Positions 1 through 64,000 of a stretch of DNA of 64,000 nucleotides are shown one piece after another. The stretch comes from Erysipelotrichaceae bacterium NK3D112 (GTDB lineage: Bacteria; Bacillota_I; Bacilli_A; Erysipelotrichales; Erysipelotrichaceae): NCBI GenBank assembly GCA_000701725.1, contig JNJQ01000001.1, positions 62,001-126,000 on the forward strand, in the 5' to 3' direction. A model generated the notes under the pieces. That model did no database searches, was not told the origin of the DNA, and worked only from the letters and a program-made list of their open reading frames with translations. Numbering within the stretch: position 1 is the first letter of the stretch; the number at the start of each line of letters is the position of its first letter. A program made the translations under genes and the position numbers.

Positions 1-851
1 AAGGTAATAAAAAGAAGAAAAAGAAAGTCAAGGCAATCCAGGGAACACCGATTGTCAATCCCGAGCTGAAAAATGCGATTGACCAGCTCAGACAGAACAA
101 TTCCATGGAGACACAGAACGCCCTGACGGAAGCACTAAAAACCGCAAAACTGCTTTCCCCGGTGATTATTGAAGGGGATATGGTCAAGGATGAGATGGGC
201 AGAATGACCCTGAAACCGAACCAGGTCAAATTCCTTTTGATCAACGCCAAGGACGGCAAGACATTCTTCCCGGCTTTCACCGACATCGAGGAAACAAGAA
301 AATTCCAGGTGAGCGGGGAAAATGATCCCAAACCGCAGAATGTTGTCAGAACCATGAAGGAGTTTGATCAGTTCCTAAGAGATCCCAACTCCAAGGCGGC
401 CGGCGTTGTGATCAACCCGGGCAGCGACAACATCGTGATTCCGAAGAATCTGGTTTCCCTGGCTGCGGGAACACTGAAACTCGAAGCTGCGCCGAATGTC
501 AGCCAGACATCCCAGCAGCAGGCACCGGTGAACAATCCGCTGCTCAATGTGAGATATGTCGAGCCTTCGATTTATCCGACCAGAATGATCAACGCGGTGT
601 ATGACCATTGCGCGACAGTTCCTGAAATCGACCGTGTCTTCTTCAAGCAGAAGCTGGCCGGCAACACCGTTGCCTTCTGGCTGGCGGTTGAGGCTGACAC
701 CAAGGATCAGGCGATTCTCGACGGCATCCGCGAGGCGGCAGAGCCTTTGGCAAAGGAGATTCCGGTGGAATGCGTCTTTGTCACGGATCAGATGATGAAG
801 GAGATCATCAAGGATACGGTCGCTCTTTATGACCGCGCGCTGGAGCTTTGA
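1..851 (+). CDS. SseB family protein, 5' end outside window
   Basis: The reading frame (first full codon at base 3) is open back to the window edge and begins there with a lysine-rich stretch, so the true start most likely lies upstream; the first in-frame ATG at 105 would remove residues that look like part of the protein. The part seen holds an SseB N-terminal domain (about 120 residues after the ATG, with the FLLINAKDGKTFFPAF core) and a C-terminal SseB-like domain beginning near VRYVEP. SseB-family proteins are cytoplasmic and of poorly defined role in Firmicutes. No catalytic motif is visible. Its TGA shares one base with the ATG of the next gene, so the two are translationally coupled. 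Family assignment is fairly sure, function is not known. Confidence 0.75.
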   Translation, partial: GNKKKKKKVKAIQGTPIVNPELKNAIDQLRQNNSMETQNALTEALKTAKLLSPVIIEGDMVKDEMGRMTLKPNQVKFLLINAKDGKTFFPAFTDIEETRKFQVSGENDPKPQNVVRTMKEFDQFLRDPNSKAAGVVINPGSDNIVIPKNLVSLAAGTLKLEAAPNVSQTSQQQAPVNNPLLNVRYVEPSIYPTRMINAVYDHCATVPEIDRVFFKQKLAGNTVAFWLAVEADTKDQAILDGIREAAEPLAKEIPVECVFVTDQMMKEIIKDTVALYDRALEL

Positions 852-1615
852 TGAAGATTGTTCAGCTGGATGAAAGCGCCAAGAATGAGGCGCTGAGCCT
901 TGCCAAAGAGGTGCTTTCGGCCTCATATGACGAGAAACAGACGGAAGCGCTGAGTGTGTTTCTCAAAGAGCGGATGTCACGCTATGAATGCAAAGGCGCC
1001 TATGATGACGCGCTGGCCGGATTCATCGTCTATGATGAAAACGAGGCGCAGATCGTACTGCTGATTGTCCGTGAAGATGCGCAGAAGCAGGGCATCGGCA
1101 CGATGCTGGTGGATGAGGTCCGTAAGGAAGCAAGCGCTCATCACTATGCCCGTCTGAAAACCAACGCGCCGCAAAAGATGAAAGGCTTCTTTGAGTCCTA
1201 TGGCTTTGAAGCAGCCAATGCGCCGCAGGGCGAAGGAATGATGCAGATCACGGAGATGGAATATCTGCTTGGCAGAGAATACATCGGCAAAACCGTCACG
1301 GTCAGTGTCGACCGGCCTTACGGCAGCTTCCATCCCCATCATCCCGATGTGATCTATCCGCTTAATTACGGCTATGTCGATGAGCTGATCAGCGCGGACG
1401 GGGAATTCCAGGACGCCTATGTATATGGTCCCAAGGAACCGGTGGAAAGCTTCCGCGGCGTTGTCAGCGGAATCATTTACCATAAGGACGGACCTTCCCG
1501 CTTCATAGTCACAAGAGCGGGGGAAGTGATCGACCGCAAAGCGATCATGGAAGCCGTCGCCTTTGAGGAACAGTATTACGACACCAGATTTGTCTGGAAC
1601 AATGAACTGAACTAG
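851..1615 (+). CDS. GNAT acetyltransferase fused to a pyrophosphatase-like domain
   Basis: A 254-residue protein with two parts. Residues about 1-135 form a small GNAT domain, with the acetyl-CoA-binding motif V-REDAQKQGIGTMLV near residue 75. Residues about 142-254 (starting YIGKTVTVSVDRPYGS) match a short Firmicute family usually labelled inorganic pyrophosphatase, normally a free protein of roughly 115 residues; the segment DGEFQDAYV resembles the metal-binding Asp motif of family I pyrophosphatases but is not canonical. I chose the ATG at 851, which overlaps the stop of the SseB gene by one base; a TTG at 848 is also in frame. No stop or frameshift separates the domains, so the fusion looks genuine. 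The acetylated substrate and whether the second domain hydrolyses PPi are unknown. Confidence 0.8.
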   Translation: MKIVQLDESAKNEALSLAKEVLSASYDEKQTEALSVFLKERMSRYECKGAYDDALAGFIVYDENEAQIVLLIVREDAQKQGIGTMLVDEVRKEASAHHYARLKTNAPQKMKGFFESYGFEAANAPQGEGMMQITEMEYLLGREYIGKTVTVSVDRPYGSFHPHHPDVIYPLNYGYVDELISADGEFQDAYVYGPKEPVESFRGVVSGIIYHKDGPSRFIVTRAGEVIDRKAIMEAVAFEEQYYDTRFVWNNELN

Positions 1616-1645
1616 ATGTCTGTATTGCACGGACATCTTTTTTTT
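1614..1645 (+). terminator. Rho-independent terminator after the GNAT fusion gene
   Basis: Stem AGATGTC / GACATCT with an 11-base loop, then a run of eight T. It closes the SseB/GNAT unit. Confidence 0.85.
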
Positions 1646-1750
1646 GCCTTCACAATATTGTTTCAAATGTTCACATGATCTTCAGATTTCATTCAATGAA
1701 TCCACATACACGGCCGGTATTCTTGAAACCGTAAACAGGAGGTGCAGCAC

Positions 1751-2518
1751 ATGAGCACACAGGTGATCGATACCTTCCAGAGAGTGGAGGACAAATACAG
1801 GATGACCCGTCAGGAAGCACGTGAAATCCTTGAGGAAATGAAAGGCCATATCAAAAAGGACGACTACTTCCAGTACACGGTCCACAACATCTACTATGAC
1901 TCAAAGGATGCGCAGATGATCATCTCCTCCCTGAACAAGGATAAGTTCAAGGAAAAACTGAGACTGCGCTGCTATGAACAGCCTTCGCACGATACGATGT
2001 GTTTCCTTGAAACAAAAAAGAAATACGGCGACATCGTTTACAAAAAGAGAATCACCTTAAGCCACGCCGAGGCGATGGCCTATCTGAATCACGGGGTTCC
2101 CCATCATGTTCATAACAACACGGCCGAAGAGATCGACTTTCTGAAAAACTATTATCAGGTTGAACCGAAAACCCTCATCCTCTATGACCGCACCTGTTTC
2201 TCATCGGTAAGCGAAGCGGATGTCAGAATCACCTTCGATGCCAATATCCGGGCAAGGATTGATGATATCAGCCTGACGGAACGAGGCGATGAGCAGCTGC
2301 TGATCGGAGAGGATGTGGTGATGGAGATCAAAGCGATGAACCGCTATCCGATGTGGCTGGTGGAAATCCTTTCCAGAAGAAAGCTTTACAAGCAGTCCTT
2401 CTCCAAATACGGCATGAATTACAGAAACAGCGCAAATGAACTGTGTCAGAAAGACACACCGGCATATATTTACACAACAGAGAAAAAGGAGAATCAGTTA
2501 TGTTCAGTTCAGTATTGA
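1751..2518 (+). CDS. VTC domain protein, polyphosphate polymerase-like
   Basis: A 255-residue cytosolic protein of the VTC superfamily, whose eukaryotic member Vtc4 makes polyphosphate from ATP inside a tunnel of basic residues. The expected landmarks are present in order: VEDKY near the N-terminus, KLRLRCYE near residue 76, FLETKKK soon after, YDRTCFS, and VVMEIKAM near residue 195. The ATG at 1751 is set by a strong AGGAGGT seven bases upstream; a GTG at 1742 lies inside that ribosome site and is rejected. It overlaps the DUF4956 gene by 19 bases, a pairing seen in many bacteria and taken to mean the two proteins act together at the membrane. Polymerase activity in bacterial VTC proteins of this type is inferred, not shown by the sequence. 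Confidence 0.88.
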   Translation: MSTQVIDTFQRVEDKYRMTRQEAREILEEMKGHIKKDDYFQYTVHNIYYDSKDAQMIISSLNKDKFKEKLRLRCYEQPSHDTMCFLETKKKYGDIVYKKRITLSHAEAMAYLNHGVPHHVHNNTAEEIDFLKNYYQVEPKTLILYDRTCFSSVSEADVRITFDANIRARIDDISLTERGDEQLLIGEDVVMEIKAMNRYPMWLVEILSRRKLYKQSFSKYGMNYRNSANELCQKDTPAYIYTTEKKENQLCSVQY

Positions 2519-3174
2519 CCGGTACGGCTTCCGGATTATCAGCCGCTTCCGTCGCGATCTGTGTCGCGGCATCGCTCGCATGCGGGCTCATTCTTTCCCT
2601 CACATACAGAAAATGCGAAAACCCTACAAAGAGCTTCACAACAACCGTTGCACTTCTTCCGGTGATTGTCATGATGGTGATCATGATGGTCAACGGCAAC
2701 CTCGGCGTCGGAGTTGCCGTGGCGGGCAGCTTCTCCCTGGTCAAGTTCAGATCGCTTCCCGGCAAGGCAAGTGACATCCTGATCATCTTCGCTTCCATGG
2801 GTATCGGTCTTGCGACCGGCATGGGATATGCGGTATTCGCCATCGCCGCATCCGTCGTATTCGCACTCTGCTACTTCGTGTTCTCAGCGACATCCCTGTT
2901 CAGCTCGGATCAGACTTACAGAAGCTTACGCATCACGATTCCCGAAGATCTTGACTATATCGAAAGCTTCAATGACATCTTTGAGAAATACACAAAGAAG
3001 GCCGAAGAACAGGCAGTCCGCACCATCAACCTTGGCACCATGTACCAGGTGACCTATGATATCAGCCTGAAAAACGCGTCCGATGAGAAGGCAATGATCG
3101 ATGCCATCCGTGTACGCAACGGCAATCTTCCCGTCATTTCATCCAGGGCCGCCACCGTTTCGGCGGAACTGTAA
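2500..3174 (+). CDS. DUF4956 membrane protein
   Basis: A 224-residue integral membrane protein with four hydrophobic segments in the first 135 residues (about 15-35, 48-65, 72-90, 92-130) and a soluble C-terminal domain of about 90 residues. The conserved GSFSLVKFRSLPGKASDI stretch between membrane segments is typical of DUF4956. The start at 2500 has AAAGGAG seven bases upstream and sits inside the end of the VTC gene; an upstream ATG at 2443 gives an N-terminal tail that lies within the VTC coding region and has no ribosome site. DUF4956 is repeatedly found next to VTC genes; it may anchor or channel the VTC product, but its biochemical role is unknown. Confidence 0.87.
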   Translation: MFSSVLTGTASGLSAASVAICVAASLACGLILSLTYRKCENPTKSFTTTVALLPVIVMMVIMMVNGNLGVGVAVAGSFSLVKFRSLPGKASDILIIFASMGIGLATGMGYAVFAIAASVVFALCYFVFSATSLFSSDQTYRSLRITIPEDLDYIESFNDIFEKYTKKAEEQAVRTINLGTMYQVTYDISLKNASDEKAMIDAIRVRNGNLPVISSRAATVSAEL

Positions 3175-3192
3175 TATACAGATTCAGGAAAT

Positions 3193-3217
3193 TCAGCCTG
3201 CGGGCTGATTTTCTTTT
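3193..3217 (+). terminator. Rho-independent terminator after DUF4956
   Basis: Stem TCAGCC / GGCTGA, loop TGCG, followed by a T-rich tract broken by one C. Confidence 0.75.
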
Positions 3218-3250
3218 TGAATCGAATCCGGCTCTTACAGAACAATTCTG

Positions 3251-3259
3251 TGATAACAT
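3251..3259 (+). promoter_or_regulatory. Extended -10 promoter TGATAACAT
   Basis: TGATAACAT fits the extended -10 pattern TGnTAnnnT. The next gene's ATG begins six bases after it, which is about where transcription should start, and there is no Shine-Dalgarno sequence. The transcript would be leaderless. No good -35 box is visible. Confidence 0.5.
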
Positions 3260-3265
3260 TTTTCT

Positions 3266-4102
3266 ATGCTTTATGTAGGAATTGTCTCAACCGTGAGTCT
3301 GGTGCTCTTTGGCACCGCATACAGTTTTCTTTTATACAATGCCCACTTTCAGAACTGGCTGATGGAATGGTTAAGCGCCAAAGCCAATGTGATCCATATG
3401 AAAGAGGAAACCGAACTGAAAGGAAAGCGTTTTTATGTGCCCCGTGAAAACCGCGATATCCGCGTGAATATTTACAATGATTCCAAAGGGGAGGACAGAC
3501 CTGCTGTCTTCTTCGCCCACGGCTCACAATTTGTCGATTCGGATGCCGATGAGTGGGATGACTTCTGCGATTGGTTTGCCAGGGAATTTGACTGTGTTCT
3601 CTTCAGTGTCAATTATTCGAAGATCGGCATTCATGTGACAAGCTATCCGCAGGATGAAATCCAGGACACGATCCGCTATTTCCGTGCCCACAGCAGTGAG
3701 TATGGATTCCATAAAAACAACTTCATGATGATGGGCTTTGAGGCCGGGGCCTATCTTTCCATGATCGCGGGCTTCCAGCTGCTGAGAAGAGGCATCTTTT
3801 CCAGGGGCTTTATCTTTGTGAATCCGTTTGTGGATTATACCAATGTCAGCTTTGCCCAGGCCGGCTACCATCCCCAGCCGCTAGCTCTGATCACACTTGG
3901 CGCGGATGAGATGCGGGAAAAATGGAATGAATATTCCGGTGCCATCCGGGCACAGGATATTTATATGCGGGAATGGGACAGACCCGCTGTTTCAAAGAAA
4001 ATCCTTTACGCACCTTATGAAAAGGCAGAAGGGCAGGAAGCGGAAGACCAGAGGCTTCTTGTCAACTGGCTTCATACACGATTCAATGAATTCGCAGGAT
4101 AA
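3266..4102 (+). CDS. Membrane-anchored alpha/beta-hydrolase-like protein without the serine nucleophile
   Basis: A 278-residue protein with one hydrophobic segment near residues 4-25, probably a signal anchor, and an alpha/beta-hydrolase-like domain outside the membrane. The oxyanion region VFFAHGS is present near residue 82, but the nucleophile elbow reads MMGFEAG, with Glu where Ser, Cys or Asp is expected. So it is probably not a normal esterase; it could bind rather than cleave. The start has no ribosome site and lies just after an extended -10, suggesting leaderless expression. It is followed 21 bases later by an SGNH hydrolase, likely in one operon. The fold assignment is moderately sure, function unknown. 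Confidence 0.65.
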   Translation: MLYVGIVSTVSLVLFGTAYSFLLYNAHFQNWLMEWLSAKANVIHMKEETELKGKRFYVPRENRDIRVNIYNDSKGEDRPAVFFAHGSQFVDSDADEWDDFCDWFAREFDCVLFSVNYSKIGIHVTSYPQDEIQDTIRYFRAHSSEYGFHKNNFMMMGFEAGAYLSMIAGFQLLRRGIFSRGFIFVNPFVDYTNVSFAQAGYHPQPLALITLGADEMREKWNEYSGAIRAQDIYMREWDRPAVSKKILYAPYEKAEGQEAEDQRLLVNWLHTRFNEFAG

Positions 4103-4123
4103 ACAAACAGGAGAATACGACAG

Positions 4124-5281
4124 ATGAGCGCACAATTCACAAAATGGGCTGCCTGCTGGGGCAATGCCACATCGATTATCAACCAGACGGAATGCACATA
4201 TGCCAAAAACATGACCTACCGCTATCCGGTAAGAATGTGCTTTGACGGCAGCCGCATGCGGATCCGCTTCTCAAATATCGCCGGCACGGAACCGGTCAGC
4301 TTCACCGCAAGCGTGGCGAAAAGCAGCCGCAAAGCCGTGATCAGGGAAGACACAATTGTCAAACTGAGACAGGGCGGCAGCCGCAGAATCGTGATTGAGC
4401 CGGGAAAGGAAGTCACCAGCGATGAGTTTGATTTCGATATGAAGGCAGGGGAATACATCTCAGTTTCCATCCATGTCTGGGAAGCGACCCAGATGAACTC
4501 GGCGGTATTGATCACCGGTCCGCTTTCCGGCGGTTTCTATTCCTATGGCGATCATGAATATGAATCCGTGCTGCCGTTGGATGAGACAAGAAAAACCAAC
4601 TGGTATTTCTTCCTGAACACCATCGATGTCTGGACCGAAGAGAAAAACCATGCCCTGGTATGCTATGGCGATTCCATCACCGCCCAGGACTGGCCGGATT
4701 ATCTCGCGCTGCGTGCATGGGATCTCGGATACCGCGATGTTTCGATTATCCGCAGAGCAATCAGCGGCACCAGAATTCTGAGAGAATACACCTGCAAAAC
4801 CTATGCGGCATATGGCATCAAGGGAGAAACCCGCTTCCCGGTGGAACTCAACACAGCCGGGGTCAGCGCGGTATTGATCCAGCATGGCATCAATGACATC
4901 ATCCATCCGGTCGGGGTGGAAGTGAATCCATGGAGACCGCTCAGCGATCTGCCCACTGCCGAGGAGATGGCCGAAGGCTTTACCGAGTTCTATGTGAAAC
5001 CGGCAAGGGAAATGGGCCTGAAAGTCTATGGAGGAACGCTGATTCCGATCTACGGCTGGCGCACGTACGCATCATTCCGTGAGGAGCTCAAGGATCAGTT
5101 CAACGAATGGATCCGCACAACCGATACACTGGACGGTGTGATTGATTTCGACCTGGCGCTCAGAGACGATAATAATCCATACGCATTCCGTAAGGAATAC
5201 GATTCCGGCGACCACCTTCATCCAAGTGCCGAAGGTTACAAGGCGATGGCTGAAGCGGTGGATACAGAACTTCTCAAATAA
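4124..5281 (+). CDS. SGNH/GDSL-type hydrolase
   Basis: A 385-residue protein. The first 170 or so residues look like a beta-rich accessory domain, and the rest is an SGNH hydrolase domain: the nucleophile block GDSIT near residue 182, the GIND block near residue 258, and the catalytic DHLHPS block near residue 365. Proteins of this layout are usually esterases acting on acylated sugars or carbohydrate side groups. No signal peptide is visible, so it is probably cytoplasmic. The ATG has CAGGAGA about nine bases upstream. It sits between the hydrolase-like membrane protein and an ABC exporter, all in one direction with short gaps. Confidence 0.88.
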   Translation: MSAQFTKWAACWGNATSIINQTECTYAKNMTYRYPVRMCFDGSRMRIRFSNIAGTEPVSFTASVAKSSRKAVIREDTIVKLRQGGSRRIVIEPGKEVTSDEFDFDMKAGEYISVSIHVWEATQMNSAVLITGPLSGGFYSYGDHEYESVLPLDETRKTNWYFFLNTIDVWTEEKNHALVCYGDSITAQDWPDYLALRAWDLGYRDVSIIRRAISGTRILREYTCKTYAAYGIKGETRFPVELNTAGVSAVLIQHGINDIIHPVGVEVNPWRPLSDLPTAEEMAEGFTEFYVKPAREMGLKVYGGTLIPIYGWRTYASFREELKDQFNEWIRTTDTLDGVIDFDLALRDDNNPYAFRKEYDSGDHLHPSAEGYKAMAEAVDTELLK

Positions 5282-5310
5282 TCCGTTACAGAAACCGGGG
5301 AGGACACATC

Positions 5311-7134
5311 ATGAGCATGCGCGCACGGGGAGGCAGGAATCAGTTTCTGACTGATGAAGAAAAAAAGAACGCTCCCAAAGTCACCAAGGAACTTCTGCTG
5401 AGAATACTTTCATATCTCAGACCGTACTGGAAACAGATGGCAATTGTGCTTGCGGCCATCATCTGTTCCTCCGTTCTTTCCATTTATCCGAGCATCATCA
5501 CCGGCAAAATCATCGATGAGGGACTTCTGGCGAAAGATCTCAACCGTCTGGTCTTTCTGATTCTGCTTTCACTGGCCGTGACGCTTGGCTCCAATCTGAT
5601 CGGTGTGCTGGAGAGCTATATGAACACCTGGATTGCCCAGCATATCACTTTTGACATGCGCAATCAGATGTATGAGCATCTTCAAAAAATGCCTCAGAGA
5701 TTCTTTACTTCCAGCAATCAGGGTGACATCATCACCCGCATGACGTCCGATATTTCCGGTGTGCAGCAGATCATCACAAATACCTTCACCAGCATTCTTT
5801 CCAATTCCATCACGCTGATTGTCGCTTTGATCGCGATGTTTCAGAAGAACTGGGTGCTGGCGATCACCGGCATCATCATCGTGCCGCTTTTCACACTGCC
5901 CACCCGCAAGGCCGGCAAAACCAGATGGACACTGACCCAGGAGGCGCAGGCATGCAATGATCAGATCAACGGCATTCTCAATGAAACGCTCTCTGTTTCA
6001 GGACAATTGCTGGTCAAGATCTTCGGCATGGAGAAGTTTGAATACCGCAAATACCGCAAGGCCAATGAGAAGATGATCAATCTGAACATCCGCGAGTCCA
6101 TGGCCGGCAGATGGTTCCGCGTGGTCATCTCCACGGTTTCCTCCGTCGGACCGATGCTGCTGTATCTGGTCGGCGGCATTCTCATGATCCGCTACAACCA
6201 GGATCTGACCGTCGGCGATGTGACTGTGCTTGTCACACTGCTTGGCAGGATGTACGGACCGGTCAACTCACTGCTCAACATCCAGGTGGAATGGATCCGG
6301 GCAATGGCCAACTTCACAAGAATCTTCGGCTACTATGACATGCCGGTGGAAATTGAAAACGCACCCGATGCCATCACACCGAAACAGGCAAAGGGCAATA
6401 TTGAATTCTCCCATGTCTTCTTCCGCTACAATCCGGAGCGGATGATCCTCAAGGATGTCAGCTTCAATCTGAAGTGCGGCCATTCGATTGCCATCGTCGG
6501 TCCTTCCGGTTCTGGCAAATCGACCATGATCAATCTGATTCCCCGTCTTTATGATGTCACAGCGGGCGCCGTGAGATTCGACGGCATTGATGTGCGCAGA
6601 CTTGATCTCGAATTTCTGAGAAGGAATATCGGCATTGTCACCCAGGACACCTATCTGTTCAACGGCACCATCCGGGAAAATCTCATGTATGCCAATGTGC
6701 ATGCAAGTGTTGAGGAAATGGAGGAGGCATGCCGCAAGGCCAATATCCATGATTACATCATGAAGCTGGAAAAGGGCTATGACACAGAAGTCGGCAACCG
6801 CGGTCTCAAGCTTTCCGGCGGTGAGAAGCAGCGTATCTCCATTGCCCGCGTACTGCTCAAGAATCCGGCTGTGATGATATTCGATGAGGCGACCGCATCG
6901 CTTGACTCCATCAGTGAGAAGGCGATCCAGGACGCGATTGATCCGCTGATTGAATCACGCACCAGCATCCTGATTGCCCACAGACTCTCCACCATTCTGG
7001 CAGCCGATGAGATCATCGTGCTCAAGGACGGCGTGATTGTCGAGCAGGGAACCCATAAGGAGCTGGTCAATGCAGGCGGTGTTTATACCGAACTTTACAA
7101 CACCCAGTTCAAACCGCAGATTACCGAAGCCTGA
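5311..7134 (+). CDS. ABC transporter, fused permease and ATPase (exporter type)
   Basis: A 607-residue half-transporter. Residues about 25-330 form a six-helix type IV exporter membrane domain; the C-terminal part is the ATPase with Walker A GPSGSGKST (near 397), signature LSGGEKQR (near 500), Walker B VMIFDEATASLD and the switch AHRLS. Since only one half is encoded here it probably works as a homodimer, or pairs with a partner encoded elsewhere. Substrate cannot be read from the sequence; such proteins export drugs, lipids or peptides. GGGGAGG lies seven bases before the ATG. Cotranscription with the SGNH gene, 29 bases upstream, is likely. Confidence 0.92.
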   Translation: MSMRARGGRNQFLTDEEKKNAPKVTKELLLRILSYLRPYWKQMAIVLAAIICSSVLSIYPSIITGKIIDEGLLAKDLNRLVFLILLSLAVTLGSNLIGVLESYMNTWIAQHITFDMRNQMYEHLQKMPQRFFTSSNQGDIITRMTSDISGVQQIITNTFTSILSNSITLIVALIAMFQKNWVLAITGIIIVPLFTLPTRKAGKTRWTLTQEAQACNDQINGILNETLSVSGQLLVKIFGMEKFEYRKYRKANEKMINLNIRESMAGRWFRVVISTVSSVGPMLLYLVGGILMIRYNQDLTVGDVTVLVTLLGRMYGPVNSLLNIQVEWIRAMANFTRIFGYYDMPVEIENAPDAITPKQAKGNIEFSHVFFRYNPERMILKDVSFNLKCGHSIAIVGPSGSGKSTMINLIPRLYDVTAGAVRFDGIDVRRLDLEFLRRNIGIVTQDTYLFNGTIRENLMYANVHASVEEMEEACRKANIHDYIMKLEKGYDTEVGNRGLKLSGGEKQRISIARVLLKNPAVMIFDEATASLDSISEKAIQDAIDPLIESRTSILIAHRLSTILAADEIIVLKDGVIVEQGTHKELVNAGGVYTELYNTQFKPQITEA

Positions 7135-7156
7135 GATTCAATATGGAATTGAATCT
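7134..7156 (+). terminator. Hairpin after the ABC exporter gene
   Basis: Perfect nine-base arms AGATTCAAT / ATTGAATCT with a five-base loop begin at the last base of the ABC stop codon. There is no T run, so it may be a weak terminator, an mRNA 3' end, or an operator next to the downstream promoter. Confidence 0.5.
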
Positions 7157-7183
7157 TGGAAATCGCAGGGATTGTGGTATCAT
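7156..7183 (+). promoter_or_regulatory. Promoter of isocitrate dehydrogenase
   Basis: -35 TTGGAA at 7156-7161, 16-base spacer, -10 TATCAT at 7178-7183 with an extended TG motif at 7175. The hairpin upstream ends on the first base of the -35 box. Confidence 0.65.
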
Positions 7184-7214
7184 TAACGCATTAAAGCGAT
7201 AAAGGAGGCTGCGT

Positions 7215-8435
7215 ATGAGCAAGATTCAGATGAAGACGCCGCTTGTCGAAATGGACGGCGATGAAATGACAAGAATCCTTTGGAGAATGATCAAGGACGA
7301 ACTGATTCTTCCGTTTGTGGATCTGAAGACAGAATATTACGATCTCGGACTGGAACACCGTGATGAGACCGATGATCAGGTAACGATGGACTCCGCTCTT
7401 GCGACTAAGAAATACGGCGTTGCGGTTAAATGCGCAACCATCACACCCAATGCCGACAGAATGAAGGAATACAACCTGAAGAAACTGTATAAGAGTCCTA
7501 ACGGCACCATCCGTGCGGCACTGGACGGAACCGTGTTCCGCGCACCGATTCTGGTCAGGGGAATTGATCCCTATGTCAGAACATGGAAGAAGCCGATCGT
7601 CTTGGCAAGACATGCCCATGGCGATGTTTATAAAGACAGTGAAATGAAGATCAATGCCGAAAATCTGCCCGTCAAAGCAGAGCTGGCTCTCACCGATGCA
7701 GACGGCAATGAGACCAGACAGGAAATCTTCACATTCATGGGCGACGGCATTCTGGAAGGCATGTACAATACCGGCGCATCCATCAGAAGCTTCGCACGCT
7801 CCTGTTTCGAATATGCCCTGGATCAGAAGATGGACCTCTGGTTCTCCACCAAGGACACCATTTCCAAAGTCTATGACGGCGAATTCAAGGCAGTCTTTGA
7901 ACAGATGTATGAACAGGAATACAAGGAAAAATTCGAGGCAGCAGGCATTGAATATTTCTATACCCTGATCGATGACGCTGTTGCCAGAGTCATCCGCTCT
8001 TCCGGCGGTATGTTATGGGCTTTGAAAAACTACGACGGCGATGTCATGAGCGACATGATGGCAACCGCCTTCGGCTCACTGGCCATGATGACATCCGTTC
8101 TGGTTTCACCGGACGGCGTCTATGAATATGAAGCAGCACATGGCACCGTGCAGAGACACTATTACAAATATCTCAAGGGAGAAGAGACATCCACCAACTC
8201 GGTTGCGACAATCTTCGCCTGGAGCGGTGCATTACGCAAGAGAGGGGAGATGGACAATCTGCCTGAATTGATGACATTCGGCGATCAGCTCGAACAGGCT
8301 GCCATCGAAACCATTGAAAGCGGAAAGATGACCGGCGATCTGGCCCTGATCACATCCCTCGAAAATGTCACAAAGCTCAATTCCGAAGACTTCATCCACG
8401 CCATCCGCGAAAGACTCGAACAGATCAGAGCATAA
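7215..8435 (+). CDS. icd: NADP-dependent isocitrate dehydrogenase, eukaryote-like type
   Basis: A 406-residue cytosolic enzyme that oxidises isocitrate to 2-oxoglutarate and CO2 with NADP+. It belongs to the homodimeric, eukaryote-like subfamily rather than the E. coli-like one: the start [11 protein letters not shown], the substrate loop [17 protein letters not shown] near residue 93 and RHAHGDVYK near residue 132 are characteristic. The later [12 protein letters not shown] block binds NADP. AAAGGAGG lies eight bases before the ATG. With the citrate synthase and aconitase genes at 29.6-33.3 kb it completes the path from oxaloacetate to 2-oxoglutarate, likely for glutamate synthesis. The gene is monocistronic between its own promoter and terminator. 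Confidence 0.96.
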
Positions 8436-8445
8436 CAATATACAC

Positions 8446-8474
8446 AAGACAGTCAGAACAAGGCTGTCTTTTTT
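8446..8474 (+). terminator. Rho-independent terminator of icd
   Basis: Stem AAGACAG / CTGTCTT followed by TTTT. Confidence 0.85.
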
Positions 8475-8498
8475 CAAAGATCACGCCATGTGCAAATA

Positions 8499-8507
8499 TG
8501 CTATGAT
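8499..8507 (+). promoter_or_regulatory. Extended -10 promoter TGCTATGAT
   Basis: Fits TGnTAnnnT and lies 21 bases before the ATG of the small Cys-rich gene. No clear -35 box. Confidence 0.5.
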
Positions 8508-8528
8508 TATTGGCAGGAAGAACATCAC

Positions 8529-8729
8529 ATGAACACAAAACCCGACTATCTTTACAATCCAGAAAAATGCCCGTGCCCAAGAGGGGAACAGGCAAACTGC
8601 CCCAATTACCGCAATTGCAAGGCATGCGTGAAAAATCATCATAGCAAACCCAAAAATCCTTATACCGCCTGTGAGAAAAAAGCGATACAGGAGGGGAAAG
8701 AAGAATATCTGTTGGAGGAACTGATATGA
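8529..8729 (+). CDS. Small Cys-rich protein, putative metal site
   Basis: A 66-residue protein with six Cys residues, most in the first half in the order CPCP, CPNYRNCKAC and a later TAC, plus a His pair after the third cluster. The pattern resembles a family of very short Firmicute proteins (CPxxxCxxHGxCxxC type) likely to bind zinc or an iron-sulfur cluster; the role is unknown. A weak AGGAAG precedes the ATG at 8529; an in-frame upstream start at 8490 would overlap the -10 element and is rejected. Its stop overlaps the next start by four bases, so the two small proteins are coupled. Confidence 0.7.
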   Translation: MNTKPDYLYNPEKCPCPRGEQANCPNYRNCKACVKNHHSKPKNPYTACEKKAIQEGKEEYLLEELI

Positions 8730-8926
8730 AAACCAATAACAGATGGCTGGCCTTCGCACTCTATGTGCTTGCCACCCTGGCAATCTGGACACTCCTGGAT
8801 CTGATCACAGCCGCATTTATTCTTCATACGCCGTATCAGTTCACGGTGGTCAGATCTCTGATCGTGCCATTGATCAGCGGATGCGCACTCGGCTATCTCA
8901 ATACCCTCGGAATGAAAGAAAAGTGA
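8726..8926 (+). CDS. Small two-helix membrane protein, unknown
   Basis: A 66-residue protein with two hydrophobic segments (about 8-28 and 40-58) joined by a short loop. It overlaps the Cys-rich gene by ATGA. I do not recognise the family. It has the look of a small inner-membrane accessory protein. Confidence 0.6.
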   Translation: MKTNNRWLAFALYVLATLAIWTLLDLITAAFILHTPYQFTVVRSLIVPLISGCALGYLNTLGMKEK

Positions 8927-8934
8927 TGAAACAC

Positions 8935-8964
8935 AAAAGCGGAAACCGGATGATTTCCGCTTTT
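8935..8964. terminator. Bidirectional terminator
   Basis: Eleven-base arms AAAAGCGGAAA / TTTCCGCTTTT with an eight-base loop, A-rich before and T-rich after, between two convergent units. Confidence 0.85.
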
Positions 8965-8996
8965 ATGATGATTTGCGTCATTGCGTGTTTCAGCTG

Positions 8997-9437
8997 TCAG
9001 GAGAGATCCGCCTCATTGAATTTCTTCATGATCCCTGCCACCTGTGCTTCATCTCCGGCAAGGATGATCCGGCAGTGATTGTCATCATAGCCGTAATTGA
9101 ACGTGACATCCTTTGCATTCTGCATTTCTTCGCAGAAGAAGGCGGATATTTTTGTGCCTTCTGAGAGACTGACAGCCCTGTCAATGATCACGCAGGCATG
9201 GTTCTGATGTGCTTTCGGGGCAGAAAGAAAATCGAACACGACGCTGCTGCGTTTAATCCGAAGACCTTCTCTGACATAAGGGTCTGAGAAGAAACGGTCA
9301 ATCTCCTCTTCGGAAAACTGCCATTTCCCATCTGTTTTTTCTCCATTGAGCAGTCCCTGTTTCAGATAGCTGCGCAGGGTTCTTTCCGTGAATCCCGACA
9401 TCATTGCGATTTCGCTCAGACTGTATGTTTTTTCCAT
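8997..9437 (-). CDS. MerR-type helix-turn-helix protein with extra C-terminal domain
   Basis: A 146-residue protein. Residues 1-55 form a winged helix-turn-helix of the MerR type (YSLSEIAMMSGFTERTLRSYLKQGLL, then KWQFSEEEIDRFF). The remaining 85 residues form an unrecognised alpha/beta domain instead of the usual MerR coiled coil; this might sense a ligand or bind a partner. AAAGGAG lies seven bases before the ATG. It is the first minus-strand gene after the bidirectional terminator, and its neighbour upstream is a separately terminated membrane protease gene. Confidence 0.75.
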   Translation of the reverse strand: MEKTYSLSEIAMMSGFTERTLRSYLKQGLLNGEKTDGKWQFSEEEIDRFFSDPYVREGLRIKRSSVVFDFLSAPKAHQNHACVIIDRAVSLSEGTKISAFFCEEMQNAKDVTFNYGYDDNHCRIILAGDEAQVAGIMKKFNEADLS

Positions 9438-9538
9438 TTCCGTACTCCTTTGTTTTACACTTTCATCTTAAAAAGTGCACAAGCCTGTCTCAACATGAAA
9501 TCAGCTCACTTTTTCATGTTCAATAACACGCACAGACA

Positions 9539-9566
9539 ACAAAAAAGCAGGAATTGCATCCTGCCT
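9539..9566 (-). terminator. Terminator of the M50-like gene
   Basis: On the minus strand GCAGGA / TCCTGC with a six-base loop followed by six or more T. Confidence 0.85.
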
Positions 9567-9578
9567 GATTGTTCCGGT

Positions 9579-10688
9579 TTACGCTTCCGTCTGTTTCAGT
9601 GCGTCATTCAGAAGCCTGCGGTCATTTTCTCCTTCGGTCGCATACGGATACTCTTTCAGAAGCTTTTCGTATTCCGCCATATTCTTTTTGAACTTTGCGT
9701 CATCATGATCATGGAGCTTCGCTTTGAGACACTCCATTCTCAGAATGGGCGGAAGGGAGCGCATCTGTTTGACCGTCTTGGCAAATTCGGCTGTATAAAT
9801 GGAATCGATGATTTCCTTTCTGTTTTCATGGGTCAGTTCATAGAAGATATCTTCCGACTGCAGCAAGGCACGGTAGATCCCGGGCAGGCCGGTAACTTCC
9901 GCAAGGATATGCTTTCGAAGCTCAGCTGCTTCATCAAATCTGCCCAGTGTGAGAAGACGGTCATTCCTCGCGTAGGGGATATAGCTGATCAGACTGCTGT
10001 TATAATCTTTCTTTTCCGGCATCTCAAACCACTCTTCAGGCAGATCGGCGATACTGATGCCGTCCGAAATCTTCGCGTTGACTTTCATCGAAATCCAGAA
10101 GGCGCGTTTTGCGGCAGGATTTCCGATCAGTTCCAGGGTATTGGAGCCGTCATTATTGACAAGACCCTTCAGCGGGATTCCGTTGGTAAGGGCAAGTCCG
10201 ATGCCGCATACAGTCATCAGACTGCAGAAAACATGCAGGTAAGGATTGTTTCTGCACAGCAGTGACAGCAGCCAGAAGAGCGCCGCTGCGATCAGGTTGA
10301 CGATGACACCGCCCATGTTGTAAAGCACAACCGGGAAATCAGCATTGATGTCTCCGGGAGGCTCCATCAGACACTGTCCGCCAGTGCCGGCAAGTGAATA
10401 CTTTTTTCTTTTGATTCCTTCCGGTGTTCTCAGCCACATGAGTGATCCGACTCTGAATGAGACAAAGCGGTAGCCGCTCAGCAATCCGAAAAGACAATGG
10501 TCGCCCTCATGGATGATGATATGGATATAAAGCGCAATGCCAAACAGAAGAAGTCCCACCGCAATGGCCACCGGAAAGCTGAGTCCTGTGATCTCATCGG
10601 TGATGCGGCTGATGACAATTCCGCCGGCTGCACCGATGATGATAAACATCACCGGCACGATATATTTCTGCAAAGTTGATTTTTTCAT
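9579..10688 (-). CDS. M50-like membrane metalloprotease (HExxH)
   Basis: A 369-residue protein. The first 180 residues carry about five hydrophobic segments. A zinc motif HEGDH lies at residues 60-64 inside or next to a membrane segment, and a second block NGIPLKGLVNNDGSN near 169-183 resembles the N/D-G motif that supplies the third ligand in site-2 proteases. A glycine-rich YNMGGVIVNL segment lies between them. The C-terminal 190 residues are soluble and helical, perhaps repeat-like. Site-2 proteases cut membrane-embedded regulators, but the substrate here is not evident. CAGGGAG precedes the ATG. Flanked by a MerR-like gene and, divergently, a hydrolase operon. Confidence 0.72.
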   Translation of the reverse strand: MKKSTLQKYIVPVMFIIIGAAGGIVISRITDEITGLSFPVAIAVGLLLFGIALYIHIIIHEGDHCLFGLLSGYRFVSFRVGSLMWLRTPEGIKRKKYSLAGTGGQCLMEPPGDINADFPVVLYNMGGVIVNLIAAALFWLLSLLCRNNPYLHVFCSLMTVCGIGLALTNGIPLKGLVNNDGSNTLELIGNPAAKRAFWISMKVNAKISDGISIADLPEEWFEMPEKKDYNSSLISYIPYARNDRLLTLGRFDEAAELRKHILAEVTGLPGIYRALLQSEDIFYELTHENRKEIIDSIYTAEFAKTVKQMRSLPPILRMECLKAKLHDHDDAKFKKNMAEYEKLLKEYPYATEGENDRRLLNDALKQTEA

Positions 10689-10861
10689 GGTTTTACTCCC
10701 TGAAAAAGCATACCACGAACCAAAGGGAAAGAGAAAAACATGCGGATATAACAGATGATTTCATCCGCGATTGCGGCTGAATATTACAAATCAGGAGTCA
10801 TTGTTTCTGACCGTCAGACACTCAGATCTTTTTCTTTTCACCGTTCTTTCATCACAGGCAC

Positions 10862-10890
10862 TTGAACGTATGCATAGTATGCATTATAGT
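10862..10890 (+). promoter_or_regulatory. Promoter with a 15-bp palindromic operator in its spacer
   Basis: -35 TTGAAC at 10862-10867, 17-base spacer, -10 TATAGT at 10885-10890. Inside the spacer, 10870-10884 is a perfect palindrome ATGCATA-G-TATGCAT. A protein bound there would sit between the -35 and -10 boxes and block RNA polymerase. The third-gene neighbour, a YtrA-type GntR regulator, is the natural candidate. Confidence 0.8.
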
Positions 10891-10925
10891 TAGTAATGCA
10901 AATAGTGCAAATACAGGAGGTATTT

Positions 10926-11864
10926 ATGGCACAGGAAAAAGTAACAGTCGGAAAGAATACAGACTACCCGCTGAGCGGCATACTCTGCCTTCCGGATCAG
11001 ATTGACACACCGGTGCCGGCTGCCGTCTTTGTGCACGGCTCCGGTTCCAGCGACATGAACGAGCATGTCGGCGGACTGTATCCGTTCTTTGATCTTGCGG
11101 AAGGGCTGATGCACAGAGGAATCGCCTCGCTGCGTTATGACAAGCGCAGCTATGCCCATGGCAGGAAGATGCTCAAAAACATTCATCCGATCACGGTGTA
11201 TGAAGAAACAATCGAAGATGCCATACTGGCGGTGAACATGCTCAAGAACGATCCGCGCATTGATCCTGATAAGGTATTTCTCATCGGCCACTCGATGGGT
11301 GCGATGCTCGCGGGAAGAATCGATGCCGAAGGCGCTGATTGCGCCGGACTGGTTATGATGGCGGGCATACCGTTTACTCTTGATGAGGTTCTTGAAAGGC
11401 AGATCACTGAACTCGCTGAGGGTTCAAAAGGTCTGATTGGCTGGATCATGCGGAAACAGCTGAACAAGATAAAAGCAAGTTTTGAAGGACTCTATGAAAA
11501 AGATCCCGAAGAACTCAAACAGACAAAGATGGGCGGCGGAACAACACTCTATTACTTCCGTGAGATGGGGGACCATCCGGTTTCCATGTATCTGAAAGAC
11601 AATCAGAAACCGATCCTGATCATGCAGGGGGAAAAGGATTTCCAGGTCAGAGCGGACACCGATTACAAAGCATTTCAGGAAATGCTCGGCGGAAAAGACA
11701 ATGTCACATTCAGACTGTTTCCCGGTCTCAACCATATGTTTGTGACGGCAAAATCAGACCGCATCACTGATTCAAAGAATGAATACAAAGACACCCGTCA
11801 CATTCCCGATGATGTGATTCAGACCATCTCGGACTGGATCTTTCAGTGCTGCGAAGAAAAATGA
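10926..11864 (+). CDS. Alpha/beta hydrolase (serine type)
   Basis: A 312-residue cytosolic hydrolase. The oxyanion block VFVHGSGSSD lies near residue 36 and the nucleophile elbow GHSMG near residue 124; the likely acid is in MQGEKDFQV and the His in PGLNHMF near the C-terminus. A helical lid lies between about 150 and 215. AGGAGG lies five bases before this ATG; an in-frame ATG at 10896 overlaps the promoter region and is rejected. First gene of a three-gene operon with a GntR regulator and a DUF5808 protein. Substrate unknown. Confidence 0.85.
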   Translation: MAQEKVTVGKNTDYPLSGILCLPDQIDTPVPAAVFVHGSGSSDMNEHVGGLYPFFDLAEGLMHRGIASLRYDKRSYAHGRKMLKNIHPITVYEETIEDAILAVNMLKNDPRIDPDKVFLIGHSMGAMLAGRIDAEGADCAGLVMMAGIPFTLDEVLERQITELAEGSKGLIGWIMRKQLNKIKASFEGLYEKDPEELKQTKMGGGTTLYYFREMGDHPVSMYLKDNQKPILIMQGEKDFQVRADTDYKAFQEMLGGKDNVTFRLFPGLNHMFVTAKSDRITDSKNEYKDTRHIPDDVIQTISDWIFQCCEEK

Positions 11865-11878
11865 GGTGATCATTTCTT

Positions 11879-12250
11879 ATGATTCTGAAATTTGATTTTT
11901 CAAGCAGTGAGCCGCTGTACATGCAGCTGCGCAACCAGATTGTCATCGGCATCGGCGAAGGAAAGCTGAAACCCGGTGAAAAACTGCCGACCATACGCGC
12001 ATTAGCCGAGGAAAGCGGCATCAATATGATGACCGTTTCCAAGGCATATCAATTGCTCAAGCAGGAAGGCTACATCACAACCGACCGCAGAAGCGGGGCA
12101 ACCGTTGCCCGCAAGGAGATGGTCTCCGTATCCGATGCGACTCTCAAGGCATTGCGAATCTGTGTTTCCGAGCTGCGTCTTGCCGGTATGAACAAAGAGG
12201 AAATCATGGCCTTATGCGCGAATGTTTATGAAGAAGGTGAACTGAAATGA
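11879..12250 (+). CDS. YtrA-type GntR transcription regulator
   Basis: A 123-residue DNA-binding protein. Residues about 10-75 form a GntR winged helix (PLYMQLRNQIVIGIGEGKLKPGEKLPTIRALAEE and NMMTVSKAYQLLKQEGYI). The remaining 45 residues form a short helical tail, far smaller than the effector domains of most GntR proteins; that is the mark of the YtrA subfamily, which usually regulates its own operon of membrane or ABC genes. GAGGTGAT precedes the start. The stop overlaps the start of the next gene. It probably binds the palindrome at 10870-10884. Confidence 0.9.
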   Translation: MILKFDFSSSEPLYMQLRNQIVIGIGEGKLKPGEKLPTIRALAEESGINMMTVSKAYQLLKQEGYITTDRRSGATVARKEMVSVSDATLKALRICVSELRLAGMNKEEIMALCANVYEEGELK

Positions 12251-13575
12251 TGAAAACGATTTTATGGCTTACGGTGATCTGGCTGCCTGCACTGATTGCC
12301 TGGCAGCAGCTCAACGAAGCCAAATTCAAAAAGAATATCACCGTCGGTGTGACGCTGCCCCCACAGGCGCAAAGTGATGAAGGCGTTGTGAAAATCCTTG
12401 CCGAATACAGAAGAAACACCATCATCGCAACACTCTGTGTCATGGCGCTTGCCGTGATCGGCTGGGTGTTTGATACACCCTATATGACCACCGTGTTCAT
12501 GAGCTGGACATTGATGGCAATCCTGATTCCGATGATTCCCTATGCTTTGGCAAATCTCAGACTGAAGGATTACAAAAGGCAGAAGGGCTGGGTTCAGGAA
12601 CAGAAGACTGTATTTGTCGATACAGCTTCCGTGGAAACCACCCGCACACTGTCACCCTGGCTGTTTGTGCCGCCCGTGTTCATTTCCCTGATCCCGGTGA
12701 TTTATGACCGCTCTCTGATTGTGATGTATCTGTGGCTTGCACTGATCTGCGCAATGGGCTGGTTTGGCTACCGCTATCTTTACCGCAACAAGGCGGAGAT
12801 GTTCAATGAGAATACCGATATCACCAATGCGCTTTCCAGAATGCGCCGCTACAACTGGGGCAAGCTTTGGCTGCTGCTCAGCTATGCGATGAGCTTCACT
12901 GCCCTGGCCATGAGTGTTCCTGCGAAATATCAGGTGATTGCCTTTATTGTGATGATGGTTGTTATGGCAGCCCTTGCCGCATATTCCTTCCATCTGGAGA
13001 TGAAAACCAGACGCATCCAGCAGAAGCTGACCGCGGGTGAAAAAGGGGAATGGTATGTGGATGAGGATGATCATTGGCTGCTTGGCAGTTTCTATTACAA
13101 TCCGCAGGATGAAAACCTCATCGTCAACAACCGCACCGGCATGAACACGACCATCAATATGGCAAAGCCTGCCGGCAAGCTGCTCATGGCTTTCGCCGCT
13201 CTGATGCTGATCGCGCTTCCCTTTATCGGCCTGTTCATCGACCGTCTTGGAAGTCAGCCGATTGAGCTTACCGTAAATGAAACAGAGCTGCGCACAAAGT
13301 CAGGCATGTTCCACTATGAGATTGCCCTGGATGATATCAAAGACACCAAGCTGCTTGATGAGCTTCCTTCCTCGCTTGTGCGAAAGATGGGAACCGGCAC
13401 GGATAAGCTGCTCGAAGGCAGATTCTCCAGTGAACAGTATCCGGCAATGACGCTGCTGGCGGATCCGACCGTCTCACCGTATATCATCATCGAAACCGAA
13501 GAAGGTAAAATCTACATGTTCAACAGCCGCGATCCGCAGGCGACAAAAGACATATACAATCAGTTAAATCAATGA
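12247..13575 (+). CDS. DUF5808 multi-pass membrane protein
   Basis: A 442-residue membrane protein with about seven hydrophobic segments: one at the N-terminus, a pair near 57-100, a pair near 135-180, a pair near 215-250, and one near 305-330. The motif WLLGSFYYNPQDENLIVNNRTG followed by TINMAKPAGK, near residues 277-312, is the DUF5808 signature. The last 110 residues look like a soluble PH-like domain. YtrA-type regulators are often found next to such proteins, and the whole set may respond to cell-envelope stress; that is inference. ATGATG gives two possible starts three bases apart, both overlapping the regulator stop. Confidence 0.8.
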   Translation: MMKTILWLTVIWLPALIAWQQLNEAKFKKNITVGVTLPPQAQSDEGVVKILAEYRRNTIIATLCVMALAVIGWVFDTPYMTTVFMSWTLMAILIPMIPYALANLRLKDYKRQKGWVQEQKTVFVDTASVETTRTLSPWLFVPPVFISLIPVIYDRSLIVMYLWLALICAMGWFGYRYLYRNKAEMFNENTDITNALSRMRRYNWGKLWLLLSYAMSFTALAMSVPAKYQVIAFIVMMVVMAALAAYSFHLEMKTRRIQQKLTAGEKGEWYVDEDDHWLLGSFYYNPQDENLIVNNRTGMNTTINMAKPAGKLLMAFAALMLIALPFIGLFIDRLGSQPIELTVNETELRTKSGMFHYEIALDDIKDTKLLDELPSSLVRKMGTGTDKLLEGRFSSEQYPAMTLLADPTVSPYIIIETEEGKIYMFNSRDPQATKDIYNQLNQ

Positions 13576-13581
13576 GGATAA

Positions 13582-13612
13582 AAAAAAGCGATCAGGCAAA
13601 TTGCCTGATCAC
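13582..13612. terminator. Bidirectional terminator
   Basis: Perfect ten-base arms GATCAGGCAA / TTGCCTGATC at 13590-13610, with seven A before it and TTTT after. Shared by the convergent DUF5808 and GH1 genes. Confidence 0.88.
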
Positions 13613-13627
13613 TTTTGTCAAACGGGA

Positions 13628-15127
<1,500 letters not shown>

Positions 15128-15137
15128 CTATATGAAT

Positions 15138-15174
15138 ATTATATTGGAATTGACTCATGCATGAAACAGTTTCA
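15138..15174 (-). promoter_or_regulatory. GH1-A promoter and LacI-type operator
   Basis: Minus strand -10 TATAAT at 15143-15138 with a 17-base spacer to a weak -35 TTTCAT at 15166-15161. The perfect palindrome TGAAAC-A-GTTTCA at 15162-15174 overlaps that -35 box and lies between the divergent GH1 and GH3 genes. Palindromes of this type are bound by LacI/GalR-family repressors. Confidence 0.7.
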
Positions 15175-15246
15175 GCCCGGAATTCAGATTGAATCACGCC
15201 TTTTTTTCACGAAAGGGATTATCATGGAAACAGGAGGTGTTTCGTC

Positions 15247-17649
15247 ATGAATGATTACGAAAAGGAACATCTTGAATTACTAAGAAAACATCTTGCGGAA
15301 TGCACGGTTCTTCTGAAAAAGGACGGCAGTTTTCCGCTTGCGGAACCATGTGAAATCGCCGCTTACGGCTCCGGCGTCCGCCATACCGCAAAGGGCGGCA
15401 CCGGCAGCGGTGAGGTCAACTCACGCTTTTATGTGAATGTCGAGCAAGGTCTGGAAAACGCCGGCTTCACGGTGACATCCAAAGACTGGCTGGATGCATA
15501 TGAACGGCTGGATGAAAGAGCGAAAAAGCATCATCTGATGAACCTGAGAAGCGATGCCCGCGCCAATAAAACCCTGGCGGTGATCGAAGGCATGGGCAAA
15601 CCCATCCATGAGCCGGAATACTATATTCCCTTAAACGCGAAAGGGGATACAGCAGTCTATGTCGTGCGCAGAATCAGCGGTGAGGGCTCCGACCGTACGG
15701 AAGAGGATCTTCATCTTTCCCAGACGGAAATCCGCGACATTCTCAGCATCAATTATCAATATAAGAATTTCATGCTCGTCATCAACGCGGGGGGATATCT
15801 TGATCTTTCCCCGGTTGCCCATGTCAAAAACATCCTCATTCTTTCCCAGCTCGGGGTGGAAACCGGCGATGTGCTGGCGGATATCCTGCTTGGCAAAGCG
15901 GTGCCTTCGGGAAAGCTGACAAAGACCTGGGCTTCCCATGATGATTTCTATGCGGAATCAGAATTCGGCAATGCGGATGACACCCGCTACAAAGAGGGCA
16001 TTTATGTCGGCTACCGCTATTACAGCACAATTGGAAAGAAGCCGCTCTATCCGTTTGGCTACGGCCTTGGCTATACGGAATTCTCCCTGACGCCGGGCAC
16101 ATTTGAACAGAAAGGCGAAACGATCGAAGTTTTGTGCAAAGTGAAAAACACCGGGGTGTACAAAGGAAAGGAAACGGTGCAGCTCTATGTGTCTGCGCCG
16201 CTTTCAAAGCTCGATCAGCCATATTGCGCACTGGCAGCCTTTGCCAAAACAAAAGAGCTGATGCCCGAAGAGGAAACAGATGTCACGCTTTCCTTCATGA
16301 TGCGTGATCTTGCCTCCTATGATGAGCAGACAGAAAGCTATGTTCTGTTTGCGGGCGATTATCTGATGCGCCTGGGAACAAGTGTAGAGGATACACAGCT
16401 GATCGGCGCCTTCCATATCGAAGAGGACATCATCACGCAGAAGGCTTTGAACAGCTTTGAAAAACCCGACTTTGAAGATCTGAAACTGCCGCAGAATGAG
16501 CGGGAGATTCCCGATACGGTAATTATCATCGATCCCTCTGCAATCAAAACTCATACGCTTTTTCCGTTGGATGAGCGGATGGATCCGCAATTGCTCGGAC
16601 TGGAAGATGAAGAGCTCGCCCAGGCCAATATCGGCGCGTTCGGCGGCGATTCCCTGAGCATCATCGGCTCCGCCGGCAAACAGGTGGCAGGCGCAGCCGG
16701 AGAAACCACATCAAAACTCAAAGATTACGGTTATCCGCAGATCGTCATGGCCGACGGTCCGGCCGGATTACGCTTAAGCCGTTTCTATTTCGAAGACAAA
16801 AAGGGAAGTGTACACGGCATCGGTCCGGTTCTGCCGGAAACGATCAGCGAACTGCTGCCAAGACCTGTTGTCAAAGGCGTGCAGCGCTTAGCCAGAAAGC
16901 CGGGCAAAAAGGATACCGTCCTTGAGCAGCACGCCACCGCATTGCCGATCGGCACCGCCATTGCCCAAAGCTTCAATCCGCAATTTGCAAAGCTTTGCGG
17001 AGACATTGCGGGCAGGGAAATGGAGCGATTCAATATTGATATCTGGCTGGCGCCGGCGCTCAACATCCAGCGCGATGAGCGGTGCGGACGCAACTTTGAA
17101 TACTTCTCGGAGGATCCGCTTGTCTCAGGCATTTTTGCCGCCGCCATCACAAAGGGTGTGCAGAAACATTCCGGCAAAGGCGTATGCGTCAAGCACTATG
17201 CCGCCAACAACCAGGAGACCAACCGCTACAACAGCAATTCCGTCATTTCAGAAAGAGCGCTCAGAGAAATATACCTGCGCGGCTTTGAGATTGCGATCAG
17301 AGAAAGTCATCCGGCTTCACTGATGACTTCCTATAATCTTGTCAACGGCATCCACGCTTCCGAGCACAAGGGACTGCTGATCAATATCCTGCGCAGACAG
17401 TTCGGCTATGAAGGCATTGTCATGACCGACTGGGTGACGGCCGGCTTCCTGCTTTCCAGAAATGCGAAGTATCCTGCGCCGGATGCGGCCAAGGTGGCAG
17501 CCGCAGGCAATGATCTGTTCATGCCGGGATCCAGAAAGGAACTGAGTGAAATCCTGAAAGGCCTGAAAAACGGCACCGTGAAGCCAAAAGATCTGCTGAT
17601 CAACGCCTCAAGAATCAAACGTGTTCATGATGACATGATGCGCTGGTGA
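15247..17649 (+). CDS. Circularly permuted GH3 beta-glucosidase
   Basis: An 800-residue glycoside hydrolase family 3 enzyme with its domains in permuted order. The GH3 C-terminal alpha/beta sandwich comes first (about 10-270, with GDVLADILLGKAVPSGKLTKTW and YPFGYGLGYTEF), then a fibronectin-like domain (about 280-375), and the TIM-barrel catalytic domain comes last (about 460-800). That barrel has KHYAANNQE near residue 655 and the nucleophile Asp in IVMTDW near residue 729. The usual order is barrel first. Such permuted enzymes are known from rumen and gut Firmicutes. No signal peptide is seen, so it acts in the cytosol on unphosphorylated beta-glucosides. CAGGAGGTG precedes the ATG. Confidence 0.93.
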   Translation: MNDYEKEHLELLRKHLAECTVLLKKDGSFPLAEPCEIAAYGSGVRHTAKGGTGSGEVNSRFYVNVEQGLENAGFTVTSKDWLDAYERLDERAKKHHLMNLRSDARANKTLAVIEGMGKPIHEPEYYIPLNAKGDTAVYVVRRISGEGSDRTEEDLHLSQTEIRDILSINYQYKNFMLVINAGGYLDLSPVAHVKNILILSQLGVETGDVLADILLGKAVPSGKLTKTWASHDDFYAESEFGNADDTRYKEGIYVGYRYYSTIGKKPLYPFGYGLGYTEFSLTPGTFEQKGETIEVLCKVKNTGVYKGKETVQLYVSAPLSKLDQPYCALAAFAKTKELMPEEETDVTLSFMMRDLASYDEQTESYVLFAGDYLMRLGTSVEDTQLIGAFHIEEDIITQKALNSFEKPDFEDLKLPQNEREIPDTVIIIDPSAIKTHTLFPLDERMDPQLLGLEDEELAQANIGAFGGDSLSIIGSAGKQVAGAAGETTSKLKDYGYPQIVMADGPAGLRLSRFYFEDKKGSVHGIGPVLPETISELLPRPVVKGVQRLARKPGKKDTVLEQHATALPIGTAIAQSFNPQFAKLCGDIAGREMERFNIDIWLAPALNIQRDERCGRNFEYFSEDPLVSGIFAAAITKGVQKHSGKGVCVKHYAANNQETNRYNSNSVISERALREIYLRGFEIAIRESHPASLMTSYNLVNGIHASEHKGLLINILRRQFGYEGIVMTDWVTAGFLLSRNAKYPAPDAAKVAAAGNDLFMPGSRKELSEILKGLKNGTVKPKDLLINASRIKRVHDDMMRW

Positions 17650-17653
17650 GCAA

Positions 17654-17669
17654 ATGAAAACGCTATCAT
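17654..17669 (+). promoter_or_regulatory. cre-like catabolite control site
   Basis: ATGAAAACGCTATCAT matches the CcpA consensus WTGNAANCGNWNNCAW at every fixed position. It lies four bases after the GH3 stop and before its terminator, far (about 120 bases) upstream of the oadA -10, so its target is uncertain. Confidence 0.5.
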
Positions 17670-17675
17670 TGCATG

Positions 17676-17702
17676 AGGGACCCTATCACGGGTCCCTTTT
17701 GT
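17676..17702 (+). terminator. Rho-independent terminator of the GH3 gene
   Basis: Stem AGGGACCC / GGGTCCCT, loop of six bases, then TTT. Confidence 0.85.
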
Positions 17703-17703
17703 T

Positions 17704-17717
17704 ATGAAACGTTTCAT
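17704..17717 (+). promoter_or_regulatory. LacI-type palindrome
   Basis: Perfect 14-base palindrome ATGAAAC-GTTTCAT, 58 bases upstream of the oadA extended -10. It shares the TGAAAC / GTTTCA half-sites with the operator at 15162, but without the central base. Confidence 0.55.
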
Positions 17718-17774
17718 GATAAACGGAATTTTTTCACAAAATATCAAATCCGATGCGCAGAGATGCGCGTTTTG

Positions 17775-17783
17775 TGTTAATAT
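17775..17783 (+). promoter_or_regulatory. Extended -10 promoter of the oad operon
   Basis: TGTTAATAT fits TGnTAnnnT, 39 bases before the oadA start. A direct repeat of GATGCGC (17752 and 17762) lies just upstream, where a -35 box would be. Confidence 0.5.
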
Positions 17784-17822
17784 AGCCTCGATTTTGGCTT
17801 TATAAGGAAGGTAGGTATTTTT

Positions 17823-19208
17823 ATGAATAAACAGGTTCATATCACCGAAGTAGTACTGCGTGATGCCAATCAGTCACAGATTGCCACACGTATGCCGAGA
17901 TCCGATTTCGAGGATATCCTCGAAACCATGGACAAAGCAGGCTACTACTCAATGGAAGTTTGGGGAGGCGCCACATTCGACTCCTGTCTGCGTTATCTGG
18001 ATGAGGATCCGTGGGACAGACTGCGCTTCATCCGTTCCAAGGTGAAGAACACCAAACTGCAGATGCTTTTAAGAGGCCAGAACATTCTCGGCTACAAGCA
18101 TTACTCTGATGACACTGTCCGCGCATTCGTACGCAAGTCCGTTGAAAACGGAATTGATATTATAAGAATCTTCGACGCGCTCAATGACCCGATGAACATG
18201 GCAACCGCCATTGACGAGTGCCTCAAGGCAGGCGGACATGCACAGGGAACCATCTGCTACACCATCAGCCCGATCCACACATTCGAAAGCTATGTGAATC
18301 TCGGCAAGAAACTGGAATCCATGGGATGCAATTCCATCTGCATCAAGGACATGGCCGGCATCATGAGCCCGCAGGTCTGCTATGATCTGGTCTCCGCTCT
18401 GGTCAAGGAAGTGAAGATTCCGGTTTATGTGCACTCCCACAGCACAACAGGTCTCGGCCCGCTGACTCTGATGAAGGCGGTTGAGGCAGGCGCAGCCGGT
18501 ATCGATACTGCAATCTCGATCTTCTCCGGCGGCACCAGCCACCCGGCAACCGAGTCCATGGTTTATGCGCTGAATGAAATGGGTTATGACTGCGGCGTCA
18601 ACCTCAAGGTATGCCAGGCCATCAACAACCACTTCAAGCCGGTACAGGCCCGCTTCCTCAAGGAGGGCGGACTCAACCCGAGCGTACTCACCACAAAGAT
18701 CGATGCCCTGAACTATCAGATTCCGGGCGGCATGCTGTCAAACCTGATCGCTCAGCTCACAAGCGTCAACAAGCTCGACAAGCTGGATGAGGTTCTTGCG
18801 GAGACACCGCGTGTGCGTAAGGATCTCGGCTATCCGCCTCTGGTCACACCGATGAGCCAGATGGTCGGCGTCCAGGCTGTCACAAACGTGCTGACAGGCG
18901 GCCGTTACAAGAACATCTCCAAGGAAGTCAAGAGCTACCTCAGAGGTGAATACGGAAAAGCTCCGGGTGAAGTGAACCAGGATCTTGTCAAGCTCGCCCT
19001 CGGCGATGAAAAGCCGATCGAAGGCCGCTATGACGATACCATCGAGCCGGAAATCCCTGCCGCAAAAGCATACCTGGGATCCCTGGCCGAAAGCGAGGAA
19101 GACGTACTGAGCTATGTTGCCTTCCCCCAGCAGGCGGAAGCCTATCTGAAGGAACGTCAGGAGAAGAAAGCGCTCAAGGTAAGCTATTCCATCCAGGAGG
19201 CGGAGTGA
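17823..19208 (+). CDS. oadA: Oxaloacetate decarboxylase alpha subunit, carboxyltransferase domain only
   Basis: A 461-residue carboxyltransferase that moves CO2 from oxaloacetate to biotin. It has the TIM-barrel motifs EVVLRDANQSQ (near residue 8), the metal and lysine block CIKDMAG (near 170) and the metal His pair VHSHSTTG (near 202), followed by the conserved carboxylase domain. Most OadA proteins are near 590 residues and end in a biotinyl domain; this one stops before it, and the biotin carrier is a separate gene in the same operon. AAGGAAGGTAGG precedes the ATG. Next gene starts one base after the stop. Pyruvate or methylmalonyl-CoA carboxyltransferases are related, but the oadG and oadB neighbours support a decarboxylase pump. 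Confidence 0.92.
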   Translation: MNKQVHITEVVLRDANQSQIATRMPRSDFEDILETMDKAGYYSMEVWGGATFDSCLRYLDEDPWDRLRFIRSKVKNTKLQMLLRGQNILGYKHYSDDTVRAFVRKSVENGIDIIRIFDALNDPMNMATAIDECLKAGGHAQGTICYTISPIHTFESYVNLGKKLESMGCNSICIKDMAGIMSPQVCYDLVSALVKEVKIPVYVHSHSTTGLGPLTLMKAVEAGAAGIDTAISIFSGGTSHPATESMVYALNEMGYDCGVNLKVCQAINNHFKPVQARFLKEGGLNPSVLTTKIDALNYQIPGGMLSNLIAQLTSVNKLDKLDEVLAETPRVRKDLGYPPLVTPMSQMVGVQAVTNVLTGGRYKNISKEVKSYLRGEYGKAPGEVNQDLVKLALGDEKPIEGRYDDTIEPEIPAAKAYLGSLAESEEDVLSYVAFPQQAEAYLKERQEKKALKVSYSIQEAE

Positions 19209-19209
19209 T

Positions 19210-19548
19210 ATGGACATTATCCAGGCACTCATGATCGCTGTGTCGGGATTCCTCGTCGTCTTTATCATGCTGATACTTCTCTGGGGCATCATTGCCCTGA
19301 TCTCCAAAGCTGTCACAGCAGCGGAGAAGACTGTGGAAGTCAAGGCGGAACCGGTTGTCTCAAGTGAGCAGATCGCAGTGAGCGAACCGGAAGAGCAGCC
19401 CGTCAAGGCGCATGAAATCTACGGCGGCGAGATCGCCCTGTATGACGTTGATGAAAAAACAGCGGCATGCATCATGGCAATTGTCAGCGATTCATCAGGA
19501 ATTCCGCTTGATCATCTGATTTTCAGATCGATCAGAGCGTTGGACTAA
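19210..19548 (+). CDS. oadG: Oxaloacetate decarboxylase gamma subunit
   Basis: A 112-residue protein with one N-terminal membrane helix (about 6-30) and a charged soluble tail. This layout and its place between oadA and the biotin carrier fit OadG, which holds the alpha subunit to the membrane pump. The C-terminal segment DEKTAACIMAIVSD is a conserved feature of the family. Translation start follows the oadA stop with one base between; AGGAGG within the oadA end serves as ribosome site. Confidence 0.85.
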   Translation: MDIIQALMIAVSGFLVVFIMLILLWGIIALISKAVTAAEKTVEVKAEPVVSSEQIAVSEPEEQPVKAHEIYGGEIALYDVDEKTAACIMAIVSDSSGIPLDHLIFRSIRALD

Positions 19549-19562
19549 GGGGGATATAACAG

Positions 19563-19958
19563 ATGAAATACATTGTTACTTTAAATGGAAAGAAATACGA
19601 AGTCGAAGTGGAAAACGGCAACGCCACAGCTGTTTACGCAGGCAAGGCGGATGAAATGAAAGCCGCTCCCGCTGAAGCAGCCGCACCTACACCCGCTGCA
19701 GCCGCACCTGCACCCGCACCCGCTGCTGCTGTTCCTGCCGGCGCAGGCGACCCGGTGAAATCACCGATGCCCGGCACACTTCTTGATGTGCGTGTCACAA
19801 AGGGACAGGCTGTCAAGGAGGGTGAGGTTCTCTTCATCCTTGAAGCGATGAAAATGGAAAATGAAATCGTTGCGCCGAAAGCGGGAACGATTACTTCAGT
19901 CACAGTTGAGAAAGGTGCTTCCATTCAGACTGATCAGGTTCTGGCAACACTGCAGTGA
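19563..19958 (+). CDS. Biotin carboxyl carrier protein of the decarboxylase
   Basis: A 131-residue carrier. The N-terminal 25 residues ([17 protein letters not shown]) lead into an Ala/Pro-rich flexible linker at about 35-60 and a biotinyl domain in the last 70 residues. The biotin lysine is in EAMKMEN near residue 97. In the decarboxylase the carboxybiotin swings from the alpha subunit to the beta subunit. GGGGGAT lies before the ATG. Together with oadA it makes up what is a single polypeptide in many species. Confidence 0.93.
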
Positions 19959-19969
19959 GGTGACTGAGA

Positions 19970-21091
19970 ATGTATATTATCGAAGTCCTTTTGAAGATTT
20001 TCCAGGAGTCCGGTTTTGAGGCGCTGCTGGAAGATCCCAGATACCTTGTTATGATTCTCGTCGCATGCCTTCTGCTTTACCTTGGCATTGCGAAGAAATA
20101 TGAACCGCTGCTGATGATTCCGATCGCTTTCGGCGTATTGCTGGCCAATCTGCCGCGCACCGGCATCACAGACGGTCTGATCCACTACCTTTCACTCGGC
20201 GTTGAGTACGGTATCTATCCATCACTGGTCTTCCTTGGCACCGGCGCAATGACCGATTTCGGACCGCTGATTGCCAGCCCCTCATCCCTGATCATGGGCG
20301 CGGGCGCGCAGTTCGGCATCTTCACCGCATTCCTGCTGGCGCTTGCGCTTGGCTTTGATCCCAAGGTCGCAGCTGCCATCGGTGTCATCGGCGGTGCGGA
20401 TGGCCCGACAGCTATTCTGACCGCTTCCAAGCTTGCCATGGAATATCTGCCTGCGATTGCCATCGCCGCTTATTCCTATATGGCTTTGATCCCGATGATC
20501 CAGCCGCCGCTGATGCGCATGATGACCACCGAAAAGGAACGCAAGGTTGTCATGAAGCAGACCCGCAAGGTCTCCAAGACCGAAAAGATCATCTTCCCGA
20601 TCGCCGTTACAATTTTTGTTGTCCTGCTGATTCCGGATACAGCACCGCTTGTCGGTATGCTGATGTTCGGCAACCTGCTTAAGGAAACAGGTCTGACTGA
20701 CAGACTTTCCGACACTGCCCAGAACGCTCTGACAAACATCGTCATCATCTTCCTGGGTATCTCCGTCGGCGCAAAGGCTGTTGCCACAACATTCATCACA
20801 GTACGCACCATTGAGATCATCGTTCTCGGTCTGATCGCGTTCAGCTTCTCCACCATCGGCGGACTTATGCTGGGCAAGATCATGTACAAACTGACCGGAG
20901 GAAAGGTGAACCCTCTGATCGGTTCCGCCGGTGTTTCCGCAGTACCGATGGCAGCGCGTGTCAGCCAGATCGAAGGCCAGAAGGCCAATCCGTCCAATTA
21001 TCTTCTCATGCATGCAATGGGACCCAATGTCGCCGGTGTTATCGGTTCGGCAGTGGCAGCCGGTTTCATGCTGAAGATTTTCGGCGCCTGA
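19970..21091 (+). CDS. oadB: Oxaloacetate decarboxylase beta subunit, sodium pump
   Basis: A 373-residue multi-pass membrane protein that decarboxylates carboxybiotin and exports Na+. It has about nine hydrophobic segments and the family signature IGGADGPTAI at 140-149, whose Asp (144) is the key residue for Na+ and proton handling. The last part PMAARVSQIEGQKANPSNYLLMHAMGPNVAGVIGSA is also highly conserved. Twelve bases separate it from the biotin carrier, with GAGGTGA as ribosome site. The pump turns decarboxylation energy into a sodium gradient. Confidence 0.96.
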   Translation: MYIIEVLLKIFQESGFEALLEDPRYLVMILVACLLLYLGIAKKYEPLLMIPIAFGVLLANLPRTGITDGLIHYLSLGVEYGIYPSLVFLGTGAMTDFGPLIASPSSLIMGAGAQFGIFTAFLLALALGFDPKVAAAIGVIGGADGPTAILTASKLAMEYLPAIAIAAYSYMALIPMIQPPLMRMMTTEKERKVVMKQTRKVSKTEKIIFPIAVTIFVVLLIPDTAPLVGMLMFGNLLKETGLTDRLSDTAQNALTNIVIIFLGISVGAKAVATTFITVRTIEIIVLGLIAFSFSTIGGLMLGKIMYKLTGGKVNPLIGSAGVSAVPMAARVSQIEGQKANPSNYLLMHAMGPNVAGVIGSAVAAGFMLKIFGA

Positions 21092-21101
21092 TCCGCTGCT
21101 G

Positions 21102-21131
21102 AAGTCACGGGCATGCCTGTGACTTTTCTTG
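21102..21131 (+). terminator. Rho-independent terminator of the oad operon
   Basis: Arms AAGTCAC / GTGACTT around an inner GGCATGCC, followed by TTTTCTT. Confidence 0.82.
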
Positions 21132-21233
21132 ATTCAGATGCGAAGAAATGACCGTATTTCACAAATGAAAACGGATACATTTTCGCCTGGGTGAAATTTG
21201 TTTGAAAAATCACAAAACATGCGTTCTCAACAC

Positions 21234-21262
21234 TTTTCATTTCAGTTAAAAAAGACTAAAAT
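21234..21262 (+). promoter_or_regulatory. pckA promoter
   Basis: -35 TTTTCA at 21234-21239, 17-base spacer, -10 TAAAAT at 21257-21262. It sits in the 200-base gap after the oad terminator, showing pckA has its own transcription start. Confidence 0.55.
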
Positions 21263-21270
21263 ACGCGTTG

Positions 21271-21288
21271 AAATGTTAAAAAACATTT
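21271..21288 (+). repeat. Inverted repeat in the pckA leader
   Basis: AAATGTT / AACATTT with an AAAA loop, five bases upstream of the ribosome site. AT-rich, so weak as RNA; could also be a protein site. Confidence 0.45.
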
Positions 21289-21305
21289 AAGGAATGGAGG
21301 ATTAT

Positions 21306-22913
21306 ATGTCTATCGATTTAACAAAATACGGAATTACCGGAACAACTGAGATTGTTTACAATCCGTCCTATGAACTCCTTTTCGAAGAGGAGATGAAGCC
21401 TGAACTGACCGGCTACGAAAAGGGTCAGCTCACAGAGCTTGATGCCGTCAATGTCATGACAGGTATCTACACAGGACGTTCCCCTAAGGACAAGTACATC
21501 GTCATGGATGAGAATTCCAAGGACACTGTCTGGTGGAACACTCCGGAATATCCCAATGACAACCACCCGCTCTCCGAAGAGAACTGGGCTAAGCTCAAGG
21601 GACTGGCACAGAAGGAACTTTCCAACAAGAGACTGTTCGTTGTTGATGCTTACTGCGGCGCCAACAAGGACACACGCATGGCTGTGCGCTTCATGATGGA
21701 AGTCGCATGGCAGGCACACTTTGTCAGAAACATGTTCATCAAGCCGACCGAGGAAGAACTCAAGACATTCGAACCGGACTTCGTTGTCTACACAGCTTCC
21801 CTGGCCAAGGTTGATGATTACAAGGAAATGGGTCTCAACTCCGAGACAGCCGTTGCCTTCAACATCACAAGCCGTGAGCAGGTTATCCTGAACACATGGT
21901 ATGGCGGCGAAATGAAGAAGGGTATGTTCTCCATGATGAACTACTATCTGCCGCTTAAGGGCATCGCTTCCATGCACTGCTCCGCAAACACCGATATGGA
22001 AGGCAAGAACACAGCCATCTTCTTCGGTCTTTCCGGAACAGGTAAGACAACTCTGTCCACAGACCCGAAGCGTCTTCTGATCGGTGACGATGAGCACGGA
22101 TGGGATGACGAGGGCGTCTTCAACTTCGAAGGCGGCTGCTATGCCAAGGTTATCAACCTCGACAAGGATTCCGAACCGGATATCTACAACGCAATCAGAA
22201 GAGACGCGCTGCTGGAAAACGTTACTGTTGACGCGGAAGGCAAGATCGATTTCGCTGACAAGAGCGTAACCGAGAACACACGTGTTTCCTATCCGATCGA
22301 CCATATCGAAAAGATCGTACGTCCTGTTTCCGCAGGTCCTGCAGCTGAGAATGTCATCTTCCTCTCCGCTGACGCATTCGGCGTTCTGCCGCCTGTTTCC
22401 ATCCTGACACCGGAACAGACACAGTACTACTTCCTCTCCGGCTTCACAGCCAAGCTCGCCGGTACAGAAAGAGGCATCACAGAGCCGACACCGACATTCA
22501 GCGCATGCTTCGGACAGGCATTCCTCGAACTCCATCCGACAAAGTACGGCGAAGAGCTCGTCAAGAAGATGCAGAAGAGCGGCGCTAAGGCGTATCTGGT
22601 CAACACAGGCTGGAACGGCACAGGCAAGCGTATCTCCATCAAGGACACAAGAGGCATCATCGACGCAATCCTGAATGGCGATGTTCTCAAGGCTCCGACA
22701 AAGAAGATCCCTTACTTCGATTTCGAAGTACCGACTGAACTGCCGGGTGTTGATTCCGGTATCCTCGATCCGCGCGACACATACGCAAATGCGGAAGAGT
22801 GGAATGCAAAGGCTGAAGATCTCGCTTCCAGATTCATCAAGAACTTCAAGAAGTATGAGACAAACGCAGCCGGCAAGGCACTCGTCGCAGCCGGACCGAA
22901 GCTCGACAAATAA
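21306..22913 (+). CDS. pckA: Phosphoenolpyruvate carboxykinase (ATP)
   Basis: A 535-residue cytosolic enzyme that interconverts oxaloacetate plus ATP with PEP plus CO2 plus ADP. It has the ATP-type kinase loop [11 protein letters not shown] near residue 240, the metal Asp in IGDDEHGW near residue 262, and the substrate block MHCSANTD near residue 223. I chose ATG 21306, seven bases after GGAGG; the in-frame ATG at 21294 overlaps that ribosome site. In fermenting anaerobes it often runs toward oxaloacetate, saving ATP, and its place beside the oad operon puts both oxaloacetate-consuming steps together. Codon choice is strongly biased, as expected for a highly expressed gene. Confidence 0.97.
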
Positions 22914-22930
22914 TCGTTCATTCCGTATAC

Positions 22931-22965
22931 AACCGGTGTGCAGATGATGCGCACCGGTTTTTTTC
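22931..22965 (+). terminator. Rho-independent terminator of pckA
   Basis: Arms AACCGGTGTGC / GCGCACCGGTT with one G-T wobble, then seven T. Confidence 0.88.
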
Positions 22966-22980
22966 GTCCCTGAATCCGGA

Positions 22981-22986
22981 TATAAT
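22981..22986 (+). promoter_or_regulatory. -10 box of the amidohydrolase unit
   Basis: Consensus TATAAT, 25 bases before the ATG and 16 bases after the pckA terminator. No strong -35 box. Confidence 0.5.
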
Positions 22987-23011
22987 ATTGGTTGTCTTAC
23001 GGAGAAAACTT

Positions 23012-24574
23012 ATGAAAGCATATATCAACTGCAGAATATACAAAAGCGAAGATACCGCATTTCTGATTGACGGTAATGAGATTATCGCCACCGGCAGCGA
23101 TGAGACAATCAGAAGAATGATCGCATCCAATGTGGAAGTGATCGATCTCAATCAGATGCTTGTTATGCCCGGCTTTGCGGATACCCATATGCATCTGATC
23201 TCATTGGGAAGACATCTTTGTTCCTTAAGGCTGGATGGCACAAAGTCATCCGGTCAGCTCAAAGACAGACTTTCCCGAAGAGCCATCCAGAGTGAAAAGG
23301 GAGAATGGATCCTTGGCAGAGGCTACAATGAGGAGCTCTTTGCGGACGGCATCAGGCCTACAAAGCAATTGCTCGATGAAGTGTGTCCCGATCATCCGGT
23401 CATGATCATCCGCACATGCGGACACATTGCCGTGATTAATTCAAAGGCCATGGATGAAGCCGGCATCACAGAAGAAACCGAAGTGAACGGCGGCGCGATC
23501 CATCTGGACAGCGGCCTTTTGGAAGAAAACGCCATCACCTATGTGCGCGAAAAGATGCCCAAACCCGATGAAAAGACGGTGAGCAGATATATTGAGGAAG
23601 GCATGAAATACTGCAATGCCCACGGCATCACGCTGATCGGATCGGATGATTTCAGAACCCTGAGCGAGGATTACCGCGACACCCTGAATCTGTTTGAGAA
23701 GCTTTCCTATCAGGAAAAGCTCACGGTCCGTGTCAATGAGCAGTGCCAGTTTGCCTCCCCGAAGGAATTCGCAAGCTTCCTGGACGACGGATATACATTC
23801 GATGTCGGCAATGATTTCTTCCGCATCGGTCCGCTCAAACTGATCACCGACGGTTCACTCGGCGGCAGAAGCGCTGCCATGCTCGAAGATTACAAAGATG
23901 ATCCCGGAAACAAGGGAATGATGGTCATGGATGAAGAGGAAATCGAAACCTTCGTCCGTCTGGCAAACCGTTTCAACATGCCGGCCATTGCCCATGCGAT
24001 CGGAGACGCCGCGGTGGAGACCATGCTTGATATCTTTGAAGATACCGTATATGAAGGCAACCCGCTGCACAGCGGACTGGTCCACTGCCAGATCATGTCC
24101 AGAGAACAGATGGAACGGATTATCCGCATGAAGCTGTCCTGCTATATCCAGCCCCAGTTCATCGATGCCGATGCGGCGATCGTTGAAAAGCGTGCAGGCA
24201 AACAGCTGGCGCAAACATCCTATCCGTTCAGAACACTCTTTGAAAACACCCTGACCAGCGGCGGCAGCGACGCGCCGGTGGAGCTTCCCGATCCGCTTGC
24301 GGCGATCCGTTTCGCCTGCACAAGAACATCCATTCATACATCCGACACGATGAATCAGGATGAATGCATGAATGTGGAAGAGGCGATTGAACTGATGTGC
24401 GACAAGGGTTATGAACAGTTCTTCATGAATGACCGTTATGGAAAGATCGCCAAGGGATATATGGCAGATTTCACGGTCCTTGACAAAGACATCCGCACCA
24501 TGAAACCCGAAGAGATCACCGATACAAAGGTCATGATGACAGTCATGGACGGCAGGACGGTATACGAAAGATGA
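23012..24574 (+). CDS. Amidohydrolase, YtcJ-like
   Basis: A 520-residue metal-dependent amidohydrolase of the amidohydrolase-3 group. The metal-binding HxH is in MPGFADTHMHLIS near residue 58, further ligands follow in the central barrel (ITDGSLGGRS, PAIAHAIGD, GLVHCQ), and the catalytic Asp is in TSGGSDAPVE near residue 425. The start at 23012 has ACGGAG eight bases upstream; an in-frame TTG at 22988 overlaps the promoter and is rejected. These proteins hydrolyse C-N bonds in cyclic amides or N-substituted compounds; the substrate is unknown. The GNAT gene that follows overlaps by four bases. Confidence 0.9.
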   Translation: MKAYINCRIYKSEDTAFLIDGNEIIATGSDETIRRMIASNVEVIDLNQMLVMPGFADTHMHLISLGRHLCSLRLDGTKSSGQLKDRLSRRAIQSEKGEWILGRGYNEELFADGIRPTKQLLDEVCPDHPVMIIRTCGHIAVINSKAMDEAGITEETEVNGGAIHLDSGLLEENAITYVREKMPKPDEKTVSRYIEEGMKYCNAHGITLIGSDDFRTLSEDYRDTLNLFEKLSYQEKLTVRVNEQCQFASPKEFASFLDDGYTFDVGNDFFRIGPLKLITDGSLGGRSAAMLEDYKDDPGNKGMMVMDEEEIETFVRLANRFNMPAIAHAIGDAAVETMLDIFEDTVYEGNPLHSGLVHCQIMSREQMERIIRMKLSCYIQPQFIDADAAIVEKRAGKQLAQTSYPFRTLFENTLTSGGSDAPVELPDPLAAIRFACTRTSIHTSDTMNQDECMNVEEAIELMCDKGYEQFFMNDRYGKIAKGYMADFTVLDKDIRTMKPEEITDTKVMMTVMDGRTVYER

Positions 24575-25098
24575 TCCGCTCACTGAAAGAAGAAGATATC
24601 AGCCTGATTCTTTCCTGGTACAACTGGTATATCCGCAATTCCGAAGCCACCTTTGAAACCGAAGAGCTCTCCTATGATGAATTCGCACAGCGGGTTCATA
24701 TGATCACAAAGACCTATCCCTGGCTGATTCTCGAGGAAGAAGGAAGGCCTGTCGGCTATGCCTATCTTGCCTCATTCATTCCAAGAGCCGCCTATGAGTG
24801 GACATGCGATCTTGCCATCTATCTGGATCCCAAAGAAAGGGGAAAAGGCTACGGTCATCAATTGATGCAAGCGGCCATTGAAACCGCTGAGAAGGCAGGC
24901 TATGTGAATATGGTCTCCATTATCACCAAAGGCAACACCGCTTCGGAGAAGCTCCATGAAGCCCATGGCTTTGAAAAGATGGGCGAATTCGATGAGTCCG
25001 GATACAAGTTCGGCAAATGGCTTGGCGTGACCTATTACATCAGAAGGCTCAATGCCCCGGCAAAGAATCCTCAAAAACCGCGCAACATTACAATCTGA
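24571..25098 (+). CDS. GNAT acetyltransferase, phosphinothricin-type
   Basis: A 175-residue N-acetyltransferase. The start IRSLKEEDISLILSWYNWYI and the acetyl-CoA motif LDPKERGKGYGHQLMQAA near residue 88, followed by the NTASEKLHEAHGFEKMGEF block, match the phosphinothricin/methionine sulfoximine acetyltransferase group. Natural substrates are probably amino-acid-like amines. It overlaps the amidohydrolase by ATGA, so it may modify or detoxify the product of that enzyme; this is inference. Confidence 0.88.
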   Translation: MIRSLKEEDISLILSWYNWYIRNSEATFETEELSYDEFAQRVHMITKTYPWLILEEEGRPVGYAYLASFIPRAAYEWTCDLAIYLDPKERGKGYGHQLMQAAIETAEKAGYVNMVSIITKGNTASEKLHEAHGFEKMGEFDESGYKFGKWLGVTYYIRRLNAPAKNPQKPRNITI

Positions 25099-25110
25099 AG
25101 GGAGAACGCA

Positions 25111-25416
25111 ATGAAGTATTACGGAAGTCATAACTGTCCCGACTGCGTGAATTTCAAAGGATATTTGGATGCGAATCAGATTCCTTATGAATTCATTGAC
25201 ATTAACGCATCCATGGCCAATCTCAAGGCATTCTTAAGACTGCGCGATCAGAATGAACTGTTCGATGAGGTCCGCCAGAACGGTTCCGTAGGCATTCCCT
25301 GCATCATTGATGAAGATCGGATCACCCTGGACTATGAGGCATGGCTCAAAGAAAAGGGAATTGAAATCACATCTGAAACCAAAACAGTCTGCCGTCTTGA
25401 CGGCAAAGGCTGCTGA
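25111..25416 (+). CDS. Glutaredoxin-related protein
   Basis: A 101-residue thioredoxin-fold protein with the active-site motif CPDC near residue 9 and the cis-Pro segment VGIPCIID near residue 66. The middle is a helix rich in charged residues, and a second Cys-rich end (VCRLDGKGC) is present. It should act as a small cytosolic dithiol reductant or disulfide carrier. GAGAACGC precedes the ATG; 12 bases separate it from the GNAT gene. The terminator follows directly. Confidence 0.82.
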   Translation: MKYYGSHNCPDCVNFKGYLDANQIPYEFIDINASMANLKAFLRLRDQNELFDEVRQNGSVGIPCIIDEDRITLDYEAWLKEKGIEITSETKTVCRLDGKGC

Positions 25417-25442
25417 ACCGGGAAATATTCCGGTTTTTTTTC
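25416..25442 (+). terminator. Rho-independent terminator
   Basis: Arms AACCGG / CCGGTT, eight-base loop, then a long T run. Its first base is the last base of the glutaredoxin stop codon. Confidence 0.88.
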
Positions 25443-25451
25443 TTTACAACG

Positions 25452-25460
25452 TGATAACAT
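25452..25460 (+). promoter_or_regulatory. Extended -10 promoter of hflX
   Basis: TGATAACAT, the same nine bases as at 3251. The hflX ATG follows after eight bases with no Shine-Dalgarno sequence, so the mRNA may be leaderless. Confidence 0.55.
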
Positions 25461-25468
25461 AATGCAGT

Positions 25469-26707
25469 ATGAAAAAAGCAGTCCTAGCAGCCATCAGAAT
25501 TGATCAGAGTGAAAGTGAATTCAATGCGGCGCTTGATGAGACCGAATCTCTTTGCGAAGCATGTGAGATCACCGTGATTGCCCGTTTTACACAGACCTCA
25601 CGCTCAATTGATCCCAACACCGGCTTCCGAAGCGGCAAGCTCAAAGAGCTCCATGCCTATTGTGCGGAATGCGATCCGGATCTGATCATCTTTCACAATC
25701 CGATCAGTATTCAGATCAGCGAACGCGTTTCCTCGTTTACCGGCGTCAATGTGATTGACCGCACCGCATTGATTCTTGATATTTTTGCCAAGCGTGCACG
25801 TTCCACCCAGGCCAAATTACAGGTGGAAATGGCCAGGCTTCAATATGATCTTCCCAGAGTGCTCAATTCGACAGCCGATGAATCCGGCCATGAGCGGGGC
25901 GGCAGCGCTTATAACCGCGGTGCCGGTGAAATGCGCTCCAGGCTGGTGCAGAGAAGATACAGCGAGCGGATCGCCTCACTCAAAAAGGATCTGGAAAAGA
26001 TCCGCAGACAGAAATATCAGGACGAGAGAAGACGAACCCGCACGATGATGCGAAGGGTAGCCTTAGTCGGATATACCAATGCCGGCAAGAGCTCGCTCAT
26101 GAATGCGATGATCAAAACAGGCAGCGGACAGGGAAGCGATGTGTATGAGGAGGACATGCTGTTTGCGACGCTTGATACCAGCGTGCGCATGATTCCCTTC
26201 AAAGGAAGAAAGTTTCTTCTTTATGACACGGTCGGCTTTGTCTCTGATCTGCCCCATACCCTGATCGATGCTTTCCAGGCCACTCTGGATGCGGCAAGGG
26301 ATGCGGACCTGCTGATCCATGTGATTGATGCGTCTGATCCCCAGTATGACCGCAAAACGGATATCACCGAAGATACGCTCAGACAGATCGGCGCAGCTGA
26401 TATTGATGTGATGAGAGTATATACAAAGAGCGATCTTTTAAAGGGTGATATTGTGATGGAGCAGGGCATTCTGATTTCCGCGAAGACCGGTGAGGGCATG
26501 GAGGAATTCATGGATGCCATGATCAGCCGCCTTTATCCGGCGGAAGAAACCGTACGGGTATTGATTCCCTATGATAAAATGGCGATGGCCGATTCCTACC
26601 GGAGTGTTCTTCTGATCAAAGTGATCGAACATACCGATGAGGGAATGATCTGCGAACTGAGCGGACCGCAGCGATATACAGCAGCTTTCAAAGCAATGCG
26701 CATATAG
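25469..26707 (+). CDS. hflX: GTPase HflX
   Basis: A 412-residue ribosome-associated GTPase that splits or rescues stalled ribosomes. Residues about 1-190 form the HflX N-terminal domain with the helical arm, including SGHERGGSAYNRGAGE near 139-154. The GTPase domain has the P-loop GYTNAGKSS at 201-209, the switch DTVGFVSDLPH near 253 and the base-recognition TKSDL near 313. No ribosome-binding site is seen before the ATG; it lies just after an extended -10. The aminopeptidase gene begins 16 bases later, with its own ribosome site. Confidence 0.95.
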   Translation: MKKAVLAAIRIDQSESEFNAALDETESLCEACEITVIARFTQTSRSIDPNTGFRSGKLKELHAYCAECDPDLIIFHNPISIQISERVSSFTGVNVIDRTALILDIFAKRARSTQAKLQVEMARLQYDLPRVLNSTADESGHERGGSAYNRGAGEMRSRLVQRRYSERIASLKKDLEKIRRQKYQDERRRTRTMMRRVALVGYTNAGKSSLMNAMIKTGSGQGSDVYEEDMLFATLDTSVRMIPFKGRKFLLYDTVGFVSDLPHTLIDAFQATLDAARDADLLIHVIDASDPQYDRKTDITEDTLRQIGAADIDVMRVYTKSDLLKGDIVMEQGILISAKTGEGMEEFMDAMISRLYPAEETVRVLIPYDKMAMADSYRSVLLIKVIEHTDEGMICELSGPQRYTAAFKAMRI

Positions 26708-26723
26708 AAAGAGGATATATATT

Positions 26724-28088
26724 ATGAACAAAACCGTCTGGAACAAACTGAATGAAGAGGAAAAGGCAAAGCTTTTCGCCTTCAATGAGGAATACAGGAA
26801 ATTCCTCTCCGTGTCCAAAACCGAAAGAACCTTTGTCATCAATTCCGTCAAGGCTGCCGAAGAGGCAGGCTTCAGACCGCTGGAGTCCTTTGATGAACTG
26901 AAAGAAGGCGACAAGGTTTATGTCAACAACCGCGGCAAGAATATCTGCCTGTTTGTGATCGGCAGACAGCCCGTCAAAAACGGACTCAACGTGCTTGGCG
27001 CACATATCGATTCCCCGCGTCTTGACCTCAAGCAGCATCCGCTCTATGAAAAGGACGGACTCGCTCTGTTTGATACACACTATTACGGGGGCATCAAGAA
27101 GTATCAGTGGGTTGCCACACCGATGGCGCTGGTTGGTGTTGTATGCAAGAAGGACGGCACAGTCATTGACATCAATATCGGTGACAAGGCAGGCGATCCG
27201 GTGGTCGGCGTTTCCGATCTTCTGATCCATCTCGCTTCCAAGCAGCTGGCCAAGACAGGCTCCACCGTTGTCGAAGGCGAACAGCTCGATCTTCTGGTCG
27301 GCTCCATTCCGGCTGACGAGGAAAAGGATCCGGTCAAGGCAAACATTCTCAAACTCCTGAAAGATGAATATGACATTGAGGAGGATGACTTCATGTCCGC
27401 TGAGATCGAGGTTGTTCCGGCAGGTGAAGCACGCGACTACGGTCTTGACCGCTCGATGATCATGGGCTATGGCCATGATGACAAGGTCTGCGCATACACA
27501 TCCCTCAAGGCGATCTTTGACATTGAGACACCGGAAAGAACCGCCTGCTGCATTCTCGTTGACAAGGAAGAGATCGGCTCTGTCGGCAACACCGGCATGC
27601 AGAGCAGATTCTTCGAGTATACAGTTGCCGAACTGCTCGCAAAGCAGGGTGAGGAATCACAGCTGACGCTGTTCCGCTGCCTCTCCGATTCCAGAATGCT
27701 TTCCAGCGATGTTTCCGCTGCCTATGATCCGCTTTATCCGGAAGTCATGGAAGCGAAGAACTCCGCTTATTTCGGAAAGGGCATCTGCTTCAACAAGTTC
27801 ACCGGACGCGGCGGCAAGAGCGGCTCCAATGACGCCAATGCTGAATTTGTCGCAAAGGTCAGAAGAGTCATGGACGACAATGATGTCATGTTCCAGACAT
27901 GCGAGCTCGGCTCGGTTGACGCGGGCGGAGGCGGAACCATCGCCTACATTCTTGCCAATCTCAACATGGATGTCATCGATGCCGGCATCGCGGTGCAGAA
28001 CATGCATGCGCCTAACGAGGTTGTCTCCAAGGCTGATGTCTATGAGGCATACCGTGCCTATATTGCTTTCCTCAAGGATATGGACTGA
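26724..28088 (+). CDS. M18 family aminopeptidase
   Basis: A 454-residue dizinc aminopeptidase of the M18 group. Metal and catalytic motifs appear in order: GAHIDSPRLDLK near residue 92, GYGHDDKVCAY near residue 248, DKEEIGSVGN near residue 277, SSDVSAAYDP near residue 328, and the C-terminal His in QNMHAPNE near residue 426. The family forms large tetrahedral dodecamers in the cytosol and trims N-terminal residues, often acidic ones. AGAGGA lies about 10 bases before the ATG. Probably cotranscribed with hflX. Confidence 0.93.
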   Translation: MNKTVWNKLNEEEKAKLFAFNEEYRKFLSVSKTERTFVINSVKAAEEAGFRPLESFDELKEGDKVYVNNRGKNICLFVIGRQPVKNGLNVLGAHIDSPRLDLKQHPLYEKDGLALFDTHYYGGIKKYQWVATPMALVGVVCKKDGTVIDINIGDKAGDPVVGVSDLLIHLASKQLAKTGSTVVEGEQLDLLVGSIPADEEKDPVKANILKLLKDEYDIEEDDFMSAEIEVVPAGEARDYGLDRSMIMGYGHDDKVCAYTSLKAIFDIETPERTACCILVDKEEIGSVGNTGMQSRFFEYTVAELLAKQGEESQLTLFRCLSDSRMLSSDVSAAYDPLYPEVMEAKNSAYFGKGICFNKFTGRGGKSGSNDANAEFVAKVRRVMDDNDVMFQTCELGSVDAGGGGTIAYILANLNMDVIDAGIAVQNMHAPNEVVSKADVYEAYRAYIAFLKDMD

Positions 28089-28138
28089 GTCCTGTCTGAT
28101 CTGAAAGAATATCGAATCATCTGAGCAGATGACAAAAC

Positions 28139-28165
28139 AAAGCTCTGACACTATCAGGGCTTTTT
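28139..28165 (+). terminator. Rho-independent terminator of the hflX unit
   Basis: Ten-base arms AAAGCTCTGA / TCAGGGCTTT with one wobble, then TT. A second small hairpin (TCATCTG / CAGATGA) lies just before it. Confidence 0.78.
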
Positions 28166-28232
28166 CATTGTCACTCAGGCGAAGAACATCAGATGATACA
28201 CACCGGTGTAAGCGTAAGAAACATCCAACCTG

Positions 28233-28241
28233 TGTTAGAAT
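28233..28241 (+). promoter_or_regulatory. Extended -10 promoter
   Basis: TGTTAGAAT fits TGnTAnnnT, 30 bases before the ATG of the histidine phosphatase gene. Confidence 0.5.
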
Positions 28242-28271
28242 GTTGTTGAATACAACCGGAGGACATCATTT

Positions 28272-29534
28272 ATGAAAATCAGATTCTATTTTGTCAGACA
28301 TGGCGAAACGCTTTTCAACCGCAAGGGAAGGGTTTCCGGAGTCAGTGATTCACCGCTCACAAAGCTTGGCGTTGTGCAGGCCAAGCGGGCAGGAGCGGCG
28401 CTGCACAGTGTCTGGTTTGACAGGGCGTTTGTGTCACCGGCGGAGCGGTGCATCAATACCGCGAATTATGTGCTTGCGGACCAGAAGGCGGAAATTGAGA
28501 TCATTGACGGCCTTCATGAATATGATTTCGGCAGACTCGAGGGAAGCCGTTTCACCTCCCATCCGGACGAGCTGAAAAAATGCTTTGCGGAAATGGATTT
28601 CTCGGCGGTTGACGGCGAAAGCAGGGAAAGATGTGAACACCGCGTCAGGGAAGTATTCCATGAGATCGTTTCAAAGTGTTCGGATGGCGACCGTGTACTG
28701 ATTGCCAGCCACGGCTATTTTGAAATGTTTGTCATGAAGGAGCTGATGGACATCGATATCGATGAATTCCGTGAACAGCGTGAAAAGGAAAACCGCTCAC
28801 CGATTCCCAACGGCGGCATCATGGTCTTTGAATATGATGACGGCGATTACCGCATGATCTGCATGCCCGTGGAAAGCGAGAAATACGATCTTCCCGATGA
28901 GCCCAAGAAGGTCACATACTATTATGTGCGCCATGGCGAAACCCTCTTCAACATGTACAACCGCATGCAGGGCGCCTGCGATTCCCCTCTGACCGCCAAC
29001 GGCATCCACCAGGCGGAAGAGGCCAGGGACGCACTGAAACAGATCGACTTCGCATTCGCCTATACATCCATGTCCAAGCGGGCAAGGGATACGGCGGCCA
29101 TCATTACCAAACCTCATGGCATCAAGGCGGAAATGACTCCGCTGCTCAAGGAAGTGGACTTCGGCGAATTTGACGGGGTTGTATCGGATTCCTGGCGCGA
29201 AGAGATCATGAACCGCCATACCACTGAGACATGGGGCGATGTCGGAGGCGAAAATGCCAATGAGGTCAAACTGAGAATTCTTGAAATCCTTGATCTGACC
29301 AGCAGAAGGGCGAAGGACGGGGAAAACGTGCTGCTTGTATCACATGGCACCTTCTATCTCAACATCCTTTGGCAGATCTTCAATATCGACCGTGATCAGT
29401 ACTATAAATCCTGTTTCTCCAAAGGCAGACAGGCAATGCCCAACGGAGGCATATTCGTCTTTGAATATGCGGACGGGGATTACCGCATCCGCGAGCTGAT
29501 GATGTCTCCGGAAGAGGCGCTGACCAAAATCTGA
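28272..29534 (+). CDS. Tandem histidine phosphatase, two full domains
   Basis: A 420-residue protein made of two complete phosphoglycerate-mutase-like domains. Domain 1 (about 1-208) has FVRHGETLFN near residue 7, the EYDFGRLEG acid block and the second His in ASHGYFE. Domain 2 (about 212-420) has YVRHGETLFN near residue 217, EVDFGEFDG and VSHGTFY. Both halves end in the same type of segment (PNGGI-VFEY-DGDYR), so this is an internal duplication. Each half has the His pair and the acid required for a phospho-histidine reaction, so both should be active. Substrate unknown. CCGGAGGA precedes the ATG. Confidence 0.9.
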   Translation: MKIRFYFVRHGETLFNRKGRVSGVSDSPLTKLGVVQAKRAGAALHSVWFDRAFVSPAERCINTANYVLADQKAEIEIIDGLHEYDFGRLEGSRFTSHPDELKKCFAEMDFSAVDGESRERCEHRVREVFHEIVSKCSDGDRVLIASHGYFEMFVMKELMDIDIDEFREQREKENRSPIPNGGIMVFEYDDGDYRMICMPVESEKYDLPDEPKKVTYYYVRHGETLFNMYNRMQGACDSPLTANGIHQAEEARDALKQIDFAFAYTSMSKRARDTAAIITKPHGIKAEMTPLLKEVDFGEFDGVVSDSWREEIMNRHTTETWGDVGGENANEVKLRILEILDLTSRRAKDGENVLLVSHGTFYLNILWQIFNIDRDQYYKSCFSKGRQAMPNGGIFVFEYADGDYRIRELMMSPEEALTKI

Positions 29535-29540
29535 GCATAA

Positions 29541-29579
29541 TAAAAAAGCTCCTGTGCAATTGCACGGGAGCTCATTTTT
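29541..29579. terminator. Bidirectional terminator
   Basis: Arms AGCTCCTGTGCA / TGCACGGGAGCT (29547-29572) with one wobble pair, six A before it and five T after; shared by two convergent genes. Confidence 0.88.
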
Positions 29580-29587
29580 GTATGGTG

Positions 29588-30967
29588 TCAATCCTCTTCG
29601 CGCTCATCAATCGGCACATATTCCTGTTCATGTCCGATATAGCGGTAGGCGGGTCGGATGATGCGGTTGGCGAATTCGACTTCCTCCATACGGTGAGCGC
29701 ACCAGCCGGCAACTCTTGAGATCGCAAAGATCGGGGTGAAGAGATCTTCGGAAATACCGAGAATTCTGTATACAAGACCAGAGAAGAGGTCCATATTCGC
29801 GCATACATTCTTAGTCAGGCCTTTTTCCTCACGGAAGACAACCGGTCCGAGCTTTTCAATCAGGCAGAGCAGGTCATACTCTTTTTTGAAGCCTTTCTCA
29901 TAGGCGAGATCCTTGGAATATTTCTTGAGGATCTGGGCTCTCGGATCGCTCTTTGTATAAACCGCGTGTCCGATGCCATAGATGAGACCGGTATGGTTGC
30001 CTGCCTCACGGCGCATGATCTTTCTGAGATATTCCTTGACCTCATCCTCATCATAGGTGTCCTTGATATGTTCCAGCATGTCATCGAGCTGATGCATGAC
30101 CATCAGGTTGGCGCCGCCGTGCTTGGGACCTTTCAGGGAACAGATCGCCGATCCGATGGCTGAATAGGTATCGGTGCCGGAAGAGGAGAGTACACGGTCG
30201 GTGAAGGTGGAGTTGTTACCTCCGCCATGGTCGGCGTGCACGATCATGCATAAATCAAGCAGCTTGGCTTCCTCGTGGGTATATTCCTGATCCGGACGGT
30301 AAGTGGCCAGAATATGTTCCGCCGTGGAAAGTCCGCTGACCGGATAATGGAAATAGAGGGAGCCGTGATCATAGGCGTGCTTCTTGGTCTGATAGGAGTA
30401 GACCATCATCGTCGGCAGCTCCGCCACCAGGTTGATCGACTGGCGGATGATATTTTCCAGTGTGCTGTTTTCGGCGTTCTCATCATAGCTGTACATGGAC
30501 AACACCGCCCTTGCCATCTTGTTCATGATGTTGGGGGAGGGGGTGGAGATGATGATCTTTTCCGCAAAGCCGTCCGGCAGTTCACGGTGCTTCTCCAGAA
30601 GGGAACAGAACTTTCTCAGATTGTCTCTGGTGGGCAGTGAACCGAACAGCAGCAGCCATACCACTTCCTCAAACATGAAGCGGTCATTCTCCACTGCCTC
30701 ATTGACAAGGGTCATCAGGTCGATGCCTCTGTAAATCAGTTTTCCGTCGATCGGCTCAATCGTGCCGTCCTCTTTGCGCTCATAACCGACAACATCGCAG
30801 ATATTGGTCAGACCGGCCAGAACACCGGTGCCGTCCGGATTTCTCAGTCCTCGCTTGACGCCGAGTTTTTCGGAAACTTTCGGGTCGATGAAGTTGTTTT
30901 CACGGTATGCATCGCACAGGATGGCGATCTCTTCAGCCGAGAAGGCCGGTACATCGGGATAAATCAT
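29588..30967 (-). CDS. Citrate synthase
   Basis: A 459-residue type II-like citrate synthase that joins oxaloacetate and acetyl-CoA. It has HADHGGGNNSTF near residue 242, the catalytic His in KGPKHGGANL near residue 277, the second His in YGIGHAVYTKSDPR near residue 325 and the catalytic Asp in NMDLFSGLVYR near residue 386. I chose the ATG at 30967, five bases after GGAGG; an in-frame GTG two codons earlier lies inside that ribosome site. It is divergent from the aconitase gene. The N-terminal extension of about 60 residues before the core is usual for Firmicute and Clostridial forms. Confidence 0.96.
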   Translation of the reverse strand: MIYPDVPAFSAEEIAILCDAYRENNFIDPKVSEKLGVKRGLRNPDGTGVLAGLTNICDVVGYERKEDGTIEPIDGKLIYRGIDLMTLVNEAVENDRFMFEEVVWLLLFGSLPTRDNLRKFCSLLEKHRELPDGFAEKIIISTPSPNIMNKMARAVLSMYSYDENAENSTLENIIRQSINLVAELPTMMVYSYQTKKHAYDHGSLYFHYPVSGLSTAEHILATYRPDQEYTHEEAKLLDLCMIVHADHGGGNNSTFTDRVLSSSGTDTYSAIGSAICSLKGPKHGGANLMVMHQLDDMLEHIKDTYDEDEVKEYLRKIMRREAGNHTGLIYGIGHAVYTKSDPRAQILKKYSKDLAYEKGFKKEYDLLCLIEKLGPVVFREEKGLTKNVCANMDLFSGLVYRILGISEDLFTPIFAISRVAGWCAHRMEEVEFANRIIRPAYRYIGHEQEYVPIDEREED

Positions 30968-30991
30968 AGGCACCTCCGTATAATATCTATA

Positions 30992-31019
30992 ATTCTATCC
31001 GTCAGAATGGAGCGGTCAA
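30992..31019 (-). promoter_or_regulatory. Citrate synthase promoter
   Basis: Minus strand -35 TTGACC at 31019-31014, 16-base spacer, -10 TAGAAT at 30997-30992. Confidence 0.68.
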
Positions 31020-31095
31020 GCCTTTCATATAGTAATTTTCATTGATTTCATGTAAAATAAGAAACACATTTCAGAAAAAATGAAAGGAAAGCGCT

Positions 31096-33330
31096 ATGAA
31101 ACTTCATGATGAAGCGGCTGTGCTGCTCAATGGAAAACCCGCCCCTGTGCCCGAGGGCTTCGATATTGCAGAAGGCAGAAAGAAAACGATCGTATCCGGC
31201 ATTCTCGATGCCCATGACAATCATACCGATGAAAATCTGCTTCATATCACATTTGACTCTTTGACGAGCCATGATATCACCTATGTCGGCATCATCCAGA
31301 CTGCCCGTGCCTCCGGCATGGAAAAGTTTCCGATGCCTTATGTGCTGACCAACTGCCATAACACACTTTGCGCGGTGGGAGGAACCATCAATGAGGATGA
31401 CCACCAGTTCGCGCTTTCCGCGGCGAAGAAATACGGCGGCATCTATGTTCCGCCCTGCTATGCGGTCATTCATTCCTATAACCGTGAAATGATGACCGGC
31501 TGCGGCAGAATGATTCTCGGCTCCGATTCCCACACCAGATACGGTGCCCTGGGAACCATGGGTGTCGGCGAAGGCGGAGGCGAGCTGGCCAAGCAGCTGG
31601 TGAAACGTACTTATGATATGGCAAAGCCGAAAACCGTACTGATCTGGCTCACGGGAAAACCGAAACCGGGTGTCGGTCCCCACGATGTGGCGCTGGCCCT
31701 TGTCGGAGCAACCTATGCGTGCGGATTTGTCAAAAACAAGGCGCTTGAATTTGCCGGTCCGGGCATTGCGAATCTCTCCCAGGACTTCCGCAACGGCATC
31801 GATGTCATGACCACCGAAACCACATGCTGGAGCTCCATCTGGGAAACCGATGAGAAGACAGAAGAATACTATGCGATCCGCGGAAGGACGGAAGATTATC
31901 ATAAGCTCAGCGTGCAGGAAGGCGCATATTATGATTCCTGGATTGAAATTGATCTTTCATCCGTTGAATCCATGATCGCTCTGCCCATGCATCCAAGCTA
32001 TGCGATCGCCATCAATGAGCTGAAAAAAGATCCGAAGAAATATCTTGGCGAAGCGGAAGAGCGTGCCAATCTGCAGCTTGGCGGCAAAGTCAGAATCGAT
32101 CTGCTTTCCAAAATCGATGAAGACGGCAATATCCGCACCGATCAGGGCATCATTGCCGGCTGCTCGGGCGGTGTCTATGAAAACATTATCGCTGCTGCAA
32201 ATATTCTCAAGGGCCACCATGTCGGCAATGACGAATTCAAGCTTTCCGTCTATCCCGACTCCATGCCCGCATATAAAGCGCTGGCAGCCGACGGAACAAT
32301 CGCGGATCTGATCTCTGAAGGCGCTGTCTTCCGTGAGGCATTCTGCGGACCGTGCTTCGGCGCAGGCGACACACCTGCCAACGGCGAATTCTCCATCCGC
32401 CATACAACCAGAAACTTCCCCAACCGTGAAGGCTCCAAACCCGGCGAGGGACAGATGGCTTCCGTCGCATTAATGGACGCAAGATCCATCGCCGCCACCG
32501 CCGCCAACCAGGGCATTCTCACCGCCGCCACAGATCTTGTGACTGAGGAAGAGGGCGAAGTGAAACAGGTTTTCGATCAGTCCATCTATGAAAAGCGTGT
32601 GCTCAATGCCTGGGGCAAGGCCGACGCATCGGTTGAGCTGCGCTTTGGTCCGAATATCAAGGACTGGCCCGAACAGCCTTCTCTCAGCGATGATCTGCTC
32701 GTGAAGATTGTCAGCCATATCGATGATCCGGTCACCACAACCGATGAGCTGATTCCTTCCGGTGAGACAAGCTCCTTCCGCTCCAATCCGCTAAGACTGG
32801 CTGAATTCACCCTGTCAAGACGCGATCCCGCCTATGTATCCGAAGCCAAGGCTGTGAAACAGCTGGAGGATGAAAGAACAGCAGGCAGTCTCAATGAAGC
32901 AGTTGTCTCAGTCTATGAGGCGCTTAAAGAAGCAGGCATTGCGGTGAATCCTGAAAGCACCAATATCGCCAGTGCAATCTATGCGAAAAAGCCGGGTGAC
33001 GGAAGTGCGCGTGAACAGGCTGCCTCCTGTCAGAGAGTGCTTGGCGCAGCTGCCAACTTTGCACAAGAATATGCCACCAAGCGCTACCGCTCCAACTGCA
33101 TCAACTGGGGCATCCTGCCGTTTGTGACAGAAGAGGGTGAAAAGCTTCCCAAAAACAGCTGGGTATTTGCGAAGAATATCCGTGAAGCACTGCTGTATGA
33201 CACACCGCTCGAGGCTTATGCGGTCAATGGAACAGAGGTCGCAAAGATCAATGTTTCCCTTGGCGCTTTGACAGATGAGGAAAAGCACATTCTGGCTGAC
33301 GGCTGTCTGATCAACTACTACAGAAATTAA
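31096..33330 (+). CDS. Aconitate hydratase
   Basis: A 744-residue iron-sulfur enzyme that isomerises citrate to isocitrate. It contains the block LGSDSHTRYGALGTMGVGEGGGE near residue 142. The cluster cysteines are expected in IIAGCSGG near residue 356 and CGPCFGAG near residue 418. It belongs to the group found in Clostridia and Bacteroidetes rather than the classical AcnA. The C-terminal swivel domain has the SSFRSNPLRLAEFTLSRRDP and RYRSNCINWGILPF blocks. AAAGGAAAG precedes the ATG. A -10-like TAAAAT lies at 31053-31058. It is divergent from citrate synthase, so the two steps probably share control. Confidence 0.93.
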   Translation: MKLHDEAAVLLNGKPAPVPEGFDIAEGRKKTIVSGILDAHDNHTDENLLHITFDSLTSHDITYVGIIQTARASGMEKFPMPYVLTNCHNTLCAVGGTINEDDHQFALSAAKKYGGIYVPPCYAVIHSYNREMMTGCGRMILGSDSHTRYGALGTMGVGEGGGELAKQLVKRTYDMAKPKTVLIWLTGKPKPGVGPHDVALALVGATYACGFVKNKALEFAGPGIANLSQDFRNGIDVMTTETTCWSSIWETDEKTEEYYAIRGRTEDYHKLSVQEGAYYDSWIEIDLSSVESMIALPMHPSYAIAINELKKDPKKYLGEAEERANLQLGGKVRIDLLSKIDEDGNIRTDQGIIAGCSGGVYENIIAAANILKGHHVGNDEFKLSVYPDSMPAYKALAADGTIADLISEGAVFREAFCGPCFGAGDTPANGEFSIRHTTRNFPNREGSKPGEGQMASVALMDARSIAATAANQGILTAATDLVTEEEGEVKQVFDQSIYEKRVLNAWGKADASVELRFGPNIKDWPEQPSLSDDLLVKIVSHIDDPVTTTDELIPSGETSSFRSNPLRLAEFTLSRRDPAYVSEAKAVKQLEDERTAGSLNEAVVSVYEALKEAGIAVNPESTNIASAIYAKKPGDGSAREQAASCQRVLGAAANFAQEYATKRYRSNCINWGILPFVTEEGEKLPKNSWVFAKNIREALLYDTPLEAYAVNGTEVAKINVSLGALTDEEKHILADGCLINYYRN

Positions 33331-33353
33331 AAAGAAGCAGGATTTCCTGCTTC
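33327..33353 (-). terminator. Terminator of the MBL hydrolase gene
   Basis: Minus strand GAAGCAGG / CCTGCTTC, four-base loop, then TTTTT. It overlaps the MBL stop codon by two bases; on the plus strand there is no T run after it. Confidence 0.8.
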
Positions 33354-34227
33354 AGAGGGAACGGTATTTCTTTGCCGTTCCTTTTAATATTTCCTCTTCC
33401 TTGTACTGGATGTTGGCAAGACCGCCGCACTTCGGCGAGTAGTCCGGATTATGGTCGGAAGCGTAATATACCGGTTCATGATCCAGTGAAAATGAAGGAA
33501 TCTTCTCATCCGTGCGGGCAATGATGCGCTCGCACATTGCGATCGCATCATCAACGATGGAGCGCAGAACACAGGATGTGCCATGGCCTCCATACATCAC
33601 ATCATAGGCATCATCGAAATCCTTCAGATGATGCAGGCTTTCCAGATAATCCTCAACGCTTGCGGAGCCTTTCATGCCAAGCAGGGTATTGATATTGACG
33701 GCATCACCGGAAAACAGAATGCGGTCCTTGCGGTCCAGAAACACCAGTGTTCCCCAGGTATGGCCTGGCACACCGATCACTTCCAGTTCAATCCCGCCAA
33801 GATCCAGAACATCCCCGTCATAAAGCGGCTTCATGCGCACCGTGCATCCCTCAACGACATCATCAATGGACAATGAGGCCAGCTGATGGCTGGCAAGCGG
33901 GGAAGGCACTTTCGCAAAGCCAAGTCTGGATTCTCTGGAAAAATGACGCGGATCATAGAAGAGCTCCATGTCATCGGGATGGATCATGCATTCCCTGTAT
34001 TCAAACGCAGCGCCGAGATGATCAAGATGGCCATGGGTAAGGATCAGGGTGACGGGCAGGTCAGTCAGTTCTCTGACAAATGCTTTCAGGCTTCCGGCAC
34101 CTTCCAGCCCGTCGATCAATACCGCTCTGTTTTCACCTTTGATGAGATAGGCGAGTTCTCCGCCCTGACCGAGAATCTGCTCAATATGATCATTGATTGT
34201 ATAAGAAATAAAAAACTTATTCTCCAT
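33352..34227 (-). CDS. MBL-fold metallo-hydrolase
   Basis: A 291-residue metallo-beta-lactamase-fold enzyme. The zinc motif is complete: LTHGHLDHLG near residue 63 (HxHxDH), a further His in IGVPGHTWGTLVF near residue 155, the bridging Asp in LFSGDAVNI near residue 174, and a His in YGGHG near residue 213. The family includes glyoxalase II-type and other hydrolases; the exact substrate is not clear. AAGGAG lies nine bases before the ATG. Placed between aconitase (convergent) and the GH1-B gene, which has its own terminator. Confidence 0.9.
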   Translation of the reverse strand: MENKFFISYTINDHIEQILGQGGELAYLIKGENRAVLIDGLEGAGSLKAFVRELTDLPVTLILTHGHLDHLGAAFEYRECMIHPDDMELFYDPRHFSRESRLGFAKVPSPLASHQLASLSIDDVVEGCTVRMKPLYDGDVLDLGGIELEVIGVPGHTWGTLVFLDRKDRILFSGDAVNINTLLGMKGSASVEDYLESLHHLKDFDDAYDVMYGGHGTSCVLRSIVDDAIAMCERIIARTDEKIPSFSLDHEPVYYASDHNPDYSPKCGGLANIQYKEEEILKGTAKKYRSL

Positions 34228-34280
34228 GATTGCTGGCTCCTTATGTTTTCAGAATACACCGCTCTGTTGAAATCCACCAT

Positions 34281-34315
34281 GAAAAAAAGCTCTTTCCCGT
34301 CAATTCGGGAAAGAA
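34281..34315 (-). terminator. Terminator of GH1-B
   Basis: Minus strand CTTTCCCG / CGGGAAAG, six-base loop, then TTTTTTT. Confidence 0.87.
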
Positions 34316-34331
34316 CTTTTCAGAGAAATCC

Positions 34332-35875
<1,544 letters not shown>

Positions 35876-35908
35876 AATGAATGCATGCAAACAGAACATT
35901 TTTCTGAA

Positions 35909-35942
35909 TTATAAAAAGACCCGCTCACGAAGAACGGATCTC
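35909..35942 (-). terminator. Terminator of the esterase/plsY unit
   Basis: Minus strand arms AGATCCG / CGGGTCT with a wobble pair, 11-base loop, then TTTTTAT. Confidence 0.65.
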
Positions 35943-35949
35943 ATGCATG

Positions 35950-36726
35950 TCAGAACAGATGGGGATACATCCATTTCAGAAAGACGGGAACCATCTTTTC
36001 CCAGCTGGCTTCGGAATGATAGCCGCCTTTCTGCAGATAGGGATAGCAGACGCATCCTTTCTCCTCAAAGCGGTGGTTCATTTCAAGCAGCGACTCCATG
36101 GCAATTGCCCATCTGTCATTGTCGCCCTTGATCTCTTCGGAGCCAAAGCTCAGGAATACACGGCATTTTTCAATACCCGTGTTTTCAATCAGGCTGCTCA
36201 ATCCGTCCCAGCAGTAATAATGGGCAGGGGAGATACATGCCGCACTGCCGAAGACGTGACTGTATTTCGCAACCATATATTCACTCATCAGGCCGCCCAT
36301 GCTCGAGCCGCCGATGCCGACGTGATTTCTTGTTTTATAGATGCGGTAGCGCTTTTCGCACTCCTTTTTGAGTACATTGACAAACCAGTCAGCGGTGATA
36401 TCGCCTTGTGCCGTGATGGGATCGTCTCCGAAGAGTCTTTCCGCTCTCATCGGGCAGTATTCATCCATGCGTTTGGTGCCATGGTGATTGCAGTCCTGGC
36501 CGATCACGACAAGGTCAATGCCTGTTTTGTCCAGATAATCCTTGATTCCCCAGGATTTGCCATAGGTTGCCAGCGAATCATCAAACAGATTGTGACCGTC
36601 AAACATGTAGAGCACGTCATACTTTTTCTTTGTATGATCGTAGCTTTCGGGCAGATATACCCAGATCTTCCGCGGGCTTTGCGTCAGAGGTGAGATATCC
36701 AGTGAGAATTCTTCAATTCTGCTCAT
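35950..36726 (-). CDS. EstD-like esterase
   Basis: A 258-residue cytosolic alpha/beta hydrolase of the esterase D group. The start of the fold (IWVYLPESYDHTKKKYDVLYMFDGHNLFDD near residue 21), the nucleophile elbow GGSSMGG near residue 139 and the C-terminal His in YHSEASWEKMVP near residue 240 are all visible. Members cleave acyl esters such as those on sugars or enterobactin-like compounds. It overlaps the plsY stop by four bases, so both are probably made from one mRNA. Confidence 0.87.
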   Translation of the reverse strand: MSRIEEFSLDISPLTQSPRKIWVYLPESYDHTKKKYDVLYMFDGHNLFDDSLATYGKSWGIKDYLDKTGIDLVVIGQDCNHHGTKRMDEYCPMRAERLFGDDPITAQGDITADWFVNVLKKECEKRYRIYKTRNHVGIGGSSMGGLMSEYMVAKYSHVFGSAACISPAHYYCWDGLSSLIENTGIEKCRVFLSFGSEEIKGDNDRWAIAMESLLEMNHRFEEKGCVCYPYLQKGGYHSEASWEKMVPVFLKWMYPHLF

Positions 36727-37343
36727 TCCTTTTTCCTTCCTATTTTGTTTTCGGTTCCGTTTTTGATTCTCACAATATTCTCACGGTGTCTGTATGTGAC
36801 AAATACCCAGAGAATCAGAAGGGCAATCGGAATGTTCCATTCGATTCTGCCCATGGAAGCGAGAATGAACGATGTGGCTGTTTCAATGAGCAGGGAGCAC
36901 ATCGAGGAAACGGAAACCATCTTTGTTGAAAAGAGGAAGCAGAAGAAACAGAATACCGGAAGAAAGAAATTCCAGACATATTCGTGGGTGATCAGAACGG
37001 CGATGCCAAGCAGAAAGCCATAGGATGTCGCGACCGCCTTGCCGCCCTTGAATCCCGCAAACAGAGGGAAACAATGGCCGATGCAGCAGGCAAGTCCCGC
37101 GTAGATCTCGGTGCCCGGTGCGATCTGATGGGCAATGAGCATTGAGATCAATCCCTTCAGGGCGTCAAGAACCGTCACGGCAATGCCGGCCGGCAGACCG
37201 AGCACACGTGCCGCGTTGGTGGCGCCGGGATTTCCCGAGCCTTCCTTGCGGATGTCCTTGTGATAAAAGACCTTGCCGATCACCAGTGCCCAGGGCACGG
37301 AACCGAACAGATAGCTGATCAGAATAACAAGAACGAGTTTCAT
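36723..37343 (-). CDS. plsY: Glycerol-3-phosphate acyltransferase PlsY
   Basis: A 206-residue integral membrane enzyme that moves an acyl group from acyl-phosphate to glycerol 3-phosphate, the first step of phospholipid synthesis. It has the two hallmark loops: GSGNPGATNAAR near residue 36 and GFKGGKAVATSYG near residue 97, between five or so membrane helices. CGGAGGA lies seven bases before the ATG and an extended -10 (TGGTAAAAT) at 37373-37365. The esterase gene follows with a four-base overlap, an unusual partner for plsY. Confidence 0.95.
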   Translation of the reverse strand: MKLVLVILISYLFGSVPWALVIGKVFYHKDIRKEGSGNPGATNAARVLGLPAGIAVTVLDALKGLISMLIAHQIAPGTEIYAGLACCIGHCFPLFAGFKGGKAVATSYGFLLGIAVLITHEYVWNFFLPVFCFFCFLFSTKMVSVSSMCSLLIETATSFILASMGRIEWNIPIALLILWVFVTYRHRENIVRIKNGTENKIGRKKE

Positions 37344-37364
37344 AATGCAAATCCTCCGGTCTCT

Positions 37365-37373
37365 ATTTTACCA
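37365..37373 (-). promoter_or_regulatory. Extended -10 promoter of plsY
   Basis: Minus strand TGGTAAAAT, the same nine bases as upstream of the thioredoxin-like gene at 63261. Confidence 0.55.
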
Positions 37374-37460
37374 TACTTAGCCATGGACGGCTCAACGGGC
37401 CTCACAAACCGCAGGCATATACGTTCATGGCTTTTTTAACATCATTCATCGTGACTCTGC

Positions 37461-37499
37461 GAAGAAAAACTGTCCGTATCATGACAATACAGACAGTTT
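37461..37499 (-). terminator. Terminator of the carboxylesterase gene
   Basis: Minus strand AAACTGTCTGTAT / ATACGGACAGTTT with one wobble pair, then TTCTT. Confidence 0.82.
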
Positions 37500-37505
37500 C
37501 ATCAC

Positions 37506-38444
37506 TTATTCAAAACACTTTTTCATAAAGCCTTCAACGATGTCGAGAACTTCCTCTGTCCAGAATTCCGGACCGCCATGATCGGCACCCTGGATCAGAT
37601 ACATTGTCACATCATGGCCGGTTTCCTTCAGACGGTTGTAAAGAATCACACTGCCGGTGCAGTTGACCGTGCGGTCCTTTGTGCCATGGAATATCAGCAT
37701 CGGCGCGATCTTTGTGTTTTCATCAATGTGGCATTCCGCGCTCAGCACCTTTGCCAGCTCCATATCATTTTCAAGCAGGTTTTTTCCGCCCATGACTCTT
37801 CCTTCCGGAGAATCGGGCAGACAATGATTCACCGTCTGCGGGTTGGAGTCGGGCTCCATGACCGAAACGGAACCGTAATAATTGACGATGCCGCATACTT
37901 CCGCGGAGATACCGGGGAAGAGGTTCTGTTCTGTATCATCATTATGCAGCAAGCCTCCCCATACCGCCGTATGGCCGCCGGAAGAATCACCGGCAAGAAT
38001 GATCCGGTCAGGATCGATGCCCCATGCCGCATGTGTTTTTCTGAGATAGCGTACTGCATTGAGCGCGTCGCATGCCTGGGCGGGGAAGTAAGCGATGCCT
38101 GAATGACGGTATTCGACAATCGCGCAGACATAGCCTCTTTGGGCAAGTCTTGAGAGGTTGACAAGATTCGCATAGACATACTGTTTCATCCAGCCTGATC
38201 CCTGCACAAAGACAAAGCACGGTCTGCTGAAATTCTGCTTTTCGCCAAAGGGCACAAAGCCGTCATTGCGGCTGGCCGGAATCAGAATCTGCAGATGCAG
38301 CTTAACGCCGTTAACCTCGGCATATTCCACATCATGCATGTAATGAACACTGCGTTCATCACCGCTTGTCGGGATGACTCTGACGCCTTCAATCTCTTCG
38401 GTAAATTCCGGGAATTCCTTCCATGTGTATTTTCTGACTTCCAT
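37506..38444 (-). CDS. Alpha/beta hydrolase, carboxylesterase-type
   Basis: A 312-residue hydrolase of the hormone-sensitive-lipase/BD-FAE-like type. The oxyanion region CFVFVQGSGWMKQ lies near residue 80, the nucleophile elbow AGDSSGGHTAVWGG near residue 145, and the His in IQGADHGGPEFW near residue 290. I chose ATG 38444, seven bases after AGGAGG; the longer frame to 38522 adds an unlike N-terminus with no ribosome site. It stands alone between two terminators. Similar enzymes cleave acetyl or feruloyl groups from plant polysaccharides, which would suit the glycoside-rich context. Confidence 0.88.
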   Translation of the reverse strand: MEVRKYTWKEFPEFTEEIEGVRVIPTSGDERSVHYMHDVEYAEVNGVKLHLQILIPASRNDGFVPFGEKQNFSRPCFVFVQGSGWMKQYVYANLVNLSRLAQRGYVCAIVEYRHSGIAYFPAQACDALNAVRYLRKTHAAWGIDPDRIILAGDSSGGHTAVWGGLLHNDDTEQNLFPGISAEVCGIVNYYGSVSVMEPDSNPQTVNHCLPDSPEGRVMGGKNLLENDMELAKVLSAECHIDENTKIAPMLIFHGTKDRTVNCTGSVILYNRLKETGHDVTMYLIQGADHGGPEFWTEEVLDIVEGFMKKCFE

Positions 38445-38572
38445 CTGTATGCCTCCTGAGTTCTTTATGATGACGGTATGATTCAGATTATTTGCGTGTT
38501 TCCAAAATGATTTTCTGCTCAATTGGTTTTTTCTCCATTCATTATAATGCGCTGTCTTCAGTTAATGGAAAA

Positions 38573-38613
38573 CAAAAAAAGAAAGATTCAGGGAAATCAT
38601 CCCTGAACCTTTC
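38573..38613 (-). terminator. Terminator of GH1-C
   Basis: Minus strand TTCAGGGA / TCCCTGAA, extended by CTTTC/GAAAG, followed by a T run. Confidence 0.87.
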
Positions 38614-38626
38614 ATTCATGATCAGC

Positions 38627-41656
<3,030 letters not shown>

Positions 41657-41673
41657 TCCATTGATTCATCATT

Positions 41674-41703
41674 GGGACAGGTCTGAAAAGCCTGTCCTTT
41701 TTC
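41674..41703 (+). terminator. Terminator of GH1-D
   Basis: GGACAGG / CCTGTCC, nine-base loop, then TTTTT. Confidence 0.87.
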
Positions 41704-41715
41704 AATACGTATGCA

Positions 41716-41724
41716 TGGTATCAT
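41716..41724 (+). promoter_or_regulatory. Extended -10 promoter TGGTATCAT
   Basis: Identical nine bases to the icd promoter element at 7175; 19 bases before the acetyltransferase ATG. Confidence 0.52.
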
Positions 41725-41743
41725 AGAAGGCGGGAGAACATCT

Positions 41744-42355
41744 ATGACACAATATGAACGCATGGTTCAGGGCCTCATCTATGATCCGGCTGATGAAGAG
41801 ATCATCAATGAGCAGGGACCCTATTATGAAAAACTGTATGAATTCAATCAGTTAAGACCTTCACAGACAGAAGAAAAACAGAAATACATGAAGGAGGTCT
41901 TCGCCGAGTGCGGCGAAAACTGCTATATCGAACTGCCGTTTCATGCCAACTGGGGCGGACATCATCTGCATTTCGGAAACAATGTCTACGCCAATTTCGG
42001 ACTGACGCTGGTTGATGACGGTCATATCTATGTCGGTGATTATGTCATGTTCGCACCGCATGTCACAATCGCCACCGCCAATCATCCGCTCAATGCGGAT
42101 CTGCGCAGAAGGGGATTACAGTACGCAAAGGATGTGCACATCGGTGAAAACACCTGGATCGGCGCCGGGGCAATGATCATGCCCGGTGTCACGATCGGAA
42201 AAAACACCGTGATCGGTGCGGGCAGCGTTGTCACCCGTGACATCCCCGACAACGTGCTGGCAGCAGGGGTTCCATGCCGTGTGATCCGTGAAATCGGGGA
42301 ACATGAAAAAGAGTATTTCTATCAAAACGAACGGATCGACTGGGAGAATCTCTGA
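41744..42355 (+). CDS. Maltose/galactoside O-acetyltransferase family protein
   Basis: A 203-residue left-handed beta-helix acetyltransferase. The N-terminal 55 residues are the helical Mac domain (MVQGLIYDPADEEI), followed by hexapeptide repeats from about 60 to 185. The catalytic His is in ATANHPLNADLRRRG near residue 113, and the C-terminal repeats IGAGAMIMPGVTIGKNTVIGAGSVV are plain. These trimeric enzymes acetylate sugars with acetyl-CoA, often non-metabolisable glycosides for export, which fits its place right after a beta-glucosidase gene. GGGAGA precedes the ATG. Confidence 0.92.
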   Translation: MTQYERMVQGLIYDPADEEIINEQGPYYEKLYEFNQLRPSQTEEKQKYMKEVFAECGENCYIELPFHANWGGHHLHFGNNVYANFGLTLVDDGHIYVGDYVMFAPHVTIATANHPLNADLRRRGLQYAKDVHIGENTWIGAGAMIMPGVTIGKNTVIGAGSVVTRDIPDNVLAAGVPCRVIREIGEHEKEYFYQNERIDWENL

Positions 42356-42403
42356 AAAAACACAGCTGCGAAACCGGTGATCTGAAACAATCAGACCATA
42401 AAG

Positions 42404-42432
42404 AAAACAGAAGCCGAGCACTTCTGTTTTTA
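42404..42432. terminator. Bidirectional terminator
   Basis: Ten-base arms AAAACAGAAG / CTTCTGTTTT with a seven-base loop between two convergent genes. Confidence 0.85.
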
Positions 42433-42440
42433 TTATGTAT

Positions 42441-43031
42441 TCAGATCCAGGTGACGGGATTGCCCTTGCGGGGCAAAGCATTCCTTACCGGCATGCCGTC
42501 CTCTGTATCAGGATAACCTGTTGCAAGCGCGCCATAGATGCGCTCGTTTTCGCCGAGTCCGTATTTTCTGAACAGGGCAAGAACTTCCTGATCCTCATTG
42601 AGCCATTTGAGCTGGTTGATCCAGCATGTGCCGATGTTCAGATCATTGCCCATGATCATCATGTTTTCCAGTGCGCATGCGCAGTCGGCGATATTGTTTC
42701 CATAGTCTTTCTGATTGGCGGTGACAATCAGAGCCGCGCAATCATAGTGGAAACGGTAGCCGCCTTTTTTTGAACGCATGATCGAGGAGGCAAGGGAAGG
42801 ATAGATGCCTTCATACAGCTCCATCTTTGCGAATGCCTGCTCACAGATTTCAGCCAGCTGATCAAGCGCCTTGCGGTCCGTGATCACAAAGAAGTGGGTG
42901 GTCTGGGAATTGCCGCCGCTGGGCGCATAACGACCTGCCTCAACCAGTTTTTCAAGAATTTCCTTTTCAAGTGGTCCGGATGAAAAAGCCCTGGTGCTTC
43001 TTCTGGTTGTGATCAGTTCATAAGCATCCAT
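42441..43031 (-). CDS. Nitroreductase family flavoprotein
   Basis: A 196-residue FMN-binding oxidoreductase. The FMN contacts at the N-terminus (TTRRSTRAF near residue 8), the APSGGNSQTTHF block near residue 36 and the C-terminal IYGALATGYPD region are characteristic. The homodimeric enzymes use NAD(P)H to reduce quinones, flavins or nitro compounds; the true substrate is unclear. AAGGAG lies seven bases before the ATG. The DegV gene is 19 bases upstream on the same strand. Confidence 0.92.
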   Translation of the reverse strand: MDAYELITTRRSTRAFSSGPLEKEILEKLVEAGRYAPSGGNSQTTHFFVITDRKALDQLAEICEQAFAKMELYEGIYPSLASSIMRSKKGGYRFHYDCAALIVTANQKDYGNNIADCACALENMMIMGNDLNIGTCWINQLKWLNEDQEVLALFRKYGLGENERIYGALATGYPDTEDGMPVRNALPRKGNPVTWI

Positions 43032-43050
43032 GATTACTCCTTATAAGGGT

Positions 43051-43914
43051 TTAACGTTCAGTGCCAAGGAAGAACAGGCCGAGCATGCCCGGACCCACAT
43101 GGGCGCCCGAGAAGGGCTCATGGGGACAGATCGTGATATTGGCATCGGGAGTGATTTCAAGAATCATCTCTTTCAGTTTTTCCGCATCCTCAAGACAGTC
43201 GCCATGCGAAATAAACACATCCGGCTGTTTCAGGTCCATATGCTTTTCACTGTATTTGTCAGCCAGGGTGCGGATCGCTTTTTTTCTGCCCCTGCACATT
43301 GCGCTTGACACAATATGGCCGGTTGAATCGCCGTACAGCACAGGTTTGATCTTCAATGTTGTGCCGATTAATGCGGCTGCGCCGGAAACTCTTCCGGTGC
43401 GTTTCAGGAAGTTCAGATCATCGACGGTGAAATACTGACAGCAATGTTCCACCATCTCATCCAGAATCACGGATGCCTCTTTGCACGGGGTGTTTTCCTT
43501 GGCGAGCTCTGCCGCTTTCAGCGCGAGCAGACCGTCGCCGAAGCCGCAGCCATGGGAGTCCACGATATGGACCAGTCTCTCAGGATAATCCTCCATCAGC
43601 TGATCCGCCGCGGTTTTCGCCGCGTTGTAAGTGCCGGAGATGCCGGAGCTCATGGCAATATAGACAATATCGTTTCCTTCTTTGAGCACCGGTTCAAAGC
43701 TGTCCAGAAACAGGGCCGTGTTCAGAAGGCTGGTCTTGATATCCGCGCCGCCGCGCAGCTGTTCGTAATATGCATGCACATCAAAGTCCTCGATATCCCC
43801 GTTGTAGGTATCCGGGACACCGTTGACCGTATATGCGATGGGAAGAAGCTTTATTCCGTCCAGAAGCCTTCCGGGAAGATTGGCGGTACCGTCCGCGAAA
43901 ACAACAAATGACAT
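43051..43914 (-). CDS. DegV family fatty-acid-binding protein
   Basis: A 287-residue protein of the DegV/FakB group, which carry fatty acids to the kinase FakA for phosphorylation. The conserved lipid-pocket segments are seen: DGTANLP near residue 8, IKTSLLNTALF near residue 59 and MSSGISGTYNAA near residue 88, plus the C-terminal ISHGDC. The fatty acid species cannot be told. GAGGAG lies before the ATG; TATAAT is present about 25 bases upstream on the minus strand. Leads a two-gene unit with the nitroreductase. Confidence 0.92.
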   Translation of the reverse strand: MSFVVFADGTANLPGRLLDGIKLLPIAYTVNGVPDTYNGDIEDFDVHAYYEQLRGGADIKTSLLNTALFLDSFEPVLKEGNDIVYIAMSSGISGTYNAAKTAADQLMEDYPERLVHIVDSHGCGFGDGLLALKAAELAKENTPCKEASVILDEMVEHCCQYFTVDDLNFLKRTGRVSGAAALIGTTLKIKPVLYGDSTGHIVSSAMCRGRKKAIRTLADKYSEKHMDLKQPDVFISHGDCLEDAEKLKEMILEITPDANITICPHEPFSGAHVGPGMLGLFFLGTER

Positions 43915-43979
43915 AAGAATCTCCTCAATTGTTCCGTAATATTATAGCGCAAAAAAACAAAATGTACGGTCTGCAGACA

Positions 43980-44009
43980 TTGTGAACATCCCTCAGCGGG
44001 GGGTATGAT
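43980..44009 (+). promoter_or_regulatory. Promoter of the alpha/beta hydrolase gene
   Basis: -35 TTGTGA at 43980-43985, 18-base spacer, -10 TATGAT at 44004-44009. Confidence 0.6.
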
Positions 44010-44024
44010 GGAAATGAGGAAAAC

Positions 44025-44768
44025 ATGCATTACGAACAATACGGGCAATCAGAGAATCCGGTGATCCTTCTGCTGCATGGCGGCGGCTTTTCCGTATGGA
44101 ATTACCGCAAAGCGGCAGAACTGTTAAGCAATGAGTACCGTGTCATCCTGCCGTATCTTGACGGACATGCGGGAAGTGAGGATGCCTTTATCAGCATCGA
44201 AACATGCGCAAAGCATGTCATTGATCTGATTAATGAACAGTTTAACGGACAGGTGCTTCTGCTGGGAGGTCTGTCCCTTGGCGCACAGACGGTCTGCGAA
44301 ATGCTGGCGCAGAGAAATGACATCGCCCGCTATGCATTGCTGGAAAGCGCGTCGGTGATTGCCGATCAACTGACTGGTTCTCTGATTGGTCCCACATTCT
44401 CGGCATCATACGGTCTTGTGAAAAGAAGGCGCTTTGCGAAAATGCAGTTTGACTATTACCGTCTGGATCAGGAATATTTTGAGGAATATTACCGAGATAC
44501 CTTCGCCGTTTCAAAACAAAACCTCACCGCCTTCACAAAAGCCAGTGCCCTCTATGAGGCAAAGGAAGAAATCAGAAACACGCAGGCAAAGACAATGATC
44601 ATTGCAGGTTCAAAAGAACCGAAGATCGTTCTGAAAAGCGCTCAAAAGCTTCATGAAATGATGAGGCATAGTGAACTGCAAATCAAAGAGGGGATGTATC
44701 ACGGACAATTGTCCATGAACCATCCTGAGGAATATGTACAGATCATAAAAGAACTGCTTCAGAAGTGA
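44025..44768 (+). CDS. Alpha/beta hydrolase
   Basis: A 247-residue hydrolase with the oxyanion block LLLHGGGFSVWN near residue 14 and the nucleophile elbow GGLSLGAQT near residue 82. The acid probably lies in IIAGSKEPKIV near residue 197 and the His is in KEGMYHGQLSMN near residue 226. A middle lid covers about residues 112-175. Substrate is unknown. The terminator stem begins inside the last codons of this gene. Confidence 0.87.
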   Translation: MHYEQYGQSENPVILLLHGGGFSVWNYRKAAELLSNEYRVILPYLDGHAGSEDAFISIETCAKHVIDLINEQFNGQVLLLGGLSLGAQTVCEMLAQRNDIARYALLESASVIADQLTGSLIGPTFSASYGLVKRRRFAKMQFDYYRLDQEYFEEYYRDTFAVSKQNLTAFTKASALYEAKEEIRNTQAKTMIIAGSKEPKIVLKSAQKLHEMMRHSELQIKEGMYHGQLSMNHPEEYVQIIKELLQK

Positions 44769-44780
44769 GGCAGTTCTTTT
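44747..44780. terminator. Bidirectional terminator overlapping the hydrolase 3' end
   Basis: Eleven-base arms AAAAGAACTGC / GCAGTTCTTTT around a twelve-base loop. The left arm lies within coding sequence and the TGA is in the loop; the minus-strand gene stops at its other edge. Confidence 0.8.
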
Positions 44781-45710
44781 CTAAAGATCCAGTTTCAGCT
44801 GCGCATTGATCCAGGATTTCTGATTCACATCCTTCACGGTATCATCCGCTTCGATGTGTCCGATCAGCAGAGGAGATTCCGGATCATGTTTTTTCATATT
44901 GCGGATCACGATCTCGCGGTCATAATTCGCATAGCAGTATTTGCAGAAATGAGCGCATGTATTGTAGGCGCCGATATCATTGCCGAGCAGGCAGCTGCAG
45001 CCATCACGTGCCGGCGTTCCTTTGGGCACACTCAGCTCTTCGCCGATGGCCTGTTCAATGATCTGCTTTGTCATACAGCCGTTCATGTCCGCTCCATAGC
45101 GGGCAAGCTCTTTGCTTTCAAGACATCCGGTCAGAATCATATGGTGCTTCTCACAGCTTTGCACAAAGGCTTTGGTCAGTGTGATCTGATCATCATAAGA
45201 GACCTCACGAACCTCCGGGAAGTTGCGTTTTGTTTTTTCATAAAGATCGATGAATGAGAAGACAGCCCTGTCCGTATAGCCTTCCAGCAGGGAGGCAATT
45301 GTCTCAAATGCGCGGATATGATAGGCGATATCATATTTCTGATTCACAAATACCGGATCATAGCGCCATACCATGCGTTTGTGGCCGATGTGCTTTGAAA
45401 GGGTGATGAATGATTCAATGACGCGGTGCTTGTCAGGCACATTTGGTTCAATGTCTTTGCCATAAGGGGTAATCGTCACATACCAGAACTGCCGGAAGGC
45501 ATCCAGCTCATGAATGTCCTTCAGGATCGGTTCCGGATTTTTTGTGCAGAAAACAAGCGCGTCAACGCTGCGCGGATCAAGGACATAGCGGCTCACAAGT
45601 TTCGGATAATACGGATTTCTGGCCATCAGAAAACCGGCATGGACACGATTGATCAGCCATGCGCTGTAAAAAGCCGGAATGTCGGTTCTTGAACCCGTAT
45701 TGATAATCAT
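44781..45710 (-). CDS. DUF1848 protein, putative Fe-S
   Basis: A 309-residue protein of the DUF1848 family. The N-terminal part (IINTGSRTDIPAFYSAWLINRV, VDALVFCTKNPEP) resembles a radical-enzyme barrel, and near residue 263 the C-terminal CAHFCKYCYANYD supplies a CxxxCxxC cluster that could hold an iron-sulfur cluster; CSCLLGNDIGAYN precedes it. Its reaction is unknown. It follows the LysR gene by 18 bases, with GAGG as ribosome site, so the two are likely cotranscribed. Confidence 0.87.
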   Translation of the reverse strand: MIINTGSRTDIPAFYSAWLINRVHAGFLMARNPYYPKLVSRYVLDPRSVDALVFCTKNPEPILKDIHELDAFRQFWYVTITPYGKDIEPNVPDKHRVIESFITLSKHIGHKRMVWRYDPVFVNQKYDIAYHIRAFETIASLLEGYTDRAVFSFIDLYEKTKRNFPEVREVSYDDQITLTKAFVQSCEKHHMILTGCLESKELARYGADMNGCMTKQIIEQAIGEELSVPKGTPARDGCSCLLGNDIGAYNTCAHFCKYCYANYDREIVIRNMKKHDPESPLLIGHIEADDTVKDVNQKSWINAQLKLDL

Positions 45711-45728
45711 AAAACCTCACGGAAAGGA

Positions 45729-46595
45729 TCAGAATGTTTTCTGCCTGAGCCTGTCGATGAAGAAATTCACCGCCGGTGTGAACACCTGGTATTTCTTCCA
45801 GATCAAGTGGCATCTTTGATGAACCTCAAAATCAAGCGGCCGTATGGTGAGCAAAGAGTCTCCGCTCACATTGATCAGATGGCCGAATCCGATTGCGCAT
45901 CCCATGCCGTCCTCAACGAGAACGGAGGCGTTGTAAATCAGATTGTATACAGCCGCAATTCTCAGCTTGTCCACGGGAAGATCCGAACTCAGAAGGGAAA
46001 CGGCTGCGCGCGGCACGAGCAGATCAGTATTCTCAAGATCTTCGGCACTGATGCGCTCCTTTGCGGCAAGGGGATGATCCCTGCGCATCAGCACATTGAG
46101 CTGATCCGCTTCCGGCAGACGGATGCCCTGATAAAGGGTATGATCATAATCCGTGAAAATCAAAGCGATGTCAATCAGACCGCTGTCAAGCTGATCCTTT
46201 AAATCAGCGGTATCGCCGCTGGTGATTGTGAAGTGAATATCGGGATATTCCCGACGGATTTCTGCAGCTGTTTCGGAAAGATAATGGAAGGCCCGTGATT
46301 CACCGGCGCCGATATGGATTTCACCGCTCAGTCTGGAATGGGCCAGAGAGATTTCGCTTTCCGTCATCTGCATTAACCGCACCATTTCCTCCGCACGCCG
46401 CTTGAGGATCATTCCTTCTTCGGTCAGTCTGATGCGTCTGCTTCCGCGTTCAAACAAAGTGACGCCAAGCTCCTCTTCGAGATCCTTGATCTGTCTGGAA
46501 AGGGCGGGCTGTGAAACATGAAGAGCTTCCGCTGCAGCGGAGATGTTTCCTTCTCTGGTGACGGCAAGATAATATTCCATGATCCGGATATCCAT
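45729..46595 (-). CDS. LysR-family transcription regulator
   Basis: A 288-residue regulator. Residues about 1-60 hold the winged helix-turn-helix (AAEALHVSQPALSRQIKDLEEELGVTLFER), followed by the linker helix and a periplasmic-binding-protein-like effector domain to the end. Such proteins bind a dyad near their own promoter and control a divergent gene; the divergent neighbour here is an alpha/beta hydrolase, and the LTTR-like dyad lies between them. GGGAGG lies five bases before the ATG. Confidence 0.94.
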   Translation of the reverse strand: MDIRIMEYYLAVTREGNISAAAEALHVSQPALSRQIKDLEEELGVTLFERGSRRIRLTEEGMILKRRAEEMVRLMQMTESEISLAHSRLSGEIHIGAGESRAFHYLSETAAEIRREYPDIHFTITSGDTADLKDQLDSGLIDIALIFTDYDHTLYQGIRLPEADQLNVLMRRDHPLAAKERISAEDLENTDLLVPRAAVSLLSSDLPVDKLRIAAVYNLIYNASVLVEDGMGCAIGFGHLINVSGDSLLTIRPLDFEVHQRCHLIWKKYQVFTPAVNFFIDRLRQKTF

Positions 46596-46625
46596 AAAAA
46601 CCTCCCGTTGGCAATCTATGCTGAA

Positions 46626-46646
46626 ATTGAATGGCTATATATCAAT
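46626..46646. promoter_or_regulatory. LysR-type dyad ATTGA-N11-TCAAT
   Basis: Perfect five-base inverted arms with an 11-base centre, in the 120-base gap between the LysR gene and the divergent hydrolase. LysR proteins typically bind T-N11-A dyads of this form. Confidence 0.6.
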
Positions 46647-46715
46647 TATAAGTATTTGTGTATGGGTTTGAAAGAGAATATATTGAACCTGCATAAAGAA
46701 CAGGAGGACATGAAG

Positions 46716-47669
46716 ATGTCATACGGCTATATTGCAGAATTGAATGAAAACGTCATCCGCACACATGTGCGCTATAACAACCGCTATGGAACAGCGATCG
46801 CTGCGGATCTTTACATGGCGAAGGATGTCGATGAAAACGCAAAGCTTCCCGCTCTGATCGTTGGCGCGCCTTATGGCGGGGTCAAGGAACAGGGACCGTG
46901 CGTCTATGCCAATGAACTGGCGCAGAGAGGATTCATCGTTCTGACGTTCGATCAGGTTCATATGGGCGAATCCGGCGGCGAACCGAGAAGAGTCTCCTCA
47001 CCGGATCTGTTTGCGGAATCATTCAGCGCGGCAGTCGATTATCTTGGCACAAAGGTGAAAAACGCAGACCGTGAAAAGATCGGCGTGATCGGCATCTGCG
47101 GCTCGGGCGGCTTCGCACTGTCCGCGGCAGCGGTTGATGTGCGCATCAAAGCGGTCGCGACAGCTTCCATGTATGACATTTCCAATGTCCGAGAAATGGC
47201 ATCCCTGAATCAGGAACAGCTCGAAGGAATGAAAAAGGCTCTTGCGCTGCAGAGATGGAAGGATGCCGAAAACGGCGAGATGGAATACAAACCATCCTTC
47301 CCGGAAACCCCTTATGCGGATGATGAACTGCCTGAAACCGATCCGAGAACCAATGAATGGAACCGCTTCTATGCCGTCAAGCGCGGTCATCATCCCAATG
47401 CCCGCGGCGGCTTCACAACCACTTCGGCTCTGAGCATGCTGCAGTTTAATTGTCTGGATTACATCGATGAGATTTCACCGCGTCCCGTACTGCTGATTGC
47501 CGGTGACCGTGCCCATTCACTTTCCTATTCTGAGCGGGCATACAGACTGGCGGCGCAGCCCAAAGAGCTTTACATCGTAAACGATGCGGAACATATCGAT
47601 CTCTATGACCGCACCGACCGCATTCCCTTTGACAAGCTGGAAGCATTCTTCAAAGAGAGTCTTGCATGA
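46716..47669 (+). CDS. Alpha/beta hydrolase, YcjY-like
   Basis: A 317-residue hydrolase. The oxyanion block LIVGAPYGGVKEQGP near residue 47, nucleophile elbow GICGSGGFALS near residue 127, the acid in PRPVLLIAGDRAHS near residue 258 and His in NDAEHIDLYD near residue 291 follow the YcjY/DLH order. I chose the ATG at 46716, eight bases from AGGAGG; the ATG at 46710 is only two bases from it. Likely controlled by the divergent LysR. Substrate unknown. Confidence 0.85.
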   Translation: MSYGYIAELNENVIRTHVRYNNRYGTAIAADLYMAKDVDENAKLPALIVGAPYGGVKEQGPCVYANELAQRGFIVLTFDQVHMGESGGEPRRVSSPDLFAESFSAAVDYLGTKVKNADREKIGVIGICGSGGFALSAAAVDVRIKAVATASMYDISNVREMASLNQEQLEGMKKALALQRWKDAENGEMEYKPSFPETPYADDELPETDPRTNEWNRFYAVKRGHHPNARGGFTTTSALSMLQFNCLDYIDEISPRPVLLIAGDRAHSLSYSERAYRLAAQPKELYIVNDAEHIDLYDRTDRIPFDKLEAFFKESLA

Positions 47670-47884
47670 GCCATCTGGATCAGAAGGAGATCAGGGAGAA
47701 TCTTTGCGATGCCGGCTGCACGCAAAGCGAAGTCACACAGATCATTGAATGCATTGCATGCAATGACATCAAAAGCGCCAATCAGAAAATCACGGCATGC
47801 AGGAAAAAGCATCTCGATCACCTGCATGAAAGCCAGAAGTGCATCGACAGGCTTGATTATCTTTCCTATCATCTCAACCATTGA
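47666..47884 (+). CDS. Small Cys-rich helical protein, unknown
   Basis: A 72-residue protein that overlaps the hydrolase gene by ATGA. It has four Cys spaced as C-C-C-C with CDAGC near residue 14, CIAC near residue 29, and later CRKKH and KCID, in a predicted helical setting (KEIRENLCDAGCTQSEVTQIIECIACNDIKSANQKITAC). I recall similar short proteins in Firmicutes but no function. It may be a metal- or regulator-binding partner of the upstream hydrolase. Confidence 0.6.
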   Translation: MSHLDQKEIRENLCDAGCTQSEVTQIIECIACNDIKSANQKITACRKKHLDHLHESQKCIDRLDYLSYHLNH

Positions 47885-47911
47885 AAATCCTCCCGGTCCG
47901 GGAGGATTTTT
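47884..47911. terminator. Bidirectional terminator
   Basis: Near-perfect arms AAAATCCTCCCGG / CCGGGAGGATTTT, with the stop codons of both flanking genes at its edges. Confidence 0.88.
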
Positions 47912-48720
47912 CAGATATTCGTTCCTGTGCGGGGAAGACGCGGTATCGCAAATCTGCTGTCAATGCCAAACAGCATTTTCACAATCCAGAACATCACCAC
48001 CAATACCAGCACCGGGATGACGCACGCAGTCACGATCAGTACGGCAACCGCTTCGATGAAATTGTTGAGGATGCCCTCAAAGCGGCTTGTCACGGTGTTG
48101 ACACCGCCTTCAATCGTTGAGATGAAGCGGTCCCAGATGGTCTGCGTCTCGGCGTTGTCCTGGATTTCCTCAGCGCTTTCCTTGGCGCTGTCGATGGTCT
48201 CCTGGATGGAATTGTCATAGGTGTTCTCAATCGTTTTGGATATGCCCACACTGGCCGGTATCACAAAATACAGAATGACAGAGAACAGACAGACCCGTAA
48301 GGCTGTCCTGCGCCAGTTCACAAATCTCGGACGGATCAGCGATCCGATTGTCATCAGACAGGCAAACGGAATCAGAAAACGGAATACGACATGGCCGGTG
48401 ATCGTGACAAGATACTTTTCCAGAAAGACGGCGCATAAGACAATCATCGTATAGGTCGAAATATCCGCCAGCTTATCAGCGATCGGGGTGCCGATGTCAC
48501 CGGGAATCATCGTGATGGCAGCGCTTGAGGCGGTGGCTGCGGCTGTCAGCTCCAGCACGGTCTTCTTTTTGGAATCAAGATATGCGATGGAAGCCTGTGT
48601 GAAGGCAGGTGAAGTCGCCGCCTTCGCAAACAGTGTCATGGACAGCAGTCCCGTCAGCAACAGAACCGCGATCCAGAAGAGATTGCGCTGTTTTTCATCC
48701 AAGTTTTTGTAAAAATCCAT
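47911..48720 (-). CDS. Multi-pass membrane protein, unknown
   Basis: A 269-residue membrane protein with hydrophobic segments near 14-32, 85-105, 110-125, 140-160 and 222-250. A stretch ELTAAATASSAAITMIPGD near residue 56 is small-residue rich and reminds me of a conserved Firmicute protein of unknown role. A soluble part of about 60 residues (about 160-220, ISKTIENTYDNSIQETIDSAKE) is charged and likely coiled coil. It lies 12 bases after rsmF on the same strand, with GGGAGG before the ATG. Confidence 0.65.
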   Translation of the reverse strand: MDFYKNLDEKQRNLFWIAVLLLTGLLSMTLFAKAATSPAFTQASIAYLDSKKKTVLELTAAATASSAAITMIPGDIGTPIADKLADISTYTMIVLCAVFLEKYLVTITGHVVFRFLIPFACLMTIGSLIRPRFVNWRRTALRVCLFSVILYFVIPASVGISKTIENTYDNSIQETIDSAKESAEEIQDNAETQTIWDRFISTIEGGVNTVTSRFEGILNNFIEAVAVLIVTACVIPVLVLVVMFWIVKMLFGIDSRFAIPRLPRTGTNI

Positions 48721-48732
48721 AAAACCTCCCGT

Positions 48733-50067
48733 TTAGATTTTTCTGAATCCTTTTTCCAGTTTGTTCTTGATGGTATGGGATGAGCATTTGCCAAAGCCAA
48801 GCGGATAATCCTTCACGCATACAAGCACCCAGCCGTCTTTGCATGCATCATCTGAAATTGTTTCCCCGCGCAGATATTTTTCACAGCGGATATCATCCGG
48901 CTCCAGTTTCAGCACATTGTCAAACTGATCCGCTTTCAATGAAAGGGCGAGATGCTGGGAAGGCTCAAAGCGGTCTTTCTTCACACTGCCCATATGAAGT
49001 CCGGAAAGCACCGTGCGGATCTTCGCGTTGTCAAAGGCTGTTTCCGGAATGCGGTAAATATGTTCATTGATCAGACGGTATTGATGTCTCTGTGAATCCT
49101 TGATCTGTTTCATGAATTGCTCAAAGCCTTCATGACGCAAAGGCTTTGCACGCAAAGGTTCAGCCGTGTTTTCCGCATTTCCTTTTTTGGAAAGCAGGCT
49201 GACAAAATGACCTTCCCCGTTTAAGCGGTGGGGGTAAAGGCGCATGCAGTTTTCAAAGCCCGGCTTCACACCTGACGCAAAGTGAACCGAAAGATCGCTT
49301 TTCTCAATGATCACATCATCATACTGTTCCATTAATGCCGCGATGATCTCCTCATCCTCGCACGGATCGAAGGTGCATGTGGAATAGACCATCTTTCCGC
49401 CCGGTTTGAGCATCTTCCACGCGTTGATGATCAGCTCCTTCTGCAGCGGTGCGTAATAAGAGCTGTCTTTTTCAAGCCATGAGGTGATCAGGGAAGGCTC
49501 CTTGCGGAACATGCCTTCACCGGAACAAGGCGCATCGAGCAGGATTCTGTCAAAGGATTCAGGAAATCTCTTTGCCAGGTTATTGAGATCCTCGGCGATC
49601 ACATAGCTGTTTTCAATGCCGAAGCGGGTCATGTTTTTCAGTGTGGCGTTCTGTCTGGAAGCGCTGATGTCATTGGACACAAGCACCCCGGTGCCATGCA
49701 GTTTACATGCAAGAGCAGTGCTTTTTCCGCCTGGCGCCGCACAGGCATCCAGTACAATATTGCCGCTTTCCACGGGCAGTACGGCAGCGGGCGCCATGGC
49801 GCTTGGCTCCTGGATATAATACAGTCCGGCATAATAATACGGATGTGTTCCCGGACGGGCATCTTCATTGACATAGAAACCTTCCGCACACCAGGGCACA
49901 GGTTTCAGCTCGAAAGGGGAGATCTTGACGAATTCCTCAACACTGATTTTGTCCGTGTTGATGCGGACACAGGAAAAGGACTCCTGTTTCATTGCCTCAA
50001 GATACAGGGGATATTCCTCTTTGAGCAGATCAGACATCTGATCCAGATATTTGTCAGGCAGATTCAT
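48733..50067 (-). CDS. 16S/tRNA m5C methyltransferase, RsmF-like
   Basis: A 444-residue SAM-dependent cytosine-C5 methyltransferase of the Nop2/Sun family. SAM motif DACAAPGGKST lies at 107-117, the first catalytic Cys is in DAPCSGEGMF near residue 175 and the second in YSTCTFDPCED near residue 233. The GEGMFRK sequence and a C-terminal domain of about 150 residues fit RsmF rather than RsmB. The minus-strand -10 TAAAAT lies six bases before the ATG without a good Shine-Dalgarno sequence, so it may be leaderless. The membrane-protein gene follows 12 bases after. Confidence 0.92.
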   Translation of the reverse strand: MNLPDKYLDQMSDLLKEEYPLYLEAMKQESFSCVRINTDKISVEEFVKISPFELKPVPWCAEGFYVNEDARPGTHPYYYAGLYYIQEPSAMAPAAVLPVESGNIVLDACAAPGGKSTALACKLHGTGVLVSNDISASRQNATLKNMTRFGIENSYVIAEDLNNLAKRFPESFDRILLDAPCSGEGMFRKEPSLITSWLEKDSSYYAPLQKELIINAWKMLKPGGKMVYSTCTFDPCEDEEIIAALMEQYDDVIIEKSDLSVHFASGVKPGFENCMRLYPHRLNGEGHFVSLLSKKGNAENTAEPLRAKPLRHEGFEQFMKQIKDSQRHQYRLINEHIYRIPETAFDNAKIRTVLSGLHMGSVKKDRFEPSQHLALSLKADQFDNVLKLEPDDIRCEKYLRGETISDDACKDGWVLVCVKDYPLGFGKCSSHTIKNKLEKGFRKI

Positions 50068-50073
50068 AAGCCT

Positions 50074-50079
50074 ATTTTA
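50074..50079 (-). promoter_or_regulatory. -10 box of rsmF
   Basis: TAAAAT on the minus strand, six bases before the ATG at 50067. The transcript would begin at or next to the start codon. Confidence 0.45.
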
Positions 50080-50162
50080 AACGATACAAAGAAAAAATAA
50101 TGCTTATTCTTGACGATTCCGGAATGTTAAGATGTTAGAGAATTTAACGGAGAAACAGATCT

Positions 50163-50864
50163 ATGCCAATCGGAATTATCATGAACGTGCTTTCCGTCAT
50201 TGCTGGCGGATTCATCGGCGCCGCGCTCAAGGAGCGTCTGCCGGAAAACTACAGAACCAATCTGACCATGCTGTTCGGAGCTGCCTCCATGGGCATGGGT
50301 ATCTCATCCATCGTTCTGATGGAGAATATGCCTGCGGTGATTCTCGCTTTGATTCTCGGTCTTTTAATCGGAATGATCATTCATCTGGGTGATGCGATCA
50401 CAAAAGGCGCCGGGCTGATGCAGAAGATGATCGGCGGCTCTTCAGAACATTCGGATGATCTGATCACTGTCATTGTATTGTTCTGCGCTTCGGGAACCGG
50501 TATCTACGGATCCCTGGTATCGGGCATGAACGGGGATCATTCCATTCTGATTGCCAAAAGCTTCCTCGACTTCTTTACGGCGATGATCTTTGCCTGCTCC
50601 ATCGGCAAATCCGTATCGATGGTCGGCATTCCCCAGTTTGTGATCATGATTGTGCTTTACATCCTGGCAGGGGTGATCTTCCCTTTGACCACACCGGCAA
50701 TGATCAATGACTTCAAGGCATGCGGCGGTTTCCTCATGCTGGCGACGGGTTTCCGGATCATGCAGCTGAAGATGTTTCCGACCGCGGATATGATTCCGGC
50801 GATGATTCTTGTCATGCCGCTCTCAAAGATCTGGGCGGATGTGATCGTTCCGCTTCTTTCTTAG
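50163..50864 (+). CDS. DUF554 membrane protein
   Basis: A 233-residue integral membrane protein with about seven hydrophobic segments and the family blocks GGFIGAALKERLP near residue 15 and GSSEHSDDLITVIVLFCASGTGIYGSLVSGMNGDHSILIAKS near residue 93. The function of DUF554 (YqgA) is unknown, but it resembles a transporter. CGGAGAAAC precedes the start. No upstream partner; it stands alone. Confidence 0.9.
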   Translation: MPIGIIMNVLSVIAGGFIGAALKERLPENYRTNLTMLFGAASMGMGISSIVLMENMPAVILALILGLLIGMIIHLGDAITKGAGLMQKMIGGSSEHSDDLITVIVLFCASGTGIYGSLVSGMNGDHSILIAKSFLDFFTAMIFACSIGKSVSMVGIPQFVIMIVLYILAGVIFPLTTPAMINDFKACGGFLMLATGFRIMQLKMFPTADMIPAMILVMPLSKIWADVIVPLLS

Positions 50865-50876
50865 GAGTATTCTCGG

Positions 50877-50911
50877 CAGCGGTGTTTCATCAACGGGGAC
50901 TCCGCTGTTTT
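50877..50911 (+). terminator. Terminator of the DUF554 gene
   Basis: Arms CAGCGG / CCGCTG with a 19-base loop, followed by TTTTC. Confidence 0.6.
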
Positions 50912-51000
50912 CATATTTCATCTGGTCTTATAAAAATTATTCCAATTGAACCTGTTAATATGGTCAGAATCATCTATACTTTCCATAAGGAGGCAGTTTT

Positions 51001-51831
51001 ATGAAGAAGATTGCAACCATGCAGGATATCTCCTGCGTCGGAAAATGCTCACTGACTGTGGCACTTCCTGTGATGTCAGCCATGGGAATCGAAACGGCCG
51101 TCATCCCGACCGCGGTTCTCTCCACACATACAATGTTCAAAGGATTTACGTTCTGTGATCTGACGGATGAGATCGAAGGCATCCTCAATCACTGGGAAAA
51201 GGAAAACTTCCGGTTTGATGCCGTATATACCGGCTATCTCGGATCAAAACGGCAGATCGAAATCGCCAAGGATCTCTTTGCAAGATTCGCTCAGAAGGGA
51301 ATCCGTCTGGTCGATCCGTGCATGGCAGACAACGGTAAGCTTTATGCCGGCTTCACACCTGAATTCGCAAAGGAAATGAACAGCCTCTGCGCGATCGCGG
51401 ATATCATCTGTCCCAATCTCACCGAAGCATCATTCCTGCTCGATATCCCGTATCAGGAGGAATATGATGAGGCATATATCAAAGATGTTCTGGTGAAACT
51501 GACAGACAGCGGGGCGAAGAAAGCCATCCTGACAGGCATCAGCTTTGAAAAGGACAAGCTTGGCGCCTATGCCTATGACAGTGAGAAAGACGAGTTCTAC
51601 TATTACTGCAATGATGAGGAAAGCACGCACTTCCATGGCACAGGGGACATCTGGGCTTCGACATTCATCGGTGCGCTTGTCAGAGGCAAGGATTTCAAGG
51701 AAGCCATCCGCATTGCCTGTGATTATGTCAAGGAATGCATCCGCCTCACACTTGCCGAGGAAAACCACAACGATTACGGTGTGAACTTCGAACAGGCATT
51801 CCCGTATCTGCTTGACAGACTGAACAGCTGA
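51001..51831 (+). CDS. pdxK: Pyridoxal/pyridoxamine kinase
   Basis: A 276-residue ribokinase-fold kinase that phosphorylates vitamin B6 vitamers. The start (IATMQDISCVGKCSLTVALPVMSAMGIE) is characteristic, as are YTGYLGS near residue 79, VDPCMADNGKLY near residue 103, PNLTEASFLL near residue 139 and the ATP-site HGTGDIWAS near residue 216. AAGGAGG lies seven bases before the ATG. It forms a single-gene unit. Confidence 0.92.
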   Translation: MKKIATMQDISCVGKCSLTVALPVMSAMGIETAVIPTAVLSTHTMFKGFTFCDLTDEIEGILNHWEKENFRFDAVYTGYLGSKRQIEIAKDLFARFAQKGIRLVDPCMADNGKLYAGFTPEFAKEMNSLCAIADIICPNLTEASFLLDIPYQEEYDEAYIKDVLVKLTDSGAKKAILTGISFEKDKLGAYAYDSEKDEFYYYCNDEESTHFHGTGDIWASTFIGALVRGKDFKEAIRIACDYVKECIRLTLAEENHNDYGVNFEQAFPYLLDRLNS

Positions 51832-51840
51832 ATCATTTCC

Positions 51841-51866
51841 GGCCGGTGAGATCCGGCCTTTTTTTG
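51841..51866 (+). terminator. Terminator of pdxK
   Basis: GGCCGG / CCGGCC, six-base loop, then seven T. Confidence 0.88.
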
Positions 51867-51880
51867 ATAGCTTTGCTGTT

Positions 51881-51911
51881 AAAAAATGAGGTGCCGGATT
51901 TTTCCGGCACC
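51881..51911 (-). terminator. Terminator of the GH4 gene
   Basis: Minus strand GGTGCCGG / CCGGCACC, six-base loop, then a T tract after TCA. Confidence 0.85.
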
Positions 51912-51928
51912 CTTAGTGCTTCCCGTAT

Positions 51929-53320
51929 TCAGAGTCCTTTTTCACAAAGCACTCTGACGGTTTCATCATGGATGATCACACCGCTGTCTTTGAGTTCTTT
52001 GATCTTTTCAGAGAACAAAGGCAGATATTTCTCATTGGCCACCAGCATCTCATCCATCATCGCTTTGGCGCCTTTGCCATGGCGTATGAGAGGATTGATT
52101 TCAAATGCTTTAAGCAATGTTCCGTAATCGCCGCTGATCGCCGCCTCAATCACGGTTTCCTCCATAGCCTTCATGATCTGCAGCCAGCCTCTTTCCGAAG
52201 GCTCAAAATCCCCCCATGCAAGCGGCGTCGCGCCGTTTGCGGCAATGATGGAGCTGACCTCCACGATGCACTCATCTTCAAGACAGGAAACAGAGCCTCT
52301 GTTGCGGGTGTTGACGACCATGAGATTTCCGGTGCTGTTATGGATGTTCATGATTGCCTCGCAGGCTGCGTCACTGTAATAGGCGCCGCCCCGTTTCTTT
52401 AACAGTTCAGGCATTTCGCAAAGAGACGGATCCTTGTAAAGTTCAAACAGTTCCTCCTCAACTTTGCGCACACTTTCAGCGCGGGTGGTGTGATTGCGGT
52501 ATTCGGCAAGTTCTCTTTCCAGCATCTGCTCATACATGTAATAGTAGCGGTGATAGCTGAAGGGGATGCAGTTCAATGCATTCAGATGATCCGAAAGATA
52601 TTCCTCATCCTGCACATTGGCCATATTGGCGGAATCGAATACACTCATTGCCGCAAGGATCTGCTTTGTGACTTCCTTTCCGCTTTTTTCAAAGGTGCGG
52701 TGGTAATGGAAATGATTCAGACCGGCAAAGCGCCAGAAATAATCCTCCGTTTTTCCGCCAAGCATGGCAGGCTCTTCCTTCATGACCGTGATCGGTCCGT
52801 TGCATAAGCCGATGCATCTGTCAAAACCTGCTCTTCTGATGACCGCCTCAGTGATCATGCCGGAAGGATTGGTGAAATTGATCAGCCAGGCATCCGGACA
52901 TAATTCCTTCATGTCCTTGACGATATCCAGAATGACGGGAATGGTGCGAAGGGCTTTGAAGATGCCGCCGGCGCCATTGGTCTCCTGACCGATCTGGCCG
53001 TATGAGAGGGGAATGCGCTCATCCTTGATGCGGGCATTGAGAAGACCGACGCGGAACTGGGTGGTCACAAAGTCGGCATCTTTCAATGCTTCACGGCGGT
53101 TGAGCGTGAGGCGGATATCGACATCATAGCCGGATGCCTTCCACATCCGCTTTGCCATTTCGCCGACGATTTTCAGCTTTTCCTCTCCTTCGGCCACATC
53201 CACCAGCCAGATTTCCCTGATCGGAAGCTGTTCATAGCGGCTGATGAAGCCGTGCATCAGTTCCGGCGTATAGCTGGAACCGCCGCCGATGGTAACGATT
53301 TTCAGTCCTTGATTGTTCAT
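51929..53320 (-). CDS. GH4 6-phospho-beta-glucosidase
   Basis: A 463-residue NAD+- and Mn2+-dependent glycosidase of family 4. The NAD-binding start is IVTIGGGSSYTPEL near residue 8, then LINFTNPSGMITEAV near residue 146, the metal Cys in CIGLCNGPIT near residue 170 and the metal His in GLNHFHYH near residue 201. Activity works by oxidation at C3, unlike GH1. I chose ATG 53320, with GGAG six bases upstream; in-frame starts at 53332 and 53338 lie in or before that ribosome site. Its substrate is again a phosphorylated beta-glucoside, giving a second mechanism alongside the four GH1 enzymes. Confidence 0.93.
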   Translation of the reverse strand: MNNQGLKIVTIGGGSSYTPELMHGFISRYEQLPIREIWLVDVAEGEEKLKIVGEMAKRMWKASGYDVDIRLTLNRREALKDADFVTTQFRVGLLNARIKDERIPLSYGQIGQETNGAGGIFKALRTIPVILDIVKDMKELCPDAWLINFTNPSGMITEAVIRRAGFDRCIGLCNGPITVMKEEPAMLGGKTEDYFWRFAGLNHFHYHRTFEKSGKEVTKQILAAMSVFDSANMANVQDEEYLSDHLNALNCIPFSYHRYYYMYEQMLERELAEYRNHTTRAESVRKVEEELFELYKDPSLCEMPELLKKRGGAYYSDAACEAIMNIHNSTGNLMVVNTRNRGSVSCLEDECIVEVSSIIAANGATPLAWGDFEPSERGWLQIMKAMEETVIEAAISGDYGTLLKAFEINPLIRHGKGAKAMMDEMLVANEKYLPLFSEKIKELKDSGVIIHDETVRVLCEKGL

Positions 53321-53623
53321 ATACAACTCCATATACATGCGTTAACCACATTTTTGCATATCTTTTCTGTGTCATGCAATGACGTTGCAGTCAATTCTTT
53401 TTCGTGAAATCATATGAAATGCTCACAAGTTCCGATCACACCTGACTTACAGACAAAAAAGGGGCGAAAAGCGGTGGAAATCGTCTGTTTCTTTGTGAAA
53501 ACAGGCCGGAAAATATCTTATCGGATAACAATCGGCGGGAAACATATTGTGCAAAGGTGAACAATGTTTCAGCTTGTTTACAGCCATTTTCAATCGTATG
53601 CTCTTGATACCGGAGAAAAGAAG
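53321..53623. other. 303-base regulatory gap
   Basis: No gene of its own is supported, though an in-frame ATG at 53564 would extend the next gene into it. On the minus strand a TTGACT -35-like box lies at 53394-53389 for the GH4 gene, but I see no -10 at the right distance. TGCAA-N5-TTGCA at 53375-53389 is an imperfect palindrome overlapping that box. Nothing else stands out. Confidence 0.5.
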
Positions 53624-53947
53624 ATGTGCAGAATCAGACTGAACAACCTGACATGGGATGTATACGGGGTTGAGGCCAATGACCTCAAACTGAAAACCGA
53701 TGACGGCTGGGCGTATGGAATGACCTATTATGACAGCTGTGAAATCTACATCCGCAAAAGCGATATATCGGATGATCTGCTGCAGAGGGTATGCCGTCAT
53801 GAGGCAGCCCATGCGGCGGCCTTCTCATACTGCTTTGACACGGAGGATCTTTCGGAAGAGGATCTGTGCAATTTCGTGGAAGCGTACGGGCCCGTGATCT
53901 GCAACAGCGCCAACCGCATGTACAAAGCGATCACAGCCGACCTCTGA
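53624..53947 (+). CDS. Small zincin-like HExxH protein
   Basis: A 107-residue protein with a zinc-type motif HEAAHAAAF (His59, Glu60, His63), preceded by a hydrophobic helix (LLQRVCRHEAAHAAAF) and followed by a possible third ligand region EAYGPVICNSANRMY. It resembles a minimal metallopeptidase domain, such as the ImmA/IrrE type, but far shorter. The ATG at 53624 has GGAG eight bases upstream; an in-frame ATG at 53564 would add 20 residues and also has a weak GGTG. Whether it is an active protease is unknown. Confidence 0.6.
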   Translation: MCRIRLNNLTWDVYGVEANDLKLKTDDGWAYGMTYYDSCEIYIRKSDISDDLLQRVCRHEAAHAAAFSYCFDTEDLSEEDLCNFVEAYGPVICNSANRMYKAITADL

Positions 53948-53969
53948 ACAGATACAAAACACCGAGAAT

Positions 53970-53990
53970 TCCCATTTCATGGGATTTTTT
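53970..53990 (+). terminator. Terminator of the zincin-like gene
   Basis: TCCCAT / ATGGGA with a three-base loop, then six T. Its T run leads directly into the parE extended -10. Confidence 0.7.
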
Positions 53991-53998
53991 GTTATAAT
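53990..53998 (+). promoter_or_regulatory. Extended -10 promoter of the parE operon
   Basis: TGTTATAAT, a consensus extended -10 that starts on the last T of the preceding terminator. 22 bases separate it from the parE ATG. Confidence 0.62.
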
Positions 53999-54020
53999 TA
54001 CACGGTTAATGGAGAAAGCA

Positions 54021-55940
54021 ATGGCAAACAAATACGACGAAGGCAGTATCCAGATTCTGGAAGGATTGGAAGCGGTCAGAAAAAGACCGGGTATGTATAT
54101 CGGCAGCACCGACACGCATGGTCTGCATCATCTCATCTGGGAGATTGTGGACAACGCCGTGGATGAGGCGATCAACGGCTTCGGAAAGAAGATCACGATC
54201 ACCCTGGAAGCGGATGGCAGCGTGAGTGTGTCGGATGAGGGCAGAGGCATGCCCACAGGCATGCACGCATCCGGTAAAAACACGCTGGAGGTCATTTTCA
54301 CCGTGCTCCATGCCGGCGGCAAGTTCACCTCCCAGGGCGGCTACAAAACCGCGGGCGGTCTGCATGGTGTCGGTGCATCGGTTGTCAATGCGCTTTCCGA
54401 ATGGCTTACGGTTGAGGTTGCCCATGACGGCGAGCTGGTCCGCATGGAATTCAAAAACGGCGGCAAGAAAGCCGGCAAACTTCAGAAGCTCGGCAAGACG
54501 AACAAAACAGGATCAACGGTCCGTTTCAAGCCGGACGCATCGATCTTCTCAACCACCGAGTTCCGCTATGACAAAGTATGCGAAAGAGCCAGAGAAGAGG
54601 CTTTCCTGCTTTCCGGCATCTCCCTGATCGTCAATGATAAAAGGGGCAAAAAGCCGCAGACGGAAACCTTCCTGTATTCAGATGGTCTGATCTCTTTCCT
54701 TGAATATCTTCATGAGGACCGCAATCCTCTGATGAGCCCAGTCAAGTTCTCCGGTGATTCCGCCGGCATCCATGTCGATGCGGCATTCCAGTACACCGAT
54801 GATTATCAGGAAAACACATACAGTTTTGTCAACCTGGTCAGAACGATCGACGGCGGCACGCATGAAGTGGGATTCAAGACAGCCTTCACCAAGGCGGTCA
54901 ATGACTATGCCAGAAAATACGGCCTGCTCAAGGAAAAGGATAAAAACCTTGAAGGCAGCGATGTGCGCGAAGGCCTGACCACAATCCTTTCGGTTTCCGT
55001 ACCGGAAGAGATTCTTCAGTTTGAAGGACAGACCAAAGGCAAGCTCGGCACCCCGCAGGCAAAAAACGCGGTAGATGCCGTGGTGGCGGACAGTCTTTCC
55101 TACTGGCTTGAGGAAAACCGCACCCAGTCGGATATGCTGATCAGAAAGATGCTCAAGGCATCCCTTGCCCGTGAAGCGGCGAGAAAAGCCCGTGAGGAAG
55201 CGCGCAAAGGCAAGCGCGTCGGCAAAGGCGAAAAGGTTCTATCCGGCAAGCTGGCTCCCGCCCAGACCAAAGATGCCCGTATCAAGGAATTATTCTTAGT
55301 CGAGGGTGATTCCGCCGGCGGCAGCGCGAAGCAGGGAAGAGACTCCCACTACCAGGCAATCCTGCCTTTAAGAGGTAAAGTGCTCAACACGGAAAAGTGC
55401 ACACTCAGCGATATTGAGAAAAACGAAGAGCTCAATACGCTCATCTATACACTCGGCGCCGGAGTCGGCCCCGACTTTAACTATGAGGAGTCCAATTACG
55501 GCAAGGTCATCATCATGACCGATGCGGATGATGACGGCTCTCATATCCAGATTCTTCTGCTCACATTCTTCTACAGATATATGCGTCCTTTGATCGAGCA
55601 CGGCATGGTGTATATCGCTCTGCCGCCGCTCTACAGAGTGACCAAGGGAAAGACACTGGAATACTGCTATACCGATGAGGAGCTTGATGCGCTGCGCAAG
55701 AAGCTTGGCAAGGTGGAGATCCAGCGTTACAAGGGTCTTGGTGAAATGAATGCGACCCAGTTATGGGAAACAACCATGGATCCCTCCAGCCGCACCTTAA
55801 TCCGGGTCGGTATTGAGGATGGCGTCAAGGCCGAAAGAAGAGTCAGCGTTCTGATGGGCGAAAAGGCGGAACGCAGAAGAGAATGGATTGAAAACAATGT
55901 CTCCTTCACACTTGAGGATGACTTCAGGGTGGATCAGTAA
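54021..55940 (+). CDS. parE: DNA topoisomerase IV subunit B
   Basis: A 639-residue GyrB/ParE-type ATPase subunit. The ATP-binding fold shows GLEAVRKRPGMYIGS near residue 14, VDNAVDEA near residue 45 and GGLHGVGASVVNALSE near residue 111. The Toprim domain shows EGDSAGGSA near residue 427 and MTDADDDGSHI near residue 499 (metal-binding acidic triad). It forms the ATPase/Toprim half of topoisomerase IV, which unlinks daughter chromosomes. I assign ParE rather than GyrB because of the ParC next door; gyrA/gyrB would normally sit near the origin. GGAG lies six bases before the ATG at 54021. Confidence 0.92.
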   Translation: MANKYDEGSIQILEGLEAVRKRPGMYIGSTDTHGLHHLIWEIVDNAVDEAINGFGKKITITLEADGSVSVSDEGRGMPTGMHASGKNTLEVIFTVLHAGGKFTSQGGYKTAGGLHGVGASVVNALSEWLTVEVAHDGELVRMEFKNGGKKAGKLQKLGKTNKTGSTVRFKPDASIFSTTEFRYDKVCERAREEAFLLSGISLIVNDKRGKKPQTETFLYSDGLISFLEYLHEDRNPLMSPVKFSGDSAGIHVDAAFQYTDDYQENTYSFVNLVRTIDGGTHEVGFKTAFTKAVNDYARKYGLLKEKDKNLEGSDVREGLTTILSVSVPEEILQFEGQTKGKLGTPQAKNAVDAVVADSLSYWLEENRTQSDMLIRKMLKASLAREAARKAREEARKGKRVGKGEKVLSGKLAPAQTKDARIKELFLVEGDSAGGSAKQGRDSHYQAILPLRGKVLNTEKCTLSDIEKNEELNTLIYTLGAGVGPDFNYEESNYGKVIIMTDADDDGSHIQILLLTFFYRYMRPLIEHGMVYIALPPLYRVTKGKTLEYCYTDEELDALRKKLGKVEIQRYKGLGEMNATQLWETTMDPSSRTLIRVGIEDGVKAERRVSVLMGEKAERRREWIENNVSFTLEDDFRVDQ

Positions 55941-58444
55941 TGGCAAAGAAAAAGACGATCGAAGATAAAACCAAATACAGGGACGAACTGCTCGAAGACA
56001 TCATGGGCGCCGGTTTCGGAAGATATGCCAAGGCGATCATCCAGGAACGCGCGCTGCCCGATGCCAGAGACGGTCTCAAGCCGGTTCAGAGAAGAATCCT
56101 CTATGCGATGTACCATGACGGCAACACCTGGGATCATCCTTACCGCAAGAGTGCCAAGACGGTAGGTCTTGTCATCGGTAATTACCATCCCCATGGCGAC
56201 AGCTCCGTCTATGACGCAATGGTCAGAATGAGCCAGGACTGGAAGGTCAGGCTTCCTTTGATTGACATGCACGGCAACAACGGTTCCATCGATGATGACC
56301 CGGCTGCCGCAATGCGTTATACCGAAGTGAGACTTGCCAAGGTCACCCAGGTCATGGAGGACGATCTTGACAAGAATACGGTTGAGATGACCCCCAACTT
56401 TGACGATACCGAAAACGAGCCGACGGTACTGCCGGTTCCTTTCCCGGTGATGCTGGTCAATGGCGCCACCGGCATTGCGGCAGGCTATGCGACAAACATG
56501 CCCCCGCACAATATGAACGAGGCGGTCGATGCCGCCATTTACCGCATTCAGAATCCCGAATGCACGCTGACCGACCTGATGGACATCATGCCCGGACCGG
56601 ACTTCCCGACCGGCGGCATTGTGCAGGGTGAGGCGGGTATCCGCGAAGCGTTTGAAACCGGCAGAGGCAGAATCGTGATCCGCTCCAAGTGTGAGATCAT
56701 CGATGCCAAAACCATGCAGCAGATTGTCATCACCGAGATACCTTATGAAGTGGTCAAGGGACAGCTGGTCCGCAAGATGGATGAGATCCGTGCTTCCCGC
56801 GCCATTGACGGCATTCTCGATGTGCGTGATGAATCCGACCGCAACGGCATGCGCATTGTGGTCGATGTGAAGAAGGAGGCCGATGCCTCGCTGATTCTGA
56901 ATTACTTCTATAAGAATACCGATCTGCAGGTCTATTATTCCTACAACAATGTGGCGATCATTGACAAGCGTCCGGTACAGGTCGGCTTATGCGGTCTGCT
57001 GGATGCCTTCATCGCTTTCCGCAAGGAAGTGGTGCTGCGCCGCTCCCGCTTTGAGCTTGACCGCATGGAGAAGAGAATCCACATCATCGAAGGTCTGATG
57101 AAGGCGGTCTCCATCCTGGATGAGGTCATCCGCATCATCCGCGCCTCCAAAGACAAGGCGGACGCGAAGAAAAATCTGATGAAGGAGTTCGGCTTTGATG
57201 AGCCGCAGGCGGAGGCGATTGTCTCATTGCGTCTTTACAGACTGTCCAATACCGACATCACCATCCTGCGCAATGAATTTGCCGAGCTGGTCAATAAGAT
57301 CGAAGAGACAAAGGCAATCATCGAGAACGAGAATGTGCTTCATTCCGTGATCATCAAAGAGCTGCGGGCCGTGAAAAAGGAATACGGCACCCCGCGCCGC
57401 ACCAAGATCGAGGGTGAAGTCGAAAACATCGTCATTGACAGAGCCCGCATGGTCACCAATGAACATGTTGTCATCACCGTTTCAAGGGATGCCTATATCA
57501 AGCGCGTTTCCATGCGTTCCTACAACGCATCAAACGGCGCAGCGACAGGTCTTAAGGCAGGCGACAGCCTGATCGGCACGATCGAGTGCGATACGGTTGA
57601 CACATTATTGCTGTTTACAAACAAGGGCAATTACGCCTCATTACCCGTATGGCAGATCGAGGATGCCAAGTGGAAGGATATCGGCGCCCATCTCAACAAG
57701 AACATCCGCATCGACGGCGATGACAAGATCATCAACGCGGTGGTGGTCAAGGATTTCAACACCTGGGCATGGATCGTCACATTCTCCTCTGGCGGACAGG
57801 TCAAGAAGACCCCTGTATCCGGCTGGCAGGTGGAGCGCAATTCCAAAGTCATGACAGCGATGAATCTGCCCAAAGGCGTCACGATGATCAACGCCGTGCT
57901 TGCCTATGAGGGCCAGCAGGTTCTCATGGTTTCAAGAGACGGTTTCGCATACCGCTTCAGCATTGATGATGTGCCTTCCACCGGCGTCAAATCCAAAGGC
58001 GTCAAGGCGATCACCCTTGGCAAGGGGGATGCCGTGGGCTATGGCACAGTCATTTCCACGGATGCGTCCTCAATTCTCTTCATGAGTGATACCGGTGGAA
58101 TGAAGCGCGTCAGGCTGAATGAGATCATGGAGGGCGGCAGACCTGCCAAGGGCAACCTGATCTGCCGCAAACTGAAGACAGCACCGACCAGGACGGTCTA
58201 TGCGGCTGCCGCATACAGCGGTCAGGAATTCACATTCAGCGATCCTGAAATCCAGACGATCCGCAGTGCGGATATTCCGTTAAGACCCAGAGACGGCGGC
58301 TATTCCAGTCCGCTTGTGCTCAAGGCGGGATGGCAGATCAGAAGCGGCATTGAGGAATGCCGGATCATCGATATTCCCGAAGATGCCGAAAACACCATTC
58401 ACGATGATATCGAAAAGCTGAGCCTTTTCGATGAGGAGGAATAA
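55940..58444 (+). CDS. parC: DNA topoisomerase IV subunit A
   Basis: An 834-residue DNA-cleaving subunit. The winged-helix/tower part has GDSSVYDAMVRMSQDWK near residue 90 (quinolone region) and the catalytic Tyr in AMRYTEVRL near residue 125. The C-terminal domain of about 310 residues has weak beta-pinwheel repeats without a clear GyrA box, which fits ParC. ATG overlaps the parE TAA by one base. The unit continues into yqeH three bases later. Confidence 0.93.
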   Translation: MAKKKTIEDKTKYRDELLEDIMGAGFGRYAKAIIQERALPDARDGLKPVQRRILYAMYHDGNTWDHPYRKSAKTVGLVIGNYHPHGDSSVYDAMVRMSQDWKVRLPLIDMHGNNGSIDDDPAAAMRYTEVRLAKVTQVMEDDLDKNTVEMTPNFDDTENEPTVLPVPFPVMLVNGATGIAAGYATNMPPHNMNEAVDAAIYRIQNPECTLTDLMDIMPGPDFPTGGIVQGEAGIREAFETGRGRIVIRSKCEIIDAKTMQQIVITEIPYEVVKGQLVRKMDEIRASRAIDGILDVRDESDRNGMRIVVDVKKEADASLILNYFYKNTDLQVYYSYNNVAIIDKRPVQVGLCGLLDAFIAFRKEVVLRRSRFELDRMEKRIHIIEGLMKAVSILDEVIRIIRASKDKADAKKNLMKEFGFDEPQAEAIVSLRLYRLSNTDITILRNEFAELVNKIEETKAIIENENVLHSVIIKELRAVKKEYGTPRRTKIEGEVENIVIDRARMVTNEHVVITVSRDAYIKRVSMRSYNASNGAATGLKAGDSLIGTIECDTVDTLLLFTNKGNYASLPVWQIEDAKWKDIGAHLNKNIRIDGDDKIINAVVVKDFNTWAWIVTFSSGGQVKKTPVSGWQVERNSKVMTAMNLPKGVTMINAVLAYEGQQVLMVSRDGFAYRFSIDDVPSTGVKSKGVKAITLGKGDAVGYGTVISTDASSILFMSDTGGMKRVRLNEIMEGGRPAKGNLICRKLKTAPTRTVYAAAAYSGQEFTFSDPEIQTIRSADIPLRPRDGGYSSPLVLKAGWQIRSGIEECRIIDIPEDAENTIHDDIEKLSLFDEEE

Positions 58445-58446
58445 GC

Positions 58447-59496
58447 ATGGCCCGCTGCAAAGGATGCGGTGCGCTTCTGCAGAGCACCGACAAAAACGCT
58501 GCCGGCTACACGCCCAAAGAGGGCAGTGAATACTGCCAGAGATGTTTCCGCTTAAGCCACTATGGCGATCTGATGATTTCCATGAAAACCGGTATCGATC
58601 CCCATATGGTTCTGAATCGTGTCGAAGCGATGGATGCGGTGATTCTCTGGGTGGTTGATCTGTTTGACTTTGAGGCAGGCATGATCGACGGCATCTCCAG
58701 AAGACTCGCCAACAAACCCATCATCATGGCCGCCACCAAGCGCGATCTTCTTCCGGAAACTCTTTCCGGTGACAAAGCAGCAAGATTTGTCTTTACAAGA
58801 CTCAAAGATCTCGGCATTCATATCGATACCCTGATTCTTACCAGCCGCAAGGACAGAGAGGCAAATGCGGAAATCCAAAGAGCGGTCAAAGAAACAGCGC
58901 AGGGCAAACCGTGCGCCGTGATCGGCAAGGCGAATTCGGGCAAGAGCACACTGCTCAACTGCCTGGCGGAAAATGATCAGCTGACCATCTCCCGCTATCC
59001 CGGCACAACCCTTGATTTCAATGAGGTGAAGATCGGCGATCAGGTTTACATCGATACGCCGGGCATCGAGATTGAACATTCGATGCTGATGGAAACCGAT
59101 GAGAAGGATCTCAGCGTGTTTGTTCCGCAAAGACGCATCAAGCCTGCCGTTTATCAGCTCAAAGGCAACCAGACCTTCTCGCTTGGCGGACTGGCAAGAA
59201 TTGACCTGTTCGGCTGTGAGAAGGCAAGCTGTGTCTTCTATCTCGCCGACAGTCTCAATGTTCACCGCTCTAAAACGGAGAATGCGGATGAGCTCTGGCA
59301 GAAGCACTATGATGAAATGCTGAAGCCCGTTCCGTTAAAAAACGAATTCTCCGTCTCACAGAAACACAAGGATTCAGAAAAAATGGATATCGTGATTGAC
59401 GGCCTTGGCTGGGCATGTGTATCGGGTAAGATCACCTCGGTCAAAGTCCATGTGCCCAAGGGTGTCAATGTCACATACAGAAAGGCAATGCTGTAA
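58447..59496 (+). CDS. yqeH: Ribosome biogenesis GTPase YqeH
   Basis: A 349-residue circularly permuted GTPase needed for 30S subunit assembly. The N-terminal zinc ribbon has CKGCGALLQ and later YCQRCFRLSHY (near residues 4 and 30). The permuted GTPase domain has AATKRDLL (G4) before the P-loop GKANSGKSTLLN near residue 159 and the switch YPGTTLDF near residue 183. The rest is the C-terminal substrate domain. It is translated directly after parC with two bases between, an unusual fusion of topoisomerase and ribosome clusters. Confidence 0.94.
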   Translation: MARCKGCGALLQSTDKNAAGYTPKEGSEYCQRCFRLSHYGDLMISMKTGIDPHMVLNRVEAMDAVILWVVDLFDFEAGMIDGISRRLANKPIIMAATKRDLLPETLSGDKAARFVFTRLKDLGIHIDTLILTSRKDREANAEIQRAVKETAQGKPCAVIGKANSGKSTLLNCLAENDQLTISRYPGTTLDFNEVKIGDQVYIDTPGIEIEHSMLMETDEKDLSVFVPQRRIKPAVYQLKGNQTFSLGGLARIDLFGCEKASCVFYLADSLNVHRSKTENADELWQKHYDEMLKPVPLKNEFSVSQKHKDSEKMDIVIDGLGWACVSGKITSVKVHVPKGVNVTYRKAML

Positions 59497-59783
59497 TGTT
59501 AACTACCAAACAGAAAGTATTTCTCAGAAGTCTTGCTCAGACCGAGAAGCCCGTCTTCCAGATCGGCCAGAACGCGTTAAGCGACAATCTGATCAAAACC
59601 GTTTCGGATTATCTGAAGAAACATGAACTGGTCAAGATCAGCGTTCTCAAAAACTGCGACGCGGACCTGAAGGAGCTCGGCTTTGATCTTGCCATGATGA
59701 CAAAGAGCGAATGTGTTCAGATCATCGGCAGACAGCTGGTCCTCTACAAGCGTGCCAAAGAACCGAAGATCATCCTGCCATGA
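59496..59783 (+). CDS. yhbY: RNA-binding CRM-domain protein YhbY
   Basis: A 95-residue CRM/YhbY RNA-binding protein associated with pre-50S ribosomes. The start QKVFLRSLAQTEKPVFQIGQNALSDNLIKTV and the GxxG-like turn FQIGQN near residue 24 are typical. Its ATG overlaps the yqeH stop by one base, and its stop overlaps the next start. Confidence 0.92.
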   Translation: MLTTKQKVFLRSLAQTEKPVFQIGQNALSDNLIKTVSDYLKKHELVKISVLKNCDADLKELGFDLAMMTKSECVQIIGRQLVLYKRAKEPKIILP

Positions 59784-60580
59784 AGATCATCCTGACATCA
59801 CCGTTTGATCCGGTCAGTGAGCGTGAGATGGAATACATCCGTCAATACCGCAAAACACATGGTCTCAGGGATATCTGGCTCAGTGTGGATGAGGAAGGAA
59901 TCCTTGATCATGACACAAGAGTCGCTCTGCTGAAAAAAGCCGCCGCGTATGACCGCCGCCTGCACATTTGCGAAACATCCGAAACAGGAGAGGCCATCGA
60001 ACCGCTTGATGAGGATACCATTCGCAAAGGACTGTACCGTCTGGCGGCCAAAGGAATCCGAAAGGATCTGATCACAGAAGGGTATTATCTGGATGAGACC
60101 GCCAAAGCCATGTGCAACCCGCACCGCTATGCCCATTCAAAAAGCGTTGCGCAAACGGCCGTGAAACTGGCCCATGCCCATCATATGGATGAGAAAAAGG
60201 CATATGTGATGGGAATGCTGCATGATATCACCAAAGCATTTTCCGATGAGCAGAACGAGCAGATCATCCGTCTGTATAAACCGGAATGGCTGAGCCTTTC
60301 ACCCAAAGTCTGGCACAGCTATACAGCCGTGATCTTTGCAAAGCAGAATATGTCATTGACGGAAGGTGATATCGCCTATGCGATGGAGCACCATACAATC
60401 GGCGACGGAAATACCGATTACGCGGCTTTGCTGTACATCGCCGACAAGATTGAGCCCTTACGCGGGTATGATGTTTCTAAACAGACCGCATCGGCAATGA
60501 AAAATCTGAAAAAAGCAGCTTTTGAAATCAGAGAGGAATCAAAAGCGTATATACTGAAAACGGAGGGAATTCATGTCTGA
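59780..60580 (+). CDS. yqeK: YqeK-type HD hydrolase fused to a NadD-like remnant
   Basis: A 266-residue protein. Residues about 105-266 form the HD domain of YqeK, which in other Firmicutes splits Ap4A symmetrically: HRYAHSKSVAQTA near 115, MLHDITK at 147-152 and MEHHTIGD near 202. The first 100 residues look like a nucleotidyltransferase fold of NadD type (ILTSPFDPVSEREM... near residue 4), but the HxGH motif that binds nucleotide is gone, so this half is probably dead. In Bacillus NadD and YqeK are separate neighbouring genes; here the usual nadD gene is missing from the cluster. ATG overlaps the yhbY stop by four bases. Confidence 0.87.
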   Translation: MKIILTSPFDPVSEREMEYIRQYRKTHGLRDIWLSVDEEGILDHDTRVALLKKAAAYDRRLHICETSETGEAIEPLDEDTIRKGLYRLAAKGIRKDLITEGYYLDETAKAMCNPHRYAHSKSVAQTAVKLAHAHHMDEKKAYVMGMLHDITKAFSDEQNEQIIRLYKPEWLSLSPKVWHSYTAVIFAKQNMSLTEGDIAYAMEHHTIGDGNTDYAALLYIADKIEPLRGYDVSKQTASAMKNLKKAAFEIREESKAYILKTEGIHV

Positions 60581-60926
60581 ACTTCTGGATATTGTATTGA
60601 AAACACTCGATGAGAAACTCGGCGAGGACATCGTCGCCATTGATATGAGCTCAGCCAGCGCGTTCACCGACTGGTTTGTGATCGTCACTGCCAGAAATGT
60701 GCGCCATGCCCAGTCACTGGCTGAATTTGTTGAGCAGGAAGCTGCCAAAAACGGCTATGACGTACGCGTCAGAGAAGGCGAAAAGGACAGCACATGGGTG
60801 CTGGTTGATCTGCACGATGTGATCGTCCATATCTTCACCGATGAAACAAGAAAAACATATCGTCTGGAGTCCCTTTGGGCGGACCAGCCGATGTACCGGT
60901 ATGAACCGGATGAGGCAGCACAATAA
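60573..60926 (+). CDS. rsfS: Ribosomal silencing factor RsfS
   Basis: A 117-residue protein that binds ribosomal protein L14 and blocks subunit joining when nutrients are short. The core KLGEDIVAIDMSSASAFTDWFVIVTARNVRHAQSLAEFVE near residue 14 and the DSTWVLVDLHDVIVHIF block near residue 72 are characteristic. It overlaps the YqeK gene by eight bases. The terminator at its stop codon marks the end of the main cluster. Confidence 0.94.
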   Translation: MSELLDIVLKTLDEKLGEDIVAIDMSSASAFTDWFVIVTARNVRHAQSLAEFVEQEAAKNGYDVRVREGEKDSTWVLVDLHDVIVHIFTDETRKTYRLESLWADQPMYRYEPDEAAQ

Positions 60927-60940
60927 TGTGCTGTTTTTTT
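60916..60940 (+). terminator. Terminator at the end of rsfS
   Basis: CAGCACA / TGTGCTG with a four-base loop, then seven T. The rsfS stop codon lies in the stem-loop. cinA starts only 21 bases later. Confidence 0.82.
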
Positions 60941-60960
60941 CAAATGAAAGGGGACACAGA

Positions 60961-61773
60961 ATGATTGCGGAAATCATCAGCGTCGGCACGGAACTGCTGC
61001 TTGGCAACATCGTCAACACCAACGCCCAGTACATTTCAAAGCACCTGGCCGATCTTGGTATTGAAGTTCATTTTCAGACAACCGTGGGCGACAATCCAAA
61101 GCGTATCCGCTCTGTGCTTGACATCGCTTACAGCCGGGCGGATCTCTGCATTCTGACAGGTGGTCTCGGTCCGACAAAGGATGACATCACCAGAGAGATG
61201 ATCATCTCCTATTTCAATAAAAAACCCGTCATGGATGAGGAAAGCGTGGCAAACATGCGCGAAAGACTGAACGTGATCACGGATGAAACACTCCGCGAAA
61301 GTCTGCTCAAATGCGCAACCGTACCCGATGAATCGATCATCATGCACAATCACAACGGTCTTTCTCCCGGCTCCATCATGGAGGATCAGGGACGCATCTG
61401 CATTCTTCTGCCCGGGGTACCGAAGGAAATGAAGCCGATGTTTGAGGAATATGTCATTCCTTATCTGCGAAAGCTTTCCGATCAGGTGCTTGTTTCAGTG
61501 GATATCAAACTGCTTGATTTCAAACACGCCTCCGTGGAGGAGGTCGGAGAAGCACCGGTCGCAGCAAAACTCGGCACATTGCTTGATGGAACAAATCCCA
61601 CCGTGGCAACCTATATCAAGGATGACGGCAACCTTATCCGGATCACCGCAAAGGCTTCAGACGAAGAGACTGCTCTGGAGATGATCCGGCCTGTAATTGA
61701 CGCATGTAAAAAAGCAGTCGGGGAACAATTCATTCAATCCGTTTCCAGGGAGGAAAAAGCATGGAATATGTGA
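60961..61773 (+). CDS. cinA: CinA-like protein, N-terminal domain only
   Basis: A 270-residue protein with the competence/damage CinA N-terminal MoaB-type domain (IISVGTELLLGNIVNTNAQYI near residue 4, ILTGGLGPTKDDITRE near residue 63, LPGVPKEMKPMF near residue 148) and the short middle domain. Full CinA proteins of about 410 residues also have a C-terminal nicotinamide-nucleotide amidase domain, which is absent here; the end of the gene overlaps the next gene by 13 bases. So it is a short form. The domain is likely an ADP-ribose or nucleotide pyrophosphatase. GGGGAC precedes the ATG. Confidence 0.88.
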   Translation: MIAEIISVGTELLLGNIVNTNAQYISKHLADLGIEVHFQTTVGDNPKRIRSVLDIAYSRADLCILTGGLGPTKDDITREMIISYFNKKPVMDEESVANMRERLNVITDETLRESLLKCATVPDESIIMHNHNGLSPGSIMEDQGRICILLPGVPKEMKPMFEEYVIPYLRKLSDQVLVSVDIKLLDFKHASVEEVGEAPVAAKLGTLLDGTNPTVATYIKDDGNLIRITAKASDEETALEMIRPVIDACKKAVGEQFIQSVSREEKAWNM

Positions 61774-62726
61774 AACTCGGAAATTCAGATCTTAACGTAT
61801 CACGGATCGCAGTGGGCGGAATGTCCTTCGGAAAACCTTCCGAACAGTTCCATTTATGGACACTGGAGGCTGATGAGACAAAGGAGATGATTTCCTTTGC
61901 ATATGATCTCGGTGTCAATTTCATCGATACCGCCAACCAGTATTCAGGCGGCACCAGCGAGGAGTACATCGGCAGAGCAATCAGGGAACTCGGTATTCCC
62001 AGAGATAAAATCATTCTGGCCTCCAAGGTTTATTTCAATGAAGGCAGGCTCAGCCGCAAAGCAATTCAAAGAGAAATCGAAGGCACACTGAACAGACTCG
62101 GCACGGATTATCTCGATCTTTATCAAATCCACCGCTTTGACTATGACACACCGATTGAGGAAACAATGGAAACACTCAATGAGCTGGTTGTCTCAGGCAA
62201 GGTCAGAGCGCTTGGCGCTTCCGCCATGTACGGCTATCAGTTCCACAATATGCAGATCGCGGCAGAACAGAACGGCTGGCGGAAATTCGATACTCTGCAG
62301 AACCATTATAATCTGCTTTACCGCGAGGACGAGCGTGAGCTGATCCCGGTTGCGAAACAGTACGGTGTATCCCTGATTCCTTACAGCCCGCTTGCCGGCG
62401 GACATCTGTCCCATCTCAAATGGTTAAGCGGCTCAAAGCGCAGCAGTCTTGACCGCATGAGCGCGGCCAAGTACAATCCGACCATGGATCAGGATATCCT
62501 GATCGTCAACAGAGTCGGGGAGCTGGCTGAAAAATACAATGTGTCCATGGCGGCGGTTTCCCTGGCATGGCTTTATGCCAAAGGGGTCAGCGCACCGATT
62601 GTCGGCGCCACAAAAAAAGAGCATTTCGCAGATGCCTGCACAGCTTATACACTGAAACTGGAAGCGGAAGATATCGCTTATCTTGAAGAGCTGTATCTGC
62701 CCCATAAAGTTCAGGGAGCCCGTTAA
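61761..62726 (+). CDS. Aldo/keto reductase
   Basis: A 321-residue NADPH-dependent reductase in a TIM barrel. The catalytic tetrad is seen: Asp in FIDTANQYSGG near residue 55, Tyr in the same block, Lys in ILASKVYF near residue 87 and His in YQIHRFD near residue 120. The C-terminal cofactor site is in SAPIVGATKKEHF near residue 278. The group includes YhdN- and Gsp69-type enzymes; substrate unknown. It overlaps the cinA end, with AGGGAGG about seven bases before the ATG. Confidence 0.92.
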   Translation: MEYVKLGNSDLNVSRIAVGGMSFGKPSEQFHLWTLEADETKEMISFAYDLGVNFIDTANQYSGGTSEEYIGRAIRELGIPRDKIILASKVYFNEGRLSRKAIQREIEGTLNRLGTDYLDLYQIHRFDYDTPIEETMETLNELVVSGKVRALGASAMYGYQFHNMQIAAEQNGWRKFDTLQNHYNLLYREDERELIPVAKQYGVSLIPYSPLAGGHLSHLKWLSGSKRSSLDRMSAAKYNPTMDQDILIVNRVGELAEKYNVSMAAVSLAWLYAKGVSAPIVGATKKEHFADACTAYTLKLEAEDIAYLEELYLPHKVQGAR

Positions 62727-62729
62727 TGA

Positions 62730-62752
62730 AAAAAACGCCTTCGGGCGTTTTA
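62730..62752. terminator. Bidirectional terminator with TTCG loop
   Basis: AAAACGCC / GGCGTTTT with a stable TTCG tetraloop; the next minus-strand gene's stop lies on its edge. Confidence 0.88.
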
Positions 62753-63244
62753 ATTTGAAGTCAGTCCGTTTTCCTTGAGCCATGTCTCAACATCGGCAGG
62801 AGTCAGCGGGATTTCCCCGTCATATTCAAGCGAGTTGAGCACGGTCGGCTCCCCGTCGATGACGCTGACGGCCGCAAAGGCGGGATAGCGCTGGATGCCC
62901 CAGTCGGCGGCCAGTTTCTCCGTGAGCATATTGTCCTGAAGGGCGGTGATATCCACGGTTTCAATGATCCGGTCAATCTGCAGCTGGGTATCAACCGTGA
63001 CAGATGCGAGAACCGTGTTTTTGACATAGACGCAGTCATTGTCATTGCGGGAATAGAAGAAGAGATAATGGGTGACGGATTCACCGGTGGAAAGGATATA
63101 TTCCTTCAGGGAATCATAGTCCAGGTATGCACTCTCCTCGACGACATTCGCATCGGTTTTCGGCTCATAGATTCGAAACGCGACAACCGCGATACTGTAA
63201 ACTGCGATCAGACACAGCAGTGAATAAACAACCTTTTTAAACAT
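62750..63244 (-). CDS. Membrane-anchored thioredoxin-like protein
   Basis: A 164-residue protein with a hydrophobic anchor at residues 5-25 and an extracellular thioredoxin-like fold. Where thioredoxins have CxxC it reads NDNDCVYV near residue 69, with a single Cys. The cis-Pro segment QRYPAFAAVSV near residue 117 is present, as is the C-terminal helix TPADVETWLKENG. It may bind or transfer thiols by one Cys, or be a non-redox family member. The extended -10 (TGGTAAAAT) ends eight bases before the start. Confidence 0.7.
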   Translation of the reverse strand: MFKKVVYSLLCLIAVYSIAVVAFRIYEPKTDANVVEESAYLDYDSLKEYILSTGESVTHYLFFYSRNDNDCVYVKNTVLASVTVDTQLQIDRIIETVDITALQDNMLTEKLAADWGIQRYPAFAAVSVIDGEPTVLNSLEYDGEIPLTPADVETWLKENGLTSN

Positions 63245-63252
63245 ACTTCACC

Positions 63253-63261
63253 ATTTTACCA
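63253..63261 (-). promoter_or_regulatory. Extended -10 promoter of the thioredoxin-like gene
   Basis: Minus strand TGGTAAAAT, same as upstream of plsY. Start would fall within a few bases of the ATG. Confidence 0.52.
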
Positions 63262-63282
63262 AAGGACTGTGCAAATTGCCAT

Positions 63283-64000
63283 TCATCTCCGATTAAGAGT
63301 GGCGATCAGAACACCGGCAATGATCAGGATTCCGCCAAGCAGTGCCCTGAAGCCGATCGCCTCATGGAGAATGAGCGCACTGAGAACCGTTCCAGAAAGC
63401 GGCATGAGATTGAGCATGACCGCAGCCGCAAAGGCGGATACACCGCGTAAGCCGGCATTGTAAAGCACATAGGCAAGACAGGAACATACCGCGCCAAGAT
63501 AAAACACGCAGGCAAAGGAAACAGGCGTCAGTGACACCGTCATATTCTTTTCCAGAAGAAGGAAGGGCACCATCATGGCAGCGGCCATCCAGTTCTGGTA
63601 TTTTGAAATGGTCAGAGCGGAATACTTCGGATTGATTGACTGCACGATATAGTTGTAAAGCGCCCAGCACACCCCGTCAAAGATCAAAAGGGCAATACCG
63701 ATGGGCGAAGACTGTTCATGGACGGATGTCACACTGAGCAGGGCGATGCCGCAAAGGGAAATCAATATACCGCTCACCTTGCGGAAGGTCGGCTTTTCAT
63801 GAAAGAACAATACACCGACCAGCAGGGTGATGGCCGGATAGGAGCCGGAGATCATCGACGCGGTGGAGGCGGATGTCATCATGACCCCGTAGTTTTCAAT
63901 GATGTAATAGATTGTCACCCCGATCAGGGCAGACAGAAAGATCAGAAACATATCCCGCTTCTCAACCTTTTCCTTTTCCTTCTGAAACAGATGAATGATA
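63283..64000 (-). CDS. DMT/EamA-family exporter, C-terminal half, 5' end outside window
   Basis: The frame stays open to the window edge, and the residues before the first ATG (IIHLFQKEKEKVEKRD) are a charged loop of the kind that separates the two halves of this family, so only the second EamA domain is visible. It holds five hydrophobic segments with FLSALIGVTIYYIIENYGVMMTSASTASMISGSYPAITLLVGVLFFHEKP, typical of the drug/metabolite exporters. The ATG at 63951 is not the real start. Substrate unknown. Confidence 0.88.
   Translation of the reverse strand, partial: IIHLFQKEKEKVEKRDMFLIFLSALIGVTIYYIIENYGVMMTSASTASMISGSYPAITLLVGVLFFHEKPTFRKVSGILISLCGIALLSVTSVHEQSSPIGIALLIFDGVCWALYNYIVQSINPKYSALTISKYQNWMAAAMMVPFLLLEKNMTVSLTPVSFACVFYLGAVCSCLAYVLYNAGLRGVSAFAAAVMLNLMPLSGTVLSALILHEAIGFRALLGGILIIAGVLIATLNRR

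Follow-up and report, generated by a model that had tools for sequence, protein, structure and literature searches.

What has become of an esterase-like protein that carries glutamate where a nucleophilic serine is expected, and whose gene starts just behind a promoter element beside a pair of VTC and DUF4956 genes? The locus lies in a stretch of 64,000 nucleotides of Erysipelotrichaceae bacterium NK3D112 (the window, meaning the whole DNA analysed here), which belongs to a 3.15-Mb assembly (G000 below). The features needed for the argument are the following, in window positions.

1751-2518, + strand: neighbouring gene of a VTC-domain protein, linked to the gene under study in 7 of 21 genomes
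2500-3174, + strand: neighbouring gene of a DUF4956 membrane protein (family scan, neighbourhood)
3193-3208, + strand: terminator-like hairpin with a T tail, between the DUF4956 gene and the clade-A gene
3251-3259, + strand: extended -10 element TGATAACAT, separated from the ATG by six bases; predicted promoter of a leaderless mRNA
3266-4102, + strand: clade-A gene for a predicted membrane-anchored pseudo-hydrolase of HSL fold, 278 aa (ORF, Pfam, AlphaFold2, PDB matches)
3269-3337, + strand: uncharged N-terminal transmembrane helix, residues 2-24 (AlphaFold2, charge count)
3740-3742, + strand: codon GAG of Glu159, the residue that replaces the nucleophile in GFEAG (residues 157-161; elbow at 3734-3748)
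3905-3907, + strand: Asp214, aligned with the catalytic acid; 15 of 20 rows have D or E there, the others A, P, R, Y or a gap
3995-3997, + strand: Lys244, at the place of the catalytic His (alignment)
4124-5281, + strand: SGNH/GDSL hydrolase gene, 21 bases downstream of the clade-A gene (ORF, family scan)
5311-7134, + strand: MsbA-like ABC exporter gene (family scan, neighbourhood)

A sequence-only reading of this DNA had recognised an alpha/beta-hydrolase fold in the product, and profile scores, structure prediction and structural matches bear it out. In a Pfam profile scan the protein hits Abhydrolase_3 with an E-value of 3.9e-12 (46.8 bits, against a curated cut-off of 25) and BD-FAE with 6.1e-11, also over the curated cut-off; all 20 clade-A members scanned match Abhydrolase_3 at E <= 0.01. 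The AlphaFold2 model (pLDDT 89.2, pTM 0.86) places a helix at residues 2-24, a second one at 26-42 and then the alpha/beta-hydrolase domain. Its top PDB matches are HSL esterases with Z about 23, tied with rice GID1 (Z 23.4, rmsd 3.2, 234 residues), and a profile search by sequence reaches the same families, with GID1 at 2.3e-06. The bacterial HSL-type carboxylesterases EST2, TrLipB and EstDL136, likewise members of Abhydrolase_3, give Z values of 23-24, and Aes, another carboxylesterase of this type, is among the Foldseek matches; the His of the HGG(G) loop is common to these enzymes and to the window protein. The protein belongs by descent to the Abhydrolase_3/HSL superfamily and has its alpha/beta-hydrolase fold.

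Matches at E <= 1e-5 are present in 36 of the 70 genomes of the genus, and neighbourhood, alignment and tree split those examined into three groups. Clade A (support 100/100), which includes the window protein, consists of 21 rows from as many genomes, one in each, all within one Erysipelotrichaceae genus of gut and rumen bacteria; relatives at 94% and 79% identity come from two Erysipelotrichaceae MAGs. Clade B (22 rows, 96/93) includes the nearest paralogue of the window protein, and clade C (15 rows, 100/97) consists of ordinary HSL-type esterases. A search of 315 genomes of the order at E <= 1e-28 found no clade-A member beyond the genus; its other matches either fall into clades B and C in the tree or are far lower-scoring sequences left out of it, and the two matches outside the genus, G071 and G256, both keep the Ser. 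The tree omits duplicates (L008, L009, L118, L129, L132; L002 and L115 denote the same gene), the misread fragment L138_1137, the weak matches L032-L034 and further matches of the genus, such as G213:C20 and those weaker than about 1e-10. Also omitted is a set of more remotely related hydrolases (L029_2415, L031_590, L005_2412, L134_2677, L135_550, L136_3343, L137_483, L138_507), whose eight rows all read G-F-S-A-G. The long rows L027, L133, L140, L020 and L004 may be misplaced in the tree.

The replacement of Ser by Glu at the nucleophile elbow is confirmed, at residue 159; the number 149 first given for it was wrong by ten. Across clade A the site holds Glu in 16 members, Gly in three, Thr in one, Gln in one and Ser in 0 of 21, so no orthologue contradicts the replacement. 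The column of the catalytic His has another residue in 20 of 21 members, the exception, L020, being possibly an alignment effect. Both the Ser of G-x-S-x-G and the His after beta8 that characterise HSL-type serine esterases are thus missing, which supports the earlier suggestion of a pseudo-enzyme. In the same alignment Ser, Asp and His are all kept in 15/15 clade-C rows, and clade B has Ser in 15 rows, Thr in six and Gly in one, with the catalytic His in 0/22. The long beta6-beta7 stretch that forms part of the cap is present in 13/15 clade-C rows and absent from clades A and B; the clade-C rows L030 and L139 have a short stretch despite an intact triad. Compared with HSL-type carboxylesterases, clade A therefore lacks nucleophile and His, has a variable acid and carries no long cap insert. 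Haloalkane dehalogenases and epoxide hydrolases combine an acidic nucleophile with a His base; clade A has the acid at the nucleophile site but not, with the exception mentioned, the base. Titles and abstract openings in the open-licence literature gave no fitting paper on a pseudo-enzyme of the alpha/beta-hydrolase fold whose elbow carries Glu.

Loss of catalytic residues is also what a decaying pseudogene would display. The ORF is, however, open in 21/21 genomes, and dN/dS (NG86) in the five pairs tried is 0.073, 0.150, 0.093, 0.065 and 0.129. Clade-A genes are under purifying selection, and this test refutes the pseudogene reading. An assembly error fares no better, the change from Ser to Glu taking more than one base and Glu recurring in separate assemblies, with either GAG or GAA as its codon; we regard decay or misassembly as highly improbable. 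Since Glu is found in 16/21 members and Ser in none, at dN/dS values of 0.065-0.15, the Glu of GFEAG is not there by chance.

Selection has acted unevenly on the domain. In the alignment A1, made of 20 clade-A rows with the divergent L027 left out, the active-face loops at the C-terminal strand ends have 15/61 invariant columns against 0/27 in the opposite-face loops (one-sided Mann-Whitney test on entropy, p = 0.003, for loop sets that we chose from predicted secondary structure and for rows that are related). The invariant set surrounds the pocket mouth: His85, Asp93/95/98, Tyr117, His123, Tyr127-Pro-Gln, the elbow glycines, Asp190-Tyr191, Ser195 and His202-Pro203. None of the 16 columns in the acid and His loops is invariant, and the Glu159 column ranks only 90th of 278 by entropy. 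Because invariant columns gather in the active-face loops, the best-conserved region of the fold, while the Glu159, acid and His positions vary, the cleft is conserved whereas triad and Glu are not strictly required. At the level of sequence, a conserved cleft with a lost triad reads as the pattern of a binding pseudo-enzyme.

A conserved active-site face is also compatible with an unusual enzyme. Its centre could have been rebuilt, with Glu159 as nucleophile or base, or with Ser195, His202 and Asp190 as a new set. These three residues are invariant in 20/20 A1 rows and present in the divergent 21st member too, and Glu itself is kept by most of the clade. Moreover, in L017 and L018 the change of Glu159 to Gly is accompanied by Gly86 to Asp, as if an acid were retained in the cleft, though these represent a single lineage. 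Against a rebuilt centre, Gly, Thr or Gln replace Glu159 in 5/21 members, its column is far from the most conserved, and glutamate is not known to serve as nucleophile in any alpha/beta hydrolase. We consider such an active enzyme unlikely. Its most elaborate form would be a membrane-bound alpha/beta-hydrolase of undescribed chemistry, with a new cleft centre assembled from Glu159 and His85, His123, Ser195, His202 and Asp190 and with an acid able to move, and to this we assign quite a small chance.

The binding pseudo-enzyme that we prefer is predicted to face the cytoplasm. The membrane anchor proposed earlier is supported by a single hydrophobic N-terminal helix (residues 2-24), and the surface-binding role proposed with it is disfavoured by the charges around this helix. 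All 20 A1 rows have no Lys, Arg, Asp or Glu before or inside the helix and 4-9 Lys/Arg within the 32 residues after it. The positive-inside rule, a rule of thumb, predicts from this bias an N-out/C-in topology with the hydrolase domain in the cytoplasm, the window protein itself having few charges near the helix.

Gene context was the next source of a possible function. The gene order first described is correct: the clade-A gene follows those for VTC and DUF4956 and precedes those for the SGNH/GDSL hydrolase and the MsbA-like ABC exporter. This invites the reading that the protein is part of a VTC/DUF4956 module for polyphosphate or the envelope. VTC and DUF4956 genes are close 5' neighbours of the clade-A gene in the window and in 6/20 other clade-A regions, which makes 7/21, some contigs ending near the clade-A gene. 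Six of the VTC-linked members form one clade (100/99) and the seventh, G241, falls outside it; the SGNH and ABC genes are also present in six of the seven linked regions, the contig ending early in one. In this VTC-linked subclade they could share the clade-A transcript. In 13 of the 14 unlinked genomes VTC is on another contig, and in the remaining one, G231, none was found at E <= 1e-20. VTC is found in 53/70 genomes of the genus and clade A in only 21, and in the window the predicted terminator at 3193-3208 and the gene's own -10 element intervene after DUF4956, which speaks against a transcription unit shared with it. The association with VTC is refuted as a conserved one and the polyphosphate link is unsupported; we have rejected the module reading on neighbourhood and VTC searches and leave it a slim probability. 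Outside the VTC-linked subclade the downstream genes differ. No partner gene common to all clade-A members was seen in the neighbourhoods, so gene context assigns no function.

Other ORFs of these neighbourhoods are worth recording. In G238 (L037) a 705-aa lipoprotein-like, repeat-rich ORF separates the clade-A gene from DUF4956, a further interruption of the putative module in that genome. The ORF at 851-1615 of the window, just upstream of VTC, combines a GNAT acetyltransferase domain with a C-terminal portion weakly like inorganic pyrophosphatase (E 0.02, below the cut-off). A homologue of it lies 5' of VTC in 4/6 other VTC-linked regions and was not found within the sequenced stretch examined in the other two.

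The start of the gene was suspected of being leaderless, and this is strongly supported by the position of TGATAACAT, by the lack of a Shine-Dalgarno sequence before the window gene and by the same arrangement in its relatives. Because TGATAACAT ends six bases upstream, transcription is expected to start on the ATG. TANNNT stands 6-7 nt before the ATG in 21/21 clade-A genes and in 0/22 of clade B, and TGNTANNAT at the same gap in 16/21 against 0/22. An SD-like motif precedes 20/22 clade-B genes and 1/21 clade-A genes, in the latter upstream of the -10; L017 and L018 have purine runs (AGGA/GGAG and GAGG) 1-2 nt before the ATG, outside the SD-like count. Clade-A starts were chosen by nearness to the aligned start, ahead of the promoter test, except in L027, where an ATG took the place of an earlier TTG. 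From these sequences, clade-A mRNA probably begins at the ATG, that is, without a leader.

The arrangement extends beyond this family. In 48 stretches (405,642 bases, 410 ORFs, 688 ATG candidates), the gap from the extended -10 to the ATG is 6-7 in 17 cases, 1-5 in none and 9-17 in three, with a broad distribution from 18 on. Since 7 of the 17 cases at gap 6-7 are not clade-A genes, leaderless starts appear to be a more general trait of the genus. In the whole window genome the pattern at gaps 5-8 was counted 124 times and its reversed form, a weaker control that the gap histogram supplements, 32 times. By our own count, 15 of the first 30 such places stand at the head of an ORF that is 140 aa or longer and is preceded by fewer than 60 open codons. 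Elsewhere in the window, at 25452-25471 (+ strand) and 63242-63261 (- strand), an extended -10 lies 8 bases before the ATG of ORFs of 412 aa and 164 aa, which are possibly near-leaderless.

In the available part of the survey PMC3160421, leaderless genes have TANNNT about 12 bp upstream, and in Firmicutes they occur mainly in Lactobacillales and Mycoplasma. Clade A resembles the Lactococcus-type leaderless genes described there in having TG-n-TA..AT next to the start codon, and differs in its host, Erysipelotrichaceae being beyond the groups named in that part of the survey. For leaderless genes in Erysipelotrichaceae, titles and abstract openings returned only unrelated papers.

Clade B, the nearest paralogue (39% identity, hydrophobic N-terminus), has rpoC or glmS as neighbour, and no row shows a -10 at the start codon; its member in the window genome (G000:C6) lies directly after rpoC. 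Upstream of it (L002, 1425-1465) is TGTGATAGCATTTTTCT, near-identical to TGTGATAACATTTTTCT of the window and followed by an SD-bearing leader; judged by sequence, both perhaps descend from a common ancestral promoter. In G154 (L003/L129) the clade-B gene is flanked by two ORFs that, by motif, we take to be VanY-type D-Ala-D-Ala carboxypeptidases. Could the clade-A protein be a structural partner of this SD-led paralogue in a mixed membrane complex? Clade B is present in 19/21 clade-A genomes, only three clade-B genomes are without clade A, and both proteins have a hydrophobic N-terminal segment. Shared descent alone could explain the co-occurrence, however, and the loci are unlinked. We hold this partnership to be doubtful, if worth keeping in mind.

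The closest parallel to the binding pseudo-enzyme is GID1. According to the available part of PMC3531792, GID1 is a receptor without enzyme activity whose presumed origin is an HSL that lost the His; it retains the Ser, and a helical lid covers its ligand. Clade A shares with it the HSL fold (Z 23.4 over 234 residues) and the missing His, and differs in having mostly Glu (Glu159 in the window) in place of GID1's Ser, no beta6-beta7 lid insert and an N-terminal transmembrane helix; their sequence similarity is family-wide only. Clade B, which keeps Ser or Thr in 21/22 rows, resembles the GID1 state, and clade A stands one step beyond.

We privilege, with somewhat better than even confidence, the hypothesis that the clade-A protein is an HSL-family pseudo-hydrolase at the inner face of the membrane whose role is to bind a ligand or partner in its cleft and not to hydrolyse a substrate. 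Its ancestor would be a Ser-Asp-His esterase of the HSL (Abhydrolase_3) family. If clade C is taken as the root of the tree, the simplest course of events would have the catalytic His lost in an ancestor common to clade A and the SD-led clade B, after which clade A would have lost the Ser too, mostly to Glu, and gained its leaderless promoter. The mouth of the pocket would have been retained and the chemistry given up. The uncharged N-terminal helix would tether the domain to the cytoplasmic side of the cell membrane, and a ligand or partner might be held in the former active-site cleft in the manner of GID1, with Glu159, placed by homology, lining that cleft. For clade A as a whole we infer the cytoplasmic side, the absence of activity and the binding or scaffolding function.

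Clade A would then belong to the HSL-derived pseudo-enzymes, a known class. If the hypothesis is true, this family would parallel in bacteria the evolution that led to GID1, its steps still visible inside one genus: intact Ser-Asp-His esterases, a paralogue without the His and with the Ser mostly kept, and clade A without the Ser as well. The paralogue pair, present in the same cells, with the -10 at the ATG in clade A and an almost always SD-led start in clade B, would offer a ready comparison for leaderless translation, in a Firmicute group for which the available part of the PMC3160421 survey did not report it.

Follow-up and report, generated by a model that had tools for sequence, protein, structure and literature searches.

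YqeK (COG1713) is a symmetrical Ap4A hydrolase of the HD type, recognized by the model TIGR00488, and its solved structures (2o08, 2ogi, 3ccg, 8jja and 8wmy) are bare chains of 188–216 aa. Residues H29, H58, D59, K62, H91, H117 and D135 have been assigned roles from the structure of the Streptococcus pyogenes protein (PMC11857287). In most mycoplasmas, YqeK is fused to the nicotinate-nucleotide adenylyltransferase NadD (TIGR00482), and has been proposed to repair the mistakes made by NadD (PMC9426524). The NadD domain of the fusion is unspecific for the nucleotide, and the proposed role of YqeK is to remove the wrong products (mBio 2022, PMC9426524); the fusion itself is used to argue for a proofreading or clean-up function of YqeK acting after NadD (PMC9426524).

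Here, we analyzed a yqeK gene in a 64,000-nucleotide stretch of DNA from Erysipelotrichaceae bacterium NK3D112 (hereafter the window, meaning the whole stretch). Its product shares with the described YqeK proteins the HD domain, with the full set of metal ligands and active-site residues reported for it, but it also carries an N-terminal stub of about 100 residues that the solved chains lack.

The yqeK gene and its N-terminal extension

The gene lies in the order yqeH–yhbY–yqeK–rsfS, and the coordinates given for it in the initial annotation were right. The features are as follows:

58447–59496, + strand: yqeH, ribosome biogenesis GTPase, conserved neighbour (TIGR03597, 308 bits)
59496–59783, + strand: yhbY, ribosome assembly RNA-binding protein, overlapping the start of yqeK (TIGR00253, 87 bits)
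59780–60580, + strand: yqeK with a stub derived from NadD, 266 aa
59780–59989, + strand: stub part 1, residues 1–70, corresponding to the β1-αA-β2-αB-β3 segment of NadD (HMM, profile, alignment)
59990–60016, + strand: junction, residues 71–79, where about 75–80 central NadD residues are missing (alignment with fused homologues)
60017–60103, + strand: stub part 2, residues 80–108, corresponding to the C-terminal segment of NadD, TIRKG...GYYLDETA, running into the HD domain (HMM, NadD 156–184; PRK07152)
60104–60559, + strand: YqeK HD hydrolase domain, residues 109–260 (TIGR00488)
60573–60926, + strand: rsfS, ribosome silencing factor, overlapping the end of yqeK (TIGR00090, 107 bits)

The ATG start codon at 59780 overlaps the stop codon of yhbY as ATGA, and the same start is used by L156, a YqeK protein of an uncultured Erysipelotrichaceae bacterium that is 89% identical to that of the window. 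Twelve bases at the end of yhbY (AAGATCATCCTG, 59767–59778) are repeated right after the yqeK start codon (59783–59794); the duplication is probably due to chance, since the two copies differ from each other in L156. Directly downstream of rsfS is a CinA-like ORF (60962–61773) that ends after about 270 residues and is shorter than full CinA.

TIGR00488 matched residues 109–260 with 98.8 bits, above its curated cut-off of 70.15. The seven S. pyogenes residues correspond, in the order given above, to H119, H148, D149, K152, H179, H205 and D222 of the window protein, all of which are invariant in 89/89 homologues. This supports an intact HD active site, and the protein is predicted to be an Ap4A hydrolase. 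PADLOC gave only a weak HD-domain likeness to Cas3 and was uninformative.

The initial annotation had described the extension as a dead remnant of NadD. Taken alone, residues 1–102 had no above-cut-off match in Pfam or NCBIfam, and a PF01467 search of the genome listed five places, with the stub not among them. These negative results would suit an extension unrelated to NadD, in which the sequence SPFDP was a chance resemblance. However, an HMM built from the fused NadDs of the same family gave the window stub a score of 19.8 bits, spread over two stretches in collinear order (NadD positions 6–77 and 156–184), while the maximum reached by 1,850 shuffled stubs was 7.9 bits. A profile of seven stubs from the same genus matched fused NadD with an hhalign probability of 98.6% (E 8.6e-16), compared to 0.2% for the reversed-profile control, and the match for the first 70 residues had an E value of 2.1e-12. 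Intermediate stubs also exist, the best N-termini reaching 59 bits with the fused-NadD HMM (in genome G053), and the extension has the same position and the same C-terminal continuation as fused NadD. Chance likeness was thus ruled out by the HMM with its shuffled control and by the profile comparison, and we regard an unrelated origin as extremely improbable.

In the alignment with fused NadDs, the stub keeps β1, the F-D-P turn, αA, β2, αB and β3 (strand and helix names were inferred from the NadD family, for which the closest solved structures are 2h29 and 1kam). After the deletion, it resumes at IRxG...LY, ahead of the HD domain. The fusion model PRK07152 (NF005519) matched residues 88–259 at model positions 168–342, and therefore from inside its NadD part, although the score of 108.2 bits was below the curated cut-off of 315.

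When compared to 52 fused NadDs, the window stub keeps F9, D10, P11, G84 and Y103. The GG, both histidines of HxGH, and two residues of the TPLK loop (P and K) are invariant in the fused domains and changed in the window, where the GGxFDPx(H/T)xGH motif reads TSPFDPVSERE, with FDP alone kept and SxxE in place of HxGH. The serines of SSTxIR (the second invariant in all 52, the first being S in 51/52) are both changed as well, the motif reading DEDTIR, and the 75–80 deleted residues contain SYTxxT, IGxD and a conserved W. Across stubs, the F and the P are each kept in 34/37 and the G and the Y each in 29/37; the second histidine of HxGH is kept in 12/37, and is E or D in the genus of the window. 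The residues that are kept look structural and those that are lost look catalytic. Judged by sequence comparison, residues 1–108 are descended from NadD and form a catalytically dead remnant; this reading of the initial annotation is backed by the HMM, the profile match and the motif losses.

Structure prediction for the window protein, alone and together with L156, gave models with a mean pLDDT of 39 and 47, respectively, too low to use. Of the five-stranded Rossmann sheet of a complete nucleotidyltransferase fold, these low-confidence models show only a strand-helix-(strand)-helix-strand order in residues 1–66. A Foldseek search with the second model returned YqeK structures as the best matches, none of them below E 0.001.

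The ancestral fusion, its erosion and the separate NadD

Among 145 sampled genomes of the family, the majority have a single ORF of about 340–390 aa that joins NadD and YqeK. In the sister family f2, the main YqeK ORF is 352–414 aa in all genomes listed, and the 20 that were fetched carry a clear NadD match; most genera of the window's own family, f1, are fused, and the fusion was found in other families of the class as well. In the genus of the window, all genomes listed have YqeK ORFs of 268–318 aa, with no fusion among them. We conclude from this distribution that the ancestral state in the order was a single NadD–YqeK fusion protein of about 340–390 aa. The window yqeK and its fused homologues occupy the same yqeH-yhbY-X-rsfS location: YhbY adjoins 52/52 fused and 37/38 stub genes, YqeH adjoins 35/38 stubs, and bare YqeKs have the same neighbourhood. 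The remnant does hold the place of nadD between yhbY and yqeK, as had been proposed. However, it was taken for the fossil of a separate nadD of the Bacillus type, and is instead what erosion left of the NadD half of a fusion found throughout the sister family and in most genera of this one. With a fused ancestor, the Bacillus arrangement is not the relevant comparison.

Two other kinds of YqeK ORF were seen. Genome G358, from another family of the class whose other members are fused, has a 323-aa YqeK ORF (L207, minus strand) in which about 125 N-terminal residues (MKKIYFLTTFKNN...) do not match NadD; the genome has no TIGR00482 match at all, and L207 is possibly an independent erosion. At loci L141 (G047), L209–L213 and L215–L220, YqeK is N-terminal in ORFs of 299–416 aa with a C-terminal extension of at least 100 residues.

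Multiple origins of the stub are supported by the tree of YqeK domains, in which the stub label needs 11 changes, three of them forced by strongly supported branches alone; this tree and that of NadD below are single-gene trees of the quick kind on short alignments (166 and 199 columns), with SH-aLRT support alone. A single clade of all stubs was rejected by the AU test (p-AU 3e-65), as was one restricted to the 24 clearest stubs (p-AU 0.0013), ruling out a single origin of all stubs, and fused and stub members occur side by side in genus g24. Erosion thus seems to have happened more than once in the family. Stub proteins are of similar length across genera, 252–287 aa with one of 309. Not all YqeKs require the stub, since bare forms are present in four of the family's genera (g3, g37, g45 and g47). 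The stubs of g5 and g56 have weak NadD similarity and those of g19 none that could be detected, so their NadD origin rests on position and length.

The initial annotation had raised the question of a functional nadD elsewhere in the genome, and a likely one was found: a complete, stand-alone nadD with all of the motifs (GGAFNPPTIAH, RTYTT, GSD and SSSKVR), situated in a pncA–pncB–nadD–nadE operon at about C1:249,300–254,000, some 130 kb from yqeK. Rfam gave no match on this operon. In the NadD tree, all 57 fused domains group in a single clade (SH-aLRT 99), to which none of the 58 stand-alone NadDs belongs. Since the fused clade excludes every stand-alone NadD, the separate NadD was not derived from the fused copy, and fission of the fused gene as its source was ruled out; the tree supports displacement of the fused copy by the separate NadD. 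In seven of the genera examined (g1, g18, g20, g27, g33, g37 and g48), pncB adjoins nadD and nadE, and in other genera, for example g24, g5, g16 and g19, the separate nadD is not beside nadE. In genome G053, the stand-alone nadD lies within an open frame of about 859 codons directly after pncB (L246, 3799–6375), perhaps another NadD fusion.

A separate NadD was found in 0/47 fused and 39/47 stub or bare rows (Fisher p 1.5e-18, a test that ignores relatedness); a tree-aware test of co-occurrence had only two independent pairs among the strongly supported branches, which is not enough for significance. Across all 145 genomes, and among the hits listed, the fused ones had no second NadD match above a background of short, weak matches, which we take to be CoaD. 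There were eight non-fused genomes without NadD. Seven of these (G019, G056, G073, G089, G100, G131 and G047), all of them small and with a YqeK that is either bare or of the stub kind, have no matches to PncB or NadE either, and in the eighth, G004, pncB/nadE is cut by a contig end. Part of these absences could be missing sequence, as genome completeness was 80–98%. The stub is kept in six of the seven small genomes, and all seven may have to import NAD or a late precursor.

Selection on the stub and its possible role

Comparison of the window with L156 gave a dN/dS of 0.14 for residues 1–76, 0.09 for the next 30 residues and 0.08 for the HD domain; counts of synonymous and nonsynonymous sites in the stub gave a Fisher p of 8e-9. 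Stub values for other pairs were 0.25 in g48 (Fisher p 8e-5) and 0.04 in g20 (Fisher p 5e-9). These ratios support purifying selection on the stub, with a constraint that is weaker than that on the HD domain in most pairs. Because it is still protected by selection, the stub probably has a non-catalytic job.

We also considered that the stub might be functionless and heading for loss, with stop codons and frameshifts barred only by the domain downstream. Bare YqeKs exist in the family, and most pairs show quicker evolution of the stub than of the HD domain (0.25 versus 0.07 in g48), both of which agree with such plain decay. However, several pairs have dN/dS values for the stub that lie far below 1 (0.14, 0.25 and 0.04) and stub proteins of different genera are alike in length, which makes pure decay quite unlikely. 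A second possibility, suggested by the initial annotation, is a sensing or regulatory pseudoenzyme, with hydrolase activity adjusted through binding of a nucleotide or NAD precursor to the stub. Purifying selection, the retention of the F-D-P turn and the second histidine of HxGH in those 12 stubs would fit this idea, but that histidine is E or D in the genus of the window and, with the half of NadD that contains SYTxxT, IGxD and the W deleted and the SS of SSTxIR gone, the usual NadD-type site for ATP or NaMN cannot form. Moreover, six genomes keep the stub but show no pncB, nadD or nadE, which indicates that the stub need not be linked to NAD synthesis. Nucleotide sensing is therefore not supported in the form in which it was put forward, and we consider it unlikely. 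Selection on the stub could also be explained if it were a docking module, holding YqeK to a partner such as YqeH, YhbY, RsfS or a NAD enzyme, as the constancy of the neighbourhood in stub genomes would suggest. Yet fused and bare YqeKs have the same neighbourhood, and the stand-alone NadDs are of several kinds, which disfavours one fixed NadD partner; docking is conceivable, but doubtful.

The account that we favour, as a somewhat better than even prospect, is that the displaced NadD half of the fusion was eroded repeatedly to a selected stub that serves as a non-catalytic scaffold for the hydrolase. The ancestor would have been a bifunctional fusion of nicotinate-nucleotide adenylyltransferase and HD hydrolase. 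NAD synthesis would then have been taken over by a separate NadD, placed within the pncA–pncB–nadD–nadE salvage operon in the genus of the window, after which the fused NadD half could lose its catalytic residues and the central 75–80 residues with the HD hydrolase unharmed, a course presumably repeated within the family. The resulting stub, some 100 residues that comprise half a Rossmann fold and the C-terminal segment, would pack on the HD domain, which evolved fused to it, and aid the folding or assembly of that domain. We infer this order of events and the scaffold role. A structural role seems likeliest because the half of NadD that completes the site is missing, the turn and core residues are kept, and the stub persists in the six genomes that seem to lack the NAD operon. 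The bare YqeKs of four genera count against a scaffold, and the low-confidence models do not support its packing on the HD domain.

Comparison with known systems

A broader reading is tentative, and we hold it to be plausible rather than probable. In this reading, the stub is a new non-catalytic domain made repeatedly by gutting NadD in NadD–YqeK fusions: whenever a separate nadD takes over NAD synthesis, or this synthesis is lost, about 100 residues of dead NadD would be retained by selection because YqeK had come to depend on them for assembly or control. If so, the family would amount to a repeated experiment of nature on the reasons for which dead halves persist in fused enzymes. The series of fused, eroded and bare forms in the family also shows stepwise how one half of a fused enzyme becomes a dead, selected remnant. 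The proofreading idea can be tested naturally in lineages that have an intact YqeK but a NadD that is gutted, displaced or lost along with the NAD operon. There, YqeK persists although its chain has no NadD partner, and so it must do something more than proofread within the chain.

A literature search, with most subscription papers outside its scope, found no description of repeated gutting of the NadD half after displacement. The NadD–YqeK fusion of mycoplasmas is already known (PMC9426524). Compared to NadD itself (1kam, 2h29), the window stub derives from the β1–β3 half plus the C-terminal segment, lacks the catalytic motifs and about 75–80 central residues, and has no match to a NadD model on its own. 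Compared to the fusion (NF005519/PRK07152; JCVISYN3A_0380 of the minimal Mycoplasma), the window protein has the same domain order and the same C-terminal half; however, the known fusion has an active NadD, while the window protein has a gutted NadD half and its genome encodes NadD separately.
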